DNA of 64,000 nucleotides from an uncultured Lachnospiraceae bacterium (GTDB lineage Bacteria; Bacillota; Clostridia; Lachnospirales; Lachnospiraceae): the NCBI GenBank assembly GCA_947384285.1, contig CANDGI010000003.1:62001-126000 (forward strand). Direction: 5' to 3'. Below are positions 1-64,000 of this stretch, in pieces; position 1 is the stretch's first letter, and each line of letters opens with the position of its first letter. Below the pieces are notes generated by a model. That model did no database searches. It worked only from the letters and a program-made list of their open reading frames with translations, and had not been told where the DNA came from. A program made the translations under genes and the position numbers.

Positions 1-296
1 AATACCACTTTTAAATAATCATCCAGAAAACCGATAATGCCAAACCCCACCGTCACAAACAGAATCGGCAGAATCCCCGGATAATCCCTCATATAAATCA
101 GGGAAGTGGCAATAATGCCAGCCAATATCATCAGACCGCCCATGGTAGGCGTACCCGCCTTTTTCAAATGAGATTTCAACTCTTCCCGCTCTGTCTGTCC
201 TACTTTTAATTTCCTTAAAACCGGAATGACCACCGGGCCTAGGACGGCTGTGATTGCAAAAGCTATCAATACTGGAATTATCACTTTTTGTGCCAT
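1..296 (-). CDS. mraY: MraY, phospho-MurNAc-pentapeptide transferase (5' part only)
   Basis: Only the first 98 codons are inside the window; the gene runs off the left edge. The product starts MAQKVIIPVLIAF, a membrane segment, followed by GPVVIPVLRKLKVGQ, TPTMGGL and a second hydrophobic stretch ending GFLDDYLK. The DD of that last motif belongs to the conserved aspartates of the MraY family. MraY transfers phospho-MurNAc-pentapeptide from UDP to undecaprenyl phosphate at the inner face of the membrane, giving lipid I. It follows the second PBP gene by 78 bp and is the last visible gene of the division/cell-wall cluster. The ATG at 296-294 is the only start that fits the family N-terminus. 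Confidence 0.95.
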   Translation of the reverse strand, partial: MAQKVIIPVLIAFAITAVLGPVVIPVLRKLKVGQTEREELKSHLKKAGTPTMGGLMILAGIIATSLIYMRDYPGILPILFVTVGFGIIGFLDDYLKVV

Positions 297-374
297 TTTC
301 TCTACACCTCTTTGTTCTTACGATGTTTCTGCCACCGTATCTTTCTTTCTCATTTTCTCTTCAATTATGAATGT

Positions 375-2339
375 TTATTCCTGCTCCTCTTCCTTTTCTT
401 GTTCCGGCAGCGCCTGCTTTTCAATGCCAAGGTACGGCAGGATATTGGAAAAAATTTCCTTTACCACAGGAGCCGCTATGGTTCCTCCATAATAAATGCC
501 CTGAGGGTTATTTATGATTACTAATGCCAACACCTGCGGGTCATCTGCAGGGGAGAACCCTAAAAAGGAAGAAATATATTTATTTGCACTTCTGGGCAGC
601 GTCTGGGAAGTAGCTGTCTTTCCTCCTATGGAAAATCCTTCGATGTATGCACGGTTTCCGCTTCCCTCTGCTACAACCTTTTCCAGCACGCTCCGCAGGA
701 CTCCTGATGTTTCATCACTTACAATCCCCTCCTCCACTTTATATTGAAGGGTCTCTATCAAATCACCCTGATCGTTTTTCACAGATACTCCAAAATGGGG
801 CGTAACCCTGTTTCCTCCATTAATTAAGGAAGAAACTGTTGTGGCAAGCTGGATGGGGGTAATCTGAAAGGACTGGCCGAAAGAAACTGTAGCCAACTCT
901 ACCGGCCCTACATTTTTCTTATCATGCATGATGGTAGAAGCTTCTCCTGGCAAATCAATCCCGGTACGCTTTAACAGCCCGAACTGTTCAAAATATTTAT
1001 ACATATTATCCACGCCCAGGCGCAGCCCTAATTCAATAAATACCGGATTGCAGGAATTCATAATTCCCTGGGTAAAATCTTCGGAGCCGTGGCCTGTTCG
1101 TTTATGGCAGTGAATCCGCCTGTCCTCCACCATCTTGTATCCCGGGCAGAAGAAATGGTCATTTAAGGATACCACTCCCTCCTCAAAGGAAGCTGCTGTG
1201 GTAATCGTCTTAAATACAGACCCTGGCTCATACGTATCGTTGATACAGGGATTCCTCCACATCCGGTTTAACAGATCCTGTTTGGTTTCTTCTTTTGTCT
1301 TCTCCTTCTCTGTCCCTTCTGGTTCTTGGGTGCTTTCTCCTTCTGTCTCTTCCGGCCCTTTCTGGCTTTCTTCTGCATCCTCTGGTTCCCGGGTGCTTTC
1401 TCCTTCTGTCTCTTCCGGCTCTATTTGGCTTTCTTCTGCACCCTCTGGTTCTTGGGTGCTTTCTCCCGCTGCCGCCATGGCTTCTGTCTCTTCCGGCTGC
1501 TGGGATGCTGCCCCGGCATCTATTAGTGTAAAGGGGTCATTTAAGTCAAACTCCGGCACATTTACCATTGCCAGGATTTCCCCGTTGTCCGGTTTCATTA
1601 CAATCACGGAAACTCCATCCGCAGATTTTGCTTCCATCACCTTTTTCGCTGCCTGCTCACAATACATCTGAATATTGTAATCCAAGCTGATGTGCAGGTT
1701 ATTTCCATCCACCGGCTCTTGGCGCCGTTCTCCTGCATTTTCAATCTCCACCCCTCTGGCATCCGTGAGGGTAAGAATCTTGCCATTGCTTCCTTTCAGG
1801 TAATCTTCATAGATAACCTCCAGCCCGATGATTCCCTGGTTATCCCCGCCGGTAAATCCAAGCACCCGGGAGGCCAATGTTCCATATGGATAATAGCGTT
1901 TATAATCTTCATCCACTTTTACTCCTGCCAGCCCGTAATTGCGGATGCGGTCGCCCACCTCCTTATCTACATTGGATTTCACCCGTTCAATGGAGCTTAC
2001 CTTTTCCACCCGCTTGCGCACCGTCTCTTCTTCCATTTCCAATTCTTTTGTGAGAACCCGGATAATCTCTTCCGGCTCCTCTATCTGGCTGTGAATGACA
2101 GAGATGGTGCATACTGTCCGGTTTGTTGCCAATACCGTACCGGTAGCATCAATGATTTTTCCTCTGGCTGCCTTGATATCCCGTTCCCGCTCATGCAGGT
2201 TTTCCGCCTTCTGCCCATAATATTCTGAACAGAAGATCATCAGGTATACCAGCCTTCCGGCAAGAACCGCCAAAATAAGCATTACCACGGTAAAAACAAT
2301 CAATAATTTTCTACGGTTAAAGGTTTTATTGCGAAACAT
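375..2339 (-). CDS. Class B penicillin-binding protein, SpoVD/FtsI-like
   Basis: A 654-residue bitopic transpeptidase that cross-links peptidoglycan outside the membrane. There is one membrane anchor near residues 10-32 (LLIVFTVVMLILAVLAGRL), then a PBP dimerisation domain (RGKIIDATGTVLATN) and the transpeptidase domain. The SxxK motif is SVFK with the nucleophile at Ser374, the second motif is SCN, and the third is KTA (Lys574) instead of the usual KTG. A Glu-rich insert of about 75 residues built from 63-bp DNA repeats sits just before SxxK. It follows another class B PBP and precedes mraY. In spore formers this pair is usually FtsI/PBP2B plus SpoVD; which is which cannot be settled here, and no C-terminal PASTA domain is evident. 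The KTA motif and lack of a long tail would suit a specialised, possibly sporulation, role (inference). Confidence 0.88.
   Translation of the reverse strand: MFRNKTFNRRKLLIVFTVVMLILAVLAGRLVYLMIFCSEYYGQKAENLHERERDIKAARGKIIDATGTVLATNRTVCTISVIHSQIEEPEEIIRVLTKELEMEEETVRKRVEKVSSIERVKSNVDKEVGDRIRNYGLAGVKVDEDYKRYYPYGTLASRVLGFTGGDNQGIIGLEVIYEDYLKGSNGKILTLTDARGVEIENAGERRQEPVDGNNLHISLDYNIQMYCEQAAKKVMEAKSADGVSVIVMKPDNGEILAMVNVPEFDLNDPFTLIDAGAASQQPEETEAMAAAGESTQEPEGAEESQIEPEETEGESTREPEDAEESQKGPEETEGESTQEPEGTEKEKTKEETKQDLLNRMWRNPCINDTYEPGSVFKTITTAASFEEGVVSLNDHFFCPGYKMVEDRRIHCHKRTGHGSEDFTQGIMNSCNPVFIELGLRLGVDNMYKYFEQFGLLKRTGIDLPGEASTIMHDKKNVGPVELATVSFGQSFQITPIQLATTVSSLINGGNRVTPHFGVSVKNDQGDLIETLQYKVEEGIVSDETSGVLRSVLEKVVAEGSGNRAYIEGFSIGGKTATSQTLPRSANKYISSFLGFSPADDPQVLALVIINNPQGIYYGGTIAAPVVKEIFSNILPYLGIEKQALPEQEKEEEQE
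1321..1475. repeat. 63-bp in-frame tandem repeat inside the PBP gene
   Basis: Two full copies (1321-1383 and 1384-1446) and a partial third (from 1447) of a 63-bp unit. Each encodes 21 residues rich in Glu, Pro, Thr and Ser, with the recurring peptide EESQ..PEETEGEST. The period is a multiple of three, so copy-number change would keep the frame. The encoded acidic linker is inserted into the transpeptidase domain just ahead of the SxxK motif. Confidence 0.85.
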
Positions 2340-2460
2340 CTGATAACCTCACTCTAACAATTAATATAATCTATTATAGATTGTATGAGGTTATGTACTT
2401 TTTTATTATGGCCGGAATGGCTTTCCCTGACACGTATTTGAAAAATACTGGCCAAAACAG

Positions 2461-4791
2461 CTATTCTTCTTCTGGGACACCGCCGCCCTCCGGCATCGCA
2501 TTTGGAATTCCTTCTGCAGGATATTCCTGGTCGTCCTGGGGATTATCGCCAATCTGCCCGGGAGGCCCGTCCCCTGGTGCTTCTCCTCCAGTTTCCGGCG
2601 TGCCGCCTTCCGGACTTTCCCCCGCTCCTTCCTGGGGTATGCCGCCCTCTGGCGCTTCCCCAGTTTCCGGCGTGCCGCCTTCTGGGCTTTGTCCTGTTCC
2701 TTCTGGCGCTTCCCCGGCTCCTTCCTCCGGCGTCCCTTCTGGGACAGCCCCGGCTCCTTCTGGAACTGTCCCGGCTCCCTCCTGGGTTGTCCCTTCCGGA
2801 GTCTCACCAGCTCCCTCCTGGGTTGTCCCTTCTGGAGTCTCACCAGCACCTTCCTGGGGATTTGCAGGATCGCCCTCGCTTTCCACAGCTTCATCTGGAA
2901 AAATATTCATATAAGGAAGTATTTCTGTAAATATTTCCTTTGCCAGCTCTGTTGCAAGGCCGCTGCCTTGCTGGGTCAAAGGCACATTGGCCTCGTCAAT
3001 GACTACATATACCAATACCTGTGGATTTTCTACCGGGGCAAACCCAATAAAAGATACCACATATTTCTTATCATCCCTGTTGCCTTTCTGGGCGGTTCCT
3101 GTTTTTCCGCCCATGGAATACCCTTCCACCTTTGCACTTTTTCCCGTTCCCTCTGATACTGTGCTGTAAAGATACTGTTTAATCGTATCGCTGGTCTGAT
3201 GGGCAATTGTCTGCTTTAAAACCACCGGATCCATGGACTGTACCGTATTCCCATTGTCATCCACAATTTTCTGCACAAGATAGGGCTGGTAATAGTATCC
3301 TCCGTTAATCAGCGATGCAAAGGCTGAAACCAGCTGTACCATTGTCACATTAAAATTCTGTCCGAAGGAATTGGTTGCCAGGGACGTACTGTCTGTATTT
3401 TCCGCCGTATAGATTAACGTGTCTGTTCTGGCTTCTCCTGGAAGGTCAATGTTGGTGCGCAGCCCGAAATTAAAAATATTCTGGTATTTATAAAAATCCT
3501 CCGCCCCTACATCCACCACCATCTGCATCATGGCATCGTTGCAGGAATTCATCAAGGATTGTTCCGGCGTCAAGGGGCCATGGCCGGACCGCTGTACGCA
3601 ATGGATATCATGTCCCCCAATCTGCTCTATCCCATCACAGTCATACCATTCCCTGGCCTTCCCTGTTTCTAATGTGGTTGCCACTGTAAACGGCTTTGCT
3701 GTAGAGCCTGGCTCATAGGTATAGGTAATGCAGTAATTCTGCCAGATCTCATTGAGCTTCTCCAATGTCTCTTTCTCGCTGAAACCTGCGATCTCTTCCG
3801 GGGAATAGTACAAAGACAGATCCCTTGGATTGTTCAAGTCATACACAAGGCTGTCAGACATTCCAAGAATGGCGCCATTTTGAGGATTCATGACAATTAC
3901 GCCTGCCTGCTTGCTTCCCGGGCCTTCCTCTATCTCATTCCGGTGCATCTCCTGAAACTGGGCAATTTTCTGCTCAATCACCTTCTGCACGTTAATGTTA
4001 ATCGTAGTAACCAAGGTTCCCCCGTTCATGGGCTCTTTGATTGTCTTTTCAAAATTATCATCGGAATTCAAAAATCCATACTGCCGCCCGTTGATTCCAT
4101 TCAACGTATCATTGTAGTAATCCTCCAGGCCGCCGATTCCTTCATTGCCAGAAGCAGTAAAGCCTATCACCTTGCTTGCCAGGGAGTTATAAGGATATTC
4201 CCTCTGGTATTCCTTCTCAAACCAGACTCCCTGCACATCGGGATTGACCTTCTTTCCCTTTTTCTTGCCTTTTGTATATACCTTTTCCACTAATTTCTGG
4301 AATTCTTCAATTTCTCCAAAATGAAGTTTTTTCCGTAAAACAAAATAACGACTGTCTGCTTTTTCCGTCAGGGCAGCCATTACCTCTTCTTCTGTAACAT
4401 CTGGAAAACACTGCAGCAGCGCTGCAACGGTAGGTTCCACATATTTCTTTACTTTCGCTTTCGTTTCACTGTCATAAAACTCTTCATTAATCAGTTTGCA
4501 GTCTAACACCACATTATATACATCTACGCTGGTGGCTAATATGGTTCCGTTGCAATCCAGGATATCACCCCTTTGGTAAGGAATGCTTTGGCTCTCATAT
4601 CCCTGCTGGCCTAACACCTGCTTCTCATATTCCTCGCCCTTGACCTGCTCAATATAAAGAAGCCTTCCCACCAATCCGCCCAGCATAACCATCACCGCGG
4701 AAAACATTACCAGAAGCTTTTTCTTCATTTTCCTGGAAAACTTTGTGGGTTCCTTCCTTTTTCTTCTGGGCCTTCTCGTTCTCTCTGCCAA
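2461..4791 (-). CDS. Class B penicillin-binding protein, FtsI/PBP2B-like with repetitive tail
   Basis: A 776-residue septal-type transpeptidase. A basic cytoplasmic N-terminus (RRPRRKRK) precedes one membrane anchor at about residues 28-48. The dimerisation domain (YQRGDILDCNGTILATS) and a transpeptidase domain follow, with all three active-site motifs intact: STAK (Ser363), SCN (Ser416) and KTG (Lys563). After about residue 640 the protein ends in some 130 residues of low-complexity Gly/Pro/Glu repeats (EGAGETPEGTTQ units), an unusual extracytoplasmic tail. It lies 15 bp downstream of the ftsL-like gene and 121 bp before the second PBP. Position next to ftsL and the intact KTG motif favour the vegetative FtsI role over SpoVD (inference). 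Confidence 0.9.
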   Translation of the reverse strand: MAERTRRPRRKRKEPTKFSRKMKKKLLVMFSAVMVMLGGLVGRLLYIEQVKGEEYEKQVLGQQGYESQSIPYQRGDILDCNGTILATSVDVYNVVLDCKLINEEFYDSETKAKVKKYVEPTVAALLQCFPDVTEEEVMAALTEKADSRYFVLRKKLHFGEIEEFQKLVEKVYTKGKKKGKKVNPDVQGVWFEKEYQREYPYNSLASKVIGFTASGNEGIGGLEDYYNDTLNGINGRQYGFLNSDDNFEKTIKEPMNGGTLVTTININVQKVIEQKIAQFQEMHRNEIEEGPGSKQAGVIVMNPQNGAILGMSDSLVYDLNNPRDLSLYYSPEEIAGFSEKETLEKLNEIWQNYCITYTYEPGSTAKPFTVATTLETGKAREWYDCDGIEQIGGHDIHCVQRSGHGPLTPEQSLMNSCNDAMMQMVVDVGAEDFYKYQNIFNFGLRTNIDLPGEARTDTLIYTAENTDSTSLATNSFGQNFNVTMVQLVSAFASLINGGYYYQPYLVQKIVDDNGNTVQSMDPVVLKQTIAHQTSDTIKQYLYSTVSEGTGKSAKVEGYSMGGKTGTAQKGNRDDKKYVVSFIGFAPVENPQVLVYVVIDEANVPLTQQGSGLATELAKEIFTEILPYMNIFPDEAVESEGDPANPQEGAGETPEGTTQEGAGETPEGTTQEGAGTVPEGAGAVPEGTPEEGAGEAPEGTGQSPEGGTPETGEAPEGGIPQEGAGESPEGGTPETGGEAPGDGPPGQIGDNPQDDQEYPAEGIPNAMPEGGGVPEEE
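2774..2845. repeat. 36-bp tandem repeat encoding the PBP C-terminal tail
   Basis: Two near-identical adjacent 36-bp units (2774-2809 and 2810-2845) encode the 12-residue peptide EGAGETPEGTTQ twice. Diverged copies continue on both sides through the Gly/Pro/Glu tail, and a further block repeats GGTPETGEAPE with a longer period. The units are in frame, so the tail length could vary between strains. Confidence 0.8.
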
Positions 4792-4806
4792 TCGTCCTTA
4801 CCTTCC

Positions 4807-5349
4807 TTATTTTGCCGGGATATCCTGATACTGGTTCATATAATCGCTGTTATCTATTTCAAAATAGATAATCTGATCTTTTCCAGGATAAACCATTCCA
4901 AGCTCGCCAATTGCCTTCTGCCGGATCTCATCTAAATTTACCGATGTGTCAATCCGCTTCTGTTCTGCATCATTGCTGGTTTTCAGCTCCATCACTTCAC
5001 TTTTCAGGGAAGCCACATGCTTCATCCGCCCTGTAAGCTCCGCCTGCAGCTTCAAATAGACACCGCAGACCCCTACCAGAACCATCATGGCAGCAGCAAG
5101 AAACAATACGTACCCTGGGCTCATTTGAAGCGCCTTCTCCTGATTCCTTCTGGCAGCGGCCCGCAAAGCACGTTTTCTCTCCCGCTGCTCCCGGTCTAAT
5201 CTCTGCTTTTCCACCAGCTCCCGATGTGTTTCCTCGCTGCGCCGGCTTGGACTTTGACTTGGCTGCAGCTTTCTCACGGTATTTCCGTCTATATAATTTA
5301 CAGTTTTTTCCTTATGTGATGCATTTCCCTGCTGTCTCACTGCTTTCAC
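4807..5349 (-). CDS. ftsL: FtsL-like cell-division protein
   Basis: A 180-residue bitopic protein: a charged cytoplasmic half rich in Arg/Glu/Gln (residues 1-95), one membrane helix (YVLFLAAAMMVLVGVCGVYL, about 99-118), then a short extracytoplasmic heptad-like stretch (ELTGRMKHVASLKSEVMELK). This is the architecture of FtsL, which with FtsB and DivIC connects the early and late divisome and activates FtsWI. Sequence alone is weakly conserved; the call rests on topology and on its place between rsmH and ftsI. It begins with GTG two bases after the rsmH stop, so the two are probably translationally coupled. A second in-frame GTG nine bases later has an equally good Shine-Dalgarno. Confidence 0.85.
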   Translation of the reverse strand: MKAVRQQGNASHKEKTVNYIDGNTVRKLQPSQSPSRRSEETHRELVEKQRLDREQRERKRALRAAARRNQEKALQMSPGYVLFLAAAMMVLVGVCGVYLKLQAELTGRMKHVASLKSEVMELKTSNDAEQKRIDTSVNLDEIRQKAIGELGMVYPGKDQIIYFEIDNSDYMNQYQDIPAK

Positions 5350-5351
5350 TC

Positions 5352-6311
5352 CTATCTTCCCTCTATTTCTTTCCCCATCTTCTCAAATACCCTAAGCTTC
5401 GCACTCTTGGCGCGCGAATTGTATCCTATCTCTTCTTCAGATGGTAACACAGGCTTTTTATTTACTGCCTTGCCAATGGGAATTTTCCCGCATACACACA
5501 CCGGAAAATCTTTCGGACAGGTGCATGGATTCTCGCTCTTCTTAAATATATTTTTTACAATCCTGTCTTCTAAGGAATGAAAAGAAATAATGCAAATCCT
5601 ACCTCCTGGTTTCAGTATGTCAATCATATCCTCCAGGGAACCCTTAAGCACCTCCAGTTCTCCATTCAGCTCAATCCTGATTGCCTGGAATGTCCGCTTC
5701 GCCGGATGGCTCCCGCTCATCCTTACCTTCGCCGGAATCGCTGCTTTGATAATCTCTGTCAGCTCTCCTGTTGTCTCAATATCTTTCTTTTTCCTTGCCG
5801 CAGCAATATGCTTTGCAATATTTTTGGCAAATTTATCTTCTCCATAATCACGGATGACCCGGTACAATTCCATCTCACTATAAGTATTCACCAGATCCTT
5901 CGCTGTAAATTTCTGTCTGTTATCCATTCGCATATCTAGGGGAGCATCCCCATTCCGATACGTAAACCCTCTGTCTGGATCATCCAATTGATAGGATGAA
6001 ACCCCAAGATCCAGCACAATGCCGTCCACCTTTAAGATTCCATAGCCTTCCAGAACCTCTCTCATCCGCTGGTAATTGCTCCTGACAATCCGTACCTTAT
6101 CTCCAAATCCAGCCAGCCTTCCTGCAGCCGCCTTGATGGCATCTTCATCCTGGTCAATCCCAATCAGCCTTCCCTTTGGCGACAGGCGGCTTAAAATCTC
6201 ATAGGCATGTCCCCCTCCGCCCAAAGTCCCATCCACATAGGTTCCTTCTGGATTAATCTTCAAGTATTCTATTGTTTCTTTTAAAAGTACAGATTTGTGC
6301 TTAAATTCCAT
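5352..6311 (-). CDS. rsmH: 16S rRNA (cytosine(1402)-N(4))-methyltransferase RsmH
   Basis: S-adenosylmethionine-dependent methyltransferase that modifies the ribosomal P site at C1402. The family N-terminus [15 protein letters not shown] leads straight into the SAM-binding motif [11 protein letters not shown], then IGIDQD, and later the RsmH block [19 protein letters not shown] and the insert [18 protein letters not shown]. The end shows a cysteine cluster ([13 protein letters not shown]) and [14 protein letters not shown], typical of the family. The start at 6311 gives 319 residues and matches the family; an ATG nine codons upstream (6338) also has a ribosome-binding site. It is second in the cluster after mraZ, 108 bp away. 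Confidence 0.96.
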
Positions 6312-6419
6312 GTAGCATCTTTCCTTTTCTCCAGGCATATTTTCTTCCTGCCATAATTACTCCGCAAGATGGCAGAACCGCCGATGCGCGCTTTCGGGCG
6401 TACCATAAGCAGCAGTGGC

Positions 6420-6851
6420 TTAAATGGTAAGGCCTAGGCTTGCCATATGTTCTGCGATTTCCTCCACATCATCATATTCACTGGTTTCCTGCCACCTGTC
6501 TTTGCTCCAGATTTCAATATGATTCAATACGCCTGCCAAAACAACCTCTTTCTCAATTCCAGCAAATTCCCTTAAGACTGCCGGTAAAAGTACACGCCCC
6601 TGCTTGTCTATTTCACAGGCCGCCGCGCCTGCAAAGAAAAATCTGGCAAACTTCCGGGCTTCCTTGGAGAACTGTGATACTTCCCGGAACTTAGCTTCAA
6701 TGATCTTCCATTCTTCCCCGGAATACACAAATAAGCATCCATCTAGTCCCTTTGTCACAACAAATTCATCTCCCAATAATTCTCTGAATTTGGATGGGAC
6801 TATCAGTCTGCCTTTTGTATCCACTGTGTGATTGTACTCACCCATGAACAT
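6420..6851 (-). CDS. mraZ: MraZ, transcriptional repressor of the division cluster
   Basis: MraZ has two SpoVT/AbrB-like halves: MFMGEYNHTVDTKGRLIVPSKF and EIDKQGRVLLPAVLR, both carrying the D.KGR/D.QGR signature. It forms ring oligomers that bind spaced direct repeats at its own promoter and represses the mra/dcw operon. Three ATG codons lie close together (6860, 6857, 6851); 6851 is chosen because it gives the usual MFMGEY start and lies about 7 bases from the GGTGAT Shine-Dalgarno. It is the first gene of the cluster. The repeat array immediately upstream (see 6925-7008) is its evident operator, which makes autoregulation very likely. Confidence 0.95.
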   Translation of the reverse strand: MFMGEYNHTVDTKGRLIVPSKFRELLGDEFVVTKGLDGCLFVYSGEEWKIIEAKFREVSQFSKEARKFARFFFAGAAACEIDKQGRVLLPAVLREFAGIEKEVVLAGVLNHIEIWSKDRWQETSEYDDVEEIAEHMASLGLTI

Positions 6852-6924
6852 AGACATCACCTTCTGCCAGGCCGTTCCGTAGTTTTCTAAGGAGATTGGA
6901 TGGCATCAGCTATGGGACAATTAT

Positions 6925-7008
6925 CCACATCCTTGTCCACGCCTTTTTCCACTCATCCACCACTTTTCACCCTTTCGCACCACTTTTGTACCACTTTTCA
7001 CCACTTTT
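6925..7008 (-). promoter_or_regulatory. MraZ-box operator array
   Basis: Reading the minus strand there are at least seven copies of GTGG, four of them within AAAGTGGT or AAGTGGT, plus one degenerate AAAGGGTG. Successive copies are 10-12 bp apart, so all lie on about one helix face. Known MraZ sites are direct repeats of TGGG/AAAGTGK-type pentamers to octamers with about 10-bp spacing. The array starts at the expected transcription start of the promoter at 7014-7042 and extends through the leader of mraZ, which fits repression by blocking initiation or early elongation. Confidence 0.88.
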
Positions 7009-7013
7009 ATTCC

Positions 7014-7042
7014 ATTCTATCCCATCACAGAAAAAAAAGCAA
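7014..7042 (-). promoter_or_regulatory. Sigma-A promoter of the mraZ/division cluster
   Basis: On the minus strand a -35 box TTGCTT (7042-7037) and a -10 box TAGAAT (7019-7014) are separated by exactly 17 bp. The predicted start lies near 7007, at the edge of the first MraZ box. This places the leader of about 155 nt under direct MraZ control. Confidence 0.75.
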
Positions 7043-7062
7043 TAGAAAATTTCACAATCAAA

Positions 7063-7164
7063 AAGAGACTCCCCCATAAAAGACAAAAAACACATGATAT
7101 AGGGCTTATAAGTAGCAAATTATTCTATATCCTGTGCTTTTTCTCTCTTATACGACAGTCTCTT
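7063..7164 (-). terminator. Long imperfect hairpin between the chemoreceptor gene and mraZ
   Basis: Two arms of about 43 nt, starting AAGAGACT at 7063 and ending AGTCTCTT at 7164, are largely complementary and share ATAAAAGA-, ACA-GATATAG-type blocks. On the minus strand the second arm is followed by CTTTTTG. It lies 14 bp past the chemoreceptor stop codon, so it can act as its terminator. The arm length is greater than for usual intrinsic terminators, so it may derive from a small mobile palindrome. Confidence 0.65.
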
Positions 7165-7177
7165 GCCGCGCTTTTTG

Positions 7178-8536
7178 TTAGTCATCCGCCATCCGTATTA
7201 TGTTCTCTAAATCTGAAATCAGCTCTCCGGAATATTCCCTAGCCTCCTTGCAGATATGTTCTGCCTTGCTGTAATTTTCATCAAACAATGCCTGAATGGC
7301 ATCTCTTCCAAATTCATGGAACTTCTTATGTTTTTCTCCCAGATTGTTCCAAATCTGCCGGATCTCTGGGATATCCGGCGTAATGGAATAGTAAAAATGC
7401 CCAAATCCGCACTTAGAGGAATCCAGCTGCAATGGCACAACCACGCGTTCCATTACCATCTTCTCCAGATTGCTAATCCAGCTCCGATGCGCTACAATTG
7501 CATTCTGCACATATTTGCAAAACTCCCGGTTTTTCAAGTGAAAAAAGGCATCCCTCGACATTCTGCCCATCTGTTTCACCGCAGCGTCCAAGGTTCCCTC
7601 GATTTCCACCACCGGCTTCGTAGCCTCCATCAGCTCATTTCCAATCTCGCGCATAAAATCTGTACTATTCTTCAATTGATTCTCCATCTCTGCCATGGTA
7701 CTGCTGATTTCTTCGCTGACTGCCGCAAGGGATGTGACAGACTCGCTTACCTTTGATACGTGCTTTTGGTTCTCATCATTCAGTTCCCACACATTTCCTA
7801 TTTTCTCGGTCATGGTTCCAAGCGCTTCTATGGTATTTGTGGTGCTCCCGGCACTCTTTTGCGAAGCGCCTTTGATGCTCTCCACAAATTCTCCCATATC
7901 CCCAGTTAATTTCTGTGTCTGCTCTGCCAGGCCGCGGATCTCATCTGCCACCACTGCAAACCCTCTTCCCGCCTGCCCGGCTCTTGCCGCTTCTATGGAA
8001 GCATTCAAAGAAAGAAGGTTGGTCTGCATGGAAATAGAGTCAATTCCTGCAATTACCTCATTCATATTATTGATGACATTCAGCAATTCATCCATGTCCT
8101 TGCGCATTTCTTTTGATACTTCGATTGCCTGGTTCGAAAGATCCCGGATAAATGTAAGCTCTCTCTGCCCCTCTCCGATTTTCTGATGTACCTCTTCCGT
8201 CTCCTCCGACACTTTGATAATCGTGTTGGTCAGCTGCTCCAGAGAATTATTTCCCTCCAGCTCCGAATGGTCGCCATTGGTTCCAAAAATAACTTCTGTA
8301 GCTTTTGCAACATTGTGTGATATCTCAATAATCTTGTCTGTCTCATGCTGCATGGTCAAATCCAGGGAACTAATCTGCATCACAGCCTTGAAATTCTTCT
8401 CAAGAACCTCGGTAAACTGCTCTCTGCCGTCTGCCAGCCGATGGTACATATCCCTTAATTCTGGTTCACCGGAATAATCAGCATCTTTCAGCTCCGCAAC
8501 TGATTGTACCAGTTTTTTTGTTCTTCCATTTGCCAT
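7178..8536 (-). CDS. Soluble methyl-accepting chemotaxis protein with CZB domain
   Basis: A cytosolic chemoreceptor: no membrane segment or periplasmic domain is present. The central coiled coil contains the MCP signalling tip, [31 protein letters not shown], slightly split, which binds CheA/CheW. The last 115 residues form a chemoreceptor zinc-binding (CZB) domain with the expected ligands in [15 protein letters not shown] and [13 protein letters not shown] domains sense zinc or hypochlorous acid through the Cys-bound zinc. The start at 8536 has GAGGG 7 bases upstream; an ATG 17 codons earlier (8587) lacks a site. No cheA, cheW or flagellar gene is in the window, so it is an orphan here, and it may control something other than motility. 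Confidence 0.9.
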
Positions 8537-8663
8537 ATTCATGCCCTCATTTTCTAAATAGTATAGATATCCTATATTGTTTCTCATATTTGTACATATG
8601 TCAATATTTTTTTCATTTTTTCTGGTAAGGATTTTTAAATTACAGGAAATAGACGTGTATTAC

Positions 8664-8704
8664 AAAGCAAGGCAGAGCCGAAACTCCTGGCTCTGCCTTG
8701 CTTT
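8664..8704 (-). terminator. Perfect 16-bp hairpin after the spo0E-like gene
   Basis: Arms 8664-8679 and 8689-8704 are perfectly complementary (core GCAAGGCAGAGCC) around a 9-nt loop. It begins 21 bp beyond the stop of the small Spo0E-like gene. The arms themselves end in AAA/TTT, so the transcript has a short U tract. It probably terminates that gene and separates it from the chemoreceptor gene. Confidence 0.75.
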
Positions 8705-8725
8705 CCTTCATACTCCTATCATCTC

Positions 8726-8899
8726 TTAATTCAGCCCCAGCCGAACTTCCTTCTCGTACTGAATGTAGGCTTCAATCAGTTTATCCAGCTGAATGCTCAT
8801 CTGATAACATTCCGGTGCACAAACATCCTTTCCCACCGCCACATCCAATTTCTTTCGTACAGCCTCGATTTCCCTTTTCAATTCTGACAAATAGTTCAT
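8726..8899 (-). CDS. Spo0E-like sporulation regulatory phosphatase (57 aa)
   Basis: A very short gene with a strong ribosome-binding site (AAGGAG, 6 bases from ATG). The product begins MNYLSELKREIEAVRKKLD and contains YQMSIQLDKLIEAYIQYEK. The SxxLDxLIxxY block is the core of the Spo0E/Aspartyl-phosphatase family, a two-helix hairpin that dephosphorylates Spo0A~P and holds back sporulation; the signature Asp is present. The size matches the family (50-85 residues). Two perfect Spo0A boxes lie upstream of its promoter, so Spo0A could control its own phosphatase. It stands alone, with a terminator 21 bp downstream. Confidence 0.85.
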   Translation of the reverse strand: MNYLSELKREIEAVRKKLDVAVGKDVCAPECYQMSIQLDKLIEAYIQYEKEVRLGLN

Positions 8900-8926
8900 T
8901 TTAACTCCTTTTCCCCCTCTGCCAAT

Positions 8927-8955
8927 ATTGTATGCCCTGAATGGGAAAAAAGCAA
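8927..8955 (-). promoter_or_regulatory. Sigma-A promoter of the spo0E-like gene
   Basis: On the minus strand the -35 box is TTGCTT (8955-8950) and the -10 box TACAAT (8932-8927), separated by 17 bp. The predicted start lies about 20-25 nt before the ATG at 8899, giving a short leader that contains the AAGGAG site. Confidence 0.75.
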
Positions 8956-8984
8956 ACGAAAATCGTCATTTTTTTACAGGACAT

Positions 8985-9011
8985 TTCGACATGAAATACT
9001 TTTATTCGACA
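8985..9011 (-). promoter_or_regulatory. Two Spo0A boxes (TGTCGAA direct repeat)
   Basis: TTCGACA occurs at 8985-8991 and 9005-9011, which on the minus strand reads as two exact TGTCGAA 0A boxes in direct orientation, 20 bp apart (two helical turns). They lie 30-50 bp upstream of the -35 box of the spo0E-like promoter and just past the end of the next gene. Spacing and orientation suit binding by a Spo0A~P dimer. Confidence 0.75.
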
Positions 9012-9024
9012 TGTCCTTGATTTA

Positions 9025-9627
9025 TCAAGCTGCTGCAGAAATGATCCGGGAATCTGTTTCTCCCTTAATCAGCCGAATTACTGCCACAACCACCTGATGG
9101 CATAATGTCACAATATGGCGACAATCCTCTTCGACAGAATTCTTCATTTTTACATATGTTTCGTGTGCTTTCTGGATAAAAATACAAATATCCTCCGTAC
9201 TGTTCAAGCCTCTGACCGAAGAACGGATTCTCTCGCTGTTCCTGTCTGCCTCGCCGCTTTGGATATATTCTCTCAATTCTTTTTTCAGATGTTCCTCGTA
9301 TACGCAATGATCCCTTAAATTTCCTGGATAATGGGGATTGTGGGGAAAAGTAAAATAATCTGCAATATAATGGATTACTTCTCCCAAATTACGGTAAAAA
9401 ACCCTCATATTAATCTGTGACCTCTGCTGCCTTTCCACAAGCTCCTCCAGCTCCTGCTGCACTTTGGGAAAGGTCCCTTCCATTTCATGCTTCACTGTGA
9501 TAAACGACGGTTTGCAGTCTGGCAGAATACTCCCCAGATAAAAAGCTTTCCTATGCTTTACCAATTCCTGTTCCTCAATGCTGTCCACGATATATTTTGC
9601 TAGTGATATATGAGATTTTTTCCTCAT
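9025..9627 (-). CDS. Zinc-dependent phospholipase C-family protein
   Basis: A 200-residue all-helical protein resembling the zinc-dependent phospholipase C/S1-P1 nuclease superfamily. It has KSHISLAKYIV near the N-terminus, YLGSILPDCKPSF, an H in TVKHEMEG, and the signature GEVIHYIADYFTFPHNPHY, where His and Asp residues are likely metal ligands. No signal peptide is visible, so unlike secreted clostridial toxins it should stay in the cytosol. The start at 9627 has GGAGG just upstream; a longer reading frame to 9747 lacks support. The real substrate is unknown. It stands alone between the spo0E-like and DUF1540 genes. Confidence 0.75.
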   Translation of the reverse strand: MRKKSHISLAKYIVDSIEEQELVKHRKAFYLGSILPDCKPSFITVKHEMEGTFPKVQQELEELVERQQRSQINMRVFYRNLGEVIHYIADYFTFPHNPHYPGNLRDHCVYEEHLKKELREYIQSGEADRNSERIRSSVRGLNSTEDICIFIQKAHETYVKMKNSVEEDCRHIVTLCHQVVVAVIRLIKGETDSRIISAAA

Positions 9628-9841
9628 GCCATCCTCCATATGCGATATTTTTCTATGAATTGCCCTTATTCCCTTTGTCTGCAAAAAAACAGGAAGAAGA
9701 ACATTGGACATCAAATGCCTGCCTGGCATTCCACGTTCCAAAATCATTCTACTTCCTGTTTTATAATATTACAAGTATTTTTTTTGAAATTTCACAAATT
9801 TTTGTCACTTTTTGTAAAATTATGGAAATCAGCTTCCCTGT

Positions 9842-10162
9842 TTACTTGCAATGGCAGTCAAAGCTTGCACACTCTGTCTCGCCGCAGCTGCAGGCGTTGC
9901 TTCCTGCAATTCCGATTTCCTTGGCGCTGCACCGGCAGTCCTCATTGAAATCACAGTTTGTTGCCTGGCATCTTACGCTGATATTCTTGCTGGGATGGCC
10001 TACTACAGCATTTGTCATGCGCTCACTTCTCTCCCGGAAGCTTTCACAGCAGGTTTCATTGGGTTTTGAAGCGTCATTGCCGCCAATGGTGATATCACCT
10101 TTAGAACAGAGATGTTCCTCATTGTACATGCAGTTTTTAACAGAACATTTGAGCTGAGTCAT
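9842..10162 (-). CDS. DUF1540 cysteine-rich protein
   Basis: A 106-residue protein made of two DUF1540 repeats. Each has the pattern C-x3-5-C-x(n)-C (LKCSVKNCMYNEEHLCSKGDITIGG and RCQATNCDFNEDCRCSAKEIGIAG, shown in part), followed by a second Cys cluster (ETCCESF; CSCGETECASFDCHC). About 15 cysteines suggest metal or disulphide binding. The function of DUF1540 is unknown; it is common in spore-forming Clostridia and Bacilli. The ATG at 10162 has AAGGAG seven bases upstream. It lies between thrS and the phospholipase-like gene, with 84 bp to thrS. Confidence 0.85.
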   Translation of the reverse strand: MTQLKCSVKNCMYNEEHLCSKGDITIGGNDASKPNETCCESFRERSERMTNAVVGHPSKNISVRCQATNCDFNEDCRCSAKEIGIAGSNACSCGETECASFDCHCK

Positions 10163-10246
10163 TTTAAATCTCCTTTCTTATCACAATATATCGTACACAA
10201 ACTTAGTATTTGGAAATTTAAAATGTTTTATACTTTGTCCTGCATT

Positions 10247-12217
10247 TTATTTTTTCTGCTCCTCTGATGCTTCCTCCTTGCGGATTTCTTTGCTGCGGAT
10301 TTCCTTGCAAATCTGGCTGATAAATCCGTCGATTGGCTTTACCCCTTCATCCCCGGCAAACCGGCTCCGCACCGATACGGTTCCATCCGCCTCTTCCTGC
10401 TGGCCCACCACCAGCATATAGGGAACCTTTTCCAGCCTGCTTTCTCTGATTTTGTAGCCGATTTTTTCGGAACGGTTATCTACGGTACATAAAATGCCGT
10501 TTGCTTTCAGTTCCTTTTCCACTTTTGCGGCATAAGCCTCATATTTGTCGGAAATAGGCAGCACCCTTACCTGTTCCGGGCACAGCCAGGTTGGGAATTT
10601 TCCCGCATATTTTTCAATCAGCCATGCCAGCGTCCTCTCATAGCAGCCCATGGAAGTCCTGTGGATAATGTAAGGACGGACTTTCTCTCCATTCTGGTCA
10701 ATATAATACATATCAAACTGTTCCGCCAGCAGCGCGTCCCACTGAATGGTAATCATCGTATCTTCCTTGCCATAAACATTTTTGGCATTGATATCAATCT
10801 TTGGCCCGTAAAATGCGGCTTCTCCCACATCCTCTGTATATTCTATGCCCAATTCATTCATAATATCACGCATATGCTGCTGTGTTTCTTCCCAGACTTC
10901 TGGTTCCCCAATATATTTTTCCCTGTTCTCGGGATCCCATTTGGAGAGATGATAGGTAACGTCCTCCTCTACGCCAAGGACAGAAAGGCAGTGTTTCGCC
11001 AGCGCGATGCACCCTTTGAACTCTTCCACCATCTGGTCCGGCCTTACAATCAGATGCCCCTCGGAAATGGTAAACTGGCGCACCCGGGTAAGCCCGTGCA
11101 TCTCCCCGGAATCCTCATTGCGGAACAAGGTCGAAGTCTCGCCGTAGCGCAGGGGAAGGTCCCGGTAGGAATGCTGCTCTGCCTTGTAAACATAGTACTG
11201 GAAGGGACAGGTCATGGGGCGCAGCGCCAGCACTTCCTTATCCTTTTCTTCATCCCCCAGCACAAACATCCCATCGGTATAATGATCCCAATGGCCGGAA
11301 ATTTTGTATAAGTCGGATTTGGCCATCAACGGGGTCTTGGTACGGATATAGCCCCACTCATTGTCCTCCAAATCCTCAATCCACCGCTGCATGGTCTGGA
11401 TGATTTTGGTTCCTTTGGGCATCAGAAGGGGCAGGCCCTGTCCAATCACGTCCACAGTGGTAAACAGCTTCATTTCCCTGCCAAGCTTATTGTGGTCGCG
11501 TTTCTTAATGTCCTCCAAATGCTCCAGATACGCCTTCAATTCATCTTTCGTAGCAAAAGCCGTGCCGTAAATCCTCTGGAGCTGTGCCTTATTGGAATCC
11601 CCTCTCCAATATGCCATGGAAGAGGAAATCAGTTTAAATGCCTTGATAGGCTTCGTGCTCATCAGATGGGGGCCTGCGCACAAATCGGTAAAGCCTTCCC
11701 CCTGCTTGTAAAAGGAAATTTCAGCGTCCTCTGGCAAATCCTCAATCAGCTCCACTTTGTAGGGTTCATCCTTCTCTTTCATAAACTGGATGGCTTCTTC
11801 CCTTGGAAGGGTGAATTTTTCCAGCCGGTTCCCTTCCTTGATAATCTTTTTCATTTCTTTTTCCAGATTGTCCAAATCTTCCCTGGAAAAAGGCTCCGCT
11901 TCAAAATCATAGTAGAACCCTTCGTCTATGGAAGGGCCGATTGCCAGCTTTGCACTTGGGAACAGGCGTTTTACTGCTTCCGCCAGCACATGGGAGCAGG
12001 TATGGCGGACTGTGCGGATTCCTTCTGCATCCTTCTGGGTTAAAATGTTCAGTTCACAGTCCTTGTCAATGACTGTCCGTAAATCCACCGTTTTCCCGTC
12101 TGCTTCTCCGGCACAGGCCATTCTTGCCAATCCCTCACTGATATCCAATGCGACATCATATACGCTTTTTGCTTCACTATATTCCTTTACAGAACCATCT
12201 TTTAATATCACTTTCAT
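10247..12217 (-). CDS. thrS: Threonyl-tRNA synthetase
   Basis: Class II synthetase that charges tRNA-Thr. The 656 residues match the full bacterial form. An N-terminal TGS domain (about 1-60) is followed by the editing domain with HTCSHVLAEAV and later SSMAYWRGDSNKAQLQR, then the catalytic core with MTCPFQYYVYK (zinc-binding Cys), RYGETSTLFRNEDSGEMHGLTRVRQF (motif 2 region) and HRTSMGCYERTLAWLIEKY (motif 3, with the last zinc His), and a C-terminal anticodon-binding domain. It is preceded by AAGGAG and by a small membrane-protein gene. A threonine T-box upstream of that small gene probably controls both. Confidence 0.97.
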   Translation of the reverse strand: MKVILKDGSVKEYSEAKSVYDVALDISEGLARMACAGEADGKTVDLRTVIDKDCELNILTQKDAEGIRTVRHTCSHVLAEAVKRLFPSAKLAIGPSIDEGFYYDFEAEPFSREDLDNLEKEMKKIIKEGNRLEKFTLPREEAIQFMKEKDEPYKVELIEDLPEDAEISFYKQGEGFTDLCAGPHLMSTKPIKAFKLISSSMAYWRGDSNKAQLQRIYGTAFATKDELKAYLEHLEDIKKRDHNKLGREMKLFTTVDVIGQGLPLLMPKGTKIIQTMQRWIEDLEDNEWGYIRTKTPLMAKSDLYKISGHWDHYTDGMFVLGDEEKDKEVLALRPMTCPFQYYVYKAEQHSYRDLPLRYGETSTLFRNEDSGEMHGLTRVRQFTISEGHLIVRPDQMVEEFKGCIALAKHCLSVLGVEEDVTYHLSKWDPENREKYIGEPEVWEETQQHMRDIMNELGIEYTEDVGEAAFYGPKIDINAKNVYGKEDTMITIQWDALLAEQFDMYYIDQNGEKVRPYIIHRTSMGCYERTLAWLIEKYAGKFPTWLCPEQVRVLPISDKYEAYAAKVEKELKANGILCTVDNRSEKIGYKIRESRLEKVPYMLVVGQQEEADGTVSVRSRFAGDEGVKPIDGFISQICKEIRSKEIRKEEASEEQKK

Positions 12218-12293
12218 GCGGTAGCGCTCCTTTTTCGTTTTTCATTTATTTTTATTCTGGAAGGAAATCCTGTCCCAGTCCTACATTTTTTCA

Positions 12294-12596
12294 TTAATGA
12301 AAATATAGCGGGCGGTCGTCTTCCTTCCCATCATTATCCCTCAATTGTTCCATATCGTCATCATCCCAATCCTCATAGAATTCGTCGCCATATCCATTCC
12401 TGTTTTCATTCCCATTATTCCTGTTTTCACTGCCGTTGTAACAGCCAATGGTGGTATACTTGGTACGTCTGGGCGCAAATACAAATCCTATGATAATCCC
12501 TCCCAGAAGGCTGGTGGTGATGGCCAGCACATATTCCTTCTTTGTCATTGTCACAGCATCCGTTAAAGTTTCCATCCATTCTTTTACTTTACACAT
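12294..12596 (-). CDS. Small membrane protein with acidic, Asn-rich tail
   Basis: Unrecognised 100-residue protein. It starts MCKVKEWMETLTDAVTMTKKEY, has one hydrophobic helix (YVLAITTSLLGGIIIGFVFA, about residues 22-41), a short basic turn (PRRTKY), and then an Asn/Gly/Asp/Glu-rich tail (YEDWDDDDMEQ). The ATG at 12596 has AAAGGAG 8 bases upstream; the frame is open further but without a site. It lies between the T-box terminator and thrS, with 76 bp to thrS, so it should be transcribed under threonine-tRNA control. No function can be assigned. Confidence 0.75.
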   Translation of the reverse strand: MCKVKEWMETLTDAVTMTKKEYVLAITTSLLGGIIIGFVFAPRRTKYTTIGCYNGSENRNNGNENRNGYGDEFYEDWDDDDMEQLRDNDGKEDDRPLYFH

Positions 12597-12708
12597 AATT
12601 GTTCTCCTTTCCTGATAGGTTAAACTAAGCAAATACAAAAAATATCATAATTTCATGTGCAATTTCTGCCATCTGCAGATTCTGCAATGAACGATATGTT
12701 CAAAAACT

Positions 12709-13060
12709 AAAAAATCCCACGCAATACAAACGTACTGCATGGGACGTAAAATACGCGGTTCCACCCTGCTTGCTCTGTTTCTTGCTGCAATACACGAAAC
12801 CCCCGCTTTTTCAAATACGCTATAGCGTTTTGTATGCAGAAATTCCCGTTTCTTTCGCAACAGAGCCTCTCATTCTGACGATAACGGAGTCACCGGGCTT
12901 TCGCCGCTCCAGGGTGGTCTTCGGCTGTTTCCTGCCAAACCGCTTCCAGCCCCGAACATTTTCCTGTTCTCCGGCGGTTCTCTCTGCCTGCATCCCTTCT
13001 CCTATCTGCTATGGGAAAACACGGTATTTCACAGCTTACTCTTCCTATCAACGCTTTCCT
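12709..13060 (-). promoter_or_regulatory. T-box riboswitch, threonine specifier
   Basis: The minus strand carries all the landmarks of a T-box leader in order: AGGAAGAGTAAGC at the base of stem I (about 13046), AGAGAA and GCTGGAAGCGG in the distal part, the specifier region GAAGACCACC (ACC, a threonine codon, at 12918-12916; the adjacent triplet is also ACC), the T-box AGGGTGGAACCGCG (12767-12754) and an intrinsic terminator with a GTCCCATGCA/TGCGTGGGA stem and T6 run (12744-12709). Uncharged tRNA-Thr would stabilise the antiterminator and let the small membrane gene and thrS be transcribed. Confidence 0.93.
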
Positions 13061-13084
13061 TGATGCAATTTTTTATTCCCTATT

Positions 13085-13113
13085 ACTATAATCCATTTTC
13101 ACCAGCCTGTAAA
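13085..13113 (-). promoter_or_regulatory. Sigma-A promoter of the T-box/thrS unit
   Basis: Minus-strand -35 TTTACA (13113-13108) and -10 TATAGT (13090-13085) are 17 bp apart. The predicted start is near 13078, about 20 nt before the base of T-box stem I. The -35 box begins 4 bp after the SEC-C gene stop codon. Confidence 0.75.
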
Positions 13114-13116
13114 GAA

Positions 13117-13623
13117 TTATTTATTTCTTCCGCAGCATTTTTTATATTTTTTTCCGCTGCCGCAGGGACATGGGTCGTTGGGATAAATTTTATCTTCTTT
13201 TATGATTGTGCCGGACTTCTTCTGCTCCAGATACAGCCTGTGCCTGGTCTCCTCATCATAAATATGCTCCCACTGGGGAAGCTCATAGAGCCAGTCCGCC
13301 TTAGCGTCCACCATATTTTTATAAAGCTTTTCCTTATCGAAAGCAAGGCTTACCCTTGTGTCCTCTTCCATCTCTTCAATTGGATTGGGCGTAACCAGGC
13401 TGTCATTGATGCCGTCCAAAAATCCTGTCATATCCATAATGGACAGTTCGTATTTTTCCGCCAGCTCCTTCACCGTACCCTCCACGATCTGGTCTGGGTC
13501 TTCCAGCAATTTCTCATATACTCCTTTTTCCAGGAGGAAATATCTCTGCCAGAATTTCTGAAGCTCCCCTTTATTGGTTTCCTGATTATATGCAACATCC
13601 TTCCATTGCTTTAATAATGCCAT
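13117..13623 (-). CDS. SEC-C metal-binding motif protein
   Basis: A 168-residue soluble protein. The last 22 residues are a SEC-C motif ([18 protein letters not shown]), the zinc-binding module also found at the end of SecA. The preceding part is helical and acidic, with no recognisable enzyme motif. Such stand-alone SEC-C proteins are of unknown function; some may associate with ribosomes or SecB-like partners (family inference). The start at 13623 (MALLKQW) has GGATGG eight bases upstream; an ATG four codons earlier is too close to the site. It is followed at once by the promoter of the thrS unit. Confidence 0.85.
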
Positions 13624-13764
13624 ATCAAATACCATCCTTTTTTACATGCTTCCCATAGTATAACTCATTTCTTGTGGTTTTTCAAAGGATTTTTGAAACT
13701 TTTTCTATCTCGCCCTTTTGCCGCCTGAAACGCATCCGCTGCCTTCCGCTTCCTTAGATTCGGC

Positions 13765-15207
13765 TTACGAATAGCATAAGATAACCTTTTCCTTCTGCCC
13801 GCAGGACATTTTTCCTTCTGGACAATCCCCGGTGACATAGCAGGAAGGCCCATAGAGGGAAAACAAAACCGGATGCTTCTTCCGCAGAATCTCCAACAAT
13901 TTATTGGCATCATCCGCAATCTCCCACTGCGCCCTCTGGCATGTCCGCAAACGGATAAAGGTAAACAATTCATTTGCATTCATTGTGGTCACCACCGGAA
14001 CAGCCAGTCCGCTGAGGAGCAGATAAATCTTATCACCATCTTCCATCCCCTCTTTTTCCAACTGTTCCACTATCTTTTTGGTTTTGTGGAACACATGCTC
14101 ATATTTTTCTTTCAACCCAGCCTTCACAATACTTTCCGGCATAATATATGTTCCGTAATCACAGATGCTGATATATTTCGGAACAACCACCGACTGCATT
14201 CTATGCCGGACAAGATGGGTAATTCCTGCCAGGGAAACACGTTGGAATAAAACCGTAAAATCCACCTGCTCCAGCTCTCTTTTTCTTCCATGGGTTAATA
14301 TTTCCCTGATGATTTCCTTCTGCAGGCCAGGCTCCTTAATCGAAATATCCTGCCAGTTTTCAATCCCTGCCTCTAACATTGCGGCTTTGCAGATGGCTTC
14401 TTCCGGGGCGTCTGTGGAACTGTTTAACAAAACTACAGAGTTTTTCCGTCTATCCCAGCTTTCCCTTCCTTCAAGACCATTATTTTCCATGGAAGGGACG
14501 CCCGCCGGGAAGGGGGGGATTTTATTTTCTTTTTTTATCAAATCTTTTATGGCGCTGTTTTTTTCCTGTCCGGCGCTGCATCCAAACGTTAAAAACGGCA
14601 TTTTCTCCTGGCACTGTTTTCGCAGCGATTCCCCAAGAGCTGCAATCTCCGGGTATTCCTTTCCTCTTCCCCAGACCATTTCATTGACGATTTTGATAAA
14701 CTCCCTTGCATTCACCGTACAGTAAAAATTACTGCGGAAGGAATAAGGCAGGACAAACCGGGCGTCTTCCTTGGGTATTCCCTGCTCCAGCAAATCATTG
14801 TATTCCCCAAACAAGAATTCCATATGCTTCTGGTAGAGCTCCATCATCCGCTTGGCGTTTTCTCCGCCTCCGCCAAATTCCGGCATCACATAGCCCATCT
14901 TCCCAAAATCCACGTATCTTCTGGATTTTACCGTAAAGGACGCCAGCCTGAACTCAATGATAAACTGTTCCACAAATACCGACACCTGATCAAATGCCAG
15001 ATTTAAAAAGACATGCTCCAGCACAGAGGTATGCCCGGAAGATACTATCTTTTGAATCAAGTTGATATTTTGGGTTATGTCTTTTTCGCAGGATTTATCA
15101 TAGATTTCCAATGCGCTGCCCTTTGTGGTGGAAATCCTTCCAGCAGCCGCCACAATGCTGTCTGCATTATCATTATAAAACAATATTTTTGCTGTGCTCT
15201 TTACCAT
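13765..15207 (-). CDS. thyX: Tandem FAD-dependent thymidylate synthase (ThyX-ThyX)
   Basis: A 480-residue protein, about twice the length of classical ThyX, made of two ThyX-like halves. ThyX makes dTMP from dUMP using methylene-tetrahydrofolate and FAD. The canonical signature is RHRxxSxNxxSxRY. In the first half (residues 85-98) it reads EFRLASFTVKSRRY: the RHR part is lost and SxRY kept. In the second (334-345) it is RHRMQSVVVPKY: RHR is kept and the rest lost. Other ThyX features remain in both halves (LPYSFRSNFYCTVNAREF; VPVVTTMNANELF and RAQWEI). Each half may supply complementary residues to a shared site in a pseudo-oligomer. The start at 15207 has GAGGAG; a consensus promoter lies upstream. 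Confidence 0.85.
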   Translation of the reverse strand: MVKSTAKILFYNDNADSIVAAAGRISTTKGSALEIYDKSCEKDITQNINLIQKIVSSGHTSVLEHVFLNLAFDQVSVFVEQFIIEFRLASFTVKSRRYVDFGKMGYVMPEFGGGGENAKRMMELYQKHMEFLFGEYNDLLEQGIPKEDARFVLPYSFRSNFYCTVNAREFIKIVNEMVWGRGKEYPEIAALGESLRKQCQEKMPFLTFGCSAGQEKNSAIKDLIKKENKIPPFPAGVPSMENNGLEGRESWDRRKNSVVLLNSSTDAPEEAICKAAMLEAGIENWQDISIKEPGLQKEIIREILTHGRKRELEQVDFTVLFQRVSLAGITHLVRHRMQSVVVPKYISICDYGTYIMPESIVKAGLKEKYEHVFHKTKKIVEQLEKEGMEDGDKIYLLLSGLAVPVVTTMNANELFTFIRLRTCQRAQWEIADDANKLLEILRKKHPVLFSLYGPSCYVTGDCPEGKMSCGQKEKVILCYS

Positions 15208-15276
15208 CTGCCTTCTCCTCTATATGAAAAACATACATTCTTTACATACAAACAATTGTTCCATTTATTGTACATT

Positions 15277-15305
15277 ATTATATGTTGCTGTCATATTCCT
15301 GTCAA
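15277..15305 (-). promoter_or_regulatory. Consensus sigma-A promoter of thyX
   Basis: Both boxes are perfect: -35 TTGACA (15305-15300) and -10 TATAAT (15282-15277) on the minus strand, 17 bp apart. The leader of about 63 nt contains the palindrome AACAATTGTT (15251-15260), a possible operator. Confidence 0.88.
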
Positions 15306-15447
15306 CCAAAAAGTAAAATGCTCTTTGCTTTCTTAAATTTCCATTGCCGGATTTCAGATAGATTTTCTATTATACACAATCCCGGTAAATTACAATAAAA
15401 CATTCTGCTGGGATCTCATGCCTGTACCTTTCTGATTTCCCTTTCTG

Positions 15448-18072
15448 TTAACACTGCTTAATGATTTGAATAATATTCGCAATTTCATCATCCTTGAATG
15501 TGATATAAAATTCATCTTCAAGGATATGTAAAATTTCACATAAATCATTGTATAACCGCTTGTTTTTTACAATCAGCTGCTTTGTATTTATATTCCTCAC
15601 TGTCTCTTCTTCATTTTGCAGCCGATATACGGAACATGCAATATGCATAAACAAGCCGACCTCCTGATCCGATGACAATCCATGCGCTGCTTTTCGAATC
15701 CGCAAAACCACTTTCGGCAAAACTTCTTTCAGCAATTTAAAATCAAAGTTTTCCAACTGTTCCTGTAAGTACTCATAAATGGCGTCATAATTGACAGACA
15801 TAACGGCTTCTGCTGTGCTCAGTGATAACAAGATATCCAATTTATCCGGAGAGACGTCAAAAAGCTTGGAAACCGGAATATAGGGAATCCCATACAGCTT
15901 CGGATCATATGCGCCTACGACGCATACTATTTTCTGTTTCTTTTGAATTTGGTTTACTTTTTTCAGCAAATATTCATGATCTGAGATTGCCAGCGGTATA
16001 ATCTCTGTATTTTCAAGATAAATATGCTGTTCAATATAATTTTTTATCTGAACTGCCGCACCTTCTCCTGTCATGCATAAGGAAATAATCACCTGGGGTT
16101 TTTCCTGTTTCTGATAGGACTGCGCAATTTCCGGATACATGGCCAGATAAGAGCTCATTACTTCATCATAGATCTCATCCAATGAGCTGTGGCAGCTTGC
16201 TTTGCGTGAACAGTCCAAAGCGATCAGAGTGGCCGGTATACAAAATGTTTTTATCTGAATGCCTGTTTCATTGCTGATCATCTCTGCCATTGTCTTTAAG
16301 GAACCCATATCATACAGCATCATAACCCCCTGCCCCTGATGAATCTCCAATATCGTTTGGTTTAATTCCTCATACATCTCCTGCATATCTTTATCTAATG
16401 CCAAGTCAAAGGAATAAATATTCTCATCTCCTACAAGCGCATTCGCGACTTCCACAATACCGGAGGCAGTGCTGCTGCCGTGCATCGCCACAAGAACAAC
16501 CGGTTTTGCCTCTTCTTTTTCAGTGATCTTTTCTTTTGTGATAAACATGGACAGAAATACAACTTCGTCTATGGATATCTGCACATGGAATTCTTTTTCC
16601 AGCATGGAAATAAATTTTGAACAGAAAATATACTCTTCATTATGTTCCTTTATGGTCGTTACAATCTGCTCATTGGACAGCTTCTGTGAACCGCCCTTCC
16701 TTTCCAGCATAGCGGATAAATGCAGGCAAAGGGCATAAAATACCGAATTTGTATAGATTCTGTCAAAGCGCACCGACGCATCATTTAAGAAATTTTCTAC
16801 ATGTTTGATGATTTTGGAATCGACAATCTTAGCAATCATATCTTTGTCAATTTCCTTTTGTTCAATTTCAAAATTGATTTGCTGGAAGTTATAATTCAGC
16901 TCCGCATAAAGGATAGCTGCAATATCTTCATCTTCTATGCCGTGAGATTTCAATTCTTCTACTTTACGGTCAATCATGTTGTAGTAATTGTCATCCGCAA
17001 CCGCTGTATCATCATGGCTTGCGTTGATTTCCTGCTCTGAAAAGCTATACAGATAATTATTCGGAATAATCTGTTCAATCTGCGTTCTATATTTCCGGTA
17101 AGAAAGAAATCCCTTTCGCACATAGTTTGGAAAATCATGAATATACAATTCTAACTGGCTGCCTTTTTTATCAAAATTCCTGGCATAGCCGTTTGCGCAT
17201 CCGATTTGAATATCCTTTTTTAATTGCTTTACATTAAATTGACATGGATACAGCATCAGGCAACGCAGCACTTCTGAATTTATTTTTATATTTTTATGAA
17301 CACACTCCGCTTCCTTTTGGAAAAACAGCTGAATCAATTCTAACCGCTCTTCAAATGTCCTTTTCGAAAGGGGAGGAAGATCGATCACAATGGAAAATTT
17401 GGATGTGTATAAGCTTAAATAAGAAGGAGTGATAGCATCATCAACAGAATATACTAAAATCATATTGCTGGAAGACACTTGCGCCACTTCCACATAATTC
17501 AATAATTCATTCTGCACATCATGATACAGCCTGTTGATGTGATCGATAAATAAAATTCCGCCCTGCGCTTTTTTCATTGCGCCTTCTGTTTTTGAAAAGA
17601 AGATTTCCTTCATCTTTTCATCTGACACTTCTGATAAATAACGGCAATTGATTTTTACAAATGGCGCATCCCTGCCAATGATCCCTGATTCTTTCGCAAA
17701 TTCGTAGATCAGTTTTGCCAAAAGGCTCTTCCCGGAGCCGTCAGAGCCTGTAATCAAAATAGGCAGAGAATGCCCCGGATACAATAATGCCGCCTTTGTC
17801 AATTGCAGCACCTGTTTTAGGCTGGAGTTACATCCAATCATGGCATAAAAGCATGAGCCTTCCTGTTCTTTTATCAAAGAATAATACACTGGCCTTCCGG
17901 CGGTTTTCTTTATCCTGCGCTCTTTTACCAATTCATTTAAAATTCTGCTTAAGTTGGAACGCTGCATATTTAAAGCTTTGGAAAGTTCCTGTGTAGTAAA
18001 ACAAAGGTCTTCAGAGTGTGATAACACTTGATTCTGCATATATTCCAAAACAACATCCTTGCTTAGCTTCAC
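15448..18072 (-). CDS. LevR/ManR-type PRD transcriptional regulator
   Basis: An 874-residue multidomain PTS-controlled regulator. In order: an N-terminal winged helix (LNMQRSNLSRILNELVKERRIKKT), an AAA+ domain with Walker A GSDGSGKS (about residue 107) and Walker B GGILFIDHI, a PRD (His in ALCLHLSAML), a mannose-type EIIA-like domain (AMHGSSTASGIVEVA), an EIIB-like domain with Cys in SLCMTGEGAA, and a second PRD (GLFMHIACSVY). The layout is that of sigma-54 activators such as LevR/ManR. However, the GAFTGA loop that contacts sigma-54 is not present (the region reads SKTEGAMKKAQGG), and no -24/-12 promoter was found upstream. It is the last gene of the PTS operon and presumably senses its flux. 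Confidence 0.87.
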   Translation of the reverse strand: MKLSKDVVLEYMQNQVLSHSEDLCFTTQELSKALNMQRSNLSRILNELVKERRIKKTAGRPVYYSLIKEQEGSCFYAMIGCNSSLKQVLQLTKAALLYPGHSLPILITGSDGSGKSLLAKLIYEFAKESGIIGRDAPFVKINCRYLSEVSDEKMKEIFFSKTEGAMKKAQGGILFIDHINRLYHDVQNELLNYVEVAQVSSSNMILVYSVDDAITPSYLSLYTSKFSIVIDLPPLSKRTFEERLELIQLFFQKEAECVHKNIKINSEVLRCLMLYPCQFNVKQLKKDIQIGCANGYARNFDKKGSQLELYIHDFPNYVRKGFLSYRKYRTQIEQIIPNNYLYSFSEQEINASHDDTAVADDNYYNMIDRKVEELKSHGIEDEDIAAILYAELNYNFQQINFEIEQKEIDKDMIAKIVDSKIIKHVENFLNDASVRFDRIYTNSVFYALCLHLSAMLERKGGSQKLSNEQIVTTIKEHNEEYIFCSKFISMLEKEFHVQISIDEVVFLSMFITKEKITEKEEAKPVVLVAMHGSSTASGIVEVANALVGDENIYSFDLALDKDMQEMYEELNQTILEIHQGQGVMMLYDMGSLKTMAEMISNETGIQIKTFCIPATLIALDCSRKASCHSSLDEIYDEVMSSYLAMYPEIAQSYQKQEKPQVIISLCMTGEGAAVQIKNYIEQHIYLENTEIIPLAISDHEYLLKKVNQIQKKQKIVCVVGAYDPKLYGIPYIPVSKLFDVSPDKLDILLSLSTAEAVMSVNYDAIYEYLQEQLENFDFKLLKEVLPKVVLRIRKAAHGLSSDQEVGLFMHIACSVYRLQNEEETVRNINTKQLIVKNKRLYNDLCEILHILEDEFYITFKDDEIANIIQIIKQC

Positions 18073-18106
18073 ACTATTCCTCCTCTGGCTTATTTTCTTT
18101 ATGATA

Positions 18107-19681
18107 TCACTTTTTATAAATGATTAGATCCTCTACGATTGTTTCCCGTACTTGAATATGTTCTAATTCTTCTTTTTTTACGAGGAACGGATCCTTTTCT
18201 AAGATTACAAAATTGGCTTTTTTACCTGTTTCTATGCTTCCTTTTTCCGCTTCTTCCTGATACTGATATGCAGCATATATGGTGACAGCCTTTAAGGCTT
18301 CCATAACACTCACTTTTTGATTTTCTGCCAGCGAAACGCCGTTTCTCGTAATACGGTTAACTGCACAGCTGATTGTTTTCATAACGTCCGGAGCCAATAC
18401 CGGCGTATCCTGATGGAATGTGTAACGAATACCAGCACGCACGGCGTCTTTTACCGGAGAAATTCTGGAACCTCTGCCTCCGCCTAAGTTTGCCAGGTGA
18501 ATATCTCCCCAATAATAGGTGTGGGCTGCGAAAAAACTTGGGATCATCTCTATCTCCTTCATTTTCACAAGCTCTTCATTCCTCACAAGCTGTGCATGGA
18601 TCATGACAGGACGATAAGAGTTCTCCCATGCATGATCCTGCATTACTTTATGAAATTGTGCAACATATTGTTCTCCTGCTGCATCTCCATTGCAGTGAGC
18701 TAACAATTGTGCATGGTCCTGCAATGCTTCTTCGATAAGCTCATATACATGTTCATCGCTGTGAATGGGATATCCTTTTTCCTGCGAACCTTCATATGGT
18801 TCTTTTAACCATGCCGTTTTCCCCTGGGGAGAGCCGTCCAGAAAAATTTTATATCCCCCCAAACGGAAACGGTTATGATAGGCATAATCCTCTTTATTCT
18901 CCTGGTACAATTTGCGGCTGTTCTCTAAATCCACATAGCCGACAACATCTATTTTAAACAGCCCTTCCCGGGCAAACATTTTCAGCAGAGGATATAAACC
19001 TTCTACCACCATGCCGTCCTGTATGGTGGTAATGCCATAGCGCGCATATAAATCCTGGGCAAGCAGAACATTCTTTTTCATCGTTTCCAGGTCAAAAGAA
19101 GAAATCGATTTCTGAAAATTGATAAACGCATTCTCTTCCAGATAGCCGTTCAATTCACCTGTATCTTCAAATCTTCCATACCGGCCGCCTTGGGGATTTT
19201 GCACATTCTTCGCTATGTTTTGTTTTTCAAGGCCGCAGGTATTCACAACTCCCATATGATTCGAAACATGTACAATTAAAATCGGATGATCGTTTCCTAT
19301 CCGATCCAGTATCTCTCGATTGGGATGTTCTTTTTCCTCCAAAAAGTTATGATCGTAATTAACTCCTGTAACCCATTTCCCTTTAGGAATTTCTCTCGAC
19401 TGGATAAACTGACCCATAATCTCCACAATTTCATCAAAGTTCTCCGCATTGGATAAGTCGCACTGCCCGAAAGAATTGGCGCACCCTGTAAAATGCGAAT
19501 GCCCGTCAATAAAACCTGGAAGCATAGTACACCCTCCTAAGTCATGCAGTTCCCCTGCCCAGTTGGCTGGCTTGGTTTCATAGACTTCCGCGATTCTTCC
19601 ATCTTCCACTGCCACCGCTTCCGCTTTCGGCATTTTCTCATCCATGGTGTAAATCGTTCCGTTGCAATATAATTTTTTCAT
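18107..19681 (-). CDS. YtcJ-type metal-dependent amidohydrolase
   Basis: A 524-residue amidohydrolase-superfamily enzyme. It begins KKLYCNGTIYTMDEKMPKAEAVAVEDGRI (split here), the small beta domain, followed by the metal motif LPGFIDGHSHF, later HVSNHMG, LLAHCNGDAA, MIHAQLVRNEE and TFHQDTPV, giving the usual His/Asp metal ligands. YtcJ-like enzymes hydrolyse amides or deacylate N-acyl compounds. Its place inside a PTS and glycosidase operon suggests it acts on the aglycone or N-acyl group of the imported sugar (inference). It is 14 bp from yitT and 34 bp from the regulator gene. Confidence 0.85.
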   Translation of the reverse strand: MKKLYCNGTIYTMDEKMPKAEAVAVEDGRIAEVYETKPANWAGELHDLGGCTMLPGFIDGHSHFTGCANSFGQCDLSNAENFDEIVEIMGQFIQSREIPKGKWVTGVNYDHNFLEEKEHPNREILDRIGNDHPILIVHVSNHMGVVNTCGLEKQNIAKNVQNPQGGRYGRFEDTGELNGYLEENAFINFQKSISSFDLETMKKNVLLAQDLYARYGITTIQDGMVVEGLYPLLKMFAREGLFKIDVVGYVDLENSRKLYQENKEDYAYHNRFRLGGYKIFLDGSPQGKTAWLKEPYEGSQEKGYPIHSDEHVYELIEEALQDHAQLLAHCNGDAAGEQYVAQFHKVMQDHAWENSYRPVMIHAQLVRNEELVKMKEIEMIPSFFAAHTYYWGDIHLANLGGGRGSRISPVKDAVRAGIRYTFHQDTPVLAPDVMKTISCAVNRITRNGVSLAENQKVSVMEALKAVTIYAAYQYQEEAEKGSIETGKKANFVILEKDPFLVKKEELEHIQVRETIVEDLIIYKK

Positions 19682-19695
19682 TGGGCTTCACCTCA

Positions 19696-20544
19696 TTATA
19701 ATCTTACTTCAAAATTACCTAATACCTGATCCTGTTCTGTCACAATCACAAAAGCGTCCGGATCCTTCTGTTTCAGACTTTCCTGTAAAATCCGCACTTC
19801 ATATTTCGACAAAACACTGTAAAAAACATAGGTATTGCTCTCTGTATAGCCGCCTGTTCCTTTCCAGTATGTCACCCCTCTGTTAAGTTCATGCAAAATC
19901 ATCTCACATACCGCCTTATTTTTTGAAAAAATAAGTACACTGGTGTTGATATGCTGCAGGTGTGTCTTATCAATGGAAAAGGAATACACCATGGAATAGA
20001 AAATCGAATACAGCGCCACCGGAAGTTCAAACAAAACTGCACACATAGCATAAATGATCGCATTGACAATCAGCGTAAATCTTCCGACACTGAAATCCTT
20101 GCTTTTTTTGGTAAAATACAGCCCCAATATATCCAGGCCACCTCCGGAGCCTCCGGCTTTTAATGTAATTCCAACACCTGCCCCTGCCAAAATCCCGCCT
20201 ATCAGACAGGATACTGCGTATTCTCCTAAAATCGGCTCCGCAGGAATCGGAAGATAGGTAAAGATTATCGTCTGGGTAACCAGACTAAACAGTGTTTTTA
20301 AAAACAGTGAGCGGCCAAAAGAGAAAAAGGCCAGCAGCAACAGCGGTATATTTAGCAGAAAATTTAAAATACCCGCAATATCAAATCCTACATCCAAGTC
20401 CAGCAACGTTCGAATAATCTGTGAAATGCCAACCGTACCTCCATTATACAGTCCGGCTGGCACGATAAACCAGTTTAACCCTGCACAGAACAAAAAGGAG
20501 CCTGCCAGAATGGTCAGGTAACTTTTTATTTGTTCATTTTTCAT
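19696..20544 (-). CDS. YitT family membrane protein
   Basis: A 282-residue integral membrane protein with five to six hydrophobic helices in residues 1-170 (YitT_membrane/DUF161, including GLYNGGTVGISQIIRTLL and GGSGGGLDILGLYF) and a C-terminal cytosolic DUF2179 domain (residues about 200-282: NRGVTYWKGTGGYTESNTYVFYSVLSKYEV, split here). The transported substrate or function of the family is unknown. Its stop lies 14 bp before the amidohydrolase start, and it begins two bases after the GH1 stop, so it belongs to the PTS operon. It might export a product of sugar breakdown (inference). Confidence 0.88.
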   Translation of the reverse strand: MKNEQIKSYLTILAGSFLFCAGLNWFIVPAGLYNGGTVGISQIIRTLLDLDVGFDIAGILNFLLNIPLLLLAFFSFGRSLFLKTLFSLVTQTIIFTYLPIPAEPILGEYAVSCLIGGILAGAGVGITLKAGGSGGGLDILGLYFTKKSKDFSVGRFTLIVNAIIYAMCAVLFELPVALYSIFYSMVYSFSIDKTHLQHINTSVLIFSKNKAVCEMILHELNRGVTYWKGTGGYTESNTYVFYSVLSKYEVRILQESLKQKDPDAFVIVTEQDQVLGNFEVRL

Positions 20545-20546
20545 AA

Positions 20547-22025
<1,479 letters not shown>

Positions 22026-23210
22026 CTATTTTTCTAAAAATTCAACCAAATCCCCGTCATATACAAGCTCCATCATCTGGTATTCCTCTTCATCCAAATG
22101 ACCGATGCGGTTTCTTGTGCCATCGTTTACGATAGGAATTTTTACAATCTGAATTTCGCCGGCATAATGTTTATAGTTATCGTTCACAACTACAACATCC
22201 CCTGTTTCAAACATTTCTTTATCATATGGACGGGGTGCCAGAACTTCATCTGGCTTACTGTATTTAAAACGGGAAATTCTTGTACGCCAAATCCATTCCG
22301 AGCTGTCACCCATTTCCAGATGAGGGAAGAAATCAAACAATACTTCTTTTTCTTTTTCTGTGGCTTCCGGATCTAAGGTTACACGCAGCTTCTTGATGGG
22401 TTTATCTAAGCTGATCACTCCATGTTCCACTAACATCTTTAATGTAGGATCCATTTCCCCTGACATCTTTTCATTTTCTTTTAATACTTCCTGCAGCTTC
22501 TTAAATTCTTCTTCGCTTGCGAAGGCATTTCCAATCAAAATATCATCTACGTCTCCTGTTGCCAGCATCATTCTCGCCTGTAAATCAATTGGCAGCATGC
22601 GCAGCTTTTCTACGGTTGGAAGGCCGCATACTGCATCCCACACGCCATGTGTATTTTCTGCCGTAGAAGAAATAAAAGCGCCAATTCTTAAATCCCTTGA
22701 CAATGCTTTCAGTTCTTTATTTTTTGCGACGAATTTATTCCATTTCATTGCCGTATATCTCTGCGGATAGAAATTATGGCATACTAAGAAATTTTTTGTA
22801 TCGATTCCGCAATCCATCAGACCTTTTACGATTTCCGAGGTGTTATTGAATTCAATGGTAATGCCGTGGGTATTGCGCACTAATTCTGCGTCGCTCTCCG
22901 GTCCAAAACTTAAATCCATACGCAGAATATCAACATCGATGCTTTTGAATACACTTAAATCATCTGGTGCCGCGCCCATTTTTTCAAAACACATTGGATT
23001 TACATCCAAAGACACCTTCATGTTATTTTTATGTGCCGCAACGATGAGTTTTCTAAAATATTCCAAAACTTCTTCTTTTGTGCCCTCCACTGAAAACATA
23101 CTGGAGAATACTCTGGACACGCCATAGCGTCCTGCCAGTTCAAAATATGCTTCAATTTCTTCCAGCGGTTTTAAATCCGGATATACGGAAATTCCTAATT
23201 CATGTTTCAT
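22026..23210 (-). CDS. MupG family (DUF871) phosphoglycosidase-like protein
   Basis: A 394-residue TIM-barrel protein of the DUF871/MupG family. It begins KHELGISVYPDLKPLEEIEAYF, has SRVFSSMFSVEG and DVNPMCFEKMG, then LRMDLSFG and VCHNFYPQRYTAM, and ends with a small beta-rich domain (GDVVVVNDNYKHYAGEIQIVKIP). Staphylococcus aureus MupG hydrolyses MurNAc-6-phosphate-GlcNAc, the product of a cell-wall-disaccharide PTS. Here it is in an operon with a Lac-family PTS and a GH1 enzyme, without murQ or murR nearby, so the substrate could be a different phospho-disaccharide. The start at 23210 has AAGGAG nine bases upstream. Confidence 0.88.
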   Translation of the reverse strand: MKHELGISVYPDLKPLEEIEAYFELAGRYGVSRVFSSMFSVEGTKEEVLEYFRKLIVAAHKNNMKVSLDVNPMCFEKMGAAPDDLSVFKSIDVDILRMDLSFGPESDAELVRNTHGITIEFNNTSEIVKGLMDCGIDTKNFLVCHNFYPQRYTAMKWNKFVAKNKELKALSRDLRIGAFISSTAENTHGVWDAVCGLPTVEKLRMLPIDLQARMMLATGDVDDILIGNAFASEEEFKKLQEVLKENEKMSGEMDPTLKMLVEHGVISLDKPIKKLRVTLDPEATEKEKEVLFDFFPHLEMGDSSEWIWRTRISRFKYSKPDEVLAPRPYDKEMFETGDVVVVNDNYKHYAGEIQIVKIPIVNDGTRNRIGHLDEEEYQMMELVYDGDLVEFLEK

Positions 23211-23255
23211 ATGTTTGTTCTCCTTTGTTATATACAAAAAGTTTTCATTTTACCT

Positions 23256-23293
23256 GATAGTCCCTTTTACACCCATAGGTAAAAGAGACTATC
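23256..23293. other. Intercistronic hairpin between the EIIC and MupG-like genes
   Basis: GATAGTC-C-CTTTTAC and GTAAAAG-A-GACTATC form a 14-bp stem with one internal mismatch around an 8-nt loop. It lies in the 89-bp gap downstream of EIIC. On the minus strand no T run follows, so a stability or processing element within the operon is more likely than a terminator. On the plus strand it would be followed by T6. Confidence 0.6.
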
Positions 23294-23299
23294 CATTTT

Positions 23300-24625
23300 T
23301 TATTTTCCTTTTGCCGCTGATTCAGCTTCTTCTTCTGCTTTTTCTTTCTCAAGGCATTGCTTTTCATAAATTTTGAAGAATGGGTAATAGACTAAATACA
23401 CAACCGGGAACATCAAAAGTACGAATACAATATTGCGCCAATCCAGCGAAGTCATGAAGTTTGCAATACCTACCGGAAGTGTAGTCATAATTAAGATCTG
23501 CGGCAACGCTATCAGATGAAATGTATATGCGAAATACATAAATCCCATAACTACCAAAGAGTTCAATGCAAATGGAATGAGCAGAATCGGGTTATACATA
23601 ATCGGGAAACCAAAAATTGCAGGTTCGTTGATGTTGAATAAGCCCGGAACAAACGAAGCTTTCGCAACTGCGCTAATCTGTTTCGATTTGCTCTTTAATC
23701 CCATAATACATAAAGGCAGCGTATTGCCGGAACCTCCCAGCACACTTATACTTCCATATAAGAAGATCGGGTTAAATACCAATGGCTGTCCTGCTGCCGC
23801 TAATTCTGCATTTGTCGCATATGCGGCGATATAGATCGGCATAATGGCAGTGAAAACAACGCTCCCGCCATGAATACCGAAGAACCAGCTCAAGCTGAAT
23901 ACAATAATAATTACGATCATTCCAAGCGGAGACACCAGATAAGACAATGGTGTTGCGATAGCTGTTGTAATCATTGTACCAAGTGTCAGCGCACCGCCTG
24001 AGAATTGAGAAATCAGCTGTGCCAGACCATACCAGACTAAAATGTTAATACCTGATGGAATAATCGAGTTAAAGCTGTTCAAAATACCTTCAGGAACAAC
24101 ATCCGGCATGCGGATCTGCCACTTATGATCAATCGCAAACTTTGTAATACGCACGGAAATTAAACCGATAAGGATTGCGACGAAAATTCCGTTTGCGCCT
24201 AAAGAACCGACATTTAAAGCACGAATTGACTGTCCTGTTTCAGTCGTTGTAGAAATGATCGGTGAACATACCAGGATAAAGCATACCATAGATGTAAACC
24301 CGGACTGGATTAACGCTTTTAAGCCAAGACGTTTCGCATACGTATAGGCCAATGTAAAGGACATAAACAATCCCAACAAGCCCATTGTAAGTTCATATGG
24401 CATGTACAGTATGTCATACAACGTATCCCCGGATTTCCATCCGAATGCCAGGCCGCCGATAGCGCAGATAATCTGAACAACGGCACCGATCATGATAAGC
24501 CCCATTGTTCCTCCCATACCCTGGCTAATTGTTCCGAACACAGGACTTTGAGATAATTTCATACTAACTTCCTGAATTTTTTTCATAAATCCGCTATTCG
24601 CGAATTGTTCTAACTTGCTGTTCAC
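23300..24625 (-). CDS. PTS Lac-family EIIC permease (cellobiose/chitobiose type)
   Basis: A 441-residue membrane permease with about ten hydrophobic helices. The N-terminus (LEQFANSGFMKKIQEVSMKLSQSPVF, split) and the conserved blocks GGSGNTLPLCIMGLKSKS and FNINEPAIFGFPIMYNPILLIPF are typical of the lactose/cellobiose EIIC family (CelB). It moves a beta-linked disaccharide or glycoside across the membrane while EIIB phosphorylates it. It follows EIIB by 23 bp. The family covers cellobiose, chitobiose and lactose, so the sequence alone does not fix the sugar. Confidence 0.95.
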   Translation of the reverse strand: MNSKLEQFANSGFMKKIQEVSMKLSQSPVFGTISQGMGGTMGLIMIGAVVQIICAIGGLAFGWKSGDTLYDILYMPYELTMGLLGLFMSFTLAYTYAKRLGLKALIQSGFTSMVCFILVCSPIISTTTETGQSIRALNVGSLGANGIFVAILIGLISVRITKFAIDHKWQIRMPDVVPEGILNSFNSIIPSGINILVWYGLAQLISQFSGGALTLGTMITTAIATPLSYLVSPLGMIVIIIVFSLSWFFGIHGGSVVFTAIMPIYIAAYATNAELAAAGQPLVFNPIFLYGSISVLGGSGNTLPLCIMGLKSKSKQISAVAKASFVPGLFNINEPAIFGFPIMYNPILLIPFALNSLVVMGFMYFAYTFHLIALPQILIMTTLPVGIANFMTSLDWRNIVFVLLMFPVVYLVYYPFFKIYEKQCLEKEKAEEEAESAAKGK

Positions 24626-24648
24626 TTCCTCTTTCCTCCTGTGACAAA

Positions 24649-24957
24649 TTATTTCCCCGTAAGCTCATGGGCTAATGCCATAATCTTATCTGCATTGCCA
24701 ACTGCATAATCCAATGAAGGAATCGCCGCTGCAGGGATAGATAATATTCCCTTTAATTCATCTAAACGATAAGATACCTGAGGACCAATTAAGACACAGT
24801 CATAATCTTTTTGATATGCATCAACGTTGCCTGTAATATCACCTATCGGAACTGCGTTGATTGTCAATTCTTCTCCAGCGCCTGCACAATACTTTTCCAT
24901 TTTTTTCATTAAAATACTTGTTGATAAACCTGCGCCGCATGCCAATAAAATCTTCAT
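24649..24957 (-). CDS. PTS lactose/cellobiose-family EIIB
   Basis: A 102-residue cytosolic phosphocarrier. It begins MKILLACGAGLSTSILMKKM; Cys7 is the phosphorylated residue of this family. It passes phosphate from EIIA to the sugar bound by EIIC. The start at 24957 has GGGAGG eight bases upstream; the longer open frame to 25014 overlaps the EIIA gene and lacks a site. It lies 19 bp after EIIA and 23 bp before EIIC. Length and motif match CelA-type proteins. Confidence 0.95.
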   Translation of the reverse strand: MKILLACGAGLSTSILMKKMEKYCAGAGEELTINAVPIGDITGNVDAYQKDYDCVLIGPQVSYRLDELKGILSIPAAAIPSLDYAVGNADKIMALAHELTGK

Positions 24958-24976
24958 TCTTTTTTCCTCCCTATGT

Positions 24977-25285
24977 TTACTTTTTAAATTCTTTATACAT
25001 CTGAACCATTTCACCTATTAGTTCCTGCGCTAACATACTTGTCATTAAATGGTCTTGTGAATGAACCAATAAAACATTGATTTCTGGTTTTTCACCGTTT
25101 GCCTCCGCAACAAGCAGTTCCGTCTGAGCATTATGCGCCTCAATGGCAGCTTCTTTGCTTTCCTGCATCAGACGGTCAGCTTCTTCAAAATTCAATTTCT
25201 TTGCTGCCTGTAATGCTTGGAACGCCATTGTCCTTGCGTCGCCTGAATGAGCAATTAGATTCATTGCAATTACTTCTGTATCCAT
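24977..25285 (-). CDS. PTS lactose/cellobiose-family EIIA
   Basis: A 102-residue helical EIIA of the Lac family, a trimer that receives phosphate from HPr. The start is MDTEVIAMNLIAHSGDARTMA, split, followed by ALQAAKKLNFEEADRLM and the active-site motif LLVHSQDHLMT, in which the first His is phosphorylated. It is the first gene of the operon and carries a good Shine-Dalgarno (AAGGAGGG). The PTS genes are ordered EIIA-EIIB-EIIC, followed by the two glycosidases, YitT, the amidohydrolase and the regulator. Confidence 0.95.
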   Translation of the reverse strand: MDTEVIAMNLIAHSGDARTMAFQALQAAKKLNFEEADRLMQESKEAAIEAHNAQTELLVAEANGEKPEINVLLVHSQDHLMTSMLAQELIGEMVQMYKEFKK

Positions 25286-25320
25286 GTTTTCCCTCCTTGT
25301 GTGTTTTACTTTGTATCCTC

Positions 25321-25363
25321 ATTATAGTAACAACAGTCACAAATACAAAACTGGTTTTTTTGT
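25321..25363 (-). promoter_or_regulatory. Putative promoter and operator of the PTS operon
   Basis: A perfect -10 box TATAAT lies at 25326-25321 on the minus strand, 36 bp before the EIIA start codon. The -35 region 17 bp upstream (TTTGTA) is poor, and it is overlapped by a palindrome with half-sites ACAAAA and TTTTGT (25345-25363). A weak -35 under a palindrome suits an activated promoter. No sigma-54 -24/-12 element was found, although the regulator resembles LevR. Confidence 0.5.
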
Positions 25364-25738
25364 AAAAATTGCTGAATTTTATACACTAAATATAGAAAAC
25401 ATACATAAATCGTATATTTTTATACATAGAGCCTATATTCTTCTGTGTGTTTTGCCTGTTTTTTTTATTTTATCATAAAACATATCTGTATATTCTGCCA
25501 TAAATTTTATACAGAAGAATAAAAAAAGATACACAATATTTCTATCTATTTCCAATCTACAGATAAAGGCATCGCTTCGAAAATACTTCAGCAGCCTCTG
25601 CCCCTCTTTTTCTTTCACCAGCAATTCCTCTGCCCTGCTGATGCCATCCGCCTGGTATGCTTGTCCCATGCAACCATTGCGGGGCTTGGCGTTCTGATTG
25701 AAAAATCCAAGTTATATTTGGACAGTTCCTGACATAAA

Positions 25739-25839
25739 AAGGGCTGCCGGAAAATGGCAATTTTCCACAAGATATAACTATGAATCGTCGAGTTTCATAA
25801 TCATATCTTGTGTACAAACTTCATTTTCCGGCAGCCCTT
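25739..25839. repeat. 101-bp two-stage palindromic element
   Basis: An outer perfect 18-bp stem (25739-25756 with 25822-25839, core GGGCTGCCGGAAAATG) encloses a second stem (25767-25784 with 25794-25811, 16 of 18 pairs, core ACAAGATAT). A symmetric 10-nt internal loop lies on each side and a 9-nt loop sits at the tip. It lies in a 746-bp region that lacks a supported gene. The form resembles a small mobile or REP-type palindrome rather than a plain terminator. Confidence 0.8.
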
Positions 25840-25875
25840 CGATGATGCTTCTGGACTGGCAGGTTTTTTGTCTTT

Positions 25876-25953
25876 GGATGCGGACGGAACTACCGGATTG
25901 CCCTTTGACACACAAACCAAGCAAAGGGTCATCCTGCCTTGTCTTCCGTATCC
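25876..25953. repeat. Paired copies of dispersed GGAAAGGCAGGATG repeat
   Basis: A plus-strand copy (25876-25907, GGATGCGGACGGAA ... CCCTTTG) faces a minus-strand copy (25922-25953, ending TTCCGTATCC), forming a hairpin. The same element recurs at 40650-40715 (paired) and, as single arms, at 47281-47311 and 61100-61131. The rest of the 25286-26031 gap holds the operon promoter, the 101-bp palindrome and no convincing gene. Confidence 0.75.
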
Positions 25954-26031
25954 CATATATAAAAACTCCGCTGTAATGCTAGAACCTCTCTTTCTGCTGT
26001 TATTCCATCCTTAGAAACTTTGCTTCCATCA

Positions 26032-26586
26032 CTATGCCATCCATAGAAATCCCTCCTCTGTGGCTATGCCATCCATAGAAATATCATGCACTTCCGTTTC
26101 CAGTTCTTTCACAAGCTGAATGGCGTAAGCCGTTCCTATTTTCATGTATTGGGGATGTCTGGCAAGATAGCGGTCATAATATCCGCCGCCGTAGCCAATC
26201 CTGTTCCCCTTAGCATCAAAGCCCAGGCCTGGCACAAATACCAGGGCATTTTGCCCTGCCAGCAGTTTTCCTCCTACAGGCTCCATAACATGAAAGCTCC
26301 CCTCCTGAAAGTCTTCCAGGGAAGCAATTTCATAAAATTCCATGTTTTTTCCTTCCACCCTTGGAAATGCCGCCTTTTTTCCTGCATCAAGCGCTTTCTG
26401 GGCCAGAGGCAGAAGATTTACTTCTTTTCCCAGGGGATAATAAAAACAGAGCGTTTCCGCTTGCAGAAATATGGTCTGCCTGCTTATTTTTTGGCAGATT
26501 TCTTCTGATAATTTCTGCGCCTGTTTACAGGTAAGGCTCTCCCTCTCCTGCTTTTGCCTGATCCTAATCTGCTTCTTTGTTTCCAT
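26032..26586 (-). CDS. 5-formyltetrahydrofolate cyclo-ligase
   Basis: A 184-residue enzyme that converts 5-formyl-THF to 5,10-methenyl-THF with ATP, clearing a dead-end folate. Family features are the N-terminal KKQIRIRQKQERESLT, FYYPLGKEVNLLPL, AAFPRVEG, and the signature VFVPGLGFDAKGNRIGYGGGYYDRYLA, split across the ATP/substrate site. The start at 26586 overlaps the end of the DUF896 gene by 23 bp, which suggests translational coupling. A longer frame to 26616 exists but places more of the gene inside its neighbour. Confidence 0.95.
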   Translation of the reverse strand: METKKQIRIRQKQERESLTCKQAQKLSEEICQKISRQTIFLQAETLCFYYPLGKEVNLLPLAQKALDAGKKAAFPRVEGKNMEFYEIASLEDFQEGSFHVMEPVGGKLLAGQNALVFVPGLGFDAKGNRIGYGGGYYDRYLARHPQYMKIGTAYAIQLVKELETEVHDISMDGIATEEGFLWMA

Positions 26587-26785
26587 ATTTTTCACCCAGG
26601 TTTTCTGTGGTTCCATCTGGGTTTACCACGTCAATATTGTCAAGCTGCGCCCGAAGGTTTCTTCTGATATTTGCAATATACTCTTTCCGCAGAAGATCCT
26701 GTTCCTTCTTTTCGGCTTCTGTCAGCCCTTCGGCTTTTGATTTTCTGGCAAGTACATTGATTCTGTCTATTTTACTCTGTTCCAT
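26564..26785 (-). CDS. DUF896 (YnzC-type) small protein
   Basis: A 73-residue helical protein starting MEQSKIDRINVLARKSKAEGLT and containing TEAEKKEQDLLRKEYIANIRRNLRAQLD, split, the DUF896 signature. Bacillus YnzC is a small cytosolic protein of unknown function linked to the SOS-response region. The start at 26785 has GGAGG six bases upstream. It overlaps the folate gene. The 243-bp gap before proB contains AT-rich DNA likely to hold the promoter of this pair; no clear boxes were identified. Confidence 0.9.
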   Translation of the reverse strand: MEQSKIDRINVLARKSKAEGLTEAEKKEQDLLRKEYIANIRRNLRAQLDNIDVVNPDGTTENLGEKYGNKEAD

Positions 26786-27028
26786 AATTTCCTCCAATCT
26801 TCTATATTGTGTGAATATTTTATGATTATTTTCCTTTCATAAAAACATTTTGTTTCTATTTGCTAAATTTTATAAAAGAGACAATAAACTGCCTCCCCCA
26901 TCTAATCACCTCTCAATTCATCTTTTAAATCTTTTGCCATCTATAAACTGCAAATAGTCATCGCTCGTCCCAGAAAGTACTTAAATCAAAGAGAAGGTAT
27001 ATTTCAACCTTTTCATATCATGCAGCTC

Positions 27029-27889
27029 CTATTCCATGCTCTTCTCAATAAAATCCGCAATATAAAAGTCTTCATTCCGATGTTCCTTAAATAAAGTCCC
27101 TCGAAATTCCCCTTCGAAAATCTGATGGAGAATACCCACATCCTCTCCATTGGCAATCACCATATCTGCCCCGGAACAGGTGGCAATCATTGCCGCCGTC
27201 AGCTTCGTCGCCATCCCCCCGGTGCCCACATCGCTTCCCGTGGTTGCTTTTGCCATGGAAAGAATCCCTTCGTCCAGCTGCTCTACCACCGGAATCAGCT
27301 CTGCATCAGGATTCCTGTGGGGGTCATCCGTAAACAGGCCGTCAATATCCGACAAAAGAATCAGCAAATCTGCTCCCACCAGAGAAGCCACCAACGCAGA
27401 AAGGGTGTCATTGTCCCCAAACTGCATCTCATAAGTGGAAATCGTGTCATTCTCATTGACAACCGGAATAATGCCCAGACGAAACAGCTCCTCAAAGGTA
27501 TTCTGCGCATTTTTCCGGGAAACATTATCCTTCATGGTTCCCTTGGTCATAAGAATCTGGCCCGCTGTCTGGTGGTATTCCGAAAACAATTTCTGATAGG
27601 TCATCATCAGCCTTGCCTGCCCCACAGCCGCACATGCCTGCTTGGTGGAAATATGATCCGGCCGTTCCGTCAGTCCAATCACCTTCCGCCCTACGGCTAT
27701 GGCGCCGGAGCTTACCAGACACACATCAATTCCCCGGTTTCGGATATCGCAAAGCTCCCGCACCAAACGTTCCACTTTCCCAAGATTGAGCCTTCCTGTG
27801 GCTGCATGGTGCAAAGATGCCGAACCGATTTTCACAACCACTCTCTTTTTCTTTCCAAAATATTCTTTTGCTTCCATGATTTTCTCCAT
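27029..27889 (-). CDS. proB: Glutamate 5-kinase
   Basis: First enzyme of proline synthesis, phosphorylating glutamate at the gamma carboxyl. It has the amino-acid-kinase fold: RVVVKIGSASL, VSSGAIAVGRKVIGL, the substrate region VVNENDTIS, FGDNDTLSALVASL, LLILLSDIDGLFTDDP and GTGGMATKLTAA. At 286 residues it lacks the C-terminal PUA domain of the E. coli enzyme. ATG codons at 27889 and 27877 both have Shine-Dalgarno sites; the longer is given. proA, usually next to proB, is absent from the window. Upstream is a CmpB-type membrane gene 14 bp away. Confidence 0.96.
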   Translation of the reverse strand: MEKIMEAKEYFGKKKRVVVKIGSASLHHAATGRLNLGKVERLVRELCDIRNRGIDVCLVSSGAIAVGRKVIGLTERPDHISTKQACAAVGQARLMMTYQKLFSEYHQTAGQILMTKGTMKDNVSRKNAQNTFEELFRLGIIPVVNENDTISTYEMQFGDNDTLSALVASLVGADLLILLSDIDGLFTDDPHRNPDAELIPVVEQLDEGILSMAKATTGSDVGTGGMATKLTAAMIATCSGADMVIANGEDVGILHQIFEGEFRGTLFKEHRNEDFYIADFIEKSME

Positions 27890-27903
27890 TCATCTCCTGC
27901 ACT

Positions 27904-29244
27904 TTATTGATTCTGCCACTCATCCGCCGTCTTTGCACTGGGGTAAATCTGATCCATCCGCTGGTCTGGAAATTCTGCGTCCACCCAGGACTCCATCTGA
28001 TTTTTTGGCGGAATTCCCTGAGCCCGTTCCCCGCAGCGCACCAAAGCTGCTGTGGAGATGACGATATCCCACACCATAAACACCAGGAACATCCAAGTCA
28101 ATGCCTTTCCCAGCTTTTTGGGTATTTTCTCAATCCAGCCAGACATCAAAGGATAGAGCCGCTTCATCCACACCCAGGCTGCAATTCCCCAGAAAAAACA
28201 ATACAAAAGGTTGATGCGGCCGCCCAGATTAAAAGGAATATCACTGTAATCCCAAAATACAGTTCCAAATGCCAATTCTGTAAATACACTGCAGATATAT
28301 TCATAAGCTCCGCCTAGCAAGGTTCCTGCCGCAAATATATGGCTGTCCTCCTGATTCCGGTAACGGTAAAGTACAATCGTAGCTCCGGCAACGCCGATTC
28401 CCCATACCAGGCTGAAGGTTCCATAGACCAAGCTGCTTCTGCTCATCCACCAGCCCATGGTAAAACGGCAGAAAACCATCTCCACCAACGCTCCTAAAAA
28501 AGATCCCAGGAAAAAAATCCAGACAATTTTGTGGAAGCTGCACCCATAGGCAAACACCGTTTTCTGGCGTATTAACTCCTGCTTTTCCTCCTCTGTTTCT
28601 GCCTTTTTCTTCTCCAAACCGGGAAATGCCCGGCTCATACGCCTGTCCACAAGGCCTACAATGGCCGCCTGCAAGGAATGGGAAGCCTGGTTCAGCCCTT
28701 GTGCAATCTCACACATGGCCTGGTTTTGGTTTTTGATTTTCAGCAGGGCTCCCACCGTCATAATAACATCCACCGCCAAAACCACGCAAAGCACTGCCAA
28801 GACAACCATGCCAGGCAGATATGGTATCTTTTCCAGCACTGCCAGCAGCATAGGATTGATGAATTTTATCACAAGAATTCCTAACGCGCCCCAAATCACA
28901 GCTGCCGTAAGGCAGATATAGCCGCCGGCCTGGAACCTTTTGCCAGAATAATCCCAAAGCCTGATATGGAATGTTTTTTCCATGATTAATCCTGTCAGTA
29001 GTTCCGTAACTGTGCCTACAATCATGCATCCCAAAAACAGGTAGAACCATTCTCCCCTCAAAGAATCCATAAAAATCAGCATGAATAGGGTGGAAATTCC
29101 GTATACCGGACAAAGCATCCCGTTTAAAAGCCCTCTGTTTACAAATTTTCTCCGGCCGGCTGCCGCATAGACCACTTCCAGGCACCAGCCAAGGAAGCTG
29201 TAAAGAAAGAACAGGGATATTAATTCAAAACCTGTATCTATCAT
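27904..29244 (-). CDS. Duplicated CmpB-type (putative ABC permease domain) membrane protein
   Basis: A 446-residue membrane protein with two copies of the ABC_trans_CmpB domain. In each, a helix with FLYSFLGWCLEVVYA or FFLGSFLGALVEMVF is followed by a helix and the motif WDYS (LWDYSGKRFQAGGYICL; FWDYSDIPFNLGGRINLLYCFFWG, split). A charged linker of about 60 residues separates the halves. The domain name comes from an old annotation; no ATPase partner is nearby and no transport function is proven. The start at 29244 has GAGGAAA eight bases upstream. It precedes proB by 14 bp. Confidence 0.82.
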   Translation of the reverse strand: MIDTGFELISLFFLYSFLGWCLEVVYAAAGRRKFVNRGLLNGMLCPVYGISTLFMLIFMDSLRGEWFYLFLGCMIVGTVTELLTGLIMEKTFHIRLWDYSGKRFQAGGYICLTAAVIWGALGILVIKFINPMLLAVLEKIPYLPGMVVLAVLCVVLAVDVIMTVGALLKIKNQNQAMCEIAQGLNQASHSLQAAIVGLVDRRMSRAFPGLEKKKAETEEEKQELIRQKTVFAYGCSFHKIVWIFFLGSFLGALVEMVFCRFTMGWWMSRSSLVYGTFSLVWGIGVAGATIVLYRYRNQEDSHIFAAGTLLGGAYEYICSVFTELAFGTVFWDYSDIPFNLGGRINLLYCFFWGIAAWVWMKRLYPLMSGWIEKIPKKLGKALTWMFLVFMVWDIVISTAALVRCGERAQGIPPKNQMESWVDAEFPDQRMDQIYPSAKTADEWQNQ

Positions 29245-29310
29245 AAGCGTTTCCTCTTTCTGTATCATTAAAAATATGTTTCCTGTGTATCAAAATATGA
29301 AAGTTGCGTG

Positions 29311-29387
29311 TTAGGCGCTTACAAACAATTTCTTGCGCAAATTGGCAAAATTTTTGTCGTACGCCTTTCTGGTTTATCCAGGTTAGG
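29311..29387. repeat. Dispersed 77-bp repeat, copy 1
   Basis: This block, containing ACAATTTCTTGCGCAAA and TGGTTTATCCAG, matches 35727-35803 over its full length with about a dozen differences, in the same orientation. It lies between the MATE gene and the CmpB-type gene and overlaps the MATE stop codon by five bases. A short TTGCGCAA palindrome sits in its centre. Confidence 0.8.
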
Positions 29388-30783
29388 AAGCTGTGTCGAC
29401 AATGTTTTGCAGCCAGATTCCTTTTTTTACCAGGACATATCCTAGAATGCATTTCAGGGTTTCAATCAGCTGGCAGCTTAGATACACTAATACAATGGGC
29501 AGCGCTGTAAAGTTTGCCAGGACAAAGGCGAGGGGGATGTCTGCAATCCACACATATACGCTGTCAAATAGTACTGTAATCCAGGTTTTTCCGCCGGAGC
29601 GGAGGGTAAAATAGCACCCATGCATAAATGCATACAAAGGCATGCATCCGGCGGCTATCAGGATAAACCTTGCAGCCAGGGACTGCACCTCCCCGGAAGT
29701 GTTGTAAATCAAGGGGAAGAATGGTGAAATCAATGCCAGCAGGCTTCCAAACACCAGGCAGGTGGAAACGGTAAAAAACAATAGCTTCCGGTCCGTGTCC
29801 TTTGCTTCCTCCATTTTCCCTGCTCCTAATAACTGCCCTACGATAATGGAAATAGCGCCTCCGGTAGAGATAAATACCACATTGAACAGATTTGACACCG
29901 TACTGGAAATATTCAGCGCTGCCACCACCGACAATCCCCGGACCGAATAGCATTGCAGCAAAAAGGCCTGTCCCGTGGACCATGCAATTTCGTTCAGCAT
30001 GATAGGGATTCCCTTCTGGATAATATTGGCCGTCAATTCCCTGGGTATCTTAAGGCTTCGGAAGGCTCCTTGGATAAAAGGATGCTCCTGCCTGTGCCTG
30101 TAGGTCCAGCATATGAGCACGGCGCATTCCACCACCCTGGCAATATCTGTGGCAATGGCAGCCCCTACTGCTCCCAGAACCGGCAAACCGAATCTGCCGA
30201 AAATCAGCAGATAATTGCCGATAAGGTTAACAAAAACTGCAATAATCCCCGCCTTCATGGGTAAAATGGTTTCCCCTGTCTCACGCAGGGTGCTTGCATA
30301 AGCCTGGGAAATGGCATAGGGCACGATGCCCAGTATCATCACCGCCAGGTATTCCTTTCCATATGCCAGGGTTTTTGCAATATCGCCGCTCTGGGCGCCC
30401 TCATGGAGGTACAGCATAATCAATTCCTCTCCTGCCGCCACAAACAAGATGATTGCAGCCGCTGCCGTCAGCATGCAGACGATGAATTTAAAACGGAAGG
30501 TATTGCGCACGCCTTCCTGGCTTCCCTTTCCATAATACTGGGCAGTAAAAATCCCGGCGCTGGAAACGCCGCCGAAAATGCAGATATTAAATACCGTCAT
30601 AAACTGGTTGACGATGGCGACGCCGCTCATCTGCTCCGTTCCCACCTGCCCTACCATAATATTGTCCAAAAGGCTTACAAAATTGGTAATGCCGTTTTGG
30701 ATAATAACAGGCACCACAATCATCAGAACCATCCGGTAAAATGCTTTATCTCCTATGTACTTCTTCCAAAAATTCTGTCCCAT
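29383..30783 (-). CDS. MATE family multidrug/cation antiporter
   Basis: A 466-residue exporter with about twelve hydrophobic helices in two homologous halves (MatE domains), e.g. RMVLMIVVPVIIQNGITNFVSLLDNIMVGQVG, split, and LNEIAWSTGQAFLLQCYSVRG. MATE proteins extrude drugs or metabolites using Na+ or H+ gradients; the substrate is not predictable. The start at 30783 has AGGAAGG upstream and is preferred to 30837. A 7-bp inverted repeat about 100 bp upstream may bind a regulator. Its last codons overlap a dispersed repeat. Confidence 0.93.
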   Translation of the reverse strand: MGQNFWKKYIGDKAFYRMVLMIVVPVIIQNGITNFVSLLDNIMVGQVGTEQMSGVAIVNQFMTVFNICIFGGVSSAGIFTAQYYGKGSQEGVRNTFRFKFIVCMLTAAAAIILFVAAGEELIMLYLHEGAQSGDIAKTLAYGKEYLAVMILGIVPYAISQAYASTLRETGETILPMKAGIIAVFVNLIGNYLLIFGRFGLPVLGAVGAAIATDIARVVECAVLICWTYRHRQEHPFIQGAFRSLKIPRELTANIIQKGIPIMLNEIAWSTGQAFLLQCYSVRGLSVVAALNISSTVSNLFNVVFISTGGAISIIVGQLLGAGKMEEAKDTDRKLLFFTVSTCLVFGSLLALISPFFPLIYNTSGEVQSLAARFILIAAGCMPLYAFMHGCYFTLRSGGKTWITVLFDSVYVWIADIPLAFVLANFTALPIVLVYLSCQLIETLKCILGYVLVKKGIWLQNIVDTAS

Positions 30784-30881
30784 ACCATTCCTTCCTGCTT
30801 GGCTCATATAGTCCAAACCAATCAACCATATGTTCACTTTCCTGAATTTCCATCTTTTTTACAGTATGATTGTAAGTCTAA

Positions 30882-30899
30882 CACAAACAGCCGTTTGTG
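30882..30899. promoter_or_regulatory. Inverted repeat upstream of the MATE gene
   Basis: CACAAAC-AGCC-GTTTGTG is a perfect 7-bp inverted repeat with a 4-bp centre. It lies 99 bp before the MATE start in an AT-rich region and has the size of a MarR- or TetR-type operator. No regulator gene is adjacent. Confidence 0.5.
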
Positions 30900-30962
30900 A
30901 CAATATAATTATAAAAAAATGGCATAAATTTCCGTGGCCTGCATCGGTGCATGACCAAGAAA

Positions 30963-31088
30963 TCAAGGCATTTCAATAATTCTTCCAAAAATAAGCGTCT
31001 GGAATCCCATTCCTGGAACTCCAGACGCTATATGCTTTCCGGCTTTTGCCGCTTCCTCAATGGTTGCAATAACCCCTTGTTTCTGCAT
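30963..31088 (-). pseudogene. Possible gene remnant (41 codons)
   Basis: Within the 605-bp gap between the MATE and GGGtGRT genes a short frame reads MQKQGVIATIEEAAKAGKH and continues through SGVPGMGFQTLIFGRIIEMP. Its IEEAAKAGK stretch is the same as the C-terminal SIEEAAKAGKF of the GGGtGRT protein downstream, and the DNA is alike there, so it may be a scrambled duplicate of that gene's end. The Shine-Dalgarno is poor. Low confidence as a coding gene. The rest of the gap (31089-31310) holds several GAGGGTT repeats and no gene. Confidence 0.3.
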
Positions 31089-31310
31089 CGTTTCCAAGCC
31101 ATTTGAGCGCTACGTGAGGGTTATTCGTGAGGGTTGTATGAGGGGCTCTTGAGGGTTACAGACTCAGCTTTATTTAATGCACGAATCTCTAAATCCCCAG
31201 AATCCGCACAAATCCAGGCTTTTTCATATTTCCTGTGGTTGGTGCGCAAGATATATCTCTATCGTTCCCGCCCATAGTGTTCACAGCAAAACATATTGAT
31301 ATTGTATATC

Positions 31311-31344
31311 AAAACGCCATAATTCAAATGAACTATGGCGTTTT
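31311..31344 (-). terminator. Terminator of the GGGtGRT/NifU-like pair
   Basis: AAAACGCCATA and TATGGCGTTTT form a perfect 11-bp stem, and the loop can extend it through TTCA/TGAA. On the minus strand it ends in GTTTTGA, 45 bp past the GGGtGRT stop codon. Confidence 0.85.
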
Positions 31345-31388
31345 GTCTGTCTTTATCTGTTGCTTTTGCTATTTTTAACGCAATCTAA

Positions 31389-32399
31389 TCAAAATTTGCC
31401 TGCTTTAGCAGCTTCCTCAATGGAAACGGCAACTGCAACCGTAGCGCCTACCATTGGGTTATTGCCCATTCCGATTAATCCCATCATTTCTACATGGGCT
31501 GGCACGGAGGAAGAACCTGCAAACTGTGCGTCAGAGTGCATACGTCCCATGGTGTCTGTCATGCCATAGGAAGCCGGGCCTGCTGCCATGTTATCCGGAT
31601 GAAGGGTACGTCCAGTACCGCCGCCGGATGCAACGGAGAAATACTTCTTGCCCTGCTCGTTGCATTCTTTCTTATATGTACCTGCTACCGGATGCTGGAA
31701 ACGTGTAGGATTGGTGGAATTGCCTGTGATGGATACGCCGACATTTTCATGATGCATAATGGCAACGCCTTCCTGTACGTCGTCTGCGCCATAGCATTTT
31801 ACCGTCGCGCGGAGCCCGTCAGAATATGGTTTTTCATAGACAACGTTTAATTTTGCTTCTTTATAGTCATACTCTGTCTCAACGAAGGTAAACCCATTGA
31901 TACGGGAAATAATCTGGGCAGCGTCTTTTCCAAGGCCGTTTAAGATAACGCGCAGAGGTTTCTGGCGGACCTTGTTTGCCTTCTCAGCGATGCCGATTGC
32001 GCCTTCTGCTGCTGCAAAGGATTCATGCCCTGCCAGGAAGCAGAAGCATTCTGTCTCTTCTTCCAGTAACATTTTGCCAAGATTTCCATGTCCAAGGCCA
32101 ACTTTTCTGTGGTCTGCAACGGATCCTGGAATACAAAAAGCCTGAAGGCCTTCTCCGATTGCAGCTGCTGCGTCTGCTGCTCTCTTTGCGCCTTTTTTGA
32201 TTGCGATTGCTGCGCCTACGGTATATGCCCAGCAAGCATTCTCAAAACAAATCGGCTGGATTTTCTTTACCTGCTCGTAAACGTCAAGCCCAGCGTCTTT
32301 TGTGATTTTTTCAGCCTCCTCTACGGAGCTGATTCCATAACTATTTAAAACAGAATTGATCTGGTCAATTCTTCTTTCATATGATTCAAATAAAGCCAT
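31389..32399 (-). CDS. GGGtGRT protein
   Basis: A 336-residue protein of the family named for its motif, here SGGGTGRTLHPDN (about residues 255-267). Other conserved-looking blocks are CFENACWAYTVGAAIAIKKG, PGSVADHRKVGLGHGNLG, FCFLAGHESFAAAEGAIG, and a C-terminus rich in small residues (MGLIGMGNNPMVGATVAVAV). No biochemical function is established. It always seems to travel with a NifU/IscU-like partner, found here 174 bp upstream in the same direction, so a role with an Fe-S or metal cofactor is plausible (inference). The start at 32399 has AGGAGG; a longer frame to 32498 is unsupported. A strong terminator follows. Confidence 0.85.
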   Translation of the reverse strand: MALFESYERRIDQINSVLNSYGISSVEEAEKITKDAGLDVYEQVKKIQPICFENACWAYTVGAAIAIKKGAKRAADAAAAIGEGLQAFCIPGSVADHRKVGLGHGNLGKMLLEEETECFCFLAGHESFAAAEGAIGIAEKANKVRQKPLRVILNGLGKDAAQIISRINGFTFVETEYDYKEAKLNVVYEKPYSDGLRATVKCYGADDVQEGVAIMHHENVGVSITGNSTNPTRFQHPVAGTYKKECNEQGKKYFSVASGGGTGRTLHPDNMAAGPASYGMTDTMGRMHSDAQFAGSSSVPAHVEMMGLIGMGNNPMVGATVAVAVSIEEAAKAGKF

Positions 32400-32573
32400 T
32401 TGAAATGTCCTCCTATCTTTTTGAACAATGGTTCTTACCTTACGTAAACTTCCATCTTGCGCAGCCTTCCCTTTTCCAAGCCAGTGCACACATATCATGC
32501 AAAACGCCTAAGACATTCCACCCTGTGCGCCCTGCCCTTCTTCGGGCCGCATGGCTGGCTTACCTGCTTTTGG

Positions 32574-33266
32574 CTATTCTACGCGCGGATCAATAATCTT
32601 AGCTGCATCTGCTACACGGCCATACTGTCCTTTTGCCTTCTCCCAAGCAGTGTTAGGATCATCGCCTTTTTTGATAAAGTCAGTCATTTTTCCAAGGCTT
32701 ACGAACTGATATCCGATAACTTCATTGTCTTTATCCAAAGCAATACCGGTTACATAACCTTCTGCCATTTCCAGATAACGAACACCTTTTTCCTTTGTTG
32801 CATACATGGTACCAACCTGAGAACGAAGCCCTTTTCCTAAGTCTTCCAGACCAGCGCCTACTGCCAGTCCATCATCGGAAAATGCACTCTGGGTACGTCC
32901 GTATACAATCTGTAAAAACAGCTCCCTCATAGCCGTATTGATTGCATCACAGACAAGGTCTGTATTCAATGCTTCCAGAATTGTCTTACCCTGCAGGATC
33001 TCTGCTGCCATAGCTGCAGAATGGGTCATGCCGGAACATCCAATGGTCTCCACCAAAGCTTCCTCAATCACGCCGTTTTTTACATTCAGTGAGAGCTTAC
33101 ATGCGCCCTGCTGGGGAGCACACCAGCCGATACCATGTGTAAAACCAGAAATATCTTCAATTTTCTTGGAATGCACCCATTTTCCTTCTTCTGGAATTGG
33201 AGCTGGTTCATGTTTTGCGCCCTTAGCTACCGGACACATGTTTTCAACTTCCTTCGTGTAAATCAT
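32574..33266 (-). CDS. NifU/IscU-like iron-sulfur scaffold protein
   Basis: A 230-residue protein whose first half resembles the NifU N-terminal/IscU scaffold: GWCAPQQGACKLSLNVKNGVIEEALVETIGCSGMTHSAAMAAEIL, shown in part as WCAPQQGAC and ETIGCSGMTHSAA, followed by GKTILEAL. The Cys in IGC aligns with a scaffold ligand, while the usual CGD motif is changed to WCAPQQGAC. A C-terminal region (about 150-230) is specific to this subfamily. The N-terminal CPVAKG and HEPAPIPEEGKW stretch is also characteristic. Start at 33266 with AAAGGAG. It is the first gene of a two-gene unit with the GGGtGRT protein. Confidence 0.85.
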   Translation of the reverse strand: MIYTKEVENMCPVAKGAKHEPAPIPEEGKWVHSKKIEDISGFTHGIGWCAPQQGACKLSLNVKNGVIEEALVETIGCSGMTHSAAMAAEILQGKTILEALNTDLVCDAINTAMRELFLQIVYGRTQSAFSDDGLAVGAGLEDLGKGLRSQVGTMYATKEKGVRYLEMAEGYVTGIALDKDNEVIGYQFVSLGKMTDFIKKGDDPNTAWEKAKGQYGRVADAAKIIDPRVE

Positions 33267-33312
33267 TTTAAGACTCCTTTCAATGTATACATTTTTTAAC
33301 CATGTTAAAACA

Positions 33313-33330
33313 TTGTTATGCATTTAACAT
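33313..33330. promoter_or_regulatory. Rex-like operator upstream of the NifU-like/GGGtGRT pair
   Basis: TTGTTA-TGCATT-TAACAT lies 47 bp before the start codon. It resembles the clostridial Rex consensus TTGTTAANNNNTTAACAA in the outer half-sites. An adjacent ATGTT-AA-AACAT palindrome (33303-33314) overlaps it. Rex would link expression to the NADH/NAD ratio. No clear -35/-10 pair was found. Confidence 0.45.
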
Positions 33331-33422
33331 TCTTATATCATATTTAACCATATTTTTCATCATTCGTCCAGTGTTTTCCAGAGAATTTTTACGTTAATCT
33401 AAAGTTTCAGGTGAACCTCTAT

Positions 33423-35009
33423 TTAATCCAGAACCTCCATTTTGGCAAAGGAAACGGAGGCTGCCGCCGCTCCGGCAAAAGTTAAAAGCCCCATCACAAC
33501 AATCATCATAAAAAATCCCGCTTCCACGGAAACAAGGATTCCGGACACAATAGCGGCAACCATCCCGATAACAATCGCAATCCCCTGGAACAGCACTTTC
33601 ACAAGGGTCCGCCCGGTATTCCCAAGGATATTTCCAATCAATGCGTCCGCCAGCATTCCGTAATACAGCCGGTTGGCCTGCAGGCAGACATACAAAAGCA
33701 CTGTAAGCACCGTGAGCGCCGGGCCGATTCCAAACACAGCTGCGCCTGGAAGCGTAATTAAAATCCCGTCCACAACAGCCCGGATATGTTCAATCTTTGT
33801 GGCATACCACACTTTTTTCAGAGGAGTGTCCGGTATCAGGTAGGTATATGGATTTTCCAGCTCCTTGGACCATTTGGTGGCATATCCGCTGAAAATAAAT
33901 ACCATGTAGCTTGCCACGCCTGGGATAATAAAAACCTTAGCAGGGCCTAATTCGCTTACCGCATGGTTAAAGTACCCAACCGCCCCAATCAGCACCCCTA
34001 TCCCAAAACACAGCAAAGTATTCCAGCCAAAAATAAAGGTTGGGTTCTTTTTATACTCCAGCATCTGCCTGAAATAAATTGCCTTCGCATAAAAACCTTT
34101 GTATTCCACAGATGCCCGCTTAAATTTCCGGTGCTTTTCCAGCCAGGGCACAGAGGCAACTCCCTTTTTCTGCTTCATCCGCCGCTCCTGGTATTCGTCT
34201 GCAAATTTCATGGCATCTTCATAATAGGCGCCTGTGCATTCCATCCGCCAGGCGGCAAGAAACATCAGCACGGTAGATACAAGATACAAAACCGTGCCTG
34301 TGATATTTACGGCGTCAGGCCCGAGAAAAATCAATCTGGTTGCAGCCACATTCCACCCCACCACCGGAACCATCTGGATCACCGGCATGGCAAAGAACTC
34401 CTGCAGCAGCCCGAAAGACGGCTCCCTGGTAATCATAAGAAATACTGCAATCCCTATCACAGCCGCGATAAACAGATACATAGCAAGTACCAGGCCTTTG
34501 AAAAATTTCTCTGGCAGCTTTTCATTGCCGTAACAGAAAATAATGGCGGAAGCCTCCAAAATGCTTTCAAATACCACAAAAAACAGAAAGTACAAAAACG
34601 TCTGCAAGAGGCTGGCATCAAACCACAGCACGCCGGCTGCCCCAATCACTATTCCAATCAAGATATTCATTGCAAAGGATTTTACCCCGGCGAACATCAA
34701 TACCAGCTTAGGGCTTACCGGGGAAGAAAATACAAAATGCACTTCACTGGGGCGGAACAAAAGCCCTTTTCGTTTGGCATAGCTAATCAGGTTTGCCGGA
34801 ATCAGCCAAAAGATCAGCATGGAAAGAATCGTTACCAAATTTTTCGAAGAGTTAAACTCCCCCTCCTGTATCATCATGTGGAAACTGTTGTAAATCATCA
34901 CAACATACAGCGAAATGAAAATTACCATCAGATAAGTTACGGGACGCTTCAACGCTTTTTTTATCCTGTTTATAATTGTTCTTTGGTACAGATATACGAA
35001 ACCTTTCAT
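33423..35009 (-). CDS. ABC exporter permease (ABC_export family)
   Basis: A 528-residue membrane protein with about ten to twelve helices, starting MKGFVYLYQRTIINRIKKAL and YLMVIFISLYVVMIYNSF. The block AKRKGLLFRPSEVHFVFSSPVSPKLVLM is typical of the putative ABC exporter permeases of Firmicutes. It overlaps the end of the ATPase gene by four bases (ATGA), so the two are translationally coupled and form one exporter. The substrate is unknown. A 156-bp gap separates it from the NifU-like operon downstream of its own start direction. Confidence 0.9.
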   Translation of the reverse strand: MKGFVYLYQRTIINRIKKALKRPVTYLMVIFISLYVVMIYNSFHMMIQEGEFNSSKNLVTILSMLIFWLIPANLISYAKRKGLLFRPSEVHFVFSSPVSPKLVLMFAGVKSFAMNILIGIVIGAAGVLWFDASLLQTFLYFLFFVVFESILEASAIIFCYGNEKLPEKFFKGLVLAMYLFIAAVIGIAVFLMITREPSFGLLQEFFAMPVIQMVPVVGWNVAATRLIFLGPDAVNITGTVLYLVSTVLMFLAAWRMECTGAYYEDAMKFADEYQERRMKQKKGVASVPWLEKHRKFKRASVEYKGFYAKAIYFRQMLEYKKNPTFIFGWNTLLCFGIGVLIGAVGYFNHAVSELGPAKVFIIPGVASYMVFIFSGYATKWSKELENPYTYLIPDTPLKKVWYATKIEHIRAVVDGILITLPGAAVFGIGPALTVLTVLLYVCLQANRLYYGMLADALIGNILGNTGRTLVKVLFQGIAIVIGMVAAIVSGILVSVEAGFFMMIVVMGLLTFAGAAAASVSFAKMEVLD

Positions 35010-35707
35010 TCTGATTCACCGCCTCCCGTAATCTGGAAGAACAGTTCTTCGATATCCGCATCTTTTGCCTGTTCCCTGGTAAATGTACCTACGATTTTCC
35101 CCCGTTCCATAATGAACATGACATCCCACAATTCTTTGACCATTTCCAGCATATGGGTGCTGATTAACACGGTTGCCCCTTGTTCCTTAAGCTCCAGTAC
35201 AACCTCCTTCAATTCCTTAATGGCTGCCGGATCCAAGCCCACCATAGGCTCATCCAGCAAAATCACCTTGGGCAGAATAGCAAGGGCGCAGCAGATGCTC
35301 ACCTTCTGCATCATGCCTTTGGACAATTCATTTCCTAACTTTTCCTGTTTATCCTCCAATTCAAACCGAACCAGAAGCTTCTCAATCTCTTGGTCGGAAA
35401 TGGAGGAATGGTAGGCACGCCGCACATATTCAATATGCTCCCGGACCGTTAAGGCATCAAACATTGCTGGAATTTCCGGCACGTAGGCAAATATCCGCTT
35501 CGCCTCCAATGTCCTTGCCGGCATCCGCTCAATGCCCACGCCGCCCTGACAGCGCAAAAGCCCTGCGATGCATTTAATAATCGTAGATTTTCCGGCTCCG
35601 TTTGGCCCTAATAAAATTCCTACCTGTCCTCCAGGCACCGTAAAGCTTACATGGTCAACCGCCAAATGCTTGCCGTATTTTTTTGTTAAATCTTGAATTT
35701 CCAACAT
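35006..35707 (-). CDS. ABC exporter ATP-binding protein
   Basis: A 233-residue nucleotide-binding domain. Walker A is GPNGAGKSTIIK, the Q-loop lies in AYVPEIPAMFDALTV, the signature is LSKGMMQKV (a variant of LSGGQ), Walker B is VILLDEPMVGLDP and the switch His is in ISTHML. It energises the permease encoded by the overlapping next gene. The variant signature LSKGM is common in this exporter subfamily. The leader region upstream carries a dispersed 77-bp repeat. Confidence 0.96.
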   Translation of the reverse strand: MLEIQDLTKKYGKHLAVDHVSFTVPGGQVGILLGPNGAGKSTIIKCIAGLLRCQGGVGIERMPARTLEAKRIFAYVPEIPAMFDALTVREHIEYVRRAYHSSISDQEIEKLLVRFELEDKQEKLGNELSKGMMQKVSICCALAILPKVILLDEPMVGLDPAAIKELKEVVLELKEQGATVLISTHMLEMVKELWDVMFIMERGKIVGTFTREQAKDADIEELFFQITGGGESE

Positions 35708-35726
35708 AACCCTCTCTCCTTTTTTC

Positions 35727-35803
35727 TTAGGCTCTTACGAACAATTTCTTGCGCAAAATGGCAGAATTTTTGTATGGCGCGTTCCTGGTTTATCCAGATG
35801 AGG
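35727..35803. repeat. Dispersed 77-bp repeat, copy 2
   Basis: Matches 29311-29387 in the same orientation, sharing ACAATTTCTTGCGCAAA and TGGTTTATCCAG. It lies just upstream of the ABC ATPase gene, between it and the terminator at 35820-35881. A weak third relative may be TTCGCAAAATGAGCGATAA at 59402-59420. Confidence 0.8.
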
Positions 35804-35819
35804 CCATTCGCCCTTCCTC

Positions 35820-35881
35820 AAAAAAAGCCATATGCTTTATTGTATTATTCATTTAATACAATAAAGCATATGGCTTTTTTT
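35820..35881. terminator. Strong bidirectional terminator
   Basis: A perfect 28-bp inverted repeat (35820-35847 and 35854-35881) with a 6-nt loop. The arms begin A7 and end T7, so either strand gives a stem followed by a U tract. It lies directly after the beta-helix protein gene, whose stop codon is 6 bp away, and insulates it from the ABC exporter genes. Confidence 0.93.
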
Positions 35882-35886
35882 GTCAA

Positions 35887-36555
35887 CTAAATATGTTTTT
35901 CTACCAAATCATTTTTCTTTTTGTAAATGGAATTTGCCGGCACAACGCCCCGTACCATGGAAAGAGGATAAATATTGCTGTTTCTGCCTACCACGGTTCC
36001 TGGATTCAGCACGCTGTTGCAGCCAACCTCCACTTCATCCCCTAACATGGCTCCGAATTTCTTTAACCCGGTGGCAATCTCTTCCCCTTCTCCCTTTACC
36101 ACCACCAATGTCTTATCTGACTTCACATTGGAGGTGATGGAGCCCGCACCCATATGAGCCTTATAACCTAAGATGGCGTCTCCTACGTAATTGTAATGGG
36201 GCACCTGAACCTTATTGAACAATACTACATTTTTCAGTTCGGTGGAATTGCCTGCCACTGCACCTTTTCCTACAATGGCATTTCCCCGGATAAATGCGCA
36301 ATGGCGGATTTCTGCTTCCTCATCGACGATTAAGGGGCCGTTCAGGCAGGCTGTGGGGGCAACCTTTGCATTCTTGGCGATCCAGATGTTTTCTCCCCGC
36401 TGTTCAAATTTTTCTTTGTCCAAGGTTTTTCCAAGTTCGCAGATAAATCTGCTGATTTTGGGCAGCGCTTCCCAGGGGTAAGTCAGGCCTTGGAAAAGGT
36501 CTGCTGCTATGGTTTCTGATAAATTGTACAGGTTGGTGATTTTACATGTTTCCAT
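35887..36555 (-). CDS. Left-handed beta-helix (hexapeptide-repeat) protein, GlmU C-domain-like
   Basis: A 222-residue protein. After an N-terminal helix region, residues about 60-200 form hexapeptide repeats (IAKNAKVAPTACLNGPLIVDEEAEIRHCAF, split; GNAIVGKGAVAGNSTELKNVVLF), including the block GYKAHMGAGSITSNVK, which resembles the acetyltransferase half of GlmU and related sugar-nucleotide enzymes. No nucleotidyltransferase domain is present, so it is not a complete UDP-GlcNAc pyrophosphorylase, although such proteins are often given that name. It is probably an acetyltransferase acting on a sugar (inference). It ends next to a strong terminator. Confidence 0.82.
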   Translation of the reverse strand: METCKITNLYNLSETIAADLFQGLTYPWEALPKISRFICELGKTLDKEKFEQRGENIWIAKNAKVAPTACLNGPLIVDEEAEIRHCAFIRGNAIVGKGAVAGNSTELKNVVLFNKVQVPHYNYVGDAILGYKAHMGAGSITSNVKSDKTLVVVKGEGEEIATGLKKFGAMLGDEVEVGCNSVLNPGTVVGRNSNIYPLSMVRGVVPANSIYKKKNDLVEKHI

Positions 36556-36598
36556 TTGATTTTCCTCTTTTCTTTTACTATGAATCTAAGACTACAGC

Positions 36599-36634
36599 GT
36601 AACCTGCTAAGTAACCTGCTAAGTGACCTGCTTT
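36599..36634. repeat. 12-bp tandem repeat over the topB stop codon
   Basis: GTAACCTGCTAA occurs twice in tandem (36599-36610 and 36611-36622), followed by GTGACCTGCTTT. On the minus strand each copy encodes Gln-Val-Thr-stop, so the last codons of topB including TAG are duplicated downstream in frame. Confidence 0.8.
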
Positions 36635-38889
36635 TTTTCTGGCGTTTTCCTGGATGCTTTGTCTTTTGCGGAGGGGGGCGAAGGTTTATTCGCCGATGGC
36701 TTCGAAGACTTATAATATGTGGAAGCATATTGGAAATGCCCTCGCAGTGCGTATTGGTTATTTAATCCTAGTACGCCGCTGGTGCGGCTCCTTACAAAAT
36801 GCTCTAATTTATCCATGTATTCCTTGGGGGTAATGCTTCCTTCTGCTACATAGGTCAGCCCTTTTTCCCAGCTTGCAGTTAATTCAGGATTTAACAAGGA
36901 GCGGATGGATGCATTTACCACGTCGTATATCATTTCACCTAATAAAGTCGGTGTGATGGCCTGGGTTTTCTTGTTCAGGGCAAGGTATTTGTTATTGACC
37001 AGCTTTTTCAAAATTTCTGCCCTGGTGGCGCTGGTGCCAATTCCGCTTCCTTTGATTTGGGCGCGGAGTTCTTCATCCTCAATCAGCTGCCCGGCATTCT
37101 CCATGGCAAGTATCATGGAGCCGGAATTATAGCGTTTGGGAGGGGAGGTTTCCCCCTCCTTGATATTTAATGCTTCCACTGGAAGTTTCATTCCTTTTTT
37201 TAACCTGGAAAGAAGCTCCAGAAGCTTTCCGTCGCAGGAATTCTCTTCTGTTCCAGACTGTTCCTTCCCTTCTGGCTTTTCCCTGTCTTTCTTTTTCTGG
37301 AAGGAATACTCCATAACCTTAAGATAGCCCGGGTCTGCCAGAACCTTGAATGCAAAAAAGAATTTTTCTTTCCTGGCAGAGCTTCCCTCCTTCTGCCCTT
37401 CCAAAGAAGCGTCCTTTTGGGGCTGTTCCCTAGAAACCGGCTCCATAGCCGTGACCAGGCTGATTTTCTGGTAGACAGCCGGTGGAAAGAATATTCCAAG
37501 AAACCGTCGGACAATGGCTTCATAAACATTCAACGCCGTCCCATTCAGGCTGCGGATGGCGGAAAAACCCTGGCCCGTAGGGATAATGGCATAATGGTCT
37601 GTAATCTGCTTATCATTCACATACCGGGTCTTTGCAATCTTTTTATAACTTCCTGTTTCCAAAATCTCCTCGGAAAATTCCCGGACGGAAGGTATGTTCT
37701 TAAGGCCGCTGATATTCTTATGGATTTCCTTTGCTACCGCCGACGACAGAACCCTGGCGTCCGTCCTGGGATAAGTCACCAGCTTTTTCTCATACAATTC
37801 CTGCACCACCTGCAAGGTCTCATCCGGGCTGATTTTAAAAAATCTGGAGCAGTCATTCTGAAGCTCTGCCAGATTGTACAATAAAGGAGGGTTCTTATTT
37901 TCTTTTTTCTTCTCTATAGAAAATACGGCTGCTTCTCCTTTGCCGGTTTCCAAAGCATCCCCTCCGGCAGTCCCCGTGGCCATCCTATTATGGATGTGGG
38001 AGACTTCCATAGCAGATTCCCCGGTTCCATGGCTTCCCTTCTTCGGATTGAAAATTAAATCTTTTATTAATCTTTCTGCATCTTCCCGGCTTTTGAAGCC
38101 ATTTTCTTTATAGAGTTTGGGGGACTGGTAGTAGGCGGATCCTTCCACAGCCCTCCACTCTCCTTCGATGGAATTTCCCTGGATATCCACCGTGCTTACC
38201 ACCCGGTAAAAAGGGGTTTTTACAAATTCCCGGATCTCCCGCTCCCGACGGACCACCATGCCCTGCACACAGGTCATGACCCGTCCTACGCTGACCACGG
38301 TATACTTGGTATTCAAAAAGCTTGAGATGGCATTCCCATATTTTAAGGTAAGCAGGCGAGAAAAATTAATGCCCATTAAATAATCTTCTTTTGCCCGTAA
38401 ATAGGCGGATTCACAGAGATTATCATATTCTGACAAATCCTTGGCTTCCCGGATTCCCCTTAAGATTTCCTCCTCTGTCTGAGAATCAATCCACACCCTC
38501 CGGCGGTTTTTCCCCCTGACCTTTGCCTGGCGTTCCACCAGCCGGTAGATATACTCCCCTTCCCTTCCAGAGTCCGTACATACATAAATGGTATCCACAT
38601 CTGTCCGGTTCAACAATCCTGCCACGATCTCATACTGCTTTTTCACGCCTGGGATTACCTCATACTTGAAATCCTCCGGGAGAAACGGAAGGGTGGCAAG
38701 GCTCCATTTCTTATATTTTTCATCATAGGCTTCCGGGTAACTCATGGTGACCAGATGCCCTACACACCAGGTAACTATGGCTTCCCCTGATTCCATATAG
38801 CCGTCATGATTTTTTAATTCCAGTTTTAATGCTTTGGCAAATTCCCGTGCTACACTGGGTTTTTCTGCTATATATAAAGCTTTCGCCAT
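36619..38889 (-). CDS. topB: DNA topoisomerase III (type IA)
   Basis: A 756-residue type IA topoisomerase that relaxes and decatenates DNA by single-strand passage. It starts AKALYIAEKPSVAREFAKAL (Toprim domain), has the Toprim DxD-type motif CTDSGREGEYIYRLV, the catalytic region KLVTYPRTDARVLS with the nucleophilic Tyr, and GIGTSATRAEILKKLVNNKYL near the C-terminal part of the core. No C-terminal zinc-finger cluster is seen; the tail is Lys/Ser/Pro rich. The start at 38889 has AGGATG seven bases upstream. Its initiation region is the first of four 39-bp tandem repeats, and its stop lies in a 12-bp tandem repeat. Confidence 0.95.
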   Translation of the reverse strand: MAKALYIAEKPSVAREFAKALKLELKNHDGYMESGEAIVTWCVGHLVTMSYPEAYDEKYKKWSLATLPFLPEDFKYEVIPGVKKQYEIVAGLLNRTDVDTIYVCTDSGREGEYIYRLVERQAKVRGKNRRRVWIDSQTEEEILRGIREAKDLSEYDNLCESAYLRAKEDYLMGINFSRLLTLKYGNAISSFLNTKYTVVSVGRVMTCVQGMVVRREREIREFVKTPFYRVVSTVDIQGNSIEGEWRAVEGSAYYQSPKLYKENGFKSREDAERLIKDLIFNPKKGSHGTGESAMEVSHIHNRMATGTAGGDALETGKGEAAVFSIEKKKENKNPPLLYNLAELQNDCSRFFKISPDETLQVVQELYEKKLVTYPRTDARVLSSAVAKEIHKNISGLKNIPSVREFSEEILETGSYKKIAKTRYVNDKQITDHYAIIPTGQGFSAIRSLNGTALNVYEAIVRRFLGIFFPPAVYQKISLVTAMEPVSREQPQKDASLEGQKEGSSARKEKFFFAFKVLADPGYLKVMEYSFQKKKDREKPEGKEQSGTEENSCDGKLLELLSRLKKGMKLPVEALNIKEGETSPPKRYNSGSMILAMENAGQLIEDEELRAQIKGSGIGTSATRAEILKKLVNNKYLALNKKTQAITPTLLGEMIYDVVNASIRSLLNPELTASWEKGLTYVAEGSITPKEYMDKLEHFVRSRTSGVLGLNNQYALRGHFQYASTYYKSSKPSANKPSPPSAKDKASRKTPEKKQVT

Positions 38890-39018
38890 AAATCTACATC
38901 CTGCCTTCTATTATAAAGCTTTCACCATAAACTTGCATCCTGTTTCTATTATGAAAGCTTTCATAATAAATTTGCATCCTGTTTCTATTATGAAAGCCTT
39001 CATCATAAATTCATTCTG
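38873..39018. repeat. Four 39-bp tandem repeats covering the topB start region
   Basis: A 39-bp unit with CAGGATG, about eight bases, then ATG-x-x-AAAGCTTT (minus strand) is repeated four times. Equivalent first codons lie at 38889 (topB ATG), 38928 (ATG), 38967 (ATT) and 39006 (ATG). Each copy thus duplicates a ribosome-binding site and the first codons of topB. The period equals 13 codons, so all copies share one frame. Confidence 0.88.
38911..39006 (-). CDS. Possible 31-codon upstream ORF made of the topB leader repeats
   Basis: The tandem repeats encode MMKAFIIETGCKFIMKAF followed by IIETGCKFMVKAL and a TAA stop, 21 bp before the topB start. Internal copies carry their own AGGATG-like sites. 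It is in the same frame as topB, and its repeats mimic the topB N-terminus (MAKALYI). It could tune topB translation, or be a by-product of repeat expansion. No evidence of function beyond arrangement. Confidence 0.35.
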   Translation of the reverse strand: MMKAFIIETGCKFIMKAFIIETGCKFMVKAL

Positions 39019-39026
39019 CTTTCTAT

Positions 39027-40400
39027 CTATTTGCTCATATCCACCAACAGGATACGCGGGTCTTTTTCTACTGCTTTTACCAGTCTCGCTTCAAAGGACT
39101 TAGCAGAAAACAGATAGTAATAATTCGCTGTAATCCTGGCCTGCTCCATGCTCTCAAAAAGCTGCTGGCACATCTCGAAAGTCATTTCCGGCTCCGACCA
39201 GTTGCAAAGGCAAATGATGTTTTCCCTCACACTGTTTTGGGCAATAATATCGATATGGCCTTTTTTCCCAATCCAGGTGCCCATCTTATGAATGCGCAGC
39301 GGCAGTTTTCCTACCATATCCTGCAATTTCAGATATTCCATGCACACATTTACAAAATACCGTTTCAGATAGGCTTCCATCTCTTTTTCGATATGCTTTT
39401 CATAAAACTCTTCCGGCTCCATCTGCTGAAGGTCTGACAAATAGGGATATACAAACTTAAACCAGAAATTAATAAATGTATCTTTTATCTGATACAGGCC
39501 TTTCTGGGCATTCTGCCAGCCGCCCGTTTCAAAAGAATAGACTTTCTCCACAACATCAAACTCCATAAGGTTTTTCAGATAAACGCTGATTTTCGCCCTG
39601 GAAAACCCCGTTGCCTGGTAAATGTCATTCAGCTTGTGCTTTCCAGATGCCAGAACCTCCAGAAGGGTGTTGTATACAGAAAGCTCCCGTAACTGGCTTC
39701 GGATGATTTCTTCTGCCTTCCTATGTAAAAAACCGTTTTTTGAAAGAATCAGGCTGCAGATATTGCCACGGATATCCCGTCCATCCTCCCATGCCTTCAT
39801 ATATTCCGGCACGCCGCCAATCACTCCGTATGTCTCCATGCTCTCCCTGACACTGTACTTTGGAAAGCTCCGCACCAAATCCAAGAACCTTAATTCACTG
39901 ATTTTCACAATGCCATCCACTTTTTTCATGGCATTCCCCAGCATCCCAGGAAGCTCCTGCTCTATCCAGGGAATCGAAGAGCTGCACAAAAGAATCATCA
40001 CCGGGCCTGGATACAGCTTCTTGGCCTTTAATTTCAAGATACTGTCCATGAACTGGCTGTCCTTTTTTACAATATTTTGAAATTCATCAATGACAAACAC
40101 CAGCTTGCTTCCATCCTTGCTTTTCATCCGCTTGAAATAGACATCATAAGCTTCCTCGGAAACCGCAGTATGAGAATGCTCTTCAATTTCTCTCTTCATC
40201 CGCTGTTTCTGGGCATAGGGGGAAATTTCCGGCGCATAATAATAAAAATATTTTTTATCCCTGCAAAAATCCCGTATCAGCTCCCTGCCGCCATTCTCTT
40301 TTCTCCCATACAACACAAAAAGCTGATTCCCCTCCTGATGGTACATCTCATCCAACTGCTGTAATTCCTCTTTTCTTCCAATCATAACCGCATCCCTCAT
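39027..40400 (-). CDS. DUF234-type (archaeal-like) ATPase with degenerate P-loop
   Basis: A 457-residue protein of the ATPase family that starts with IGRKEELQQLDEMY. It has an AAA/STAND-like domain with a good Walker B (KLVFVIDEFQ), a winged-helix region (DIYQATGFSRAKISVYLKNLMEFDVVEKV, split) and a C-terminal DUF234 nuclease-like domain. The expected Walker A (GRRRVGKTxL) reads GRKENGGREL, so the ATP-binding lysine is missing. Cellular role is unknown for the family. The start at 40400 has GGGAGG four bases upstream. It lies 138 bp before topB, separated by the 39-bp repeats. Confidence 0.82.
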   Translation of the reverse strand: MRDAVMIGRKEELQQLDEMYHQEGNQLFVLYGRKENGGRELIRDFCRDKKYFYYYAPEISPYAQKQRMKREIEEHSHTAVSEEAYDVYFKRMKSKDGSKLVFVIDEFQNIVKKDSQFMDSILKLKAKKLYPGPVMILLCSSSIPWIEQELPGMLGNAMKKVDGIVKISELRFLDLVRSFPKYSVRESMETYGVIGGVPEYMKAWEDGRDIRGNICSLILSKNGFLHRKAEEIIRSQLRELSVYNTLLEVLASGKHKLNDIYQATGFSRAKISVYLKNLMEFDVVEKVYSFETGGWQNAQKGLYQIKDTFINFWFKFVYPYLSDLQQMEPEEFYEKHIEKEMEAYLKRYFVNVCMEYLKLQDMVGKLPLRIHKMGTWIGKKGHIDIIAQNSVRENIICLCNWSEPEMTFEMCQQLFESMEQARITANYYYLFSAKSFEARLVKAVEKDPRILLVDMSK

Positions 40401-40649
40401 CCGGCCTCCCGTACATTTTTTCCTACCGCTCTTCATCCGCTGTAGATTTCCACTTTCGTATCATATCACGATTTAACTTTTTTTACAATACTTTTTCCTT
40501 TTTCCACTTCAATCGTGCAAAAAAAGCTGCCAGAACGCCAGCACATCCCGCCATATATTCCATCCACATTTCGATACACAGGGGAAGTTTCCCAACATCC
40601 TCACATTTCCAGACAATAAACCAGTGAACCATCCATATTCTGATACACA

Positions 40650-40715
40650 GGAAAGGCAGGATGACCCTTTGGAACGCTGCCCAGCCTGCGTGCCAAAGAG
40701 CCATCCTGCCTTTCC
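40650..40715. repeat. Palindromic copy of the GGAAAGGCAGGATG repeat
   Basis: Arms of 23 bp (40650-40672 and 40693-40715) pair at 21 positions around a 20-nt loop. It is a member of the dispersed family also seen at 25876-25953, 47281-47311 and 61100-61131. It occupies the 375-bp gap between the hydrogenase gene and the DUF234-type ATPase gene. The motif GATACACAGG also occurs twice in this gap (near 40575 and 40642). No gene is supported here. Confidence 0.8.
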
Positions 40716-40775
40716 GTTTGTACCCCAATTATGAAAAGTTCACTTTGTTACTAGAACGGACACTTATCGAAATTC

Positions 40776-42515
40776 CTACTCATTTTTAGATGGCATATCC
40801 CATCCCAAATGATCTGTATGCAGCAGCTCATGTGCCTTATGGGACAGGGGCTTCTCCAAATACTGGCTGTACAAAGCCCGTACCGAAGGATTCTCATGGG
40901 AGAACCGAAGAGGATTCTTCCTATCTAACTGATAAAGCTTGCTCCCTCGTTCCCCTGCCATTTCACGTCCTTCCGTGATTGGCTGTCCGCCGCCGCCTGC
41001 GCAGCCACCTGGACAGGCCATAACCTCCACAAAATCATATTCCGCTTCCCCGGAATTGATTCTATCCATCAATTTCCTTGTATTGCCAAGGCCATGCACC
41101 ACTGCCGCACGGATTGGAATTCCTGCAATCTCTGTTTCCACTTCCTTGACGCCGTCAAGCCCCCGTACCATCTTAAATGCATCTGGTTTGGGATTCTCTT
41201 TCTCCAAGGTATAATATGCCGTCCGAAGCGCCGCCTCCATCACGCCGCCTGTGGCGCCGAAGATAACGGCTGCACCTGAGCCAGTGCCCAGCGGAGAGTC
41301 AAATTCTTCTTCCTCCAAGTTCTCCGGGCAGATCAATTCAGACCTTAACAGCCGGTCAAACTCTCTGGTGGTAAGAACCACGTCCACATCCTTCCCTGCG
41401 CCTGCGTCATTAATATTGGGCAGTTCACATTCCGCTTTTTTGGCGGTACAGGGCATAATGGATACGCAGAAAATCCTTTCCGGATCCACGTCAAGCACTT
41501 TCTCCGCAAAATAGGTTTTTGCAACGGCTCCAAACATCTGCTGGGGTGATTTTGCTGTGGACAGCTGTTTTGTCATATCCGGGTACTGCGACTTCATAAA
41601 CCGCACCCACCCCGGGCAGCAGGAGGTAAACATGGGCCACTGATATTCGTCATGATGGGTCATGCGCTCCAAAAACTCCGTTGCTTCTTCCATAATGGTC
41701 AAATCTGCGCTGAAATTCGTATCAAAAACATAATCCATGCCTAATGCACGGGCTGCCGCCGCCATGCGCTTTTCTGTTGCCATCTTCTCTGGAAGGCCAA
41801 GGCCTTCGCCCCATGCGGCGCGCACTGCCGGAGCAATCTGTACCACCACAATCTTTTCCGGGTCATTGACCGCATCCATGACCTTGCGGACATCATCTCG
41901 TTCCCGAAGGGCTCCGGTAGGGCAATGGGTGATGCACTGTCCGCATAAGGCACAGTCTGACTCTGTAATCTTACGCATTTTGGATACACCGACGCTGGTG
42001 CGCTTGCCGGTGTTTACAATATCCCAGATTCCCAAGGATTGTATCTTATCGCAAATCTGCACGCACCGCATGCATTTGATGCATTTGCTGGCATTGCGGA
42101 TCAAGGGAAATCCTAAGTCCCAGCTTCTCTTCTCAAAATCCTGTTCAAAGGGCACATCGTTGATGTTCATATCCTCACAGATTTTCTGCAGTGCGCAGCT
42201 TCCGTTCCGCTGGCAGGCTGCACAGCGGAAATCATGCTGGGAAAGGATAATCTGCAGATTCATCCTTCGGGCATAATGAGCCTTCAGGCTGCTTGTATAC
42301 ACCACCATGCCTTCCTCTACCTTGGTGTTGCAGGATGCCACAAGGGCTTCCTTGCCTTCTATCTCCACGCAGCAGATCCGGCAGGCGCCGATTTCATTTA
42401 ATTCTTTTAAGAAGCAGAGGGTTGGGATTTTCACCCCGGCTGTCTTGGCAGCCTGCAGAATTGTGGTTCCTTCCGGCACCTGCACGTTTTTGTGATCAAT
42501 TGTCAAATTTACCAT
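40776..42515 (-). CDS. hydA: [FeFe] hydrogenase catalytic subunit
   Basis: A 579-residue group A [FeFe] hydrogenase, cytosolic, interconverting protons and H2. N-terminal domain order: a [2Fe-2S] ferredoxin-like domain (Cys in TLCFLKELNEIGACRICC), a His/Cys-ligated [4Fe-4S] region (HDFRCAACQRNGSCALQ) and two [4Fe-4S] sites (CIKCMRCVQIC; CALCGQCITHCPTGAL). The H-cluster motifs are TSCCPGW (about residue 296), MPCTAKKAE (352) and EVMACPGGCAGGGGQP (495), all intact. The start at 42515 overlaps the fusion-protein gene upstream by 7 bp; a longer frame to 42548 is inside that gene. The partner should pass electrons to or from NAD(P)H. Confidence 0.96.
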   Translation of the reverse strand: MVNLTIDHKNVQVPEGTTILQAAKTAGVKIPTLCFLKELNEIGACRICCVEIEGKEALVASCNTKVEEGMVVYTSSLKAHYARRMNLQIILSQHDFRCAACQRNGSCALQKICEDMNINDVPFEQDFEKRSWDLGFPLIRNASKCIKCMRCVQICDKIQSLGIWDIVNTGKRTSVGVSKMRKITESDCALCGQCITHCPTGALRERDDVRKVMDAVNDPEKIVVVQIAPAVRAAWGEGLGLPEKMATEKRMAAAARALGMDYVFDTNFSADLTIMEEATEFLERMTHHDEYQWPMFTSCCPGWVRFMKSQYPDMTKQLSTAKSPQQMFGAVAKTYFAEKVLDVDPERIFCVSIMPCTAKKAECELPNINDAGAGKDVDVVLTTREFDRLLRSELICPENLEEEEFDSPLGTGSGAAVIFGATGGVMEAALRTAYYTLEKENPKPDAFKMVRGLDGVKEVETEIAGIPIRAAVVHGLGNTRKLMDRINSGEAEYDFVEVMACPGGCAGGGGQPITEGREMAGERGSKLYQLDRKNPLRFSHENPSVRALYSQYLEKPLSHKAHELLHTDHLGWDMPSKNE

Positions 42516-44341
42516 TTTTCCTGTCTGCCTCCTCTCAGTACACTGCATCCATGGCGGTCACACCGCAGGCAGCGGCTTGCTTCCTGATATGCTTCCTCGT
42601 CGCTCATGGTATACTCAATGCCTTCAAAATTATCTTTGCGGGCCCAGGATTCTTTTTCTCCTAAGTTTACACGGCCGCATGGAATCTTATCATTCAAAAG
42701 GGGTTCCGGTATCTCCACATCAACGGAAATCCCATGGTGGCATCCAAAGAATTCATCAATATTTGCCGCTGCCACCTTTCCAGCCGCAATGGCTTTGATT
42801 ACGGTAGCCGGGCCGGAAACGCAGTCTCCGCCTGCATACATGCCTACCCGGTTTAACGCGCCGGACGCATCCGCCTGGAGCCTTTGGCGCTTTACGGAAA
42901 TCCCTGCCTGGGCAAATGGCTCTGACACAATTTCCTGCCCAACCGCCATTAGAATAATATCGCATTCCAGCCGTTCTTCCGGCTTATCTGCTTTTCTGGG
43001 GGAAGGCCGCCCGCCCCTTACCTGGCCGATAATCTGGGGCTGTACCCACAGCGCGCTTGCGTTGCCTGCTTCATCCTTCTCAATCCTCAAAGGCGCCTTT
43101 AACGTCAAAAGCTCAATGCCTTCTGCAATGGCTCCCTCTACCTCTGCCGGCAGTGCCGTCATATCCTCCTTCCGCCTGCGGTATACAATGCTGACGGTCT
43201 TTGCATTGGAACGGATTGCCGTTCTGGCGCAATCCATTGCCACGTTGCCGCCGCCTACCACAATCACTCTTTTTCCTGTAAAATCAGGGTACTTGTCGTC
43301 CCCGATCTCACGCAGCATCTCTACCGCTGAGATAACATTTCCGCTGTCCTCTCCTTCTAAGTCCAGCCGTTTCTCTGCGTGGGCGCCGATGGCAATGTAG
43401 ACTGCATCGTATGTATCGTTGATTTCTTTTAATTCCTCTGTGCCAACGCCTGCATTTAACTTGACCTCCACGCCAGTGGAAAGAATTGCATCAATGTCTT
43501 CCTTCAGCCTTTCCCTGGGGAAACGGTAATTGGGAATGCCGTAGCGGAGCATACCGCCAAGCTGTGCCTTTTCCTCGAATACGGTTGTCTGATGTCCCAT
43601 CAGCTGGAGGAAATATGCCGCAGTCAGGCCGGAAGGCCCTCCGCCGACAATTGCAACCTTCCTTCCGGTAGGCTCTGCACAGGAGGGAACCGGAACCTTG
43701 CTGGCATTGGCTTTGTCCATCACATAATGTTTAATGCCCCGGATATTGATGGAATCATCAATCATGTTCCTGCGGCATCTGCTCTCACAGGGATGCTCAC
43801 AAATCAATGCACATGCGGTGGGGAATGGATTGTCTTTGCGGATCAAGCGTACTGCATCCTCACATCTGCCTTCCCCAGCCAGCGCCACATACCCTGGAAT
43901 ATCCACATTTGCCGGACAGAGGGTGACACACGGAATGGGCTGTTCAAAGGTTCCGGTACACTGATGCTCCTTCACGTGGGAAATATAGTCTTCCTTGAAC
44001 CCTTCCAGCCCTGCCAGCACCATGCGGGCAGATTCGAAACCGATGGCACAGTCCGCAGAATTCTTAATATTCGTCGCCGTATGTTCAATCAAATCAAGGG
44101 TTTCCATGATTGCCGTGTTATCCAGAACACTTTCCAGAAGTTCTTCTAATATTCCAAGTCCGATACGGCATGGAACACATTTTCCGCAAGTCTGCGCATG
44201 ACAGACTTTTAAAAATGCAAGCTGCATGTCAACTGGGCAGACTCCGGGCGGATTTGCGATAATTCGCTGGGTAAATTCCTTCATCAGCGTTTCTGTGGTG
44301 GAATTTACTTTGTCCGTAGAAATTACTGATAACCTGCTCAT
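42509..44341 (-). CDS. NuoF-like Fe-S domain fused to GltD-like NAD(P)H oxidoreductase
   Basis: A 610-residue fusion, first gene of a two-gene unit with the hydrogenase. Residues about 20-110 match the C-terminal NADH_4Fe-4S domain of NuoF (PGVCPVDMQLAFLKVCHAQTCGKCVPCRIGLGIL, split). Then comes a GltD/Fer4_20 segment (CPANVDIPGY; CEHPCESRCRR) and an FAD/NAD(P)-binding GltD core (VAIVGGGPSGLTAAYFLQ; VVVGGGNVAMDCARTA, with YAGGDC near the end) and a final Cys pair (CLRCDRHGC). The flavin/NADH-binding part of true NuoF is missing. It probably couples NAD(P)H and perhaps ferredoxin to the hydrogenase. A 12-bp-arm palindrome precedes the start. Confidence 0.87.
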   Translation of the reverse strand: MSRLSVISTDKVNSTTETLMKEFTQRIIANPPGVCPVDMQLAFLKVCHAQTCGKCVPCRIGLGILEELLESVLDNTAIMETLDLIEHTATNIKNSADCAIGFESARMVLAGLEGFKEDYISHVKEHQCTGTFEQPIPCVTLCPANVDIPGYVALAGEGRCEDAVRLIRKDNPFPTACALICEHPCESRCRRNMIDDSINIRGIKHYVMDKANASKVPVPSCAEPTGRKVAIVGGGPSGLTAAYFLQLMGHQTTVFEEKAQLGGMLRYGIPNYRFPRERLKEDIDAILSTGVEVKLNAGVGTEELKEINDTYDAVYIAIGAHAEKRLDLEGEDSGNVISAVEMLREIGDDKYPDFTGKRVIVVGGGNVAMDCARTAIRSNAKTVSIVYRRRKEDMTALPAEVEGAIAEGIELLTLKAPLRIEKDEAGNASALWVQPQIIGQVRGGRPSPRKADKPEERLECDIILMAVGQEIVSEPFAQAGISVKRQRLQADASGALNRVGMYAGGDCVSGPATVIKAIAAGKVAAANIDEFFGCHHGISVDVEIPEPLLNDKIPCGRVNLGEKESWARKDNFEGIEYTMSDEEAYQEASRCLRCDRHGCSVLRGGRQEKW

Positions 44342-44370
44342 ATTTTTTCTCCCTAATCATTTTTTGTAGA

Positions 44371-44402
44371 GAATGACAAAAATTTATCATTTTTTGTCAT
44401 TC
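44371..44402. promoter_or_regulatory. Palindromic operator of the hydrogenase operon
   Basis: GAATGACAAAAA (44371-44382) and its exact complement TTTTTGTCATTC (44391-44402) are separated by 8 bp, 30 bp upstream of the fusion-gene start. The half ATCATTTTTTGT also occurs at 44357, making a direct repeat 30 bp away. This is a likely regulator site overlapping the promoter or leader; the regulator is unknown. The rest of the 44342-44642 gap holds a hairpin and no gene. Confidence 0.7.
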
Positions 44403-44474
44403 CCGTTATCTATCTTAACCGAAAAAAACTAAGAATGCAAGAATCGTTAATCTTTTCACAGCAGCCTGACATTA

Positions 44475-44514
44475 ATACTGCCCCGGCCTTCTTATCCAAA
44501 GGCCGGGGCAGTAT
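44475..44514. terminator. GC-rich 16-bp hairpin between asd and the hydrogenase operon
   Basis: ATACTGCCCCGGCCTT (44475-44490) pairs perfectly with 44499-44514 around an 8-nt loop. It lies 128 bp past the asd stop codon. The minus strand lacks a T run; the plus strand has CAGTTTT. It probably ends asd transcription despite the weak U tract. Confidence 0.65.
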
Positions 44515-44642
44515 CAGTTTTAAATTTTCTAATATCCCACTGCTTGCCGGGGTTTCGCGCGTGTCTGAAAAATCATTCCTGTCATCTGCACCCCCGCTTT
44601 ACGTGATATTTATATCAACTTTATTTGGTATCTTTACCAGCT

Positions 44643-45728
44643 TTATTTGGCAGAAATATACCCTTGGGCTTTTAACAGCTCTGCACACAGGATTGCTCCC
44701 CCTGCAGCGCCTCTTACGGTATTGTGGGATAAGCCCACAAACTTCCAGTCGTATACGGCATCCTCCCTCAGCCGTCCTACGCTGATTCCCATGCCATTTT
44801 CATAATCTACATCTGCCGTTACCTGGGGGCGGTTCTCCTCCTCCAGATATTGGATAAAGTGTTTCGGGGCGCTTGGCAGATTCAATTCCTGGGGCGCACC
44901 GCTGAAATTCCTTAATTTTTCAATCAACTGTTCCTTGGTTGGTTTCTTTTTGAATTTCACAAATACTGCCGCGGTATGGCCGTTTAATACCGGCACACGG
45001 ATACACTGGCAGGTAATCACCGGGCTGGATGCAGGGGCAATTACGCCGTCTTTGATTTCTCCCCAGATACGGAGGGGCTCTTTTTCAGATTTTTCTTCTT
45101 CTCCTCCGATAAAGGGAATGATATTCCCTTCCATTTCCGGCCAGTCCTGGAAGGTTTTCCCAGCGCCGGAAATTGCCTGGTAGGTGGTGGCTGCTACCTC
45201 GTAAGGCTCAAATTCCTTCCATGCCGTCAGAGCAGGGGCATAGGACTGGATGGAGCAATTGGGCTTTACTGCCACGAATCCCCGTTCTGTTCCCAGACGT
45301 TTTTTCTGGGAATCGATGACTTTCATATGCTCCGGGTTGATTTCCGGCACGACCATGGGCACATCCGGCGTCCATCTGTGGGCGCTGTTATTGGAAACCA
45401 CCGGGGTTTCCGTTTTGGCATAGGCTTCCTCTATTGCCTTTATCTCTTCTTTGGACATATCCACTGCGCTGAACACAAAATCCACTTGGGAAGCCACTGC
45501 TTCCACCTCGTTCACATTCATAACTACAAGATCCTTCACAGCTTCTGGCATAGGCGTATCCATTTTCCAGCGGCCGCCTACGGCATCCTCATATCTCTTA
45601 CCTGCAGAACGGGGGCTTGCAGCAATCGTTGTCACCTCAAACCATGGGTGGTTCTCCAGCAATGCGATAAAACGCTGCCCTACCATTCCTGTTCCGCCAA
45701 GCACTCCTGCTTTTAATTTCTGGCTCAT
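44643..45728 (-). CDS. asd: Aspartate-semialdehyde dehydrogenase
   Basis: NADP-dependent reduction of aspartyl phosphate, feeding lysine/diaminopimelate, threonine and methionine synthesis. It starts with the nucleotide motif KAGVLGGTGMVGQRFIALL, has VSNNSAHRW, the catalytic Cys in VKPNCSIQSY, AISGAGKTFQDW and the C-terminal VGRLREDAVYDWKFVGLSHNTVRGAAGGA, split. The 361-residue length and ENHPWFEV/NCSIQ pattern mark the archaeal/fungal-type enzyme, common in Clostridia, not the E. coli type. It lies 15 bp downstream of argH. Confidence 0.95.
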   Translation of the reverse strand: MSQKLKAGVLGGTGMVGQRFIALLENHPWFEVTTIAASPRSAGKRYEDAVGGRWKMDTPMPEAVKDLVVMNVNEVEAVASQVDFVFSAVDMSKEEIKAIEEAYAKTETPVVSNNSAHRWTPDVPMVVPEINPEHMKVIDSQKKRLGTERGFVAVKPNCSIQSYAPALTAWKEFEPYEVAATTYQAISGAGKTFQDWPEMEGNIIPFIGGEEEKSEKEPLRIWGEIKDGVIAPASSPVITCQCIRVPVLNGHTAAVFVKFKKKPTKEQLIEKLRNFSGAPQELNLPSAPKHFIQYLEEENRPQVTADVDYENGMGISVGRLREDAVYDWKFVGLSHNTVRGAAGGAILCAELLKAQGYISAK

Positions 45729-45743
45729 TATATATTCTCCTTT

Positions 45744-47165
45744 CTATTTCATCAATTCCTGTTCCCAGTCCTGCAATGATGTTTTCCAATCCTTGCTCAA
45801 ATATTCCTTTTCCAGTTCAATCACTTTCTTCATAGCCTCCTGCCCAGGAGCCCCCAGGGTAAGCCGCTTTTCCACGCAGGCCTTCAGGGAAACCGCATCA
45901 AAGATATCTTCTTCAAATACCGGGCTGATCTGTTTCAGTTCTTCTAAAGACAAATCGTCAATGGCAGCCTTCTTCTCAATACAGTAAAGAACCAGCTGCC
46001 CCACAATTCCATGGGCATCCCGGAAAGGCACGCCGTGGTTTACCAGATAGTCCGCTGCATCTGTGGCATTGGTAAACCCATGCTTCGCGCTGGCTTCCAT
46101 CCGTTCTTTTTTAAACTTCATGGTAGAAAGCATTCCTGCAAACAATGCCAGGCAGCCCTTCCCCGTATCTATGGCATCAAAGGTGAATTCCTTATCCTCC
46201 TGCATGTCCTTATTATAGGCAAGAGGAAGCCCTTTCATGGTTGTAAGCAGAGAAATCAGCGCCCCATAGACGCGCCCTGTTTTTCCCCGGACAAGCTCTG
46301 CGATATCAGGATTCTTCTTCTGGGGCATAATGCTGCTGCCTGTGCTGTATGCATCATCAATCTCCACAAACTGGTATTCATTGCTGTTCCAGATAATGAT
46401 TTCCTCTGAAAACCGGCTCAGATGCATCATGACAGTAGACAATGCAGATAAAAATTCAATCAGGTAATCCCGGTCGGACACCCCATCCATGCTGTTTAAG
46501 GCAGGCCCGTCAAAGCCCAGCTGCCTTGCGGTGTCATATCGGTCCAAATCATACGTAGTCCCAGCCAGGGCTCCGCTGCCAAGGGGGCAGAAATTCATCC
46601 TATGGTAAATATCCTCCATTCTCTGGCGGTCTCTTTTAAACATTTCAAAATAAGCGCCCATGTGGTGGGCCAGCGTGACCGGCTGTGCCTTTTGCAGATG
46701 AGTAAACCCTGGCATATAGGTATCTACGTTGTTTTCCATGATTATTAAAATTTCATTTAATAATTTTTCCAGCAGTTCATCTGTCTTAAGCACCTCCTGC
46801 CTGGTAAAAAGCCGCATATCCAGCGCAACCTGGTCGTTCCTGCTTCTCCCGGTATGCAATTTCTTCCCGGTATCTCCCAGACGGTCAATCAGCGTTGCCT
46901 CTACAAAGCTGTGGATGTCCTCATACTCCTGGGAAATTTCAAGGGTTCCCTCCTCTACCTCCTGCAAGATATCCTTGATCGCCTTTACGATCTCCTGTGC
47001 CTCTTCCTGGGTCAAAATTCCCTGTTTCCCCAGCATTTTCACATGGGCAATGCTGCCTTGCATATCCTGTTTGTAGAATTTTTTGTCAAATGATATGGAC
47101 GCATTAAAATCATAGACCAGCTGGTCTGTTTCCTTGGTAAAACGTCCGCCCCATAATTGTGCCAT
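45744..47165 (-). CDS. argH: Argininosuccinate lyase
   Basis: Last step of arginine synthesis, splitting argininosuccinate into arginine and fumarate. The 473 residues show the family pattern: LWGGRF near the start, LHTGRSRNDQVALDMRLF, GFTHLQKAQPVTLAHH (the His-containing block), and the fumarase-superfamily signature GSSIMPQKKNPD. It is homotetrameric and cytosolic. argG is not in the window. It is followed by asd after 15 bp and preceded, 76 bp away, by queH, so these may form one transcript. Confidence 0.97.
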   Translation of the reverse strand: MAQLWGGRFTKETDQLVYDFNASISFDKKFYKQDMQGSIAHVKMLGKQGILTQEEAQEIVKAIKDILQEVEEGTLEISQEYEDIHSFVEATLIDRLGDTGKKLHTGRSRNDQVALDMRLFTRQEVLKTDELLEKLLNEILIIMENNVDTYMPGFTHLQKAQPVTLAHHMGAYFEMFKRDRQRMEDIYHRMNFCPLGSGALAGTTYDLDRYDTARQLGFDGPALNSMDGVSDRDYLIEFLSALSTVMMHLSRFSEEIIIWNSNEYQFVEIDDAYSTGSSIMPQKKNPDIAELVRGKTGRVYGALISLLTTMKGLPLAYNKDMQEDKEFTFDAIDTGKGCLALFAGMLSTMKFKKERMEASAKHGFTNATDAADYLVNHGVPFRDAHGIVGQLVLYCIEKKAAIDDLSLEELKQISPVFEEDIFDAVSLKACVEKRLTLGAPGQEAMKKVIELEKEYLSKDWKTSLQDWEQELMK

Positions 47166-47241
47166 ATAATTTTCCCTCTTTCTCTATTTGTTCCTGTATT
47201 CTTATATCTGCAGCCAAATGCCCCATCGTCAGATTTCCATT

Positions 47242-47973
47242 TCAAACACGTTCTAGCGCTGCAGCGAACGTTTCATATTTGGATACGGACGGAAAGGCAG
47301 GATGCCCCTTGCCCTGGGAGGCCAGTCTGCCCTGCCGCTCCCGCATAGAAAAGATGCATCCGCAGTAATCCTGCCGATACATCCCGTATTCCCTGGAAAG
47401 CTCCACAGACCGCTTGTATCCATCCCGCTTCTTAAAATCAGACATAAGGTAGGATACGCCATATTCCTCTGCCAGCCGTTCCCCGATTTCATTAAGCTTT
47501 TTTGCATTTTTCAAAGGGCTGATGGATAAGGTGGTGGTAAAATAATCCATCCCCAGCTCCCTGGCATGCTCTGCTGCCTCCCTCAGACGCAGTTCATAAC
47601 ATTGAAAACAGCGTTCCCCGCCTTCCGGCAGCTCTTCCATTCCATGAGCCATCTGGTAAAATTTATCTTTCTCATAGTTTCCTTCCAGAAATTCTATTTT
47701 ATGGCAGATGTTTCCTTTCCCTGCCTTAAGCATGTCCAGCTGGAAAAGCTGGATAAAATGCTTCTGTTCCTCTACACGTTTCAAATACTCTTCCTCTGGG
47801 TATATATTGGGATTGTAGTAGAATACGGTAATCTGAAAATATTGGGACAGATATTCTAACACATAACTGCTGCAGGGAGCACAGCAGCTATGCAAAAACA
47901 ATCTGGGAACATATTGCTGTTTTTTGTGGTTTTCGATAATCTTATCTAATTCTTTCTGATAGTTCCGCTCCAT
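47242..47973 (-). CDS. queH: Epoxyqueuosine reductase QueH
   Basis: QueH (DUF208) reduces epoxyqueuosine to queuosine in tRNA. The 243-residue product shows the two cysteine sets: LFLHSCCAPCSSYVLEYL at the start and RCFQCYELRL plus DYCGCIFS later, which hold a [4Fe-4S] cluster and a second iron. The start at 47973 has AAGG eight bases upstream; longer frames to 48135 have no site. The last 35 or so residues after CGCIFS are encoded partly by the dispersed GGAAAGGCAGGATG repeat at 47281-47311, so the C-terminus appears extended by repeat DNA. Confidence 0.92.
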   Translation of the reverse strand: MERNYQKELDKIIENHKKQQYVPRLFLHSCCAPCSSYVLEYLSQYFQITVFYYNPNIYPEEEYLKRVEEQKHFIQLFQLDMLKAGKGNICHKIEFLEGNYEKDKFYQMAHGMEELPEGGERCFQCYELRLREAAEHARELGMDYFTTTLSISPLKNAKKLNEIGERLAEEYGVSYLMSDFKKRDGYKRSVELSREYGMYRQDYCGCIFSMRERQGRLASQGKGHPAFPSVSKYETFAAALERV

Positions 47974-48056
47974 AATAACACCTTGCTCTTTGGAATTTTT
48001 ATTTTCCATATTAGCACATTGGCTGTTGGAAGGCAACAGATTTTTAGATAAGCAGG

Positions 48057-48404
48057 TTACAACTGCTTGAATGAAATTTTTATGGTTTCCTGCAATTCTT
48101 CCAATGGCAGCGGATTCCATTCTATCTGCTTCCACACATCCTTTGCCTTATATTGATGGAAGGAAATCTGTTTCTGGTCGCAATATACAAAAACCGCAAA
48201 AATCAAGCATGCAATTATGGTGCGTATGCCAAGGCTGGAATATCCGGCCTCCCCTTCCTGCGAATTGTCAACGGATGCCAAGCCTTTCCGGAATGCTGTT
48301 CTTCCTGTCTTTCCTCTATCAGCTTCCTCTGGATAAAAGGACGCGCGGATTTGGTCTACATACGCCCTGCGCTCCGCAGCCGTCTCTTCCATTTGCTTTG
48401 TCAT
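48057..48404 (-). CDS. Hypothetical single-pass membrane protein
   Basis: Unrecognised 115-residue protein. A charged N-terminal half (MTKQMEETAAERRAYVDQIR) is followed by one membrane helix (TIIACLIFAVFVYCD, about residues 61-75) and a short polar C-terminal part with KISFKQL at the end. It has a Shine-Dalgarno (GGGGAG) and is 83 bp upstream of queH in the same direction, so it is likely co-transcribed. No family could be recognised. Confidence 0.7.
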   Translation of the reverse strand: MTKQMEETAAERRAYVDQIRASFYPEEADRGKTGRTAFRKGLASVDNSQEGEAGYSSLGIRTIIACLIFAVFVYCDQKQISFHQYKAKDVWKQIEWNPLPLEELQETIKISFKQL

Positions 48405-48520
48405 GGCGTCTCCCCAAAATTTTTCTTACTACAGTTTACGATTCTGTTGTCTGAAAAATACATGCTTTCTCTCTAAAATCCAGGTATCTTCTGAAAAATT
48501 CCGTTCTCTCACGTTTTCCC

Positions 48521-48678
48521 AGAGCATGTTTGACAATTGCTTTCTCCTAGATGTACGTCACAGTTTGTTGGACACCGAAGGCGCCCTGTGGGGATATTTG
48601 TGCCAAATGAAGGGCGCATAGCGGGCTATGTAACCTGAATTCATGCAGATTGGGGGAATGAATTTTCAAACATGCTCT
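48521..48678. mobile_element. MITE-like element with 13-bp terminal inverted repeats
   Basis: AGAGCATGTTTGA (48521-48533) and its exact complement (48666-48678) bound a 158-bp segment with no gene. The repeats extend to 16 of 19 matching positions inward. Inside is a GCGCCCT/AGGGCGC stem. No obvious target-site duplication flanks it. It fills most of the 313-bp gap between the hypothetical gene and hisIE. The mobile nature is an inference from form. Confidence 0.55.
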
Positions 48679-48717
48679 CTCTCACACAGTAAGCGCCTCT
48701 GAAAAGCAGGAAGAGAA

Positions 48718-49998
48718 TTACCGCTGGTTTAATTCCTCCACAATATCCTCCCAGGTCACTCCCTTTTCCACCATAAGCACCATCACATGGTACAGAAAAT
48801 CAGAGATTTCATACTTAATCTCCTCTTTTTCCGGGTTCTTGGATGCAATGACAATCTCTGTAGCCTCTTCCCCTATTTTTTTCAGGATTTTGTCAATCCC
48901 TTTTTCAAACAGGTAGTTGGTGTAAGAGCCTTCCTTGGGATTGGCCTTGCGGTCTTTAATCACATCATATACATCCTCAAAAACCCTCATGGGATTCTTA
49001 GTGGTAAACTCCTTTTTCACCAATTCCTGGAAAAAACAGCTTGTATTTCCAGTATGGCAGGCAGCCCCTACCTGGGAAACCTTAGCTAAGAGCGTATCCT
49101 TGTCGCAGTCGATGGTCAAAGATTTTACATACTGGTAATGGCCGGAGGTTTCCCCCTTAATCCAAAGCTCTTTCCTGCTTCTGCTGTAATACGTCATTTT
49201 CCCCAGGGATAAGGTGGTTTGGAATGCCTCTTCATTCATATAGGCCAACATTAAAACCTCTGCTGTCTGGTAATCCTGGACAATGACAGGAAGCATCCCT
49301 TCAGCATTCAGCTTAAACTCTGACCACTCCATGGAAGACTCGAATTTCTTTGTCTCGATCCCTTCTGCGGCAAGAACCTGTTTCAGCTCTGTCACATAAG
49401 TATCCGGGTCGCTGATGTAAGGACCCCCGATTCCTGTTACCTGCTCTTTTTTCAGGATTTCCACCCAGCGATCCTTGTCATACCCTTCAATAATCACGCT
49501 GAAGGGATGGTCGGTAATGTCCTCCAGGGACTCAATAATCCCTTCATTCAACACCACCAGCTTGTGTATATTTTCGATTACTTCCTTCTTATGCTTAAAA
49601 ATTAAATCTACATTTTCCATGGAAATCAATAGCTTTTCCCGGCCAAACCGCTTGGCTCCCTCTTCTGCAAGGGCAATGGTTTCGTGTTTTCCGCTGTCCA
49701 GGATAACCCCTCTGCATCCAGCATAAAGAAGCTTCTTAATATCTTCCAGGCGGTTTACATTCCCTGCGCCGTAAATAGGAATCTCCATCACCCGGCTCAG
49801 CTCCTTGATGGTATGCAGATTTGTCTCATGTTCTTCGTCCGTATCCGATAAATCAAAAATATAAAGCTTATCCACTCCGCTGTCATTGTAGATTTTAGCC
49901 AGTTCCTTCAAATCTCCGGCCCTGGTAAGATCATTCTTTCCTTTTACCGCCATACCATCTTTCAGGTAAATTGTGGCAATCAGGTTCTTATGTTCCAT
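48718..49998 (-). CDS. hisIE: HisIE with N-terminal HisF-like domain
   Basis: A 426-residue fusion. Residues about 225-330 are HisI (phosphoribosyl-AMP cyclohydrolase: [19 protein letters not shown] and [21 protein letters not shown] with metal-binding Cys/Asp), and about 340-426 are HisE (phosphoribosyl-ATP diphosphatase: [30 protein letters not shown]). The first 215 residues resemble the HisA/HisF barrel ([29 protein letters not shown]), but the catalytic Asp of the CLDVKDG motif is replaced (TIYLKDG) and the second catalytic Asp is not evident, so this part may be structural or regulatory. Last gene of the visible his operon. Confidence 0.92.
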
Positions 49999-50006
49999 AT
50001 TATCAC

Positions 50007-50600
50007 CTATAAACTACCTTTCGTTGACATAACATCTTTGATTCTTGGGTCCTTCCCAGTGGCTTCATCCAACGCCCTTCCAAAAGCCTTAAACAGCCCT
50101 TCGATCATATGATGGTTGTTTGTGCCGGATAAGATTTTCATATGAAGGTTCATTCCCGCGCTGTAGGAAATGGCATAGAAAAATTCCCTTACCATCTCAG
50201 TATCCATATACCCCACCCGTTCTGTGGTAAACTCCCCTTCAAAAGAAAAATACGGCCGTCCGCTTAAATCAATGGCGCAAAGAGCCAGGGTCTCATCCAT
50301 GGGCAGAATACAGCTTCCATAGCGCCGGATTCCCTTTTTATCCCTCAATGCAATGCGGATGGCGTTTCCAAGGACGATCCCAGTGTCCTCAATGGTATGG
50401 TGGGTATCTACAATCAAATCCCCCGTCACCTGGACTTTCAAATCAAAAAAACCGTGGCGGGCAAACCCATCCAGCATATGGTCAAAAAAACCAATTCCTG
50501 TATTTAACTGGGTTGTGCCGCTGCCATCTAAGTTCAATGTCAGGCTCACATCTGTTTCCTTTGTCTTCCGGCGCTGCTTGGCGCTTCTCTCTGCTGGCAT
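50007..50600 (-). CDS. hisB: Imidazoleglycerol-phosphate dehydratase
   Basis: Sixth step of histidine synthesis. The 197-residue monofunctional form has [33 protein letters not shown] with the metal-binding His residues, [14 protein letters not shown], and [19 protein letters not shown], the two dehydratase halves. There is no HAD phosphatase domain, unlike E. coli HisB. The start at 50600 has GAGGAG; the longer frame to 50714 overlaps hisD and has no family match. It is 103 bp after hisD and 8 bp before hisIE. Confidence 0.96.
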
Positions 50601-50703
50601 TGTTCTCTCCTCTTTTCTGCTTTCTATTTTCACAAATATAGGTTTCTGCGATACATTTTTCCGCCGATTGGAAAACTGCACCCTCTTGTCATTGCAAGAA
50701 AAT

Positions 50704-51996
50704 TTATCCTTCAAACCTTACTTTAATAGAATTTGCGTGCGCCGTCAACTGTTCTGAGGAAGCAAATTGTACAATATCTTTATAAATCGGCTCTAAAGCC
50801 TCCCTGGAGTAGGAGATAATGCTGGATTTTTTTATAAAATCGTCTACCCCTAAGGGTGAGAAAAACTTTGCTGTCCCGTTGGTGGGAAGCACATGGTTCG
50901 GCCCTGCAAAATAATCTCCCAAAGGCTCGCTGGAATATTCCCCTAAGAAAACAGCCCCGGCATTTTTAATTTTCATCATGACCTCAAAGGGATCTGCCGT
51001 CAGGATTTCCAGGTGCTCCGAAGCAATTTCATTGGCAGCCTCTATGGCCTTCTCCATATTTTCTGCAACCAGGATATATCCGTAATTTTCCAAAGATTTC
51101 TCAATAATTTCTTTTCTGGAAAGGGATCTGGTGAATTTATCCACCTCCGCAGAGACCTTCTCTGCCAGGGCTTCACTGTCCGTAATTAAAATAGCGCTTG
51201 CCAGCTCGTCATGCTCTGCCTGGGACAGCAAATCCGCCGCCGCATACCTGGGATTGGCTGTTTCATCTGCAAGAACCAGGATTTCACTAGGGCCGGCAAT
51301 GGAGTCAATGCTGACATGCCCAAACACAGCCTTTTTGGCAAGTGCCACATAAATATTTCCAGGGCCTACGATTTTATCCACTTTGGGAATGCTTTCCGTG
51401 CCAAAGGCCAAAGCTGCCACCGCCTGGGCGCCTCCTGCCTTATATATTTCATCCACTCCCGCCAAATCCGCCGCTGCCAGGGTAGCGGGATTTACTTTGC
51501 CTTCCCGGCTGCAAGGCGTTGCCATCACAATCTTTTCCACTCCAGCCACCTTCGCCGGAACCACATTCATAAGGACGGAAGAGGGATAAGCAGCCTTGCC
51601 CCCTGGCACATAGACCCCCACCCGGGCCAGCGCGGTTACCTTCTGTCCCAGCAGAACGCCATCGGGCCTGCTGTCAAACCAGCTATACTGCTTTTGCTTC
51701 TCGTGGTATGCCCGGATATTTTCCAAGGACTTTTTCATAACCTCAACCAGCTTATCATCAGTCTTTTGGTATGCCTCCTGAATTTCCTCCCTGGTAACAA
51801 GAATATTTTCTTTGGAAATTTCTGCCCCGTCAAACTGCTTTGTATAGGAAAATACGGCTTCATCCCCCATTTCCCGTACCTTTTCAATAATCTCATTGAC
51901 GCAGGCCTCATACTCTTTATAGCTGTTGGGGCTTCGCTTCAATAAATCCTTTTGAAGGTCTCTCCTTGTTTCTTCCGTCAGTTTTCGTATCCTCAT
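50704..51996 (-). CDS. hisD: Histidinol dehydrogenase
   Basis: NAD-dependent enzyme for the last two steps of histidine synthesis. The 430 residues contain YVPGGKAAYPSSVLMN, the IVGPGNIYVALAKK block, SIAGPSEILVLAD, SQAEHD with a zinc ligand, and the C-terminal GPNHVLPT with the catalytic His and FFSPLGVDDFIKKSS. These are the family signature elements. It lies 95 bp after hisG and is third in the operon hisZ-hisG-hisD-hisB-hisIE. Confidence 0.97.
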   Translation of the reverse strand: MRIRKLTEETRRDLQKDLLKRSPNSYKEYEACVNEIIEKVREMGDEAVFSYTKQFDGAEISKENILVTREEIQEAYQKTDDKLVEVMKKSLENIRAYHEKQKQYSWFDSRPDGVLLGQKVTALARVGVYVPGGKAAYPSSVLMNVVPAKVAGVEKIVMATPCSREGKVNPATLAAADLAGVDEIYKAGGAQAVAALAFGTESIPKVDKIVGPGNIYVALAKKAVFGHVSIDSIAGPSEILVLADETANPRYAAADLLSQAEHDELASAILITDSEALAEKVSAEVDKFTRSLSRKEIIEKSLENYGYILVAENMEKAIEAANEIASEHLEILTADPFEVMMKIKNAGAVFLGEYSSEPLGDYFAGPNHVLPTNGTAKFFSPLGVDDFIKKSSIISYSREALEPIYKDIVQFASSEQLTAHANSIKVRFEG

Positions 51997-52091
51997 AAGT
52001 CCCTCCTTGCTTTCTTATTCACTGCATTCAGCAAATTATCCAGCGCAGTGCTCTTTATCTGAAATATAATCTTCATTTAATTGAAGGATTT

Positions 52092-52736
52092 TTACAATAT
52101 TCCTTTTAAATCCTGTATTAATTTTGTAATTCTCTCATTTTCCATTTTCATGCTCACCTGATTGACCACCATCCTTGCTGAGAGGGGGCAGACCTCCTCC
52201 AATACGTGGAGCCCATTTTCCTTTAGCGTGGAGCCTGTCTCCACAATATCCACAATCACCTCGGACAGCCCTACAATGGGGGCAAGTTCAATGGATCCAT
52301 TCAATTTAATAATCTCCACGGTCTGATGCTTCTTATTATAGAAATAATTTTTGGCAATCCTGGGATATTTGGTAGCAACACGGATTAACTCATGATGCTT
52401 GAGCAGCTCCTCTGCCTCTTTCGGCCCGCACACGCACATCCGGCATCTGCCGAATCCCAAATCCAGCACCTCATAGATATTCCTGGCCTCTTCTAAAATG
52501 GTATCCTTTCCAACCACCCCGATATCCGCAGCCCCATACTCCACATAAGTGGGCACATCAGGCCCTTTGGCAAGGAAAAACCTTAATTTTAATTCCTCAT
52601 TCACAAAAATCAGTTTCCTGGTGGTCCTATCCTTCATTTCCTGACAGGTAATCCCTATTTTTTCAAAAGCCTCTAACGTCTGTTTCGCCAGCCTTCCTTT
52701 TCCAAGTGCAAATGTTAAATATCTCATATCCTCCAT
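52092..52736 (-). CDS. hisG: ATP phosphoribosyltransferase, short (HisZ-dependent) form
   Basis: First and committed step of histidine synthesis. The 214-residue length marks the short HisG, which lacks the C-terminal regulatory domain and needs HisZ. Motifs: [43 protein letters not shown], split, and the PRPP-binding block [16 protein letters not shown]. An internal ATG (52727) gives the usual [11 protein letters not shown] start but lies too near its Shine-Dalgarno, so the longer form is given. It is 18 bp downstream of hisZ, as expected for partner subunits. Confidence 0.96.
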
Positions 52737-52754
52737 GGTATGTACCCGCCTTTT

Positions 52755-53942
52755 CTATTTTAAAAACCGCACGTCTGTCATATGCATGCGCAGGGCATAT
52801 GACTGGTATTCTTCCTGTGATCTGCCCTCTTCCCAAGCAGCCAGCGATACAAAATTCCCTTGGCCTCTTTGAAGCTCTGCTTCCCGTATGGCGTCCTCCT
52901 GCTTTTCCCTCTGGTATACGATTAAAATCCCATTGTCATTTACGGGAATTTTAATTTTCTGCCGGGACAATGCGGCCATAAGCTGGTCAATCACTACTGC
53001 AAATCCAATGGAAGGCGCATCCTTTCCAAAATAATTCAGCAGCTGGTCATAACGGCCGCCCTTGACAATCGGTTCCCCGCTCCCAAAGGTATAACCTGCA
53101 AATATGATACCCGTATAATAGTGATAACTGCTTAGCATGCCAAGCTCAATGGAAATATATTTTTCCACTCCGTAACATTTCAGCACGCCGGCTAATTCTT
53201 CCAGCCGTTCCAATGCATGTAAAATCACAGGGAAGCCAGAGGACAACTCCTTGGCTCTTAGAATCATCTCCTGGGACATGCAGATATTCCCTAACATGGC
53301 GAATAATTCTTTTAATTCTTTTGATAAATGCAAAGAATCCAGCAGTTCTTCCACGCCAAAAAAATTCTTATTGAAAATCAGCTCCATCAATTCCTGTTCT
53401 GTTTCTTCCTGCAAATCGGCAGCGCTTACAAGTCCTCGGAAGAAATCTACATGCCCAACGCCAATCTGGAATTCCTTCAATCCCGCCACCTTCAAGGCAT
53501 TTACCACGAGGGCAAGGATTTCCGCATCTGCCGCCACGGAATTATCCCCAATCAATTCCGCCCCAAGCTGCGTGCTTTCCTTTAACCTTCCCTGGTAACT
53601 GCTGTTATTGATAAAGGTATTGCCCATGTAGCAAAGACGCACCGGAAAGGTTTCGTCCCCGTAATATTTTGCCGCGCATCTGGCAATGGAGGGGGTAATA
53701 TCCGGCCGCAATACCAATGTATTTCCTTCCCGGTCAAAAAATTTGTATAGGTCTTTGGAAGGGGTTGTTCCAATCTCCCTGCTGAAAATATCAAAGAATT
53801 CAAAAGTCGGGGTCTCAATTCCATGATATCCGTATGTTTTCAATAAATGATGCAGGTTTTCCTGCAAAATTGATTTCCGTGCACATTCTCTATTGTAAAT
53901 ATCCCGGACACCTTCCGGCGTATGTATTAATTTCTGCTTCAT
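52755..53942 (-). CDS. hisZ: ATP phosphoribosyltransferase regulatory subunit HisZ
   Basis: A 395-residue paralogue of histidyl-tRNA synthetase without aminoacylation function; it forms an octamer with short HisG and confers histidine feedback inhibition. It begins KQKLIHTPEGVRDIYNREC and contains ETPTFEFFDIFSR, LVLRPDITPSIARCAAKYY and GGRYDQLLNYFG, class II synthetase-type blocks. The first gene of the his operon. The start at 53942 has AAAGGA; the longer frame to 54071 covers the repeat-bearing leader and is not credible. The C-terminus lacks a tRNA anticodon-binding domain. Confidence 0.95.
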   Translation of the reverse strand: MKQKLIHTPEGVRDIYNRECARKSILQENLHHLLKTYGYHGIETPTFEFFDIFSREIGTTPSKDLYKFFDREGNTLVLRPDITPSIARCAAKYYGDETFPVRLCYMGNTFINNSSYQGRLKESTQLGAELIGDNSVAADAEILALVVNALKVAGLKEFQIGVGHVDFFRGLVSAADLQEETEQELMELIFNKNFFGVEELLDSLHLSKELKELFAMLGNICMSQEMILRAKELSSGFPVILHALERLEELAGVLKCYGVEKYISIELGMLSSYHYYTGIIFAGYTFGSGEPIVKGGRYDQLLNYFGKDAPSIGFAVVIDQLMAALSRQKIKIPVNDNGILIVYQREKQEDAIREAELQRGQGNFVSLAAWEEGRSQEEYQSYALRMHMTDVRFLK

Positions 53943-53958
53943 AGCTGTTCCTTTCTGC

Positions 53959-54047
53959 CTGCATTTTTCCGCTGCCTGCCATCCAGAGGGCAGGAAATAT
54001 TTCCAGATTATACGCTGATTTCTGCATTTTTCCGCTGTCTGCCATCC
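53959..54047. repeat. 26-bp direct repeat in the his operon leader
   Basis: CTGCATTTTTCCGCTG-CTGCCATCC occurs at 53959-53984 and again at 54022-54047 with one mismatch, 63 bp apart. Each copy is followed by a short hairpin (e.g. CTGCC/GGCAG). Both lie in the leader of about 160 nt between the promoter and hisZ, and could affect its structure. Confidence 0.8.
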
Positions 54048-54110
54048 GGCGGACTGGCATGATTTGGGCATATCTGGTACTTTAGTATGCTACTATATTA
54101 AAACATTCCC

Positions 54111-54139
54111 ATTATATAAGAAACGCTTTTTTTTGTCAA
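54111..54139 (-). promoter_or_regulatory. Consensus sigma-A promoter of the his operon
   Basis: On the minus strand -35 TTGACA (54139-54134) and -10 TATAAT (54116-54111) are both perfect and 17 bp apart. The -35 box overlaps the stop codon of the recU gene. The start near 54104 gives a leader of about 160 nt before hisZ with a direct repeat. No T-box was recognised in this leader. Confidence 0.92.
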
Positions 54140-54669
54140 CCGCGTTTTTCCAAATCCTGCTGTAAGGCATCCAGATAAGGAACCAGTATGCCGCCTTTGG
54201 AAGTAATAAAATATTCCCGCTCCAATTCCTCGTACCGGAAGCTTTTCCTTCCCCCATCCTCTGCCCGGTTCCAGAATTCCATCAGCTTCCCGTGGCGCAG
54301 ATAATAAAATTCATTCCTGTGGGAATAAAAAACCACCAAAAAGGAAATGCCCCTCTGCTGCTCAAACTGCTCCATGAAACGAATCTGATGGGGATGGATA
54401 TTCTGCAGGGGAAAGGTGTCTGTGCGGCATTCCTTTGCGTCAAAGCACACCGGGATTCCCTGCACTGCACCGATATAATCCACGGTGCTTTTCTGGTCAA
54501 AATAGGCCAGGGTAATGTGGCGGCTGTCCTTATCGATCCGGACCGGCGTAATGGGCGTTGGAACCTTCTGGATTAATGCAAGCCCATGCTCTGCATATTT
54601 TTCATTGGTAAGATTGATAAATTCTTCCAGCGTGGAACCTCTTAAGCCCCTGGAATTCCATGTTGCCAT
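54136..54669 (-). CDS. recU: Holliday junction resolvase RecU
   Basis: A 177-residue member of the RecU family, which cleaves four-way junctions in recombination and chromosome segregation in Firmicutes. It starts ATWNSRGLRGSTLEEFINLTN, followed by EKYAEHGLALIQKVPTPITP and the nuclease core STVDYIGAVQGIPVCFDAKEC, in which Asp, Glu and Lys are the catalytic residues; HPHQIRFMEQFEQQRGISF follows. Start at 54669 with AGGAAAA; the longer frame to 54741 has no site. In Bacillus recU sits next to a PBP gene; here it is downstream of an RluA-type gene, 85 bp apart. Confidence 0.93.
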   Translation of the reverse strand: MATWNSRGLRGSTLEEFINLTNEKYAEHGLALIQKVPTPITPVRIDKDSRHITLAYFDQKSTVDYIGAVQGIPVCFDAKECRTDTFPLQNIHPHQIRFMEQFEQQRGISFLVVFYSHRNEFYYLRHGKLMEFWNRAEDGGRKSFRYEELEREYFITSKGGILVPYLDALQQDLEKRG

Positions 54670-54754
54670 ATTTTTTCCTTTCTTTTTTCCCTTGGAAATG
54701 AAAACTTCCACAATCAGCGGATGATCCCTGCAGCCCTCCAAGAGGCGGACAAGG

Positions 54755-55807
54755 CTACGGGGATTGTGTAAGCTGCCCTTGGCATTTTCCCAGATGCCGG
54801 ACCACCCTTTGGAATGTGCCGTTCAACGGCGCATGCAGCACCCTGCCGTCTGGGAATTCTATCCTGGAAGCATGCAGCAGCTGGGCGTGTACGCCAAGCT
54901 CCCTGGAAAACCATGCGTTTACCTGCTTGTTTCCATATTTCGCATCTCCAACAACGGGATAGCCTATCGCTGCTAAATGAGCACGTATCTGGTGGGAACG
55001 CCCGGTAACCAGGCGAACCTTAAGCAAGGTAAAGCCCCCTTGCTGCCCTGCCTTAAAATGCTCAATGGGAACGTATTCTGTTTCAATATACTTACCGGCT
55101 TCCATAGCAGGGATGTCCATGCGGCTCACCAAACGGCAGCCTGTGCATGATGGATGTTTATCCGGCATTTCCTGGTCTGCCACAGTTACCCGGTTATGTT
55201 CCTCGTCCTTCCTAAGCCAGGCTTTCATCCGTTTGGGTTCTGATACCTTGCCTTTTACCAGGCAGCAATAATATTTCTTCACAGAACGGTTTTTTAACTG
55301 CTCCGCCATTTCCTGCAGGCCTTTCAGGCTTTTCCCTGCAATCAAAAGCCCTGATGTATTCCGGTCCAGCCGGTTGCACACCGAAGGCCGGAAGGTGCGA
55401 AGCTGGGATTCTGTAATTTTATTCTGCTTCAACAGGTAGCCAATCATATATTCGTTGGCGGAAATATCTCCTGAATCCGCCTTTTGAGAAAGCATGCCCG
55501 CCGGTTTATTTATAACAAGAATGTCTTCGTCCTCATAAATAATATCCAGGCGGGCATAGGGATATTTCTGGGAAGCCTGCACCGGGGCGCCCGCAAATTT
55601 TGCAAAGGTCTCCTCTGAAAAAAACAGCTTCACTTCATCCCCCTGCTTCAATTTTTCAGATCCATCCGCCTTTTTTCCATTCAATGTAATATTTTTCTTC
55701 CGAAGCATTTTGTAGATAAAGCTTCCTGGCGCCTTTTCCAGCAGCTTTTTCAAATATTTGTCAAAACGCTGTCCCATTTCATTGTTTCCGATTTGAAAGC
55801 TTTGCAT
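54755..55807 (-). CDS. RluA-family pseudouridine synthase
   Basis: A 350-residue RNA pseudouridine synthase. It has an N-terminal S4 RNA-binding domain (RFDKYLKKLLEKAPGSFIYKMLRKKNITLNGKK, split), then the RluA catalytic block VCNRLDRNTSGLLIAGKS with the catalytic Asp, LLKVRLVTGRSHQIRAHLAAIGYPVVGDAKYG, split, and HAQLLHASRIEFP. It resembles RluC/RluD, but the exact uridine target cannot be told. Its start lies within the end of the YgiQ-type gene (29-bp overlap), pointing to translational coupling. Confidence 0.94.
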   Translation of the reverse strand: MQSFQIGNNEMGQRFDKYLKKLLEKAPGSFIYKMLRKKNITLNGKKADGSEKLKQGDEVKLFFSEETFAKFAGAPVQASQKYPYARLDIIYEDEDILVINKPAGMLSQKADSGDISANEYMIGYLLKQNKITESQLRTFRPSVCNRLDRNTSGLLIAGKSLKGLQEMAEQLKNRSVKKYYCCLVKGKVSEPKRMKAWLRKDEEHNRVTVADQEMPDKHPSCTGCRLVSRMDIPAMEAGKYIETEYVPIEHFKAGQQGGFTLLKVRLVTGRSHQIRAHLAAIGYPVVGDAKYGNKQVNAWFSRELGVHAQLLHASRIEFPDGRVLHAPLNGTFQRVVRHLGKCQGQLTQSP

Positions 55808-57641
55808 GATTTCCTCCTGTTCCTTTTTTCCGGGGTTTTATCAAGCATTTTTTGTCAAAACCAATCAGGTCCCGCCGCCCGGCTTTGATCAGCGCTTCTT
55901 TTACCAGCTCATAATTTTTCGGATCCCGGTACTGTATCAATGCCCGCTGCATCGCCTTTTCATGGGGATTGCGGGCCACATACACAGGCTGCATCGTCCG
56001 GGGATCCACTCCAGTATAATACATGCAGGTAGAAATCGTGGAGGGGGTGGGATAAAAATCCTGCACCTGTTCCGGCATACACCCCAAATCCCGCAAAAAC
56101 TCTGCCAGCTTTACCGCCTCCTGCAAGGCAGAGCCTGGATGGGAGGACATAAGGTAAGGAACCAGATACTGTTTCCTGCCCAATTTCTTGTTCATGGCTT
56201 CATATTCCCGGACAAACCGATGGTAAACGGCCGCCTTTGGTTTTCCCATACAGGCTAACACCTGGTCTGAAATGTGCTCCGGCGCTACCTTCAGCTGTCC
56301 GCTCACATGGTACTGGCATAATTCCTTTAGGAATGTGCGGCTGGAATCTGCCAGCAGATAATCAAACCGGATGCCAGAGCGGATAAAGACTTTCTTTACT
56401 CCTGGAAGCTTGCGGAGTTTTTGAAGCAGCGACAGGTAATCCTTGTGATCCGCTTTTAGATGCCTGCATGGTTCCGGGAACAAGCATTGTCTGTGGATAC
56501 AGACACCTTTGGCAAGCTGTTTTTCACAGGCTGGAAAACGAAAATTTGCCGTAGGACCTCCTACATCATGGATATAGCCTTTGAATTCCTTGTCATTGAT
56601 CAGGATTTTGGCTTCCTCCACCATAGACCCATGGCTCCTGGACTGGACAATCCTTCCCTGATGAAAGGTTAAGGCACAAAAATTGCAGCCTCCAAAACAG
56701 CCCCGGCTGCTGGTGAGGCTGAATTTTACCTCCGAAATGGCTGGCACGCCGCCGGATGCTTCATAGGAAGGATGGTATGAGCGCATGTAGGGCAGGGCAT
56801 AAATATCATCCATTTCCTGCTGGCTTAAAGGCTTTGCCGGGGGATTCTGTACCACAAAAACCTGGTTTGGGTATTCCTCCGCCAGGCGTTTTCCCGAAAA
56901 AGGGTCTGTGTTGCAATATTGCAGGTAAAAGCTTCTGGCGTAGCTTGCCTTATCTTTTTTTACCGTTTCAAAGTCCGGCAGGAACACCGCATCATAGATA
57001 TCCTCTTTCTTCCGGGTCCGGTATACGGTTCCGTCCACAAAGGTAATATCCTCCGCTGCAAGGCCGCTGTCCAAGGCTTCTGCAAGGGCAAGGATGCTAT
57101 GTTCCCCCATGCCGTACATTAATATATCTGCGCCGCTGTCCAGCAAAATGGAGCGTTTTATTTTATTGCTCCAGTAATCATAATGGGCAAGCCGCCGCAG
57201 GCTGGCCTCCACCCCTCCAAGCAAGATGGGTGTTTTCTTATATGTCTGGCGAATCAGGTTTCCGTAAACGATGGCTGCATAATCCGGCCGTTTTCCCATA
57301 ACGCCCCCTGGCGTAAAGGCATCCTTTTCCCGCTTCCGCTTGGAAACGCTGTAATGATTTACCATGGAATCCATATTTCCGCCGCTTATTAGGAATGCAA
57401 GCCTTGGTTCCCCGTAAATGGCAATGCTGCTCTTCTCTTTCCAATCCGGCTGGGAAATGATGCCTACCGTATATCCGTGGGCTTCCAGCAAACGGCTGAT
57501 AATGGCATGTCCAAAGGAGGGATGATCCACATAGGCATCCCCGATCACATACACAAAATCAAACTGTACAATTCCCCGTCTTTCCATATCTGCCCTGCAA
57601 ATAGGCAAAAAATCATGTTCCATATGCTGCACTCCTGTCAT
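55779..57641 (-). CDS. YgiQ-family radical SAM protein
   Basis: A 620-residue protein of the YgiQ family. An N-terminal domain (YVIGDAYVDHPSFGHAIISRLLEAHGYTVGII, split) precedes the radical SAM core with SRGCFGGCNFCALTFHQGR (Cys-x3-Cys-x2-Cys binding the [4Fe-4S] cluster) and the block KVAPEHISDQVLACMGKP, and a DUF3362-like C-terminus (YVARNPHEKAMQRALIQY). The reaction of YgiQ is unknown. The ATG at 57641 overlaps the HAD gene stop as ATGA; a second ATG (57623) gives the more usual EHDFLPIC start. It overlaps the RluA-type gene downstream. Confidence 0.94.
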   Translation of the reverse strand: MTGVQHMEHDFLPICRADMERRGIVQFDFVYVIGDAYVDHPSFGHAIISRLLEAHGYTVGIISQPDWKEKSSIAIYGEPRLAFLISGGNMDSMVNHYSVSKRKREKDAFTPGGVMGKRPDYAAIVYGNLIRQTYKKTPILLGGVEASLRRLAHYDYWSNKIKRSILLDSGADILMYGMGEHSILALAEALDSGLAAEDITFVDGTVYRTRKKEDIYDAVFLPDFETVKKDKASYARSFYLQYCNTDPFSGKRLAEEYPNQVFVVQNPPAKPLSQQEMDDIYALPYMRSYHPSYEASGGVPAISEVKFSLTSSRGCFGGCNFCALTFHQGRIVQSRSHGSMVEEAKILINDKEFKGYIHDVGGPTANFRFPACEKQLAKGVCIHRQCLFPEPCRHLKADHKDYLSLLQKLRKLPGVKKVFIRSGIRFDYLLADSSRTFLKELCQYHVSGQLKVAPEHISDQVLACMGKPKAAVYHRFVREYEAMNKKLGRKQYLVPYLMSSHPGSALQEAVKLAEFLRDLGCMPEQVQDFYPTPSTISTCMYYTGVDPRTMQPVYVARNPHEKAMQRALIQYRDPKNYELVKEALIKAGRRDLIGFDKKCLIKPRKKGTGGNHAKLSNRKQ

Positions 57642-58330
57642 GCCGATCCTGCCATTTGACAGGCCCTGCCATCCTCATTCTTGAAATCGAAAACTTCATA
57701 ATAATCTGTAATATAGTAATCTGCCAGCTCCTGCTTCTCTTGCCGCTGGGCAGATGAAAATTCATCTTCCACTGCACATACCTTCATGCCCGCATTTTTC
57801 CCTGCCAGGATTCCCATTGGGACATCTTCAAACACCAGGCAGTGGCAAGGCTGTGCCTTCAGGCGGCTGGCTGCCTGAAGATAAACATCCGGCGCGGGTT
57901 TTCCCCTCTTTACCTCACAGGCTGTCACAATTTCCTGAATGTAATCTTCAAAGTGAAGGGACTTTGCCACTGCATCCACCAGCTCCCTGGAATTGCTGGT
58001 GGCAATGCCTATGGAGATATTCTGGTGTTTACAATATTTTAAAAATTCTTCTGCGCCTGGTTTGAAATTTACCTCATATGTATATTTTTCAACTGCCATC
58101 CGGTTCCAGATTTCTTTTAATTCCTCTACGCTCTCGGAAAGATGGAATAATTTTTTCGTATACACCGCAGTTTCTGTAAAGCTCATCCCCTCAATATCCC
58201 TCTGGTAGGTTTCTGGCAATGCCAATCCTCTCTGCTCCAGGAATTCCACATCGATATCGTGCCACAGCCACATGGAATCCACCAGCGTTCCGTCTAAGTC
58301 AAAAATTACGGATTGTATCTCTTTTAACAT
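57638..58330 (-). CDS. HAD-superfamily phosphatase/phosphomutase-like protein
   Basis: A 230-residue HAD hydrolase of the beta-phosphoglucomutase/phosphatase group. Motif I is VIFDLDGTLVDS with both catalytic Asp residues, motif II IATSNSR, the Lys is in CEVKRGKPAPDVYLQAA, and motif III is CLVFEDVPMGILAGKNAG. The cap is helical (about residues 20-95). The substrate is likely a small sugar phosphate but not defined. It overlaps the YgiQ-type gene by 4 bp (ATGA) and may be co-translated with it. Confidence 0.93.
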   Translation of the reverse strand: MLKEIQSVIFDLDGTLVDSMWLWHDIDVEFLEQRGLALPETYQRDIEGMSFTETAVYTKKLFHLSESVEELKEIWNRMAVEKYTYEVNFKPGAEEFLKYCKHQNISIGIATSNSRELVDAVAKSLHFEDYIQEIVTACEVKRGKPAPDVYLQAASRLKAQPCHCLVFEDVPMGILAGKNAGMKVCAVEDEFSSAQRQEKQELADYYITDYYEVFDFKNEDGRACQMAGSA

Positions 58331-58358
58331 TTTTTATCCCTTCTAAACATAATATATA

Positions 58359-58393
58359 GAAGAGCTGCCGGCACCTTCTGCCGGCCTCTTCTT
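58359..58393 (-). terminator. Hairpin between degV and the HAD gene
   Basis: GAAGAG-CT-GCCGGCA and TGCCGGC-CT-CTTCTT pair around a CCTTC loop. It lies 39 bp past the DegV stop codon. The minus-strand sequence after the stem is CTATATATT, a weak U tract, so the termination role is likely but not certain. Confidence 0.6.
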
Positions 58394-58431
58394 AATTTAT
58401 TCTTGCATGTAATATTCTAATCCATCTCCCG

Positions 58432-59310
58432 CTATTTTCTCCTAGGCCTGCAGGAACAGCCAATCCCAAGGCCGCCCTGGCCGATATGGCAGGATACGCC
58501 CATGGACAAATCATCGCACAAAAGCTCCATGCCTGGAAAAGCCTCCTGTATCTCTTTCTTCCATTCCTCTGTAACCTCCCTGGAAGAGCTGGAAGCGGCC
58601 AGAAGATAGACTTCCCCCTTTTCCTGCCATTCCTGGAAGGTAGTTTCCAGGTCATGCTTCATCGCCTCAAGCATAGCCTTTCTTGCCTTGGAGGAGCCAT
58701 GGCATTTCTTATAGGTATCCAGCGTACCCACATCAAATTTCAGCACAGGCTTAATATTTAAAACCGTTCCCAATGCAGCTGCTGCCGGGGAAATCCGTCC
58801 GCCCCGTTTCAAATGCTCCAGGGTTTCCACCCCCACATAGATAACCATTTTATCCCGGGACTCTTCCAGGATTTCTTTGATTTCCTGTGCAGCATAGCCC
58901 TCCTCAGCCAATTCCAGCGCATCTAAGACAGAGCGGTGAAGGGCTGTGGACACCCTGCCGTTATCTACCACAAATACCCTTCCCTGGAAAGGCTCCTCCT
59001 GCGCCATCGCCAGCGCAGCAGCACAGGAGCCGCTTAATCCGCTGCTAATGGGAATGTAGACAATCTGTTCATACTTTTCCAGCCCTTCCTCCCACAATTT
59101 CATCACATCCGCCGGGGAGGGCTGGGAAGTGGCAACCTTGCTGCCAGAATCTAATCTTTGGAAAAATTCTTCCCGGGACAAATTTACATCTTCATAGTAA
59201 CACTCTTCATCAAAATAAAAGGGCATCGGCAGTACCATAATGCCAAGCTCCTTTGCCATTTCCTGTGTAATTCCGCTGTGGCTGTCCGTGATTACTCCAA
59301 TTTTCTTCAT
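58432..59310 (-). CDS. DegV family fatty-acid-binding protein
   Basis: A 292-residue DegV protein. These bind a fatty acid and, as FakB subunits, present it to the kinase FakA. It starts KKIGVITDSHSGITQEMAKEL, has TSQPSPADVMKLWEEGLE, IPISSGLSGSCAAALAMA, LEHLKRGGRISPAAAALGTVLNIKPVLKF, split, and a C-terminal SMGVSCHIGQGGLGIG. The start at 59310 has AAGGAGG seven bases upstream. fakA is not in the window. It lies downstream of a 71-bp-period direct repeat. Confidence 0.93.
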   Translation of the reverse strand: MKKIGVITDSHSGITQEMAKELGIMVLPMPFYFDEECYYEDVNLSREEFFQRLDSGSKVATSQPSPADVMKLWEEGLEKYEQIVYIPISSGLSGSCAAALAMAQEEPFQGRVFVVDNGRVSTALHRSVLDALELAEEGYAAQEIKEILEESRDKMVIYVGVETLEHLKRGGRISPAAAALGTVLNIKPVLKFDVGTLDTYKKCHGSSKARKAMLEAMKHDLETTFQEWQEKGEVYLLAASSSSREVTEEWKKEIQEAFPGMELLCDDLSMGVSCHIGQGGLGIGCSCRPRRK

Positions 59311-59354
59311 CGCTTCCTCCTTAATTTTCAAGCATCCTGCACTTGCTGCTTTTA

Positions 59355-59459
59355 TCCTTAGTGCATAGTTTTTTATCTCTTATCCTTTATAACACCATTG
59401 TTCGCAAAATGAGCGATAATTTTTCTCCTTAGTGCATAGTTTTTTATCTCTTATCCTTT
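59355..59459. repeat. 34-bp perfect direct repeat upstream of degV
   Basis: The same 34-nt sequence (TCCTTAGTGCATAG ... CTTATCCTTT) occurs at 59355-59388 and 59426-59459, offset by 71 bp. It fills the gap between rsuA and degV, in the degV leader. On the minus strand each copy contains AAAAAACTATGCACTAAGGA. The offset equals that of the pepD tail repeat (61160/61231). Confidence 0.88.
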
Positions 59460-59471
59460 TATTCCGCTTCT

Positions 59472-60185
59472 TTACTGTCCAGTAATTTTCTGCAATTCCT
59501 CCTCCGTCAAAGCCCTGTATTCTCCAGGCTTTAACGACTCATCCAGCATGAGGCCGCCCATGGAAATCCGTTTTAGGTATAAAACCTCTGTTCCAACTGC
59601 CTGGAACATCCGCTTCACTTGATGGAACTTTCCCTCTGTAATGGTAAGTTCCGCCTGGGAGCCTTCCGTTTCTGCTGACAAAATCTCCAGCTTGGCTGGA
59701 AGGGTAAGCTCCTTCTCTCCTATATCGACGCCTTTGGCAAATTTTTGTACCTCCGCCTCTGTGAGCCTGCCGGAAACCTTGGCAAAATAAGTTTTTGGCA
59801 CATGTTTTCCAGGGGCAAGCAGATTATGAGCCAGCGCTCCATCATCCGTAACCAAAAGAAATCCTTCTGTGTCAAGGTCAAGCCTTCCCACCGGAAACAA
59901 GCCCTTTTGCCTGTTTTCTGGAAAATAATCAAGAACCGTCTTATGCTGTGCATCCCTTACAGCGCTTACACAGCCTTTGGGCTTATGAAAAAGAAAATAC
60001 TCATGCTTTTGATAAACAATATCTTTTCCCTGGAAAGATATGATGTCCTCTTCCCCTACCTTCTGCTTCGGCCCCTCTGGTAAAACGCCGTTGACCAACA
60101 CCTGTTTTTTGCGTATGTACTGTTTTACCTGGCTTCGGGTTCCGATTCCCATATCTGCAAGAAATTTATCCAGCCTTATCTGCAT
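59472..60185 (-). CDS. RsuA-family pseudouridine synthase
   Basis: A 237-residue 16S/23S rRNA pseudouridine synthase. The S4 domain (IRLDKFLADMGIGTRSQVKQYIRKKQVLVNG, split) is followed by HKPKGCVSAVRD, the catalytic block FPVGRLDLDTEGFLLVTDDG and ITEGKFHQVKRMFQAVG, all RsuA/RluB/E/F-type features. Small size and the single S4 domain favour RsuA (16S U516) but the target is not provable. It is 13 bp downstream of the M23 peptidase gene. Confidence 0.93.
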   Translation of the reverse strand: MQIRLDKFLADMGIGTRSQVKQYIRKKQVLVNGVLPEGPKQKVGEEDIISFQGKDIVYQKHEYFLFHKPKGCVSAVRDAQHKTVLDYFPENRQKGLFPVGRLDLDTEGFLLVTDDGALAHNLLAPGKHVPKTYFAKVSGRLTEAEVQKFAKGVDIGEKELTLPAKLEILSAETEGSQAELTITEGKFHQVKRMFQAVGTEVLYLKRISMGGLMLDESLKPGEYRALTEEELQKITGQ

Positions 60186-60198
60186 GTCGCTTCCTCCA

Positions 60199-61038
60199 TT
60201 AAGAAAACTGATAGTTAAGCCTTTTTTTCTCCAGCCATTTCAACGCCCAGTAAGGATTCACGCTAAGTTCCTTTCCTGCCTCGTCATTAATGTAGATGCC
60301 AAGATGAAGATGAACGGCGAACTTCCCTACCGTTCCTTCTTCCTCCCCATAGCCGCTGTCGCCCATAAAGCCTAAAAGCTCCCCGGCTTTAATTTCATCC
60401 CCCTCTTGAAACTCCCTTGCATAATCATAGAGATGGGCATAATAAAAATAGCCGCCGCCTGGCGCGCGTATCCCGATACGGTAACCTCCCAGCTTTAACC
60501 AGCCTACCTTTTCCACCACCCCATCTGTGATGCTGACCACCGGATAATGACCCCTCTCATTGAAGAAAGCCATAAGATCGGTTCCCTCATGCCCCCGGTT
60601 CCCACCGAAGCTGCGGTCAAACATCCAGGAGTTTTCGAAAGAAATATCCAGGGAGCTATCTTTCCTGGAAAAGGGAATCGGAAAATATTCCAAATCCTCC
60701 CAAATTGCCTGTTCTGACTTTGCCAGCTCCCTGGTTTTCGGAGCCTGGTATTCGTACAGCAGTTCCAGGTAATCTTCCAGTTCATGCTGTTTATCTGATT
60801 CAGTAACAAGGTATCCCAGAAGGTAATCGTACCTGGAATACTCTGATTCCTTCTCATATCCGCAAAAAGCCTCATACAATTCTGCTGGGACTTCCTGCTG
60901 GCGCAGGAGTTCTGTGGTATCTTCCTTCACCAAAAGCTGGCTTATCTTTGCTGTCTGCTGTATATGGCTGGTAAGGGTGGTGATGAAGCAGAGCAGTGCC
61001 GTAAGAATTAATATCCATATCCATAGATGCTTTTTCAT
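60199..61038 (-). CDS. M23-family metallopeptidase, membrane-anchored
   Basis: A 279-residue protein with an uncleaved-looking N-terminal signal anchor (KKHLWIWILILTALLCFITTL), a helical linker (residues 30-125) and an M23 peptidase domain. The zinc motifs are GNRGHEGTDLMAF (HxxxD) and KFAVHLHLGIYIN (HLH), both intact, so the enzyme should be an active endopeptidase on peptidoglycan cross-bridges or stems outside the cell. It is 13 bp upstream of the RsuA-type gene and follows the pepD region, which carries a tail duplication. Confidence 0.92.
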   Translation of the reverse strand: MKKHLWIWILILTALLCFITTLTSHIQQTAKISQLLVKEDTTELLRQQEVPAELYEAFCGYEKESEYSRYDYLLGYLVTESDKQHELEDYLELLYEYQAPKTRELAKSEQAIWEDLEYFPIPFSRKDSSLDISFENSWMFDRSFGGNRGHEGTDLMAFFNERGHYPVVSITDGVVEKVGWLKLGGYRIGIRAPGGGYFYYAHLYDYAREFQEGDEIKAGELLGFMGDSGYGEEEGTVGKFAVHLHLGIYINDEAGKELSVNPYWALKWLEKKRLNYQFS

Positions 61039-61099
61039 AGGCTTCCTTTATGAAATTATTTTTTTGCATGCTCTAATAGTATGGCGAACGATTCCTATT

Positions 61100-61280
61100 G
61101 GATGCAGACGGAAAGGCAGGATGGCCCTTTGCTGTGTATCGAATATGCATTGTCCGCTGTATGCTAGTTGGAGCGTTTTAGGAATTCTAGAAGTAATTTC
61201 CTTACTTTTCTCCTGTGTATCGAAATATGCTATGCTAGTTGGAGCGTTTTAGGAATTCTAGAAGCAATTTCCATACTTTT
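61100..61280. repeat. Composite repeat block downstream of pepD
   Basis: Contains one arm of the GGAAAGGCAGGATG dispersed repeat (61100-61131), two CTGTGTATCGAA-ATATGC motifs (about 61131 and 61212), and a 50-bp direct repeat, 61160-61209 and 61231-61280, with two mismatches. The second copy includes the last codons and TAG of pepD, so the pepD gene end is duplicated 71 bp downstream. Confidence 0.85.
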
Positions 61281-62686
61281 TGTGTGGAGGAAATGCTTAG
61301 GCGTTCCTGGGGGGTGTGGATGTCATAATTATCGGGGCCGAAGGAGATGCAGTCTAAGCCTTCTAGTTTCCCGGAAAAAATGCCGCATTCCAGTCCGGCG
61401 TGGATTGCCTGCAGTTTTGGAGGTTCCTGGAACAAGTCTTCATATGTTTCTGCCATCAATTTCCGCATGGGGGATACTGCCTGGTATTCCCAGGCTGGGT
61501 AATCGCCGTGTGTTTCTACTTCTCCGCCTAAGAATTCTGTAATAAATGCCAGGCGTTCCGTTAAGTCATATTTTCTGCTGGTGACGCTGCTCCGCACGGA
61601 GAAGCATAATTGGAATGCATCGTCTTCCAGCGTCATGATTCCTGGATTTAGGGAGGTTTCTACCAGTCCTTCGATTTCCGTGCTCATGTGCTGTACGCCC
61701 CAGGGCATGCTGCAGAGCATAAACAGGATTTTTGTTAGGGAGGTTTCATTTACTGCCTTTGCATTCCGGCGCTCTGTTTTTTTGCAGGAGATTTGGATTT
61801 CGGAATCAGAAGCCTGGTACTCATGTTTTAATGTTTCATTCAGGCTGGCAATTTTTTCCTGTAATTTGCGAGGGTCTGTTTCCGGGGGCAAAAGGATGGC
61901 TGCCGCTGCTTCTCTTGGGATGGCATTGTCTTTTAAGCCGCCTGAAATGTCTGCCAGCGCAAAGGGGATTTCCTGGCGGACTGCATACAATACCCTGCCA
62001 AGAAGCATAATGGCGTTTCCCCGCTCCTTGGAAATCTCGCTGCCGGAATGACCGCCTTTCAGGCCTGCTGCCTGGATTTCGTAAGCAATTCCCTCTGCTT
62101 CTACCCGGGAAACAGGGATTCTGCAGTCTGCCCGGAGCCCTCCGGCACAGCTTGTAAGGAAAATCCCTTCCTCATCTGAATCAATGTTTAAAAGCTTCCT
62201 GCCTTTCAGCATGGAAAGGTCAATGGATTCTGCGCCTAACAGGCCGATTTCTTCATCCACGGTCAGCACAACCTCCAGGGGCGGATGGGGCAGGGCATCA
62301 TCCTCCAAAATTGCCAGTGCATAGGCAAGGGCAATTCCGTCATCTCCGCCAAGGGTGGTTCCTTCTGCCTTTAGAAAATCACCGTCGATATACAGATTCA
62401 GCCCATCTTTTTCAAAATCAATCTCTACGCCATTTTCCTTTTCACATACCATATCCATGTGTCCCTGGATAATCACAGGTTCCGCTGTCTCGTAGCCTTT
62501 GGAACCATCTTTAAAAATAATCACATTGTTGCTCTCGTCCTGCATCCATTTCAAATGATGTTCTTTTGCAAAAGACACACAGTAATCGCTGATGGCCTTT
62601 GTATTCCCGGAACCATGGGGAATCCTGCAGATATCTTCAAAATATGCAAATACTCTTTTTGGCTCCAACTGTTCACAAACTCTCAT
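61235..62686 (-). CDS. pepD: Aminoacyl-histidine dipeptidase (M20 family)
   Basis: A 483-residue zinc dipeptidase of the M20/PepD group (cytosol nonspecific dipeptidase, Xaa-His). It starts VCEQLEPKRVFAYFEDICRIPHGSGN, split, and has the metal motifs QGHMDMVCEKE and LGGDDGIALAYALAIL with the bridging Asp, TVDEEIGLLGAESID with catalytic Glu, SDEEGIFLTSCAGG and AIHAGLECG near the end. All metal ligands appear to be present. It is transcribed away from ylbJ. The stop codon lies within a 50-bp repeat. Confidence 0.95.
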   Translation of the reverse strand: MRVCEQLEPKRVFAYFEDICRIPHGSGNTKAISDYCVSFAKEHHLKWMQDESNNVIIFKDGSKGYETAEPVIIQGHMDMVCEKENGVEIDFEKDGLNLYIDGDFLKAEGTTLGGDDGIALAYALAILEDDALPHPPLEVVLTVDEEIGLLGAESIDLSMLKGRKLLNIDSDEEGIFLTSCAGGLRADCRIPVSRVEAEGIAYEIQAAGLKGGHSGSEISKERGNAIMLLGRVLYAVRQEIPFALADISGGLKDNAIPREAAAAILLPPETDPRKLQEKIASLNETLKHEYQASDSEIQISCKKTERRNAKAVNETSLTKILFMLCSMPWGVQHMSTEIEGLVETSLNPGIMTLEDDAFQLCFSVRSSVTSRKYDLTERLAFITEFLGGEVETHGDYPAWEYQAVSPMRKLMAETYEDLFQEPPKLQAIHAGLECGIFSGKLEGLDCISFGPDNYDIHTPQERLSISSTQKVWKLLLEFLKRSN

Positions 62687-62708
62687 AATGGCCTCCTATT
62701 CTGGTATA

Positions 62709-62734
62709 TTTATTTTATTGATTCATAAAATAAA
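62709..62734. promoter_or_regulatory. Palindrome in the pepD-ylbJ divergent gap
   Basis: TTTATTTTAT-TGATTC-ATAAAATAAA is a perfect 10-bp inverted repeat in the 50-bp gap between two divergent start codons, ending two bases before the ylbJ ATG. The AT-rich arms may serve as an operator or as -10 elements. ylbJ has no clear Shine-Dalgarno upstream of its ATG. Confidence 0.5.
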
Positions 62735-62736
62735 CT

Positions 62737-63660
62737 ATGAAAAAAATTATGTATTTTATTATTTTAACTGGATTTTTACTTTATATTTTAATATTTCCAG
62801 AAGAATCCGTCCATGCTGCCGCCTTGGGCCTGAATCTCTGGTATGAAAAAATGCTGCCGACATTGCTGCCATTTTCCATCCTCTCCTACATATTGATTCA
62901 ATCCGGCATCCTGGATGGATTCACCAAAGTGCTCCACCATCTGGTAAAACATATCTTTCCAGTCAGCAGCGCTGGCATTTATCCCCTGGCTGCCGGCCTG
63001 CTGTTCGGATTTCCCATGGGCAGCAAAATTACGGCGGATCTGGTAAATGCAGGAAAAATGTCACAGGAGGAAGGCAGACGCCTGTTTTGCGTCTGCAACA
63101 ATATCAGCCCTATGTTCATCGGAAGCTTTATCCTGGGCGACTGCCTGCACAGGCCTGATTTAAAACTTCCAACTTATTTGATTTTGTACACTCCTCCCCT
63201 TATTTTGTATATGCTTCAGAACAGCCGCCGTTTTCCTGCACCGGAAATGGACACTCTTTCTCCAAAATTGAAAAAAACGACATCCATGAGCTTTCAAATC
63301 ATAGATGCCGGCATTATGAACGGATTTGAGACATTAGCAAAACTGGGAGGGTACATTATTCTTTTTGCTATTTTCGCACAGATGACCATGCTGCTCCCCA
63401 TTTCAAATCCCACTTTGAAATGCATACTCATCGGATTTACAGAAATCACCAACGGTATTTCCTATACCGCCAGCCAGCAGATGGATTTCCAAACCACATA
63501 TCCGCTGCTCATGGCATATACCGCCTTCGGAGGCCTCTCTGGATTCGCCCAGACCGCTTCCATGGTCAAGGAAAGCAGATTTTCCATGGTTCCATATTTC
63601 CTGACAAAGCTGTTCCAAACAGCTTGTGCGTTTCTCCTTGCGCATTATCTGGTCCGATAA
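62737..63660 (+). CDS. ylbJ: Sporulation integral membrane protein YlbJ-like
   Basis: The only plus-strand gene. A 307-residue membrane protein with about eight hydrophobic helices and a nucleoside-recognition (Gate) domain: GLNLWYEKMLPTLLPFSILSYILIQSG, split, FGFPMGSKITADLVNAGKMS, CNNISPMFIGSFILG and GLSGFAQTASMVK. In Bacillus YlbJ is needed for spore cortex formation and sits by coaD and ylbK. The ATG at 62737 is preceded by an AT-rich palindrome but no clear ribosome-binding site; an in-frame ATG four codons later is an alternative. Confidence 0.87.
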   Translation: MKKIMYFIILTGFLLYILIFPEESVHAAALGLNLWYEKMLPTLLPFSILSYILIQSGILDGFTKVLHHLVKHIFPVSSAGIYPLAAGLLFGFPMGSKITADLVNAGKMSQEEGRRLFCVCNNISPMFIGSFILGDCLHRPDLKLPTYLILYTPPLILYMLQNSRRFPAPEMDTLSPKLKKTTSMSFQIIDAGIMNGFETLAKLGGYIILFAIFAQMTMLLPISNPTLKCILIGFTEITNGISYTASQQMDFQTTYPLLMAYTAFGGLSGFAQTASMVKESRFSMVPYFLTKLFQTACAFLLAHYLVR

Positions 63661-63694
63661 ACAACCTACAATCCCTGCGCTGCCTTCTGCCAGG

Positions 63695-64000
63695 TTATAT
63701 TTCTGTCACCTGAAGCTTCTGAGGGGCAGCGCCCGTCTCCCGTCTTGCCGGATCATCCTCCAAATCCTCCCCCTCTGGCGACAGCTCCACACGGTTGGCA
63801 TTGACCACATCATAACAGCCCTGCAGGGAGCTGAGGAGATTCTCTGTCCGGGCTTTGGTGGTCTCCATGGCATGTCCGATAATATCCTCAAGGCTTTTCA
63901 ACACATTATCTGTATACTGGATGGCTCCCATGCGGATATTATTTGCGTCATTGGTGGCGTTGTCCAGAATCTCCTGAGCCTGGTTGGTAGCAATCAATAC
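63695..64000 (-). CDS. C-terminal part of a coiled-coil (ATPase-like) protein
   Basis: Partial: the last 101 codons, open at the right edge. The visible product (LIATNQAQEILDNATNDANN, then RMGAIQYTDNVLKSLEDIIG) is helical, polar and rich in Ala/Asn/Glu, like the proteins called ATPase or DivIVA-like that lie between coaD and ylbJ in Lachnospiraceae. The tail is acidic (SPEGEDLEDDPARRETG). It converges with ylbJ, 34 bp apart. The identity is a contextual inference. Confidence 0.6.
   Translation of the reverse strand, partial: VLIATNQAQEILDNATNDANNIRMGAIQYTDNVLKSLEDIIGHAMETTKARTENLLSSLQGCYDVVNANRVELSPEGEDLEDDPARRETGAAPQKLQVTEI

Follow-up and report, generated by a model that had tools for sequence, protein, structure and literature searches.

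The window, meaning the whole 64,000-nucleotide stretch of Lachnospiraceae DNA that we analyzed, contains the two minus-strand genes listed in Table 1, together with a hairpin behind them and an operator-like site in front of them. The GGGtGRT protein is a full-length member of its Pfam family (647.5 bits against a cut-off of 27, positions 1-327 of 327), and the start and stop codons of its coding sequence were verified; a mechanically called frame reaching 32498 was discarded because it starts too early. Among the best 80 of 586 genome-contig matches, the nearest named locus, that of a Lachnospiraceae bacterium, is 98% identical to it. The consulted portions of the literature found under the family name give no function for PF14057. 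For the IscU-like gene, a version reaching 33323 was rejected in favor of the tabulated one.

Table 1. Genes and candidate signals at the two-gene locus, in window positions.
Feature	Position	Strand	Remarks
Terminator-type hairpin	31310..31345	-	16-bp, palindromic (could serve both strands); 43 bp past the GGGtGRT stop codon
GGGtGRT protein gene (PF14057)	31389..32399	-	336 aa; proposed catalytic/substrate-binding subunit
IscU/NifU-fold protein gene	32574..33266	-	230 aa; without CGD; invariant C49, C77, C106; proposed Fe-S-bearing subunit
Rex-like operator (predicted) TTGTTATGCATTTAACAT	33313..33330	.	46 bp upstream of the IscU-like gene start codon

Scaffold proteins of the IscU/NifU/SufU type carry a regulatory aspartate in their CGD motif. 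The IscU-like protein matches the corresponding Pfam family, PF01592, with 23.2 bits (cut-off 22), and it stays far under the NCBIfam equivalog cut-offs for NifU (26.3 of 187.9 bits), IscU (22.8 of 192.4) and SufU (20.4 of 92.5). It shares with these scaffolds the fold of residues 40-125 and the GC motif of the second cysteine, but differs from them in the missing CGD, in a first invariant cysteine that lies further upstream and in an extra C-terminal part. In the HMMER alignment with a solved NifU, Q-G-A is aligned to C-G-D. The cysteines C49, C77 and C106 are each kept in 63 of 63 homologues, and C106, judging by the aligned ranges, appears to be the third IscU cysteine. Both halves of the preliminary description of the genes, a GGGtGRT gene and an IscU-like gene lacking CGD, are thus confirmed. 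One explanation of such a pair is a dedicated Fe-S scaffold with GGGtGRT as its client or partner, the two maturing or storing a cofactor for other enzymes; the enolase losses described below would then be unrelated. The QGA in place of CGD and the shifted first cysteine speak against this explanation, which we consider unlikely.

The linkage between the two genes is nearly perfect. In a phylum sample of 249 genomes, a search for GGGtGRT at E 1e-3 and one for the IscU-like protein at E 1e-10 found the identical 16 genomes, with either one alone in none, and all 17 pair copies in these genomes are adjacent. We also assembled 101 loci, made up of the best 80 of the 586 genome-contig matches, 17 first loci and four from a plasmid collection. 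Both genes lie on one strand in 99 of them, one of which has an interrupted IscU-like frame (L020); the two remaining loci begin close to a contig edge, 2 and 46 bases from it. An enlarged set has both genes at 109 of 111 GGGtGRT loci, two loci being counted twice. GGGtGRT also occurs, among further records, in Bacteroides, Phocaeicola and Subdoligranulum, and the records inspected from Parabacteroides, Collinsella, Vibrio and Persicobacter contain the pair. The co-occurrence survey called for at the outset therefore bears out a dedicated two-gene system, but not one limited to strict anaerobes, since Vibrio and Persicobacter have it as well.

The spacing of the two genes in the window is 174 bp (32400-32573), compared with a median of 19 bp across 109 loci, in 101 of which it is at most 100 bp. 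This gap contains a plus-strand hairpin that resembles a terminator, and the sequence of the gap is found once in the window. On the minus strand at 31032-31073, 3' of the GGGtGRT gene, a frame reads VIATIEEAAKAGKH and resembles the GGGtGRT C-terminus VAVSIEEAAKAGKF; it is perhaps the remnant of a duplicated end of the gene. In Parabacteroides distasonis, a 63-aa ORF is annotated between the pair's two genes (L101, 7800-7991). In Collinsella aerofaciens (L100), a SUF operon for Fe-S assembly precedes the pair, with a single transposase gene between them.

The hairpin behind the pair is strong (-22.9 kcal/mol, z -7.5, with equal stability in 0 of 200 shuffles) and has a TTTT within its 3' arm. 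It is not among the entries of a simple terminator scan, so the designation as a terminator is drawn from the hairpin itself; the proposal that the unit has its own terminator is upheld as to the hairpin and lacks the agreement of the scan. The Rex operator consensus is TTGTTAA-N4-TTAACAA. The predicted operator upstream of the IscU-like gene, also proposed earlier, is indeed present and matches this consensus at 12 of 14 positions (p 0.015 against shuffles of the same upstream region), and the window's genome encodes a Rex-type DNA-binding domain (PF06971, 79.6 bits). A looser Rex pattern occurs at 5 places in this 3.2-Mb genome, versus 2 for a reversed control. The best match is at least 12/14 in 10 and at least 11/14 in 30 of 98 non-redundant upstream regions, and in 21 of these 30 it is located at -90 to -30. 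None of 60 shuffled palindromes attains these three counts (means 0.8, 6.3 and 2.1; maxima 3, 19 and 13). A Rex-like operator thus recurs upstream of part of the pair loci; with a per-locus p≤0.05 in 19 of 101, the majority are without a convincing site. The window's genome has four other perfect sites of the pattern, and of the two inspected, one (L119, about 1500) directly precedes a hydrogenase-like gene of 482 aa that is ferredoxin-rich, while the second has no recognizable gene behind it.

A function for the pair is suggested by the genomes that lack classical enolase. A search with TIGR01060 gave no enolase match in 7 of 29 pair-bearing genomes, and in an eighth, Butyrivibrio fibrisolvens 16/4, it found only a 33-position remnant; in three pair-bearing genomes (G142, G222 and G246) this search finds nothing at E 1e-3. 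In the phylum sample of 249 genomes, enolase is missing in 6 of 16 genomes with the pair versus 8 of 233 without it (p 5.8e-5), where incompleteness alone would lead to 0.7 and 8.6 losses, respectively. The eight pair-free losses are therefore in line with gaps in the assemblies. Among genomes of ≥98% completeness the contrast becomes 3 of 11 versus 0 of 138, the three near-complete genomes all belonging to the window's family. Outside this family, enolase-negative genomes that bear the pair come from three different families (G207, 96% complete; G109, 81%; G125, 83%). Two genomes from two genera of one family, f46, have neither enolase nor pair (G042, 97%; G083, 93%), and a third, G118, has enolase. 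These two may represent true enolase loss without the pair if no assembly gap is involved; a third solution or assembly gaps are both possible.

We performed the same comparison on 329 genomes from 328 genera of the window's family, where the pair is present in 270, enolase is absent from 62 and both are absent from 7. The latter comprise G755 (96% complete), G824 (91%), G768 (67%), G771 (60%) and three genomes without a listed completeness, which, by the tallies, are not among the genomes with ≥90% completeness and ≤5% contamination. Over all genomes, enolase is missing in 55 of 270 pair-bearing versus 7 of 59 pair-free genomes, which is not significant (p 0.15). At ≤5% contamination the contrast is 43 of 227 versus 2 of 41 for ≥90% completeness (p 0.024) and 23 of 135 versus 0 of 20 for ≥98% (p 0.045); at ≥99% completeness it is 17 of 109 versus 0 of 11, again not significant (p 0.36). 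Incompleteness alone predicts 13.2 losses among the 270 pair-bearing genomes, as opposed to the 55 observed, and 4.5 among the 56 genomes that lack the pair and have a listed completeness, as opposed to 4. Most pair-bearing genomes of the family retain enolase (215 of 270), and the window's own genome has both. In the samples drawn, genomes of ≥98% completeness without classical enolase occur only where the pair is present, and an exchange of one for the other among genomes is thus observed.

Inspection of the pair itself covered 27 of the family's 55 enolase-negative genomes that carry it, namely those with a known locus, and in all 27 it is intact and adjacent with every sought motif present; in 27 enolase-positive controls, one (L180) misses one motif. 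A split or partial-looking GGGtGRT match was seen in 5 of the 55 (G936, 100% complete; G961, 94%; G876, 69%; G991, 80%; G1069, 87%). When enolase state is placed on the pair's tree, at least 12 changes are required, compared with 18.2 on average after shuffling; well-supported branches force 4 of these changes. Enolase losses therefore look repeated but clustered, and part of the apparent losses may be assembly gaps.

The consulted portions of earlier studies report enolase loss as a recurrent puzzle. About half of the Butyrivibrio strains in the Hungate1000 collection are without enolase, and a comparison of enolase-positive with enolase-negative strains found no complementing function there. 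Such a null result is expected if the replacement sits in both groups of strains, since the pair is present in 270 of 329 family genomes. Kelly 2010 described a truncated enolase gene in Butyrivibrio fibrisolvens 16/4 and found very little enolase activity when extracts of B. proteoclasticus, which lacks the gene, were assayed, the assay atmosphere not being given in the portion consulted (PMC2914790). This low activity counts against an enolase substitute, yet it would also fit an oxygen-labile enzyme. Enolase is likewise missing from the genome and proteome of Prevotella brevis GA33, and losses are reported in Endomicrobia and the Candidate Phyla Radiation, groups that lie outside our pair survey. 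It has been proposed for Butyrivibrio and Pseudobutyrivibrio (PMC2914790, PMC7523725) that the methylglyoxal shunt or other routes stand in for a lost enolase; were the loss ecological, the pair would merely be common in the same gut lineages. The non-significant raw family contrast agrees with this, and an association arises easily within a family in which so many genomes have the pair. However, enolase is missing in none of the pair-free genomes of ≥98% completeness in either sample, and later authors, in the parts consulted of papers from 2023-2024 that acknowledge the glycolysis of enolase-negative Butyrivibrio as a gap, note missing shunt genes and an energetic penalty (PMC11026938, PMC11187502). 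We therefore give ecological loss very little credence.

Genes beside the pair point to the same part of metabolism as the enolase losses. We compared the gene neighborhoods of 35 loci, one place being represented twice. Two of them, L138 and L139, read gap-pgk-tpi-gpmI-[IscU-like-GGGtGRT]-pyk, and two others, L129 and L140, read gap-pgk-tpi-gpmI-[pair]. Gene names come from NCBIfam for L139 and for the gpmI of L129, and from similarity for the others. A fifth genome of the same family, f33, has gpmI adjoining the pair on a short locus (L006). The glycolytic cluster with the pair was seen in this one family only, and the four cluster genomes (G174, G248, G029 and G144) encode enolase elsewhere, so that they too possess both pair and enolase. 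An enolase gene near the pair was found in 0 of 192 loci, and within the cluster the pair occupies a place where enolase might be expected. At a further locus (L089) pyk lies two genes from the pair without other glycolytic genes.

The same genomic evidence, and the iron evidence below, would also suit a pair that catalyzes another step of lower glycolysis or of phosphoenolpyruvate/pyruvate metabolism, for example a direct conversion of phosphoglycerate to pyruvate or a mutase reaction, with enolase made dispensable by a detour. Against this, gpmI adjoins the pair in all four cluster loci (L129, L138, L139 and L140), and pyk does so in L138 and L139, which argues that standard enzymes are kept for the steps flanking enolase. 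The argument is indirect because these four genomes have enolase too, and we regard a different step as decidedly unlikely. Apart from the pair, no gene family occurs in more than 7 of the 35 neighborhoods, which also disfavors a cofactor-maturation role; in this comparison ORFs were poorly chosen at loci rich in G+C, and there a frame antisense to the pair makes up a cluster of 8.

Aconitase and class I fumarase are Fe-S dehydratases, and under iron limitation an iron-free isozyme takes over from them. Published iron experiments from two phyla, in the portions consulted, show a pattern that looks like this exchange. In Clostridium pasteurianum, proteomics found GGGtGRT (F502_05012) 7.1-fold up with iron in the early sample and 2.2-fold in the late one, and the NifU-related protein (F502_05017) 1.6- to 3.7-fold up, with early values of 2.4- and 3.7-fold, while both enolase spots were up in its absence (4.1- and 4.8-fold early, 4.0- and 1.8-fold late; PMC5395762). 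The fall of the pair by itself proves little, since many iron proteins of C. pasteurianum also drop without iron (PMC5395762). In Bacteroides thetaiotaomicron, iron depletion lowered the pair, BT0173-0174, 11- to 12.8-fold (P printed as 0), and the three-gene row BT4570-72 that includes eno rose 2.0- to 7.7-fold with a P of 0.144 (PMC10434189). A link between pair and enolase is not drawn in the consulted portions of either study (PMC5395762, PMC10434189). Within these limits an iron-dependent exchange is observed. A scaffold serving other enzymes would leave the opposite response of enolase unexplained, along with the pattern of enolase losses and the glycolytic cluster.

Taken together, the genomic and iron evidence makes it probable that the pair is an iron-dependent enolase that is non-homologous to the classical magnesium enzyme. 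The fuller proposal, toward which our belief and doubt are about equal, is a two-subunit [4Fe-4S] enolase of independent origin, in which GGGtGRT binds 2-phosphoglycerate and a permanent three-cysteine cluster on the repurposed IscU-fold subunit acts as Lewis acid; it would be the iron-replete, anaerobic isozyme in several phyla and the sole enolase in many Lachnospiraceae. Aconitase-type dehydratases hold their [4Fe-4S] cluster on three cysteines with one open iron. By analogy, we infer that the two proteins together would form one enzyme converting 2-phosphoglycerate to phosphoenolpyruvate, with C49, C77 and C106 holding a cluster whose open iron would take the C3 hydroxyl of 2-phosphoglycerate, and with invariant Arg, Lys and His residues of GGGtGRT binding the phosphate and carboxylate and moving the proton. 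In cells that have both enzymes, the pair would serve under anoxic, iron-rich conditions, and classical enolase would take its place under iron shortage. The presence of the pair would make classical enolase dispensable and so allow its repeated loss, and the Rex-like site may tie expression of the pair to the NADH/NAD ratio.

The proposed enzyme would resemble classical enolase (TIGR01060) in its reaction and, in some genomes, in its glycolytic neighborhood, but would differ from it in having two subunits and probably iron in place of magnesium, without sequence relation; no enolase family is among the Pfam matches listed for the two pair proteins and their alignments. To aconitase and class I fumarase it would be alike in the proposed chemistry of three cysteines with one open iron and in the swap for an iron-free isozyme, and again no family of this type is among the Pfam matches listed for the pair proteins. 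The preliminary description had offered a redox-controlled, Fe-S-linked two-gene system serving either cofactor maturation or metabolism. Such a system is retained here, with the redox control probable; a metabolic role, in lower glycolysis, fits the evidence better, and cofactor maturation becomes the less likely of the two. Enolase, which takes part in sugar breakdown, is regarded as universal, and the pair could explain how some rumen and gut bacteria manage without it. If this is true, the long-standing glycolytic gap of Butyrivibrio-type bacteria would be filled.

One genome, G207, contains two copies of the pair (loci L017 and L011) and has no enolase match. Its second copy is divergent, with GGGIGRT and with NPDD for HPDN, and perhaps acts on a different substrate.
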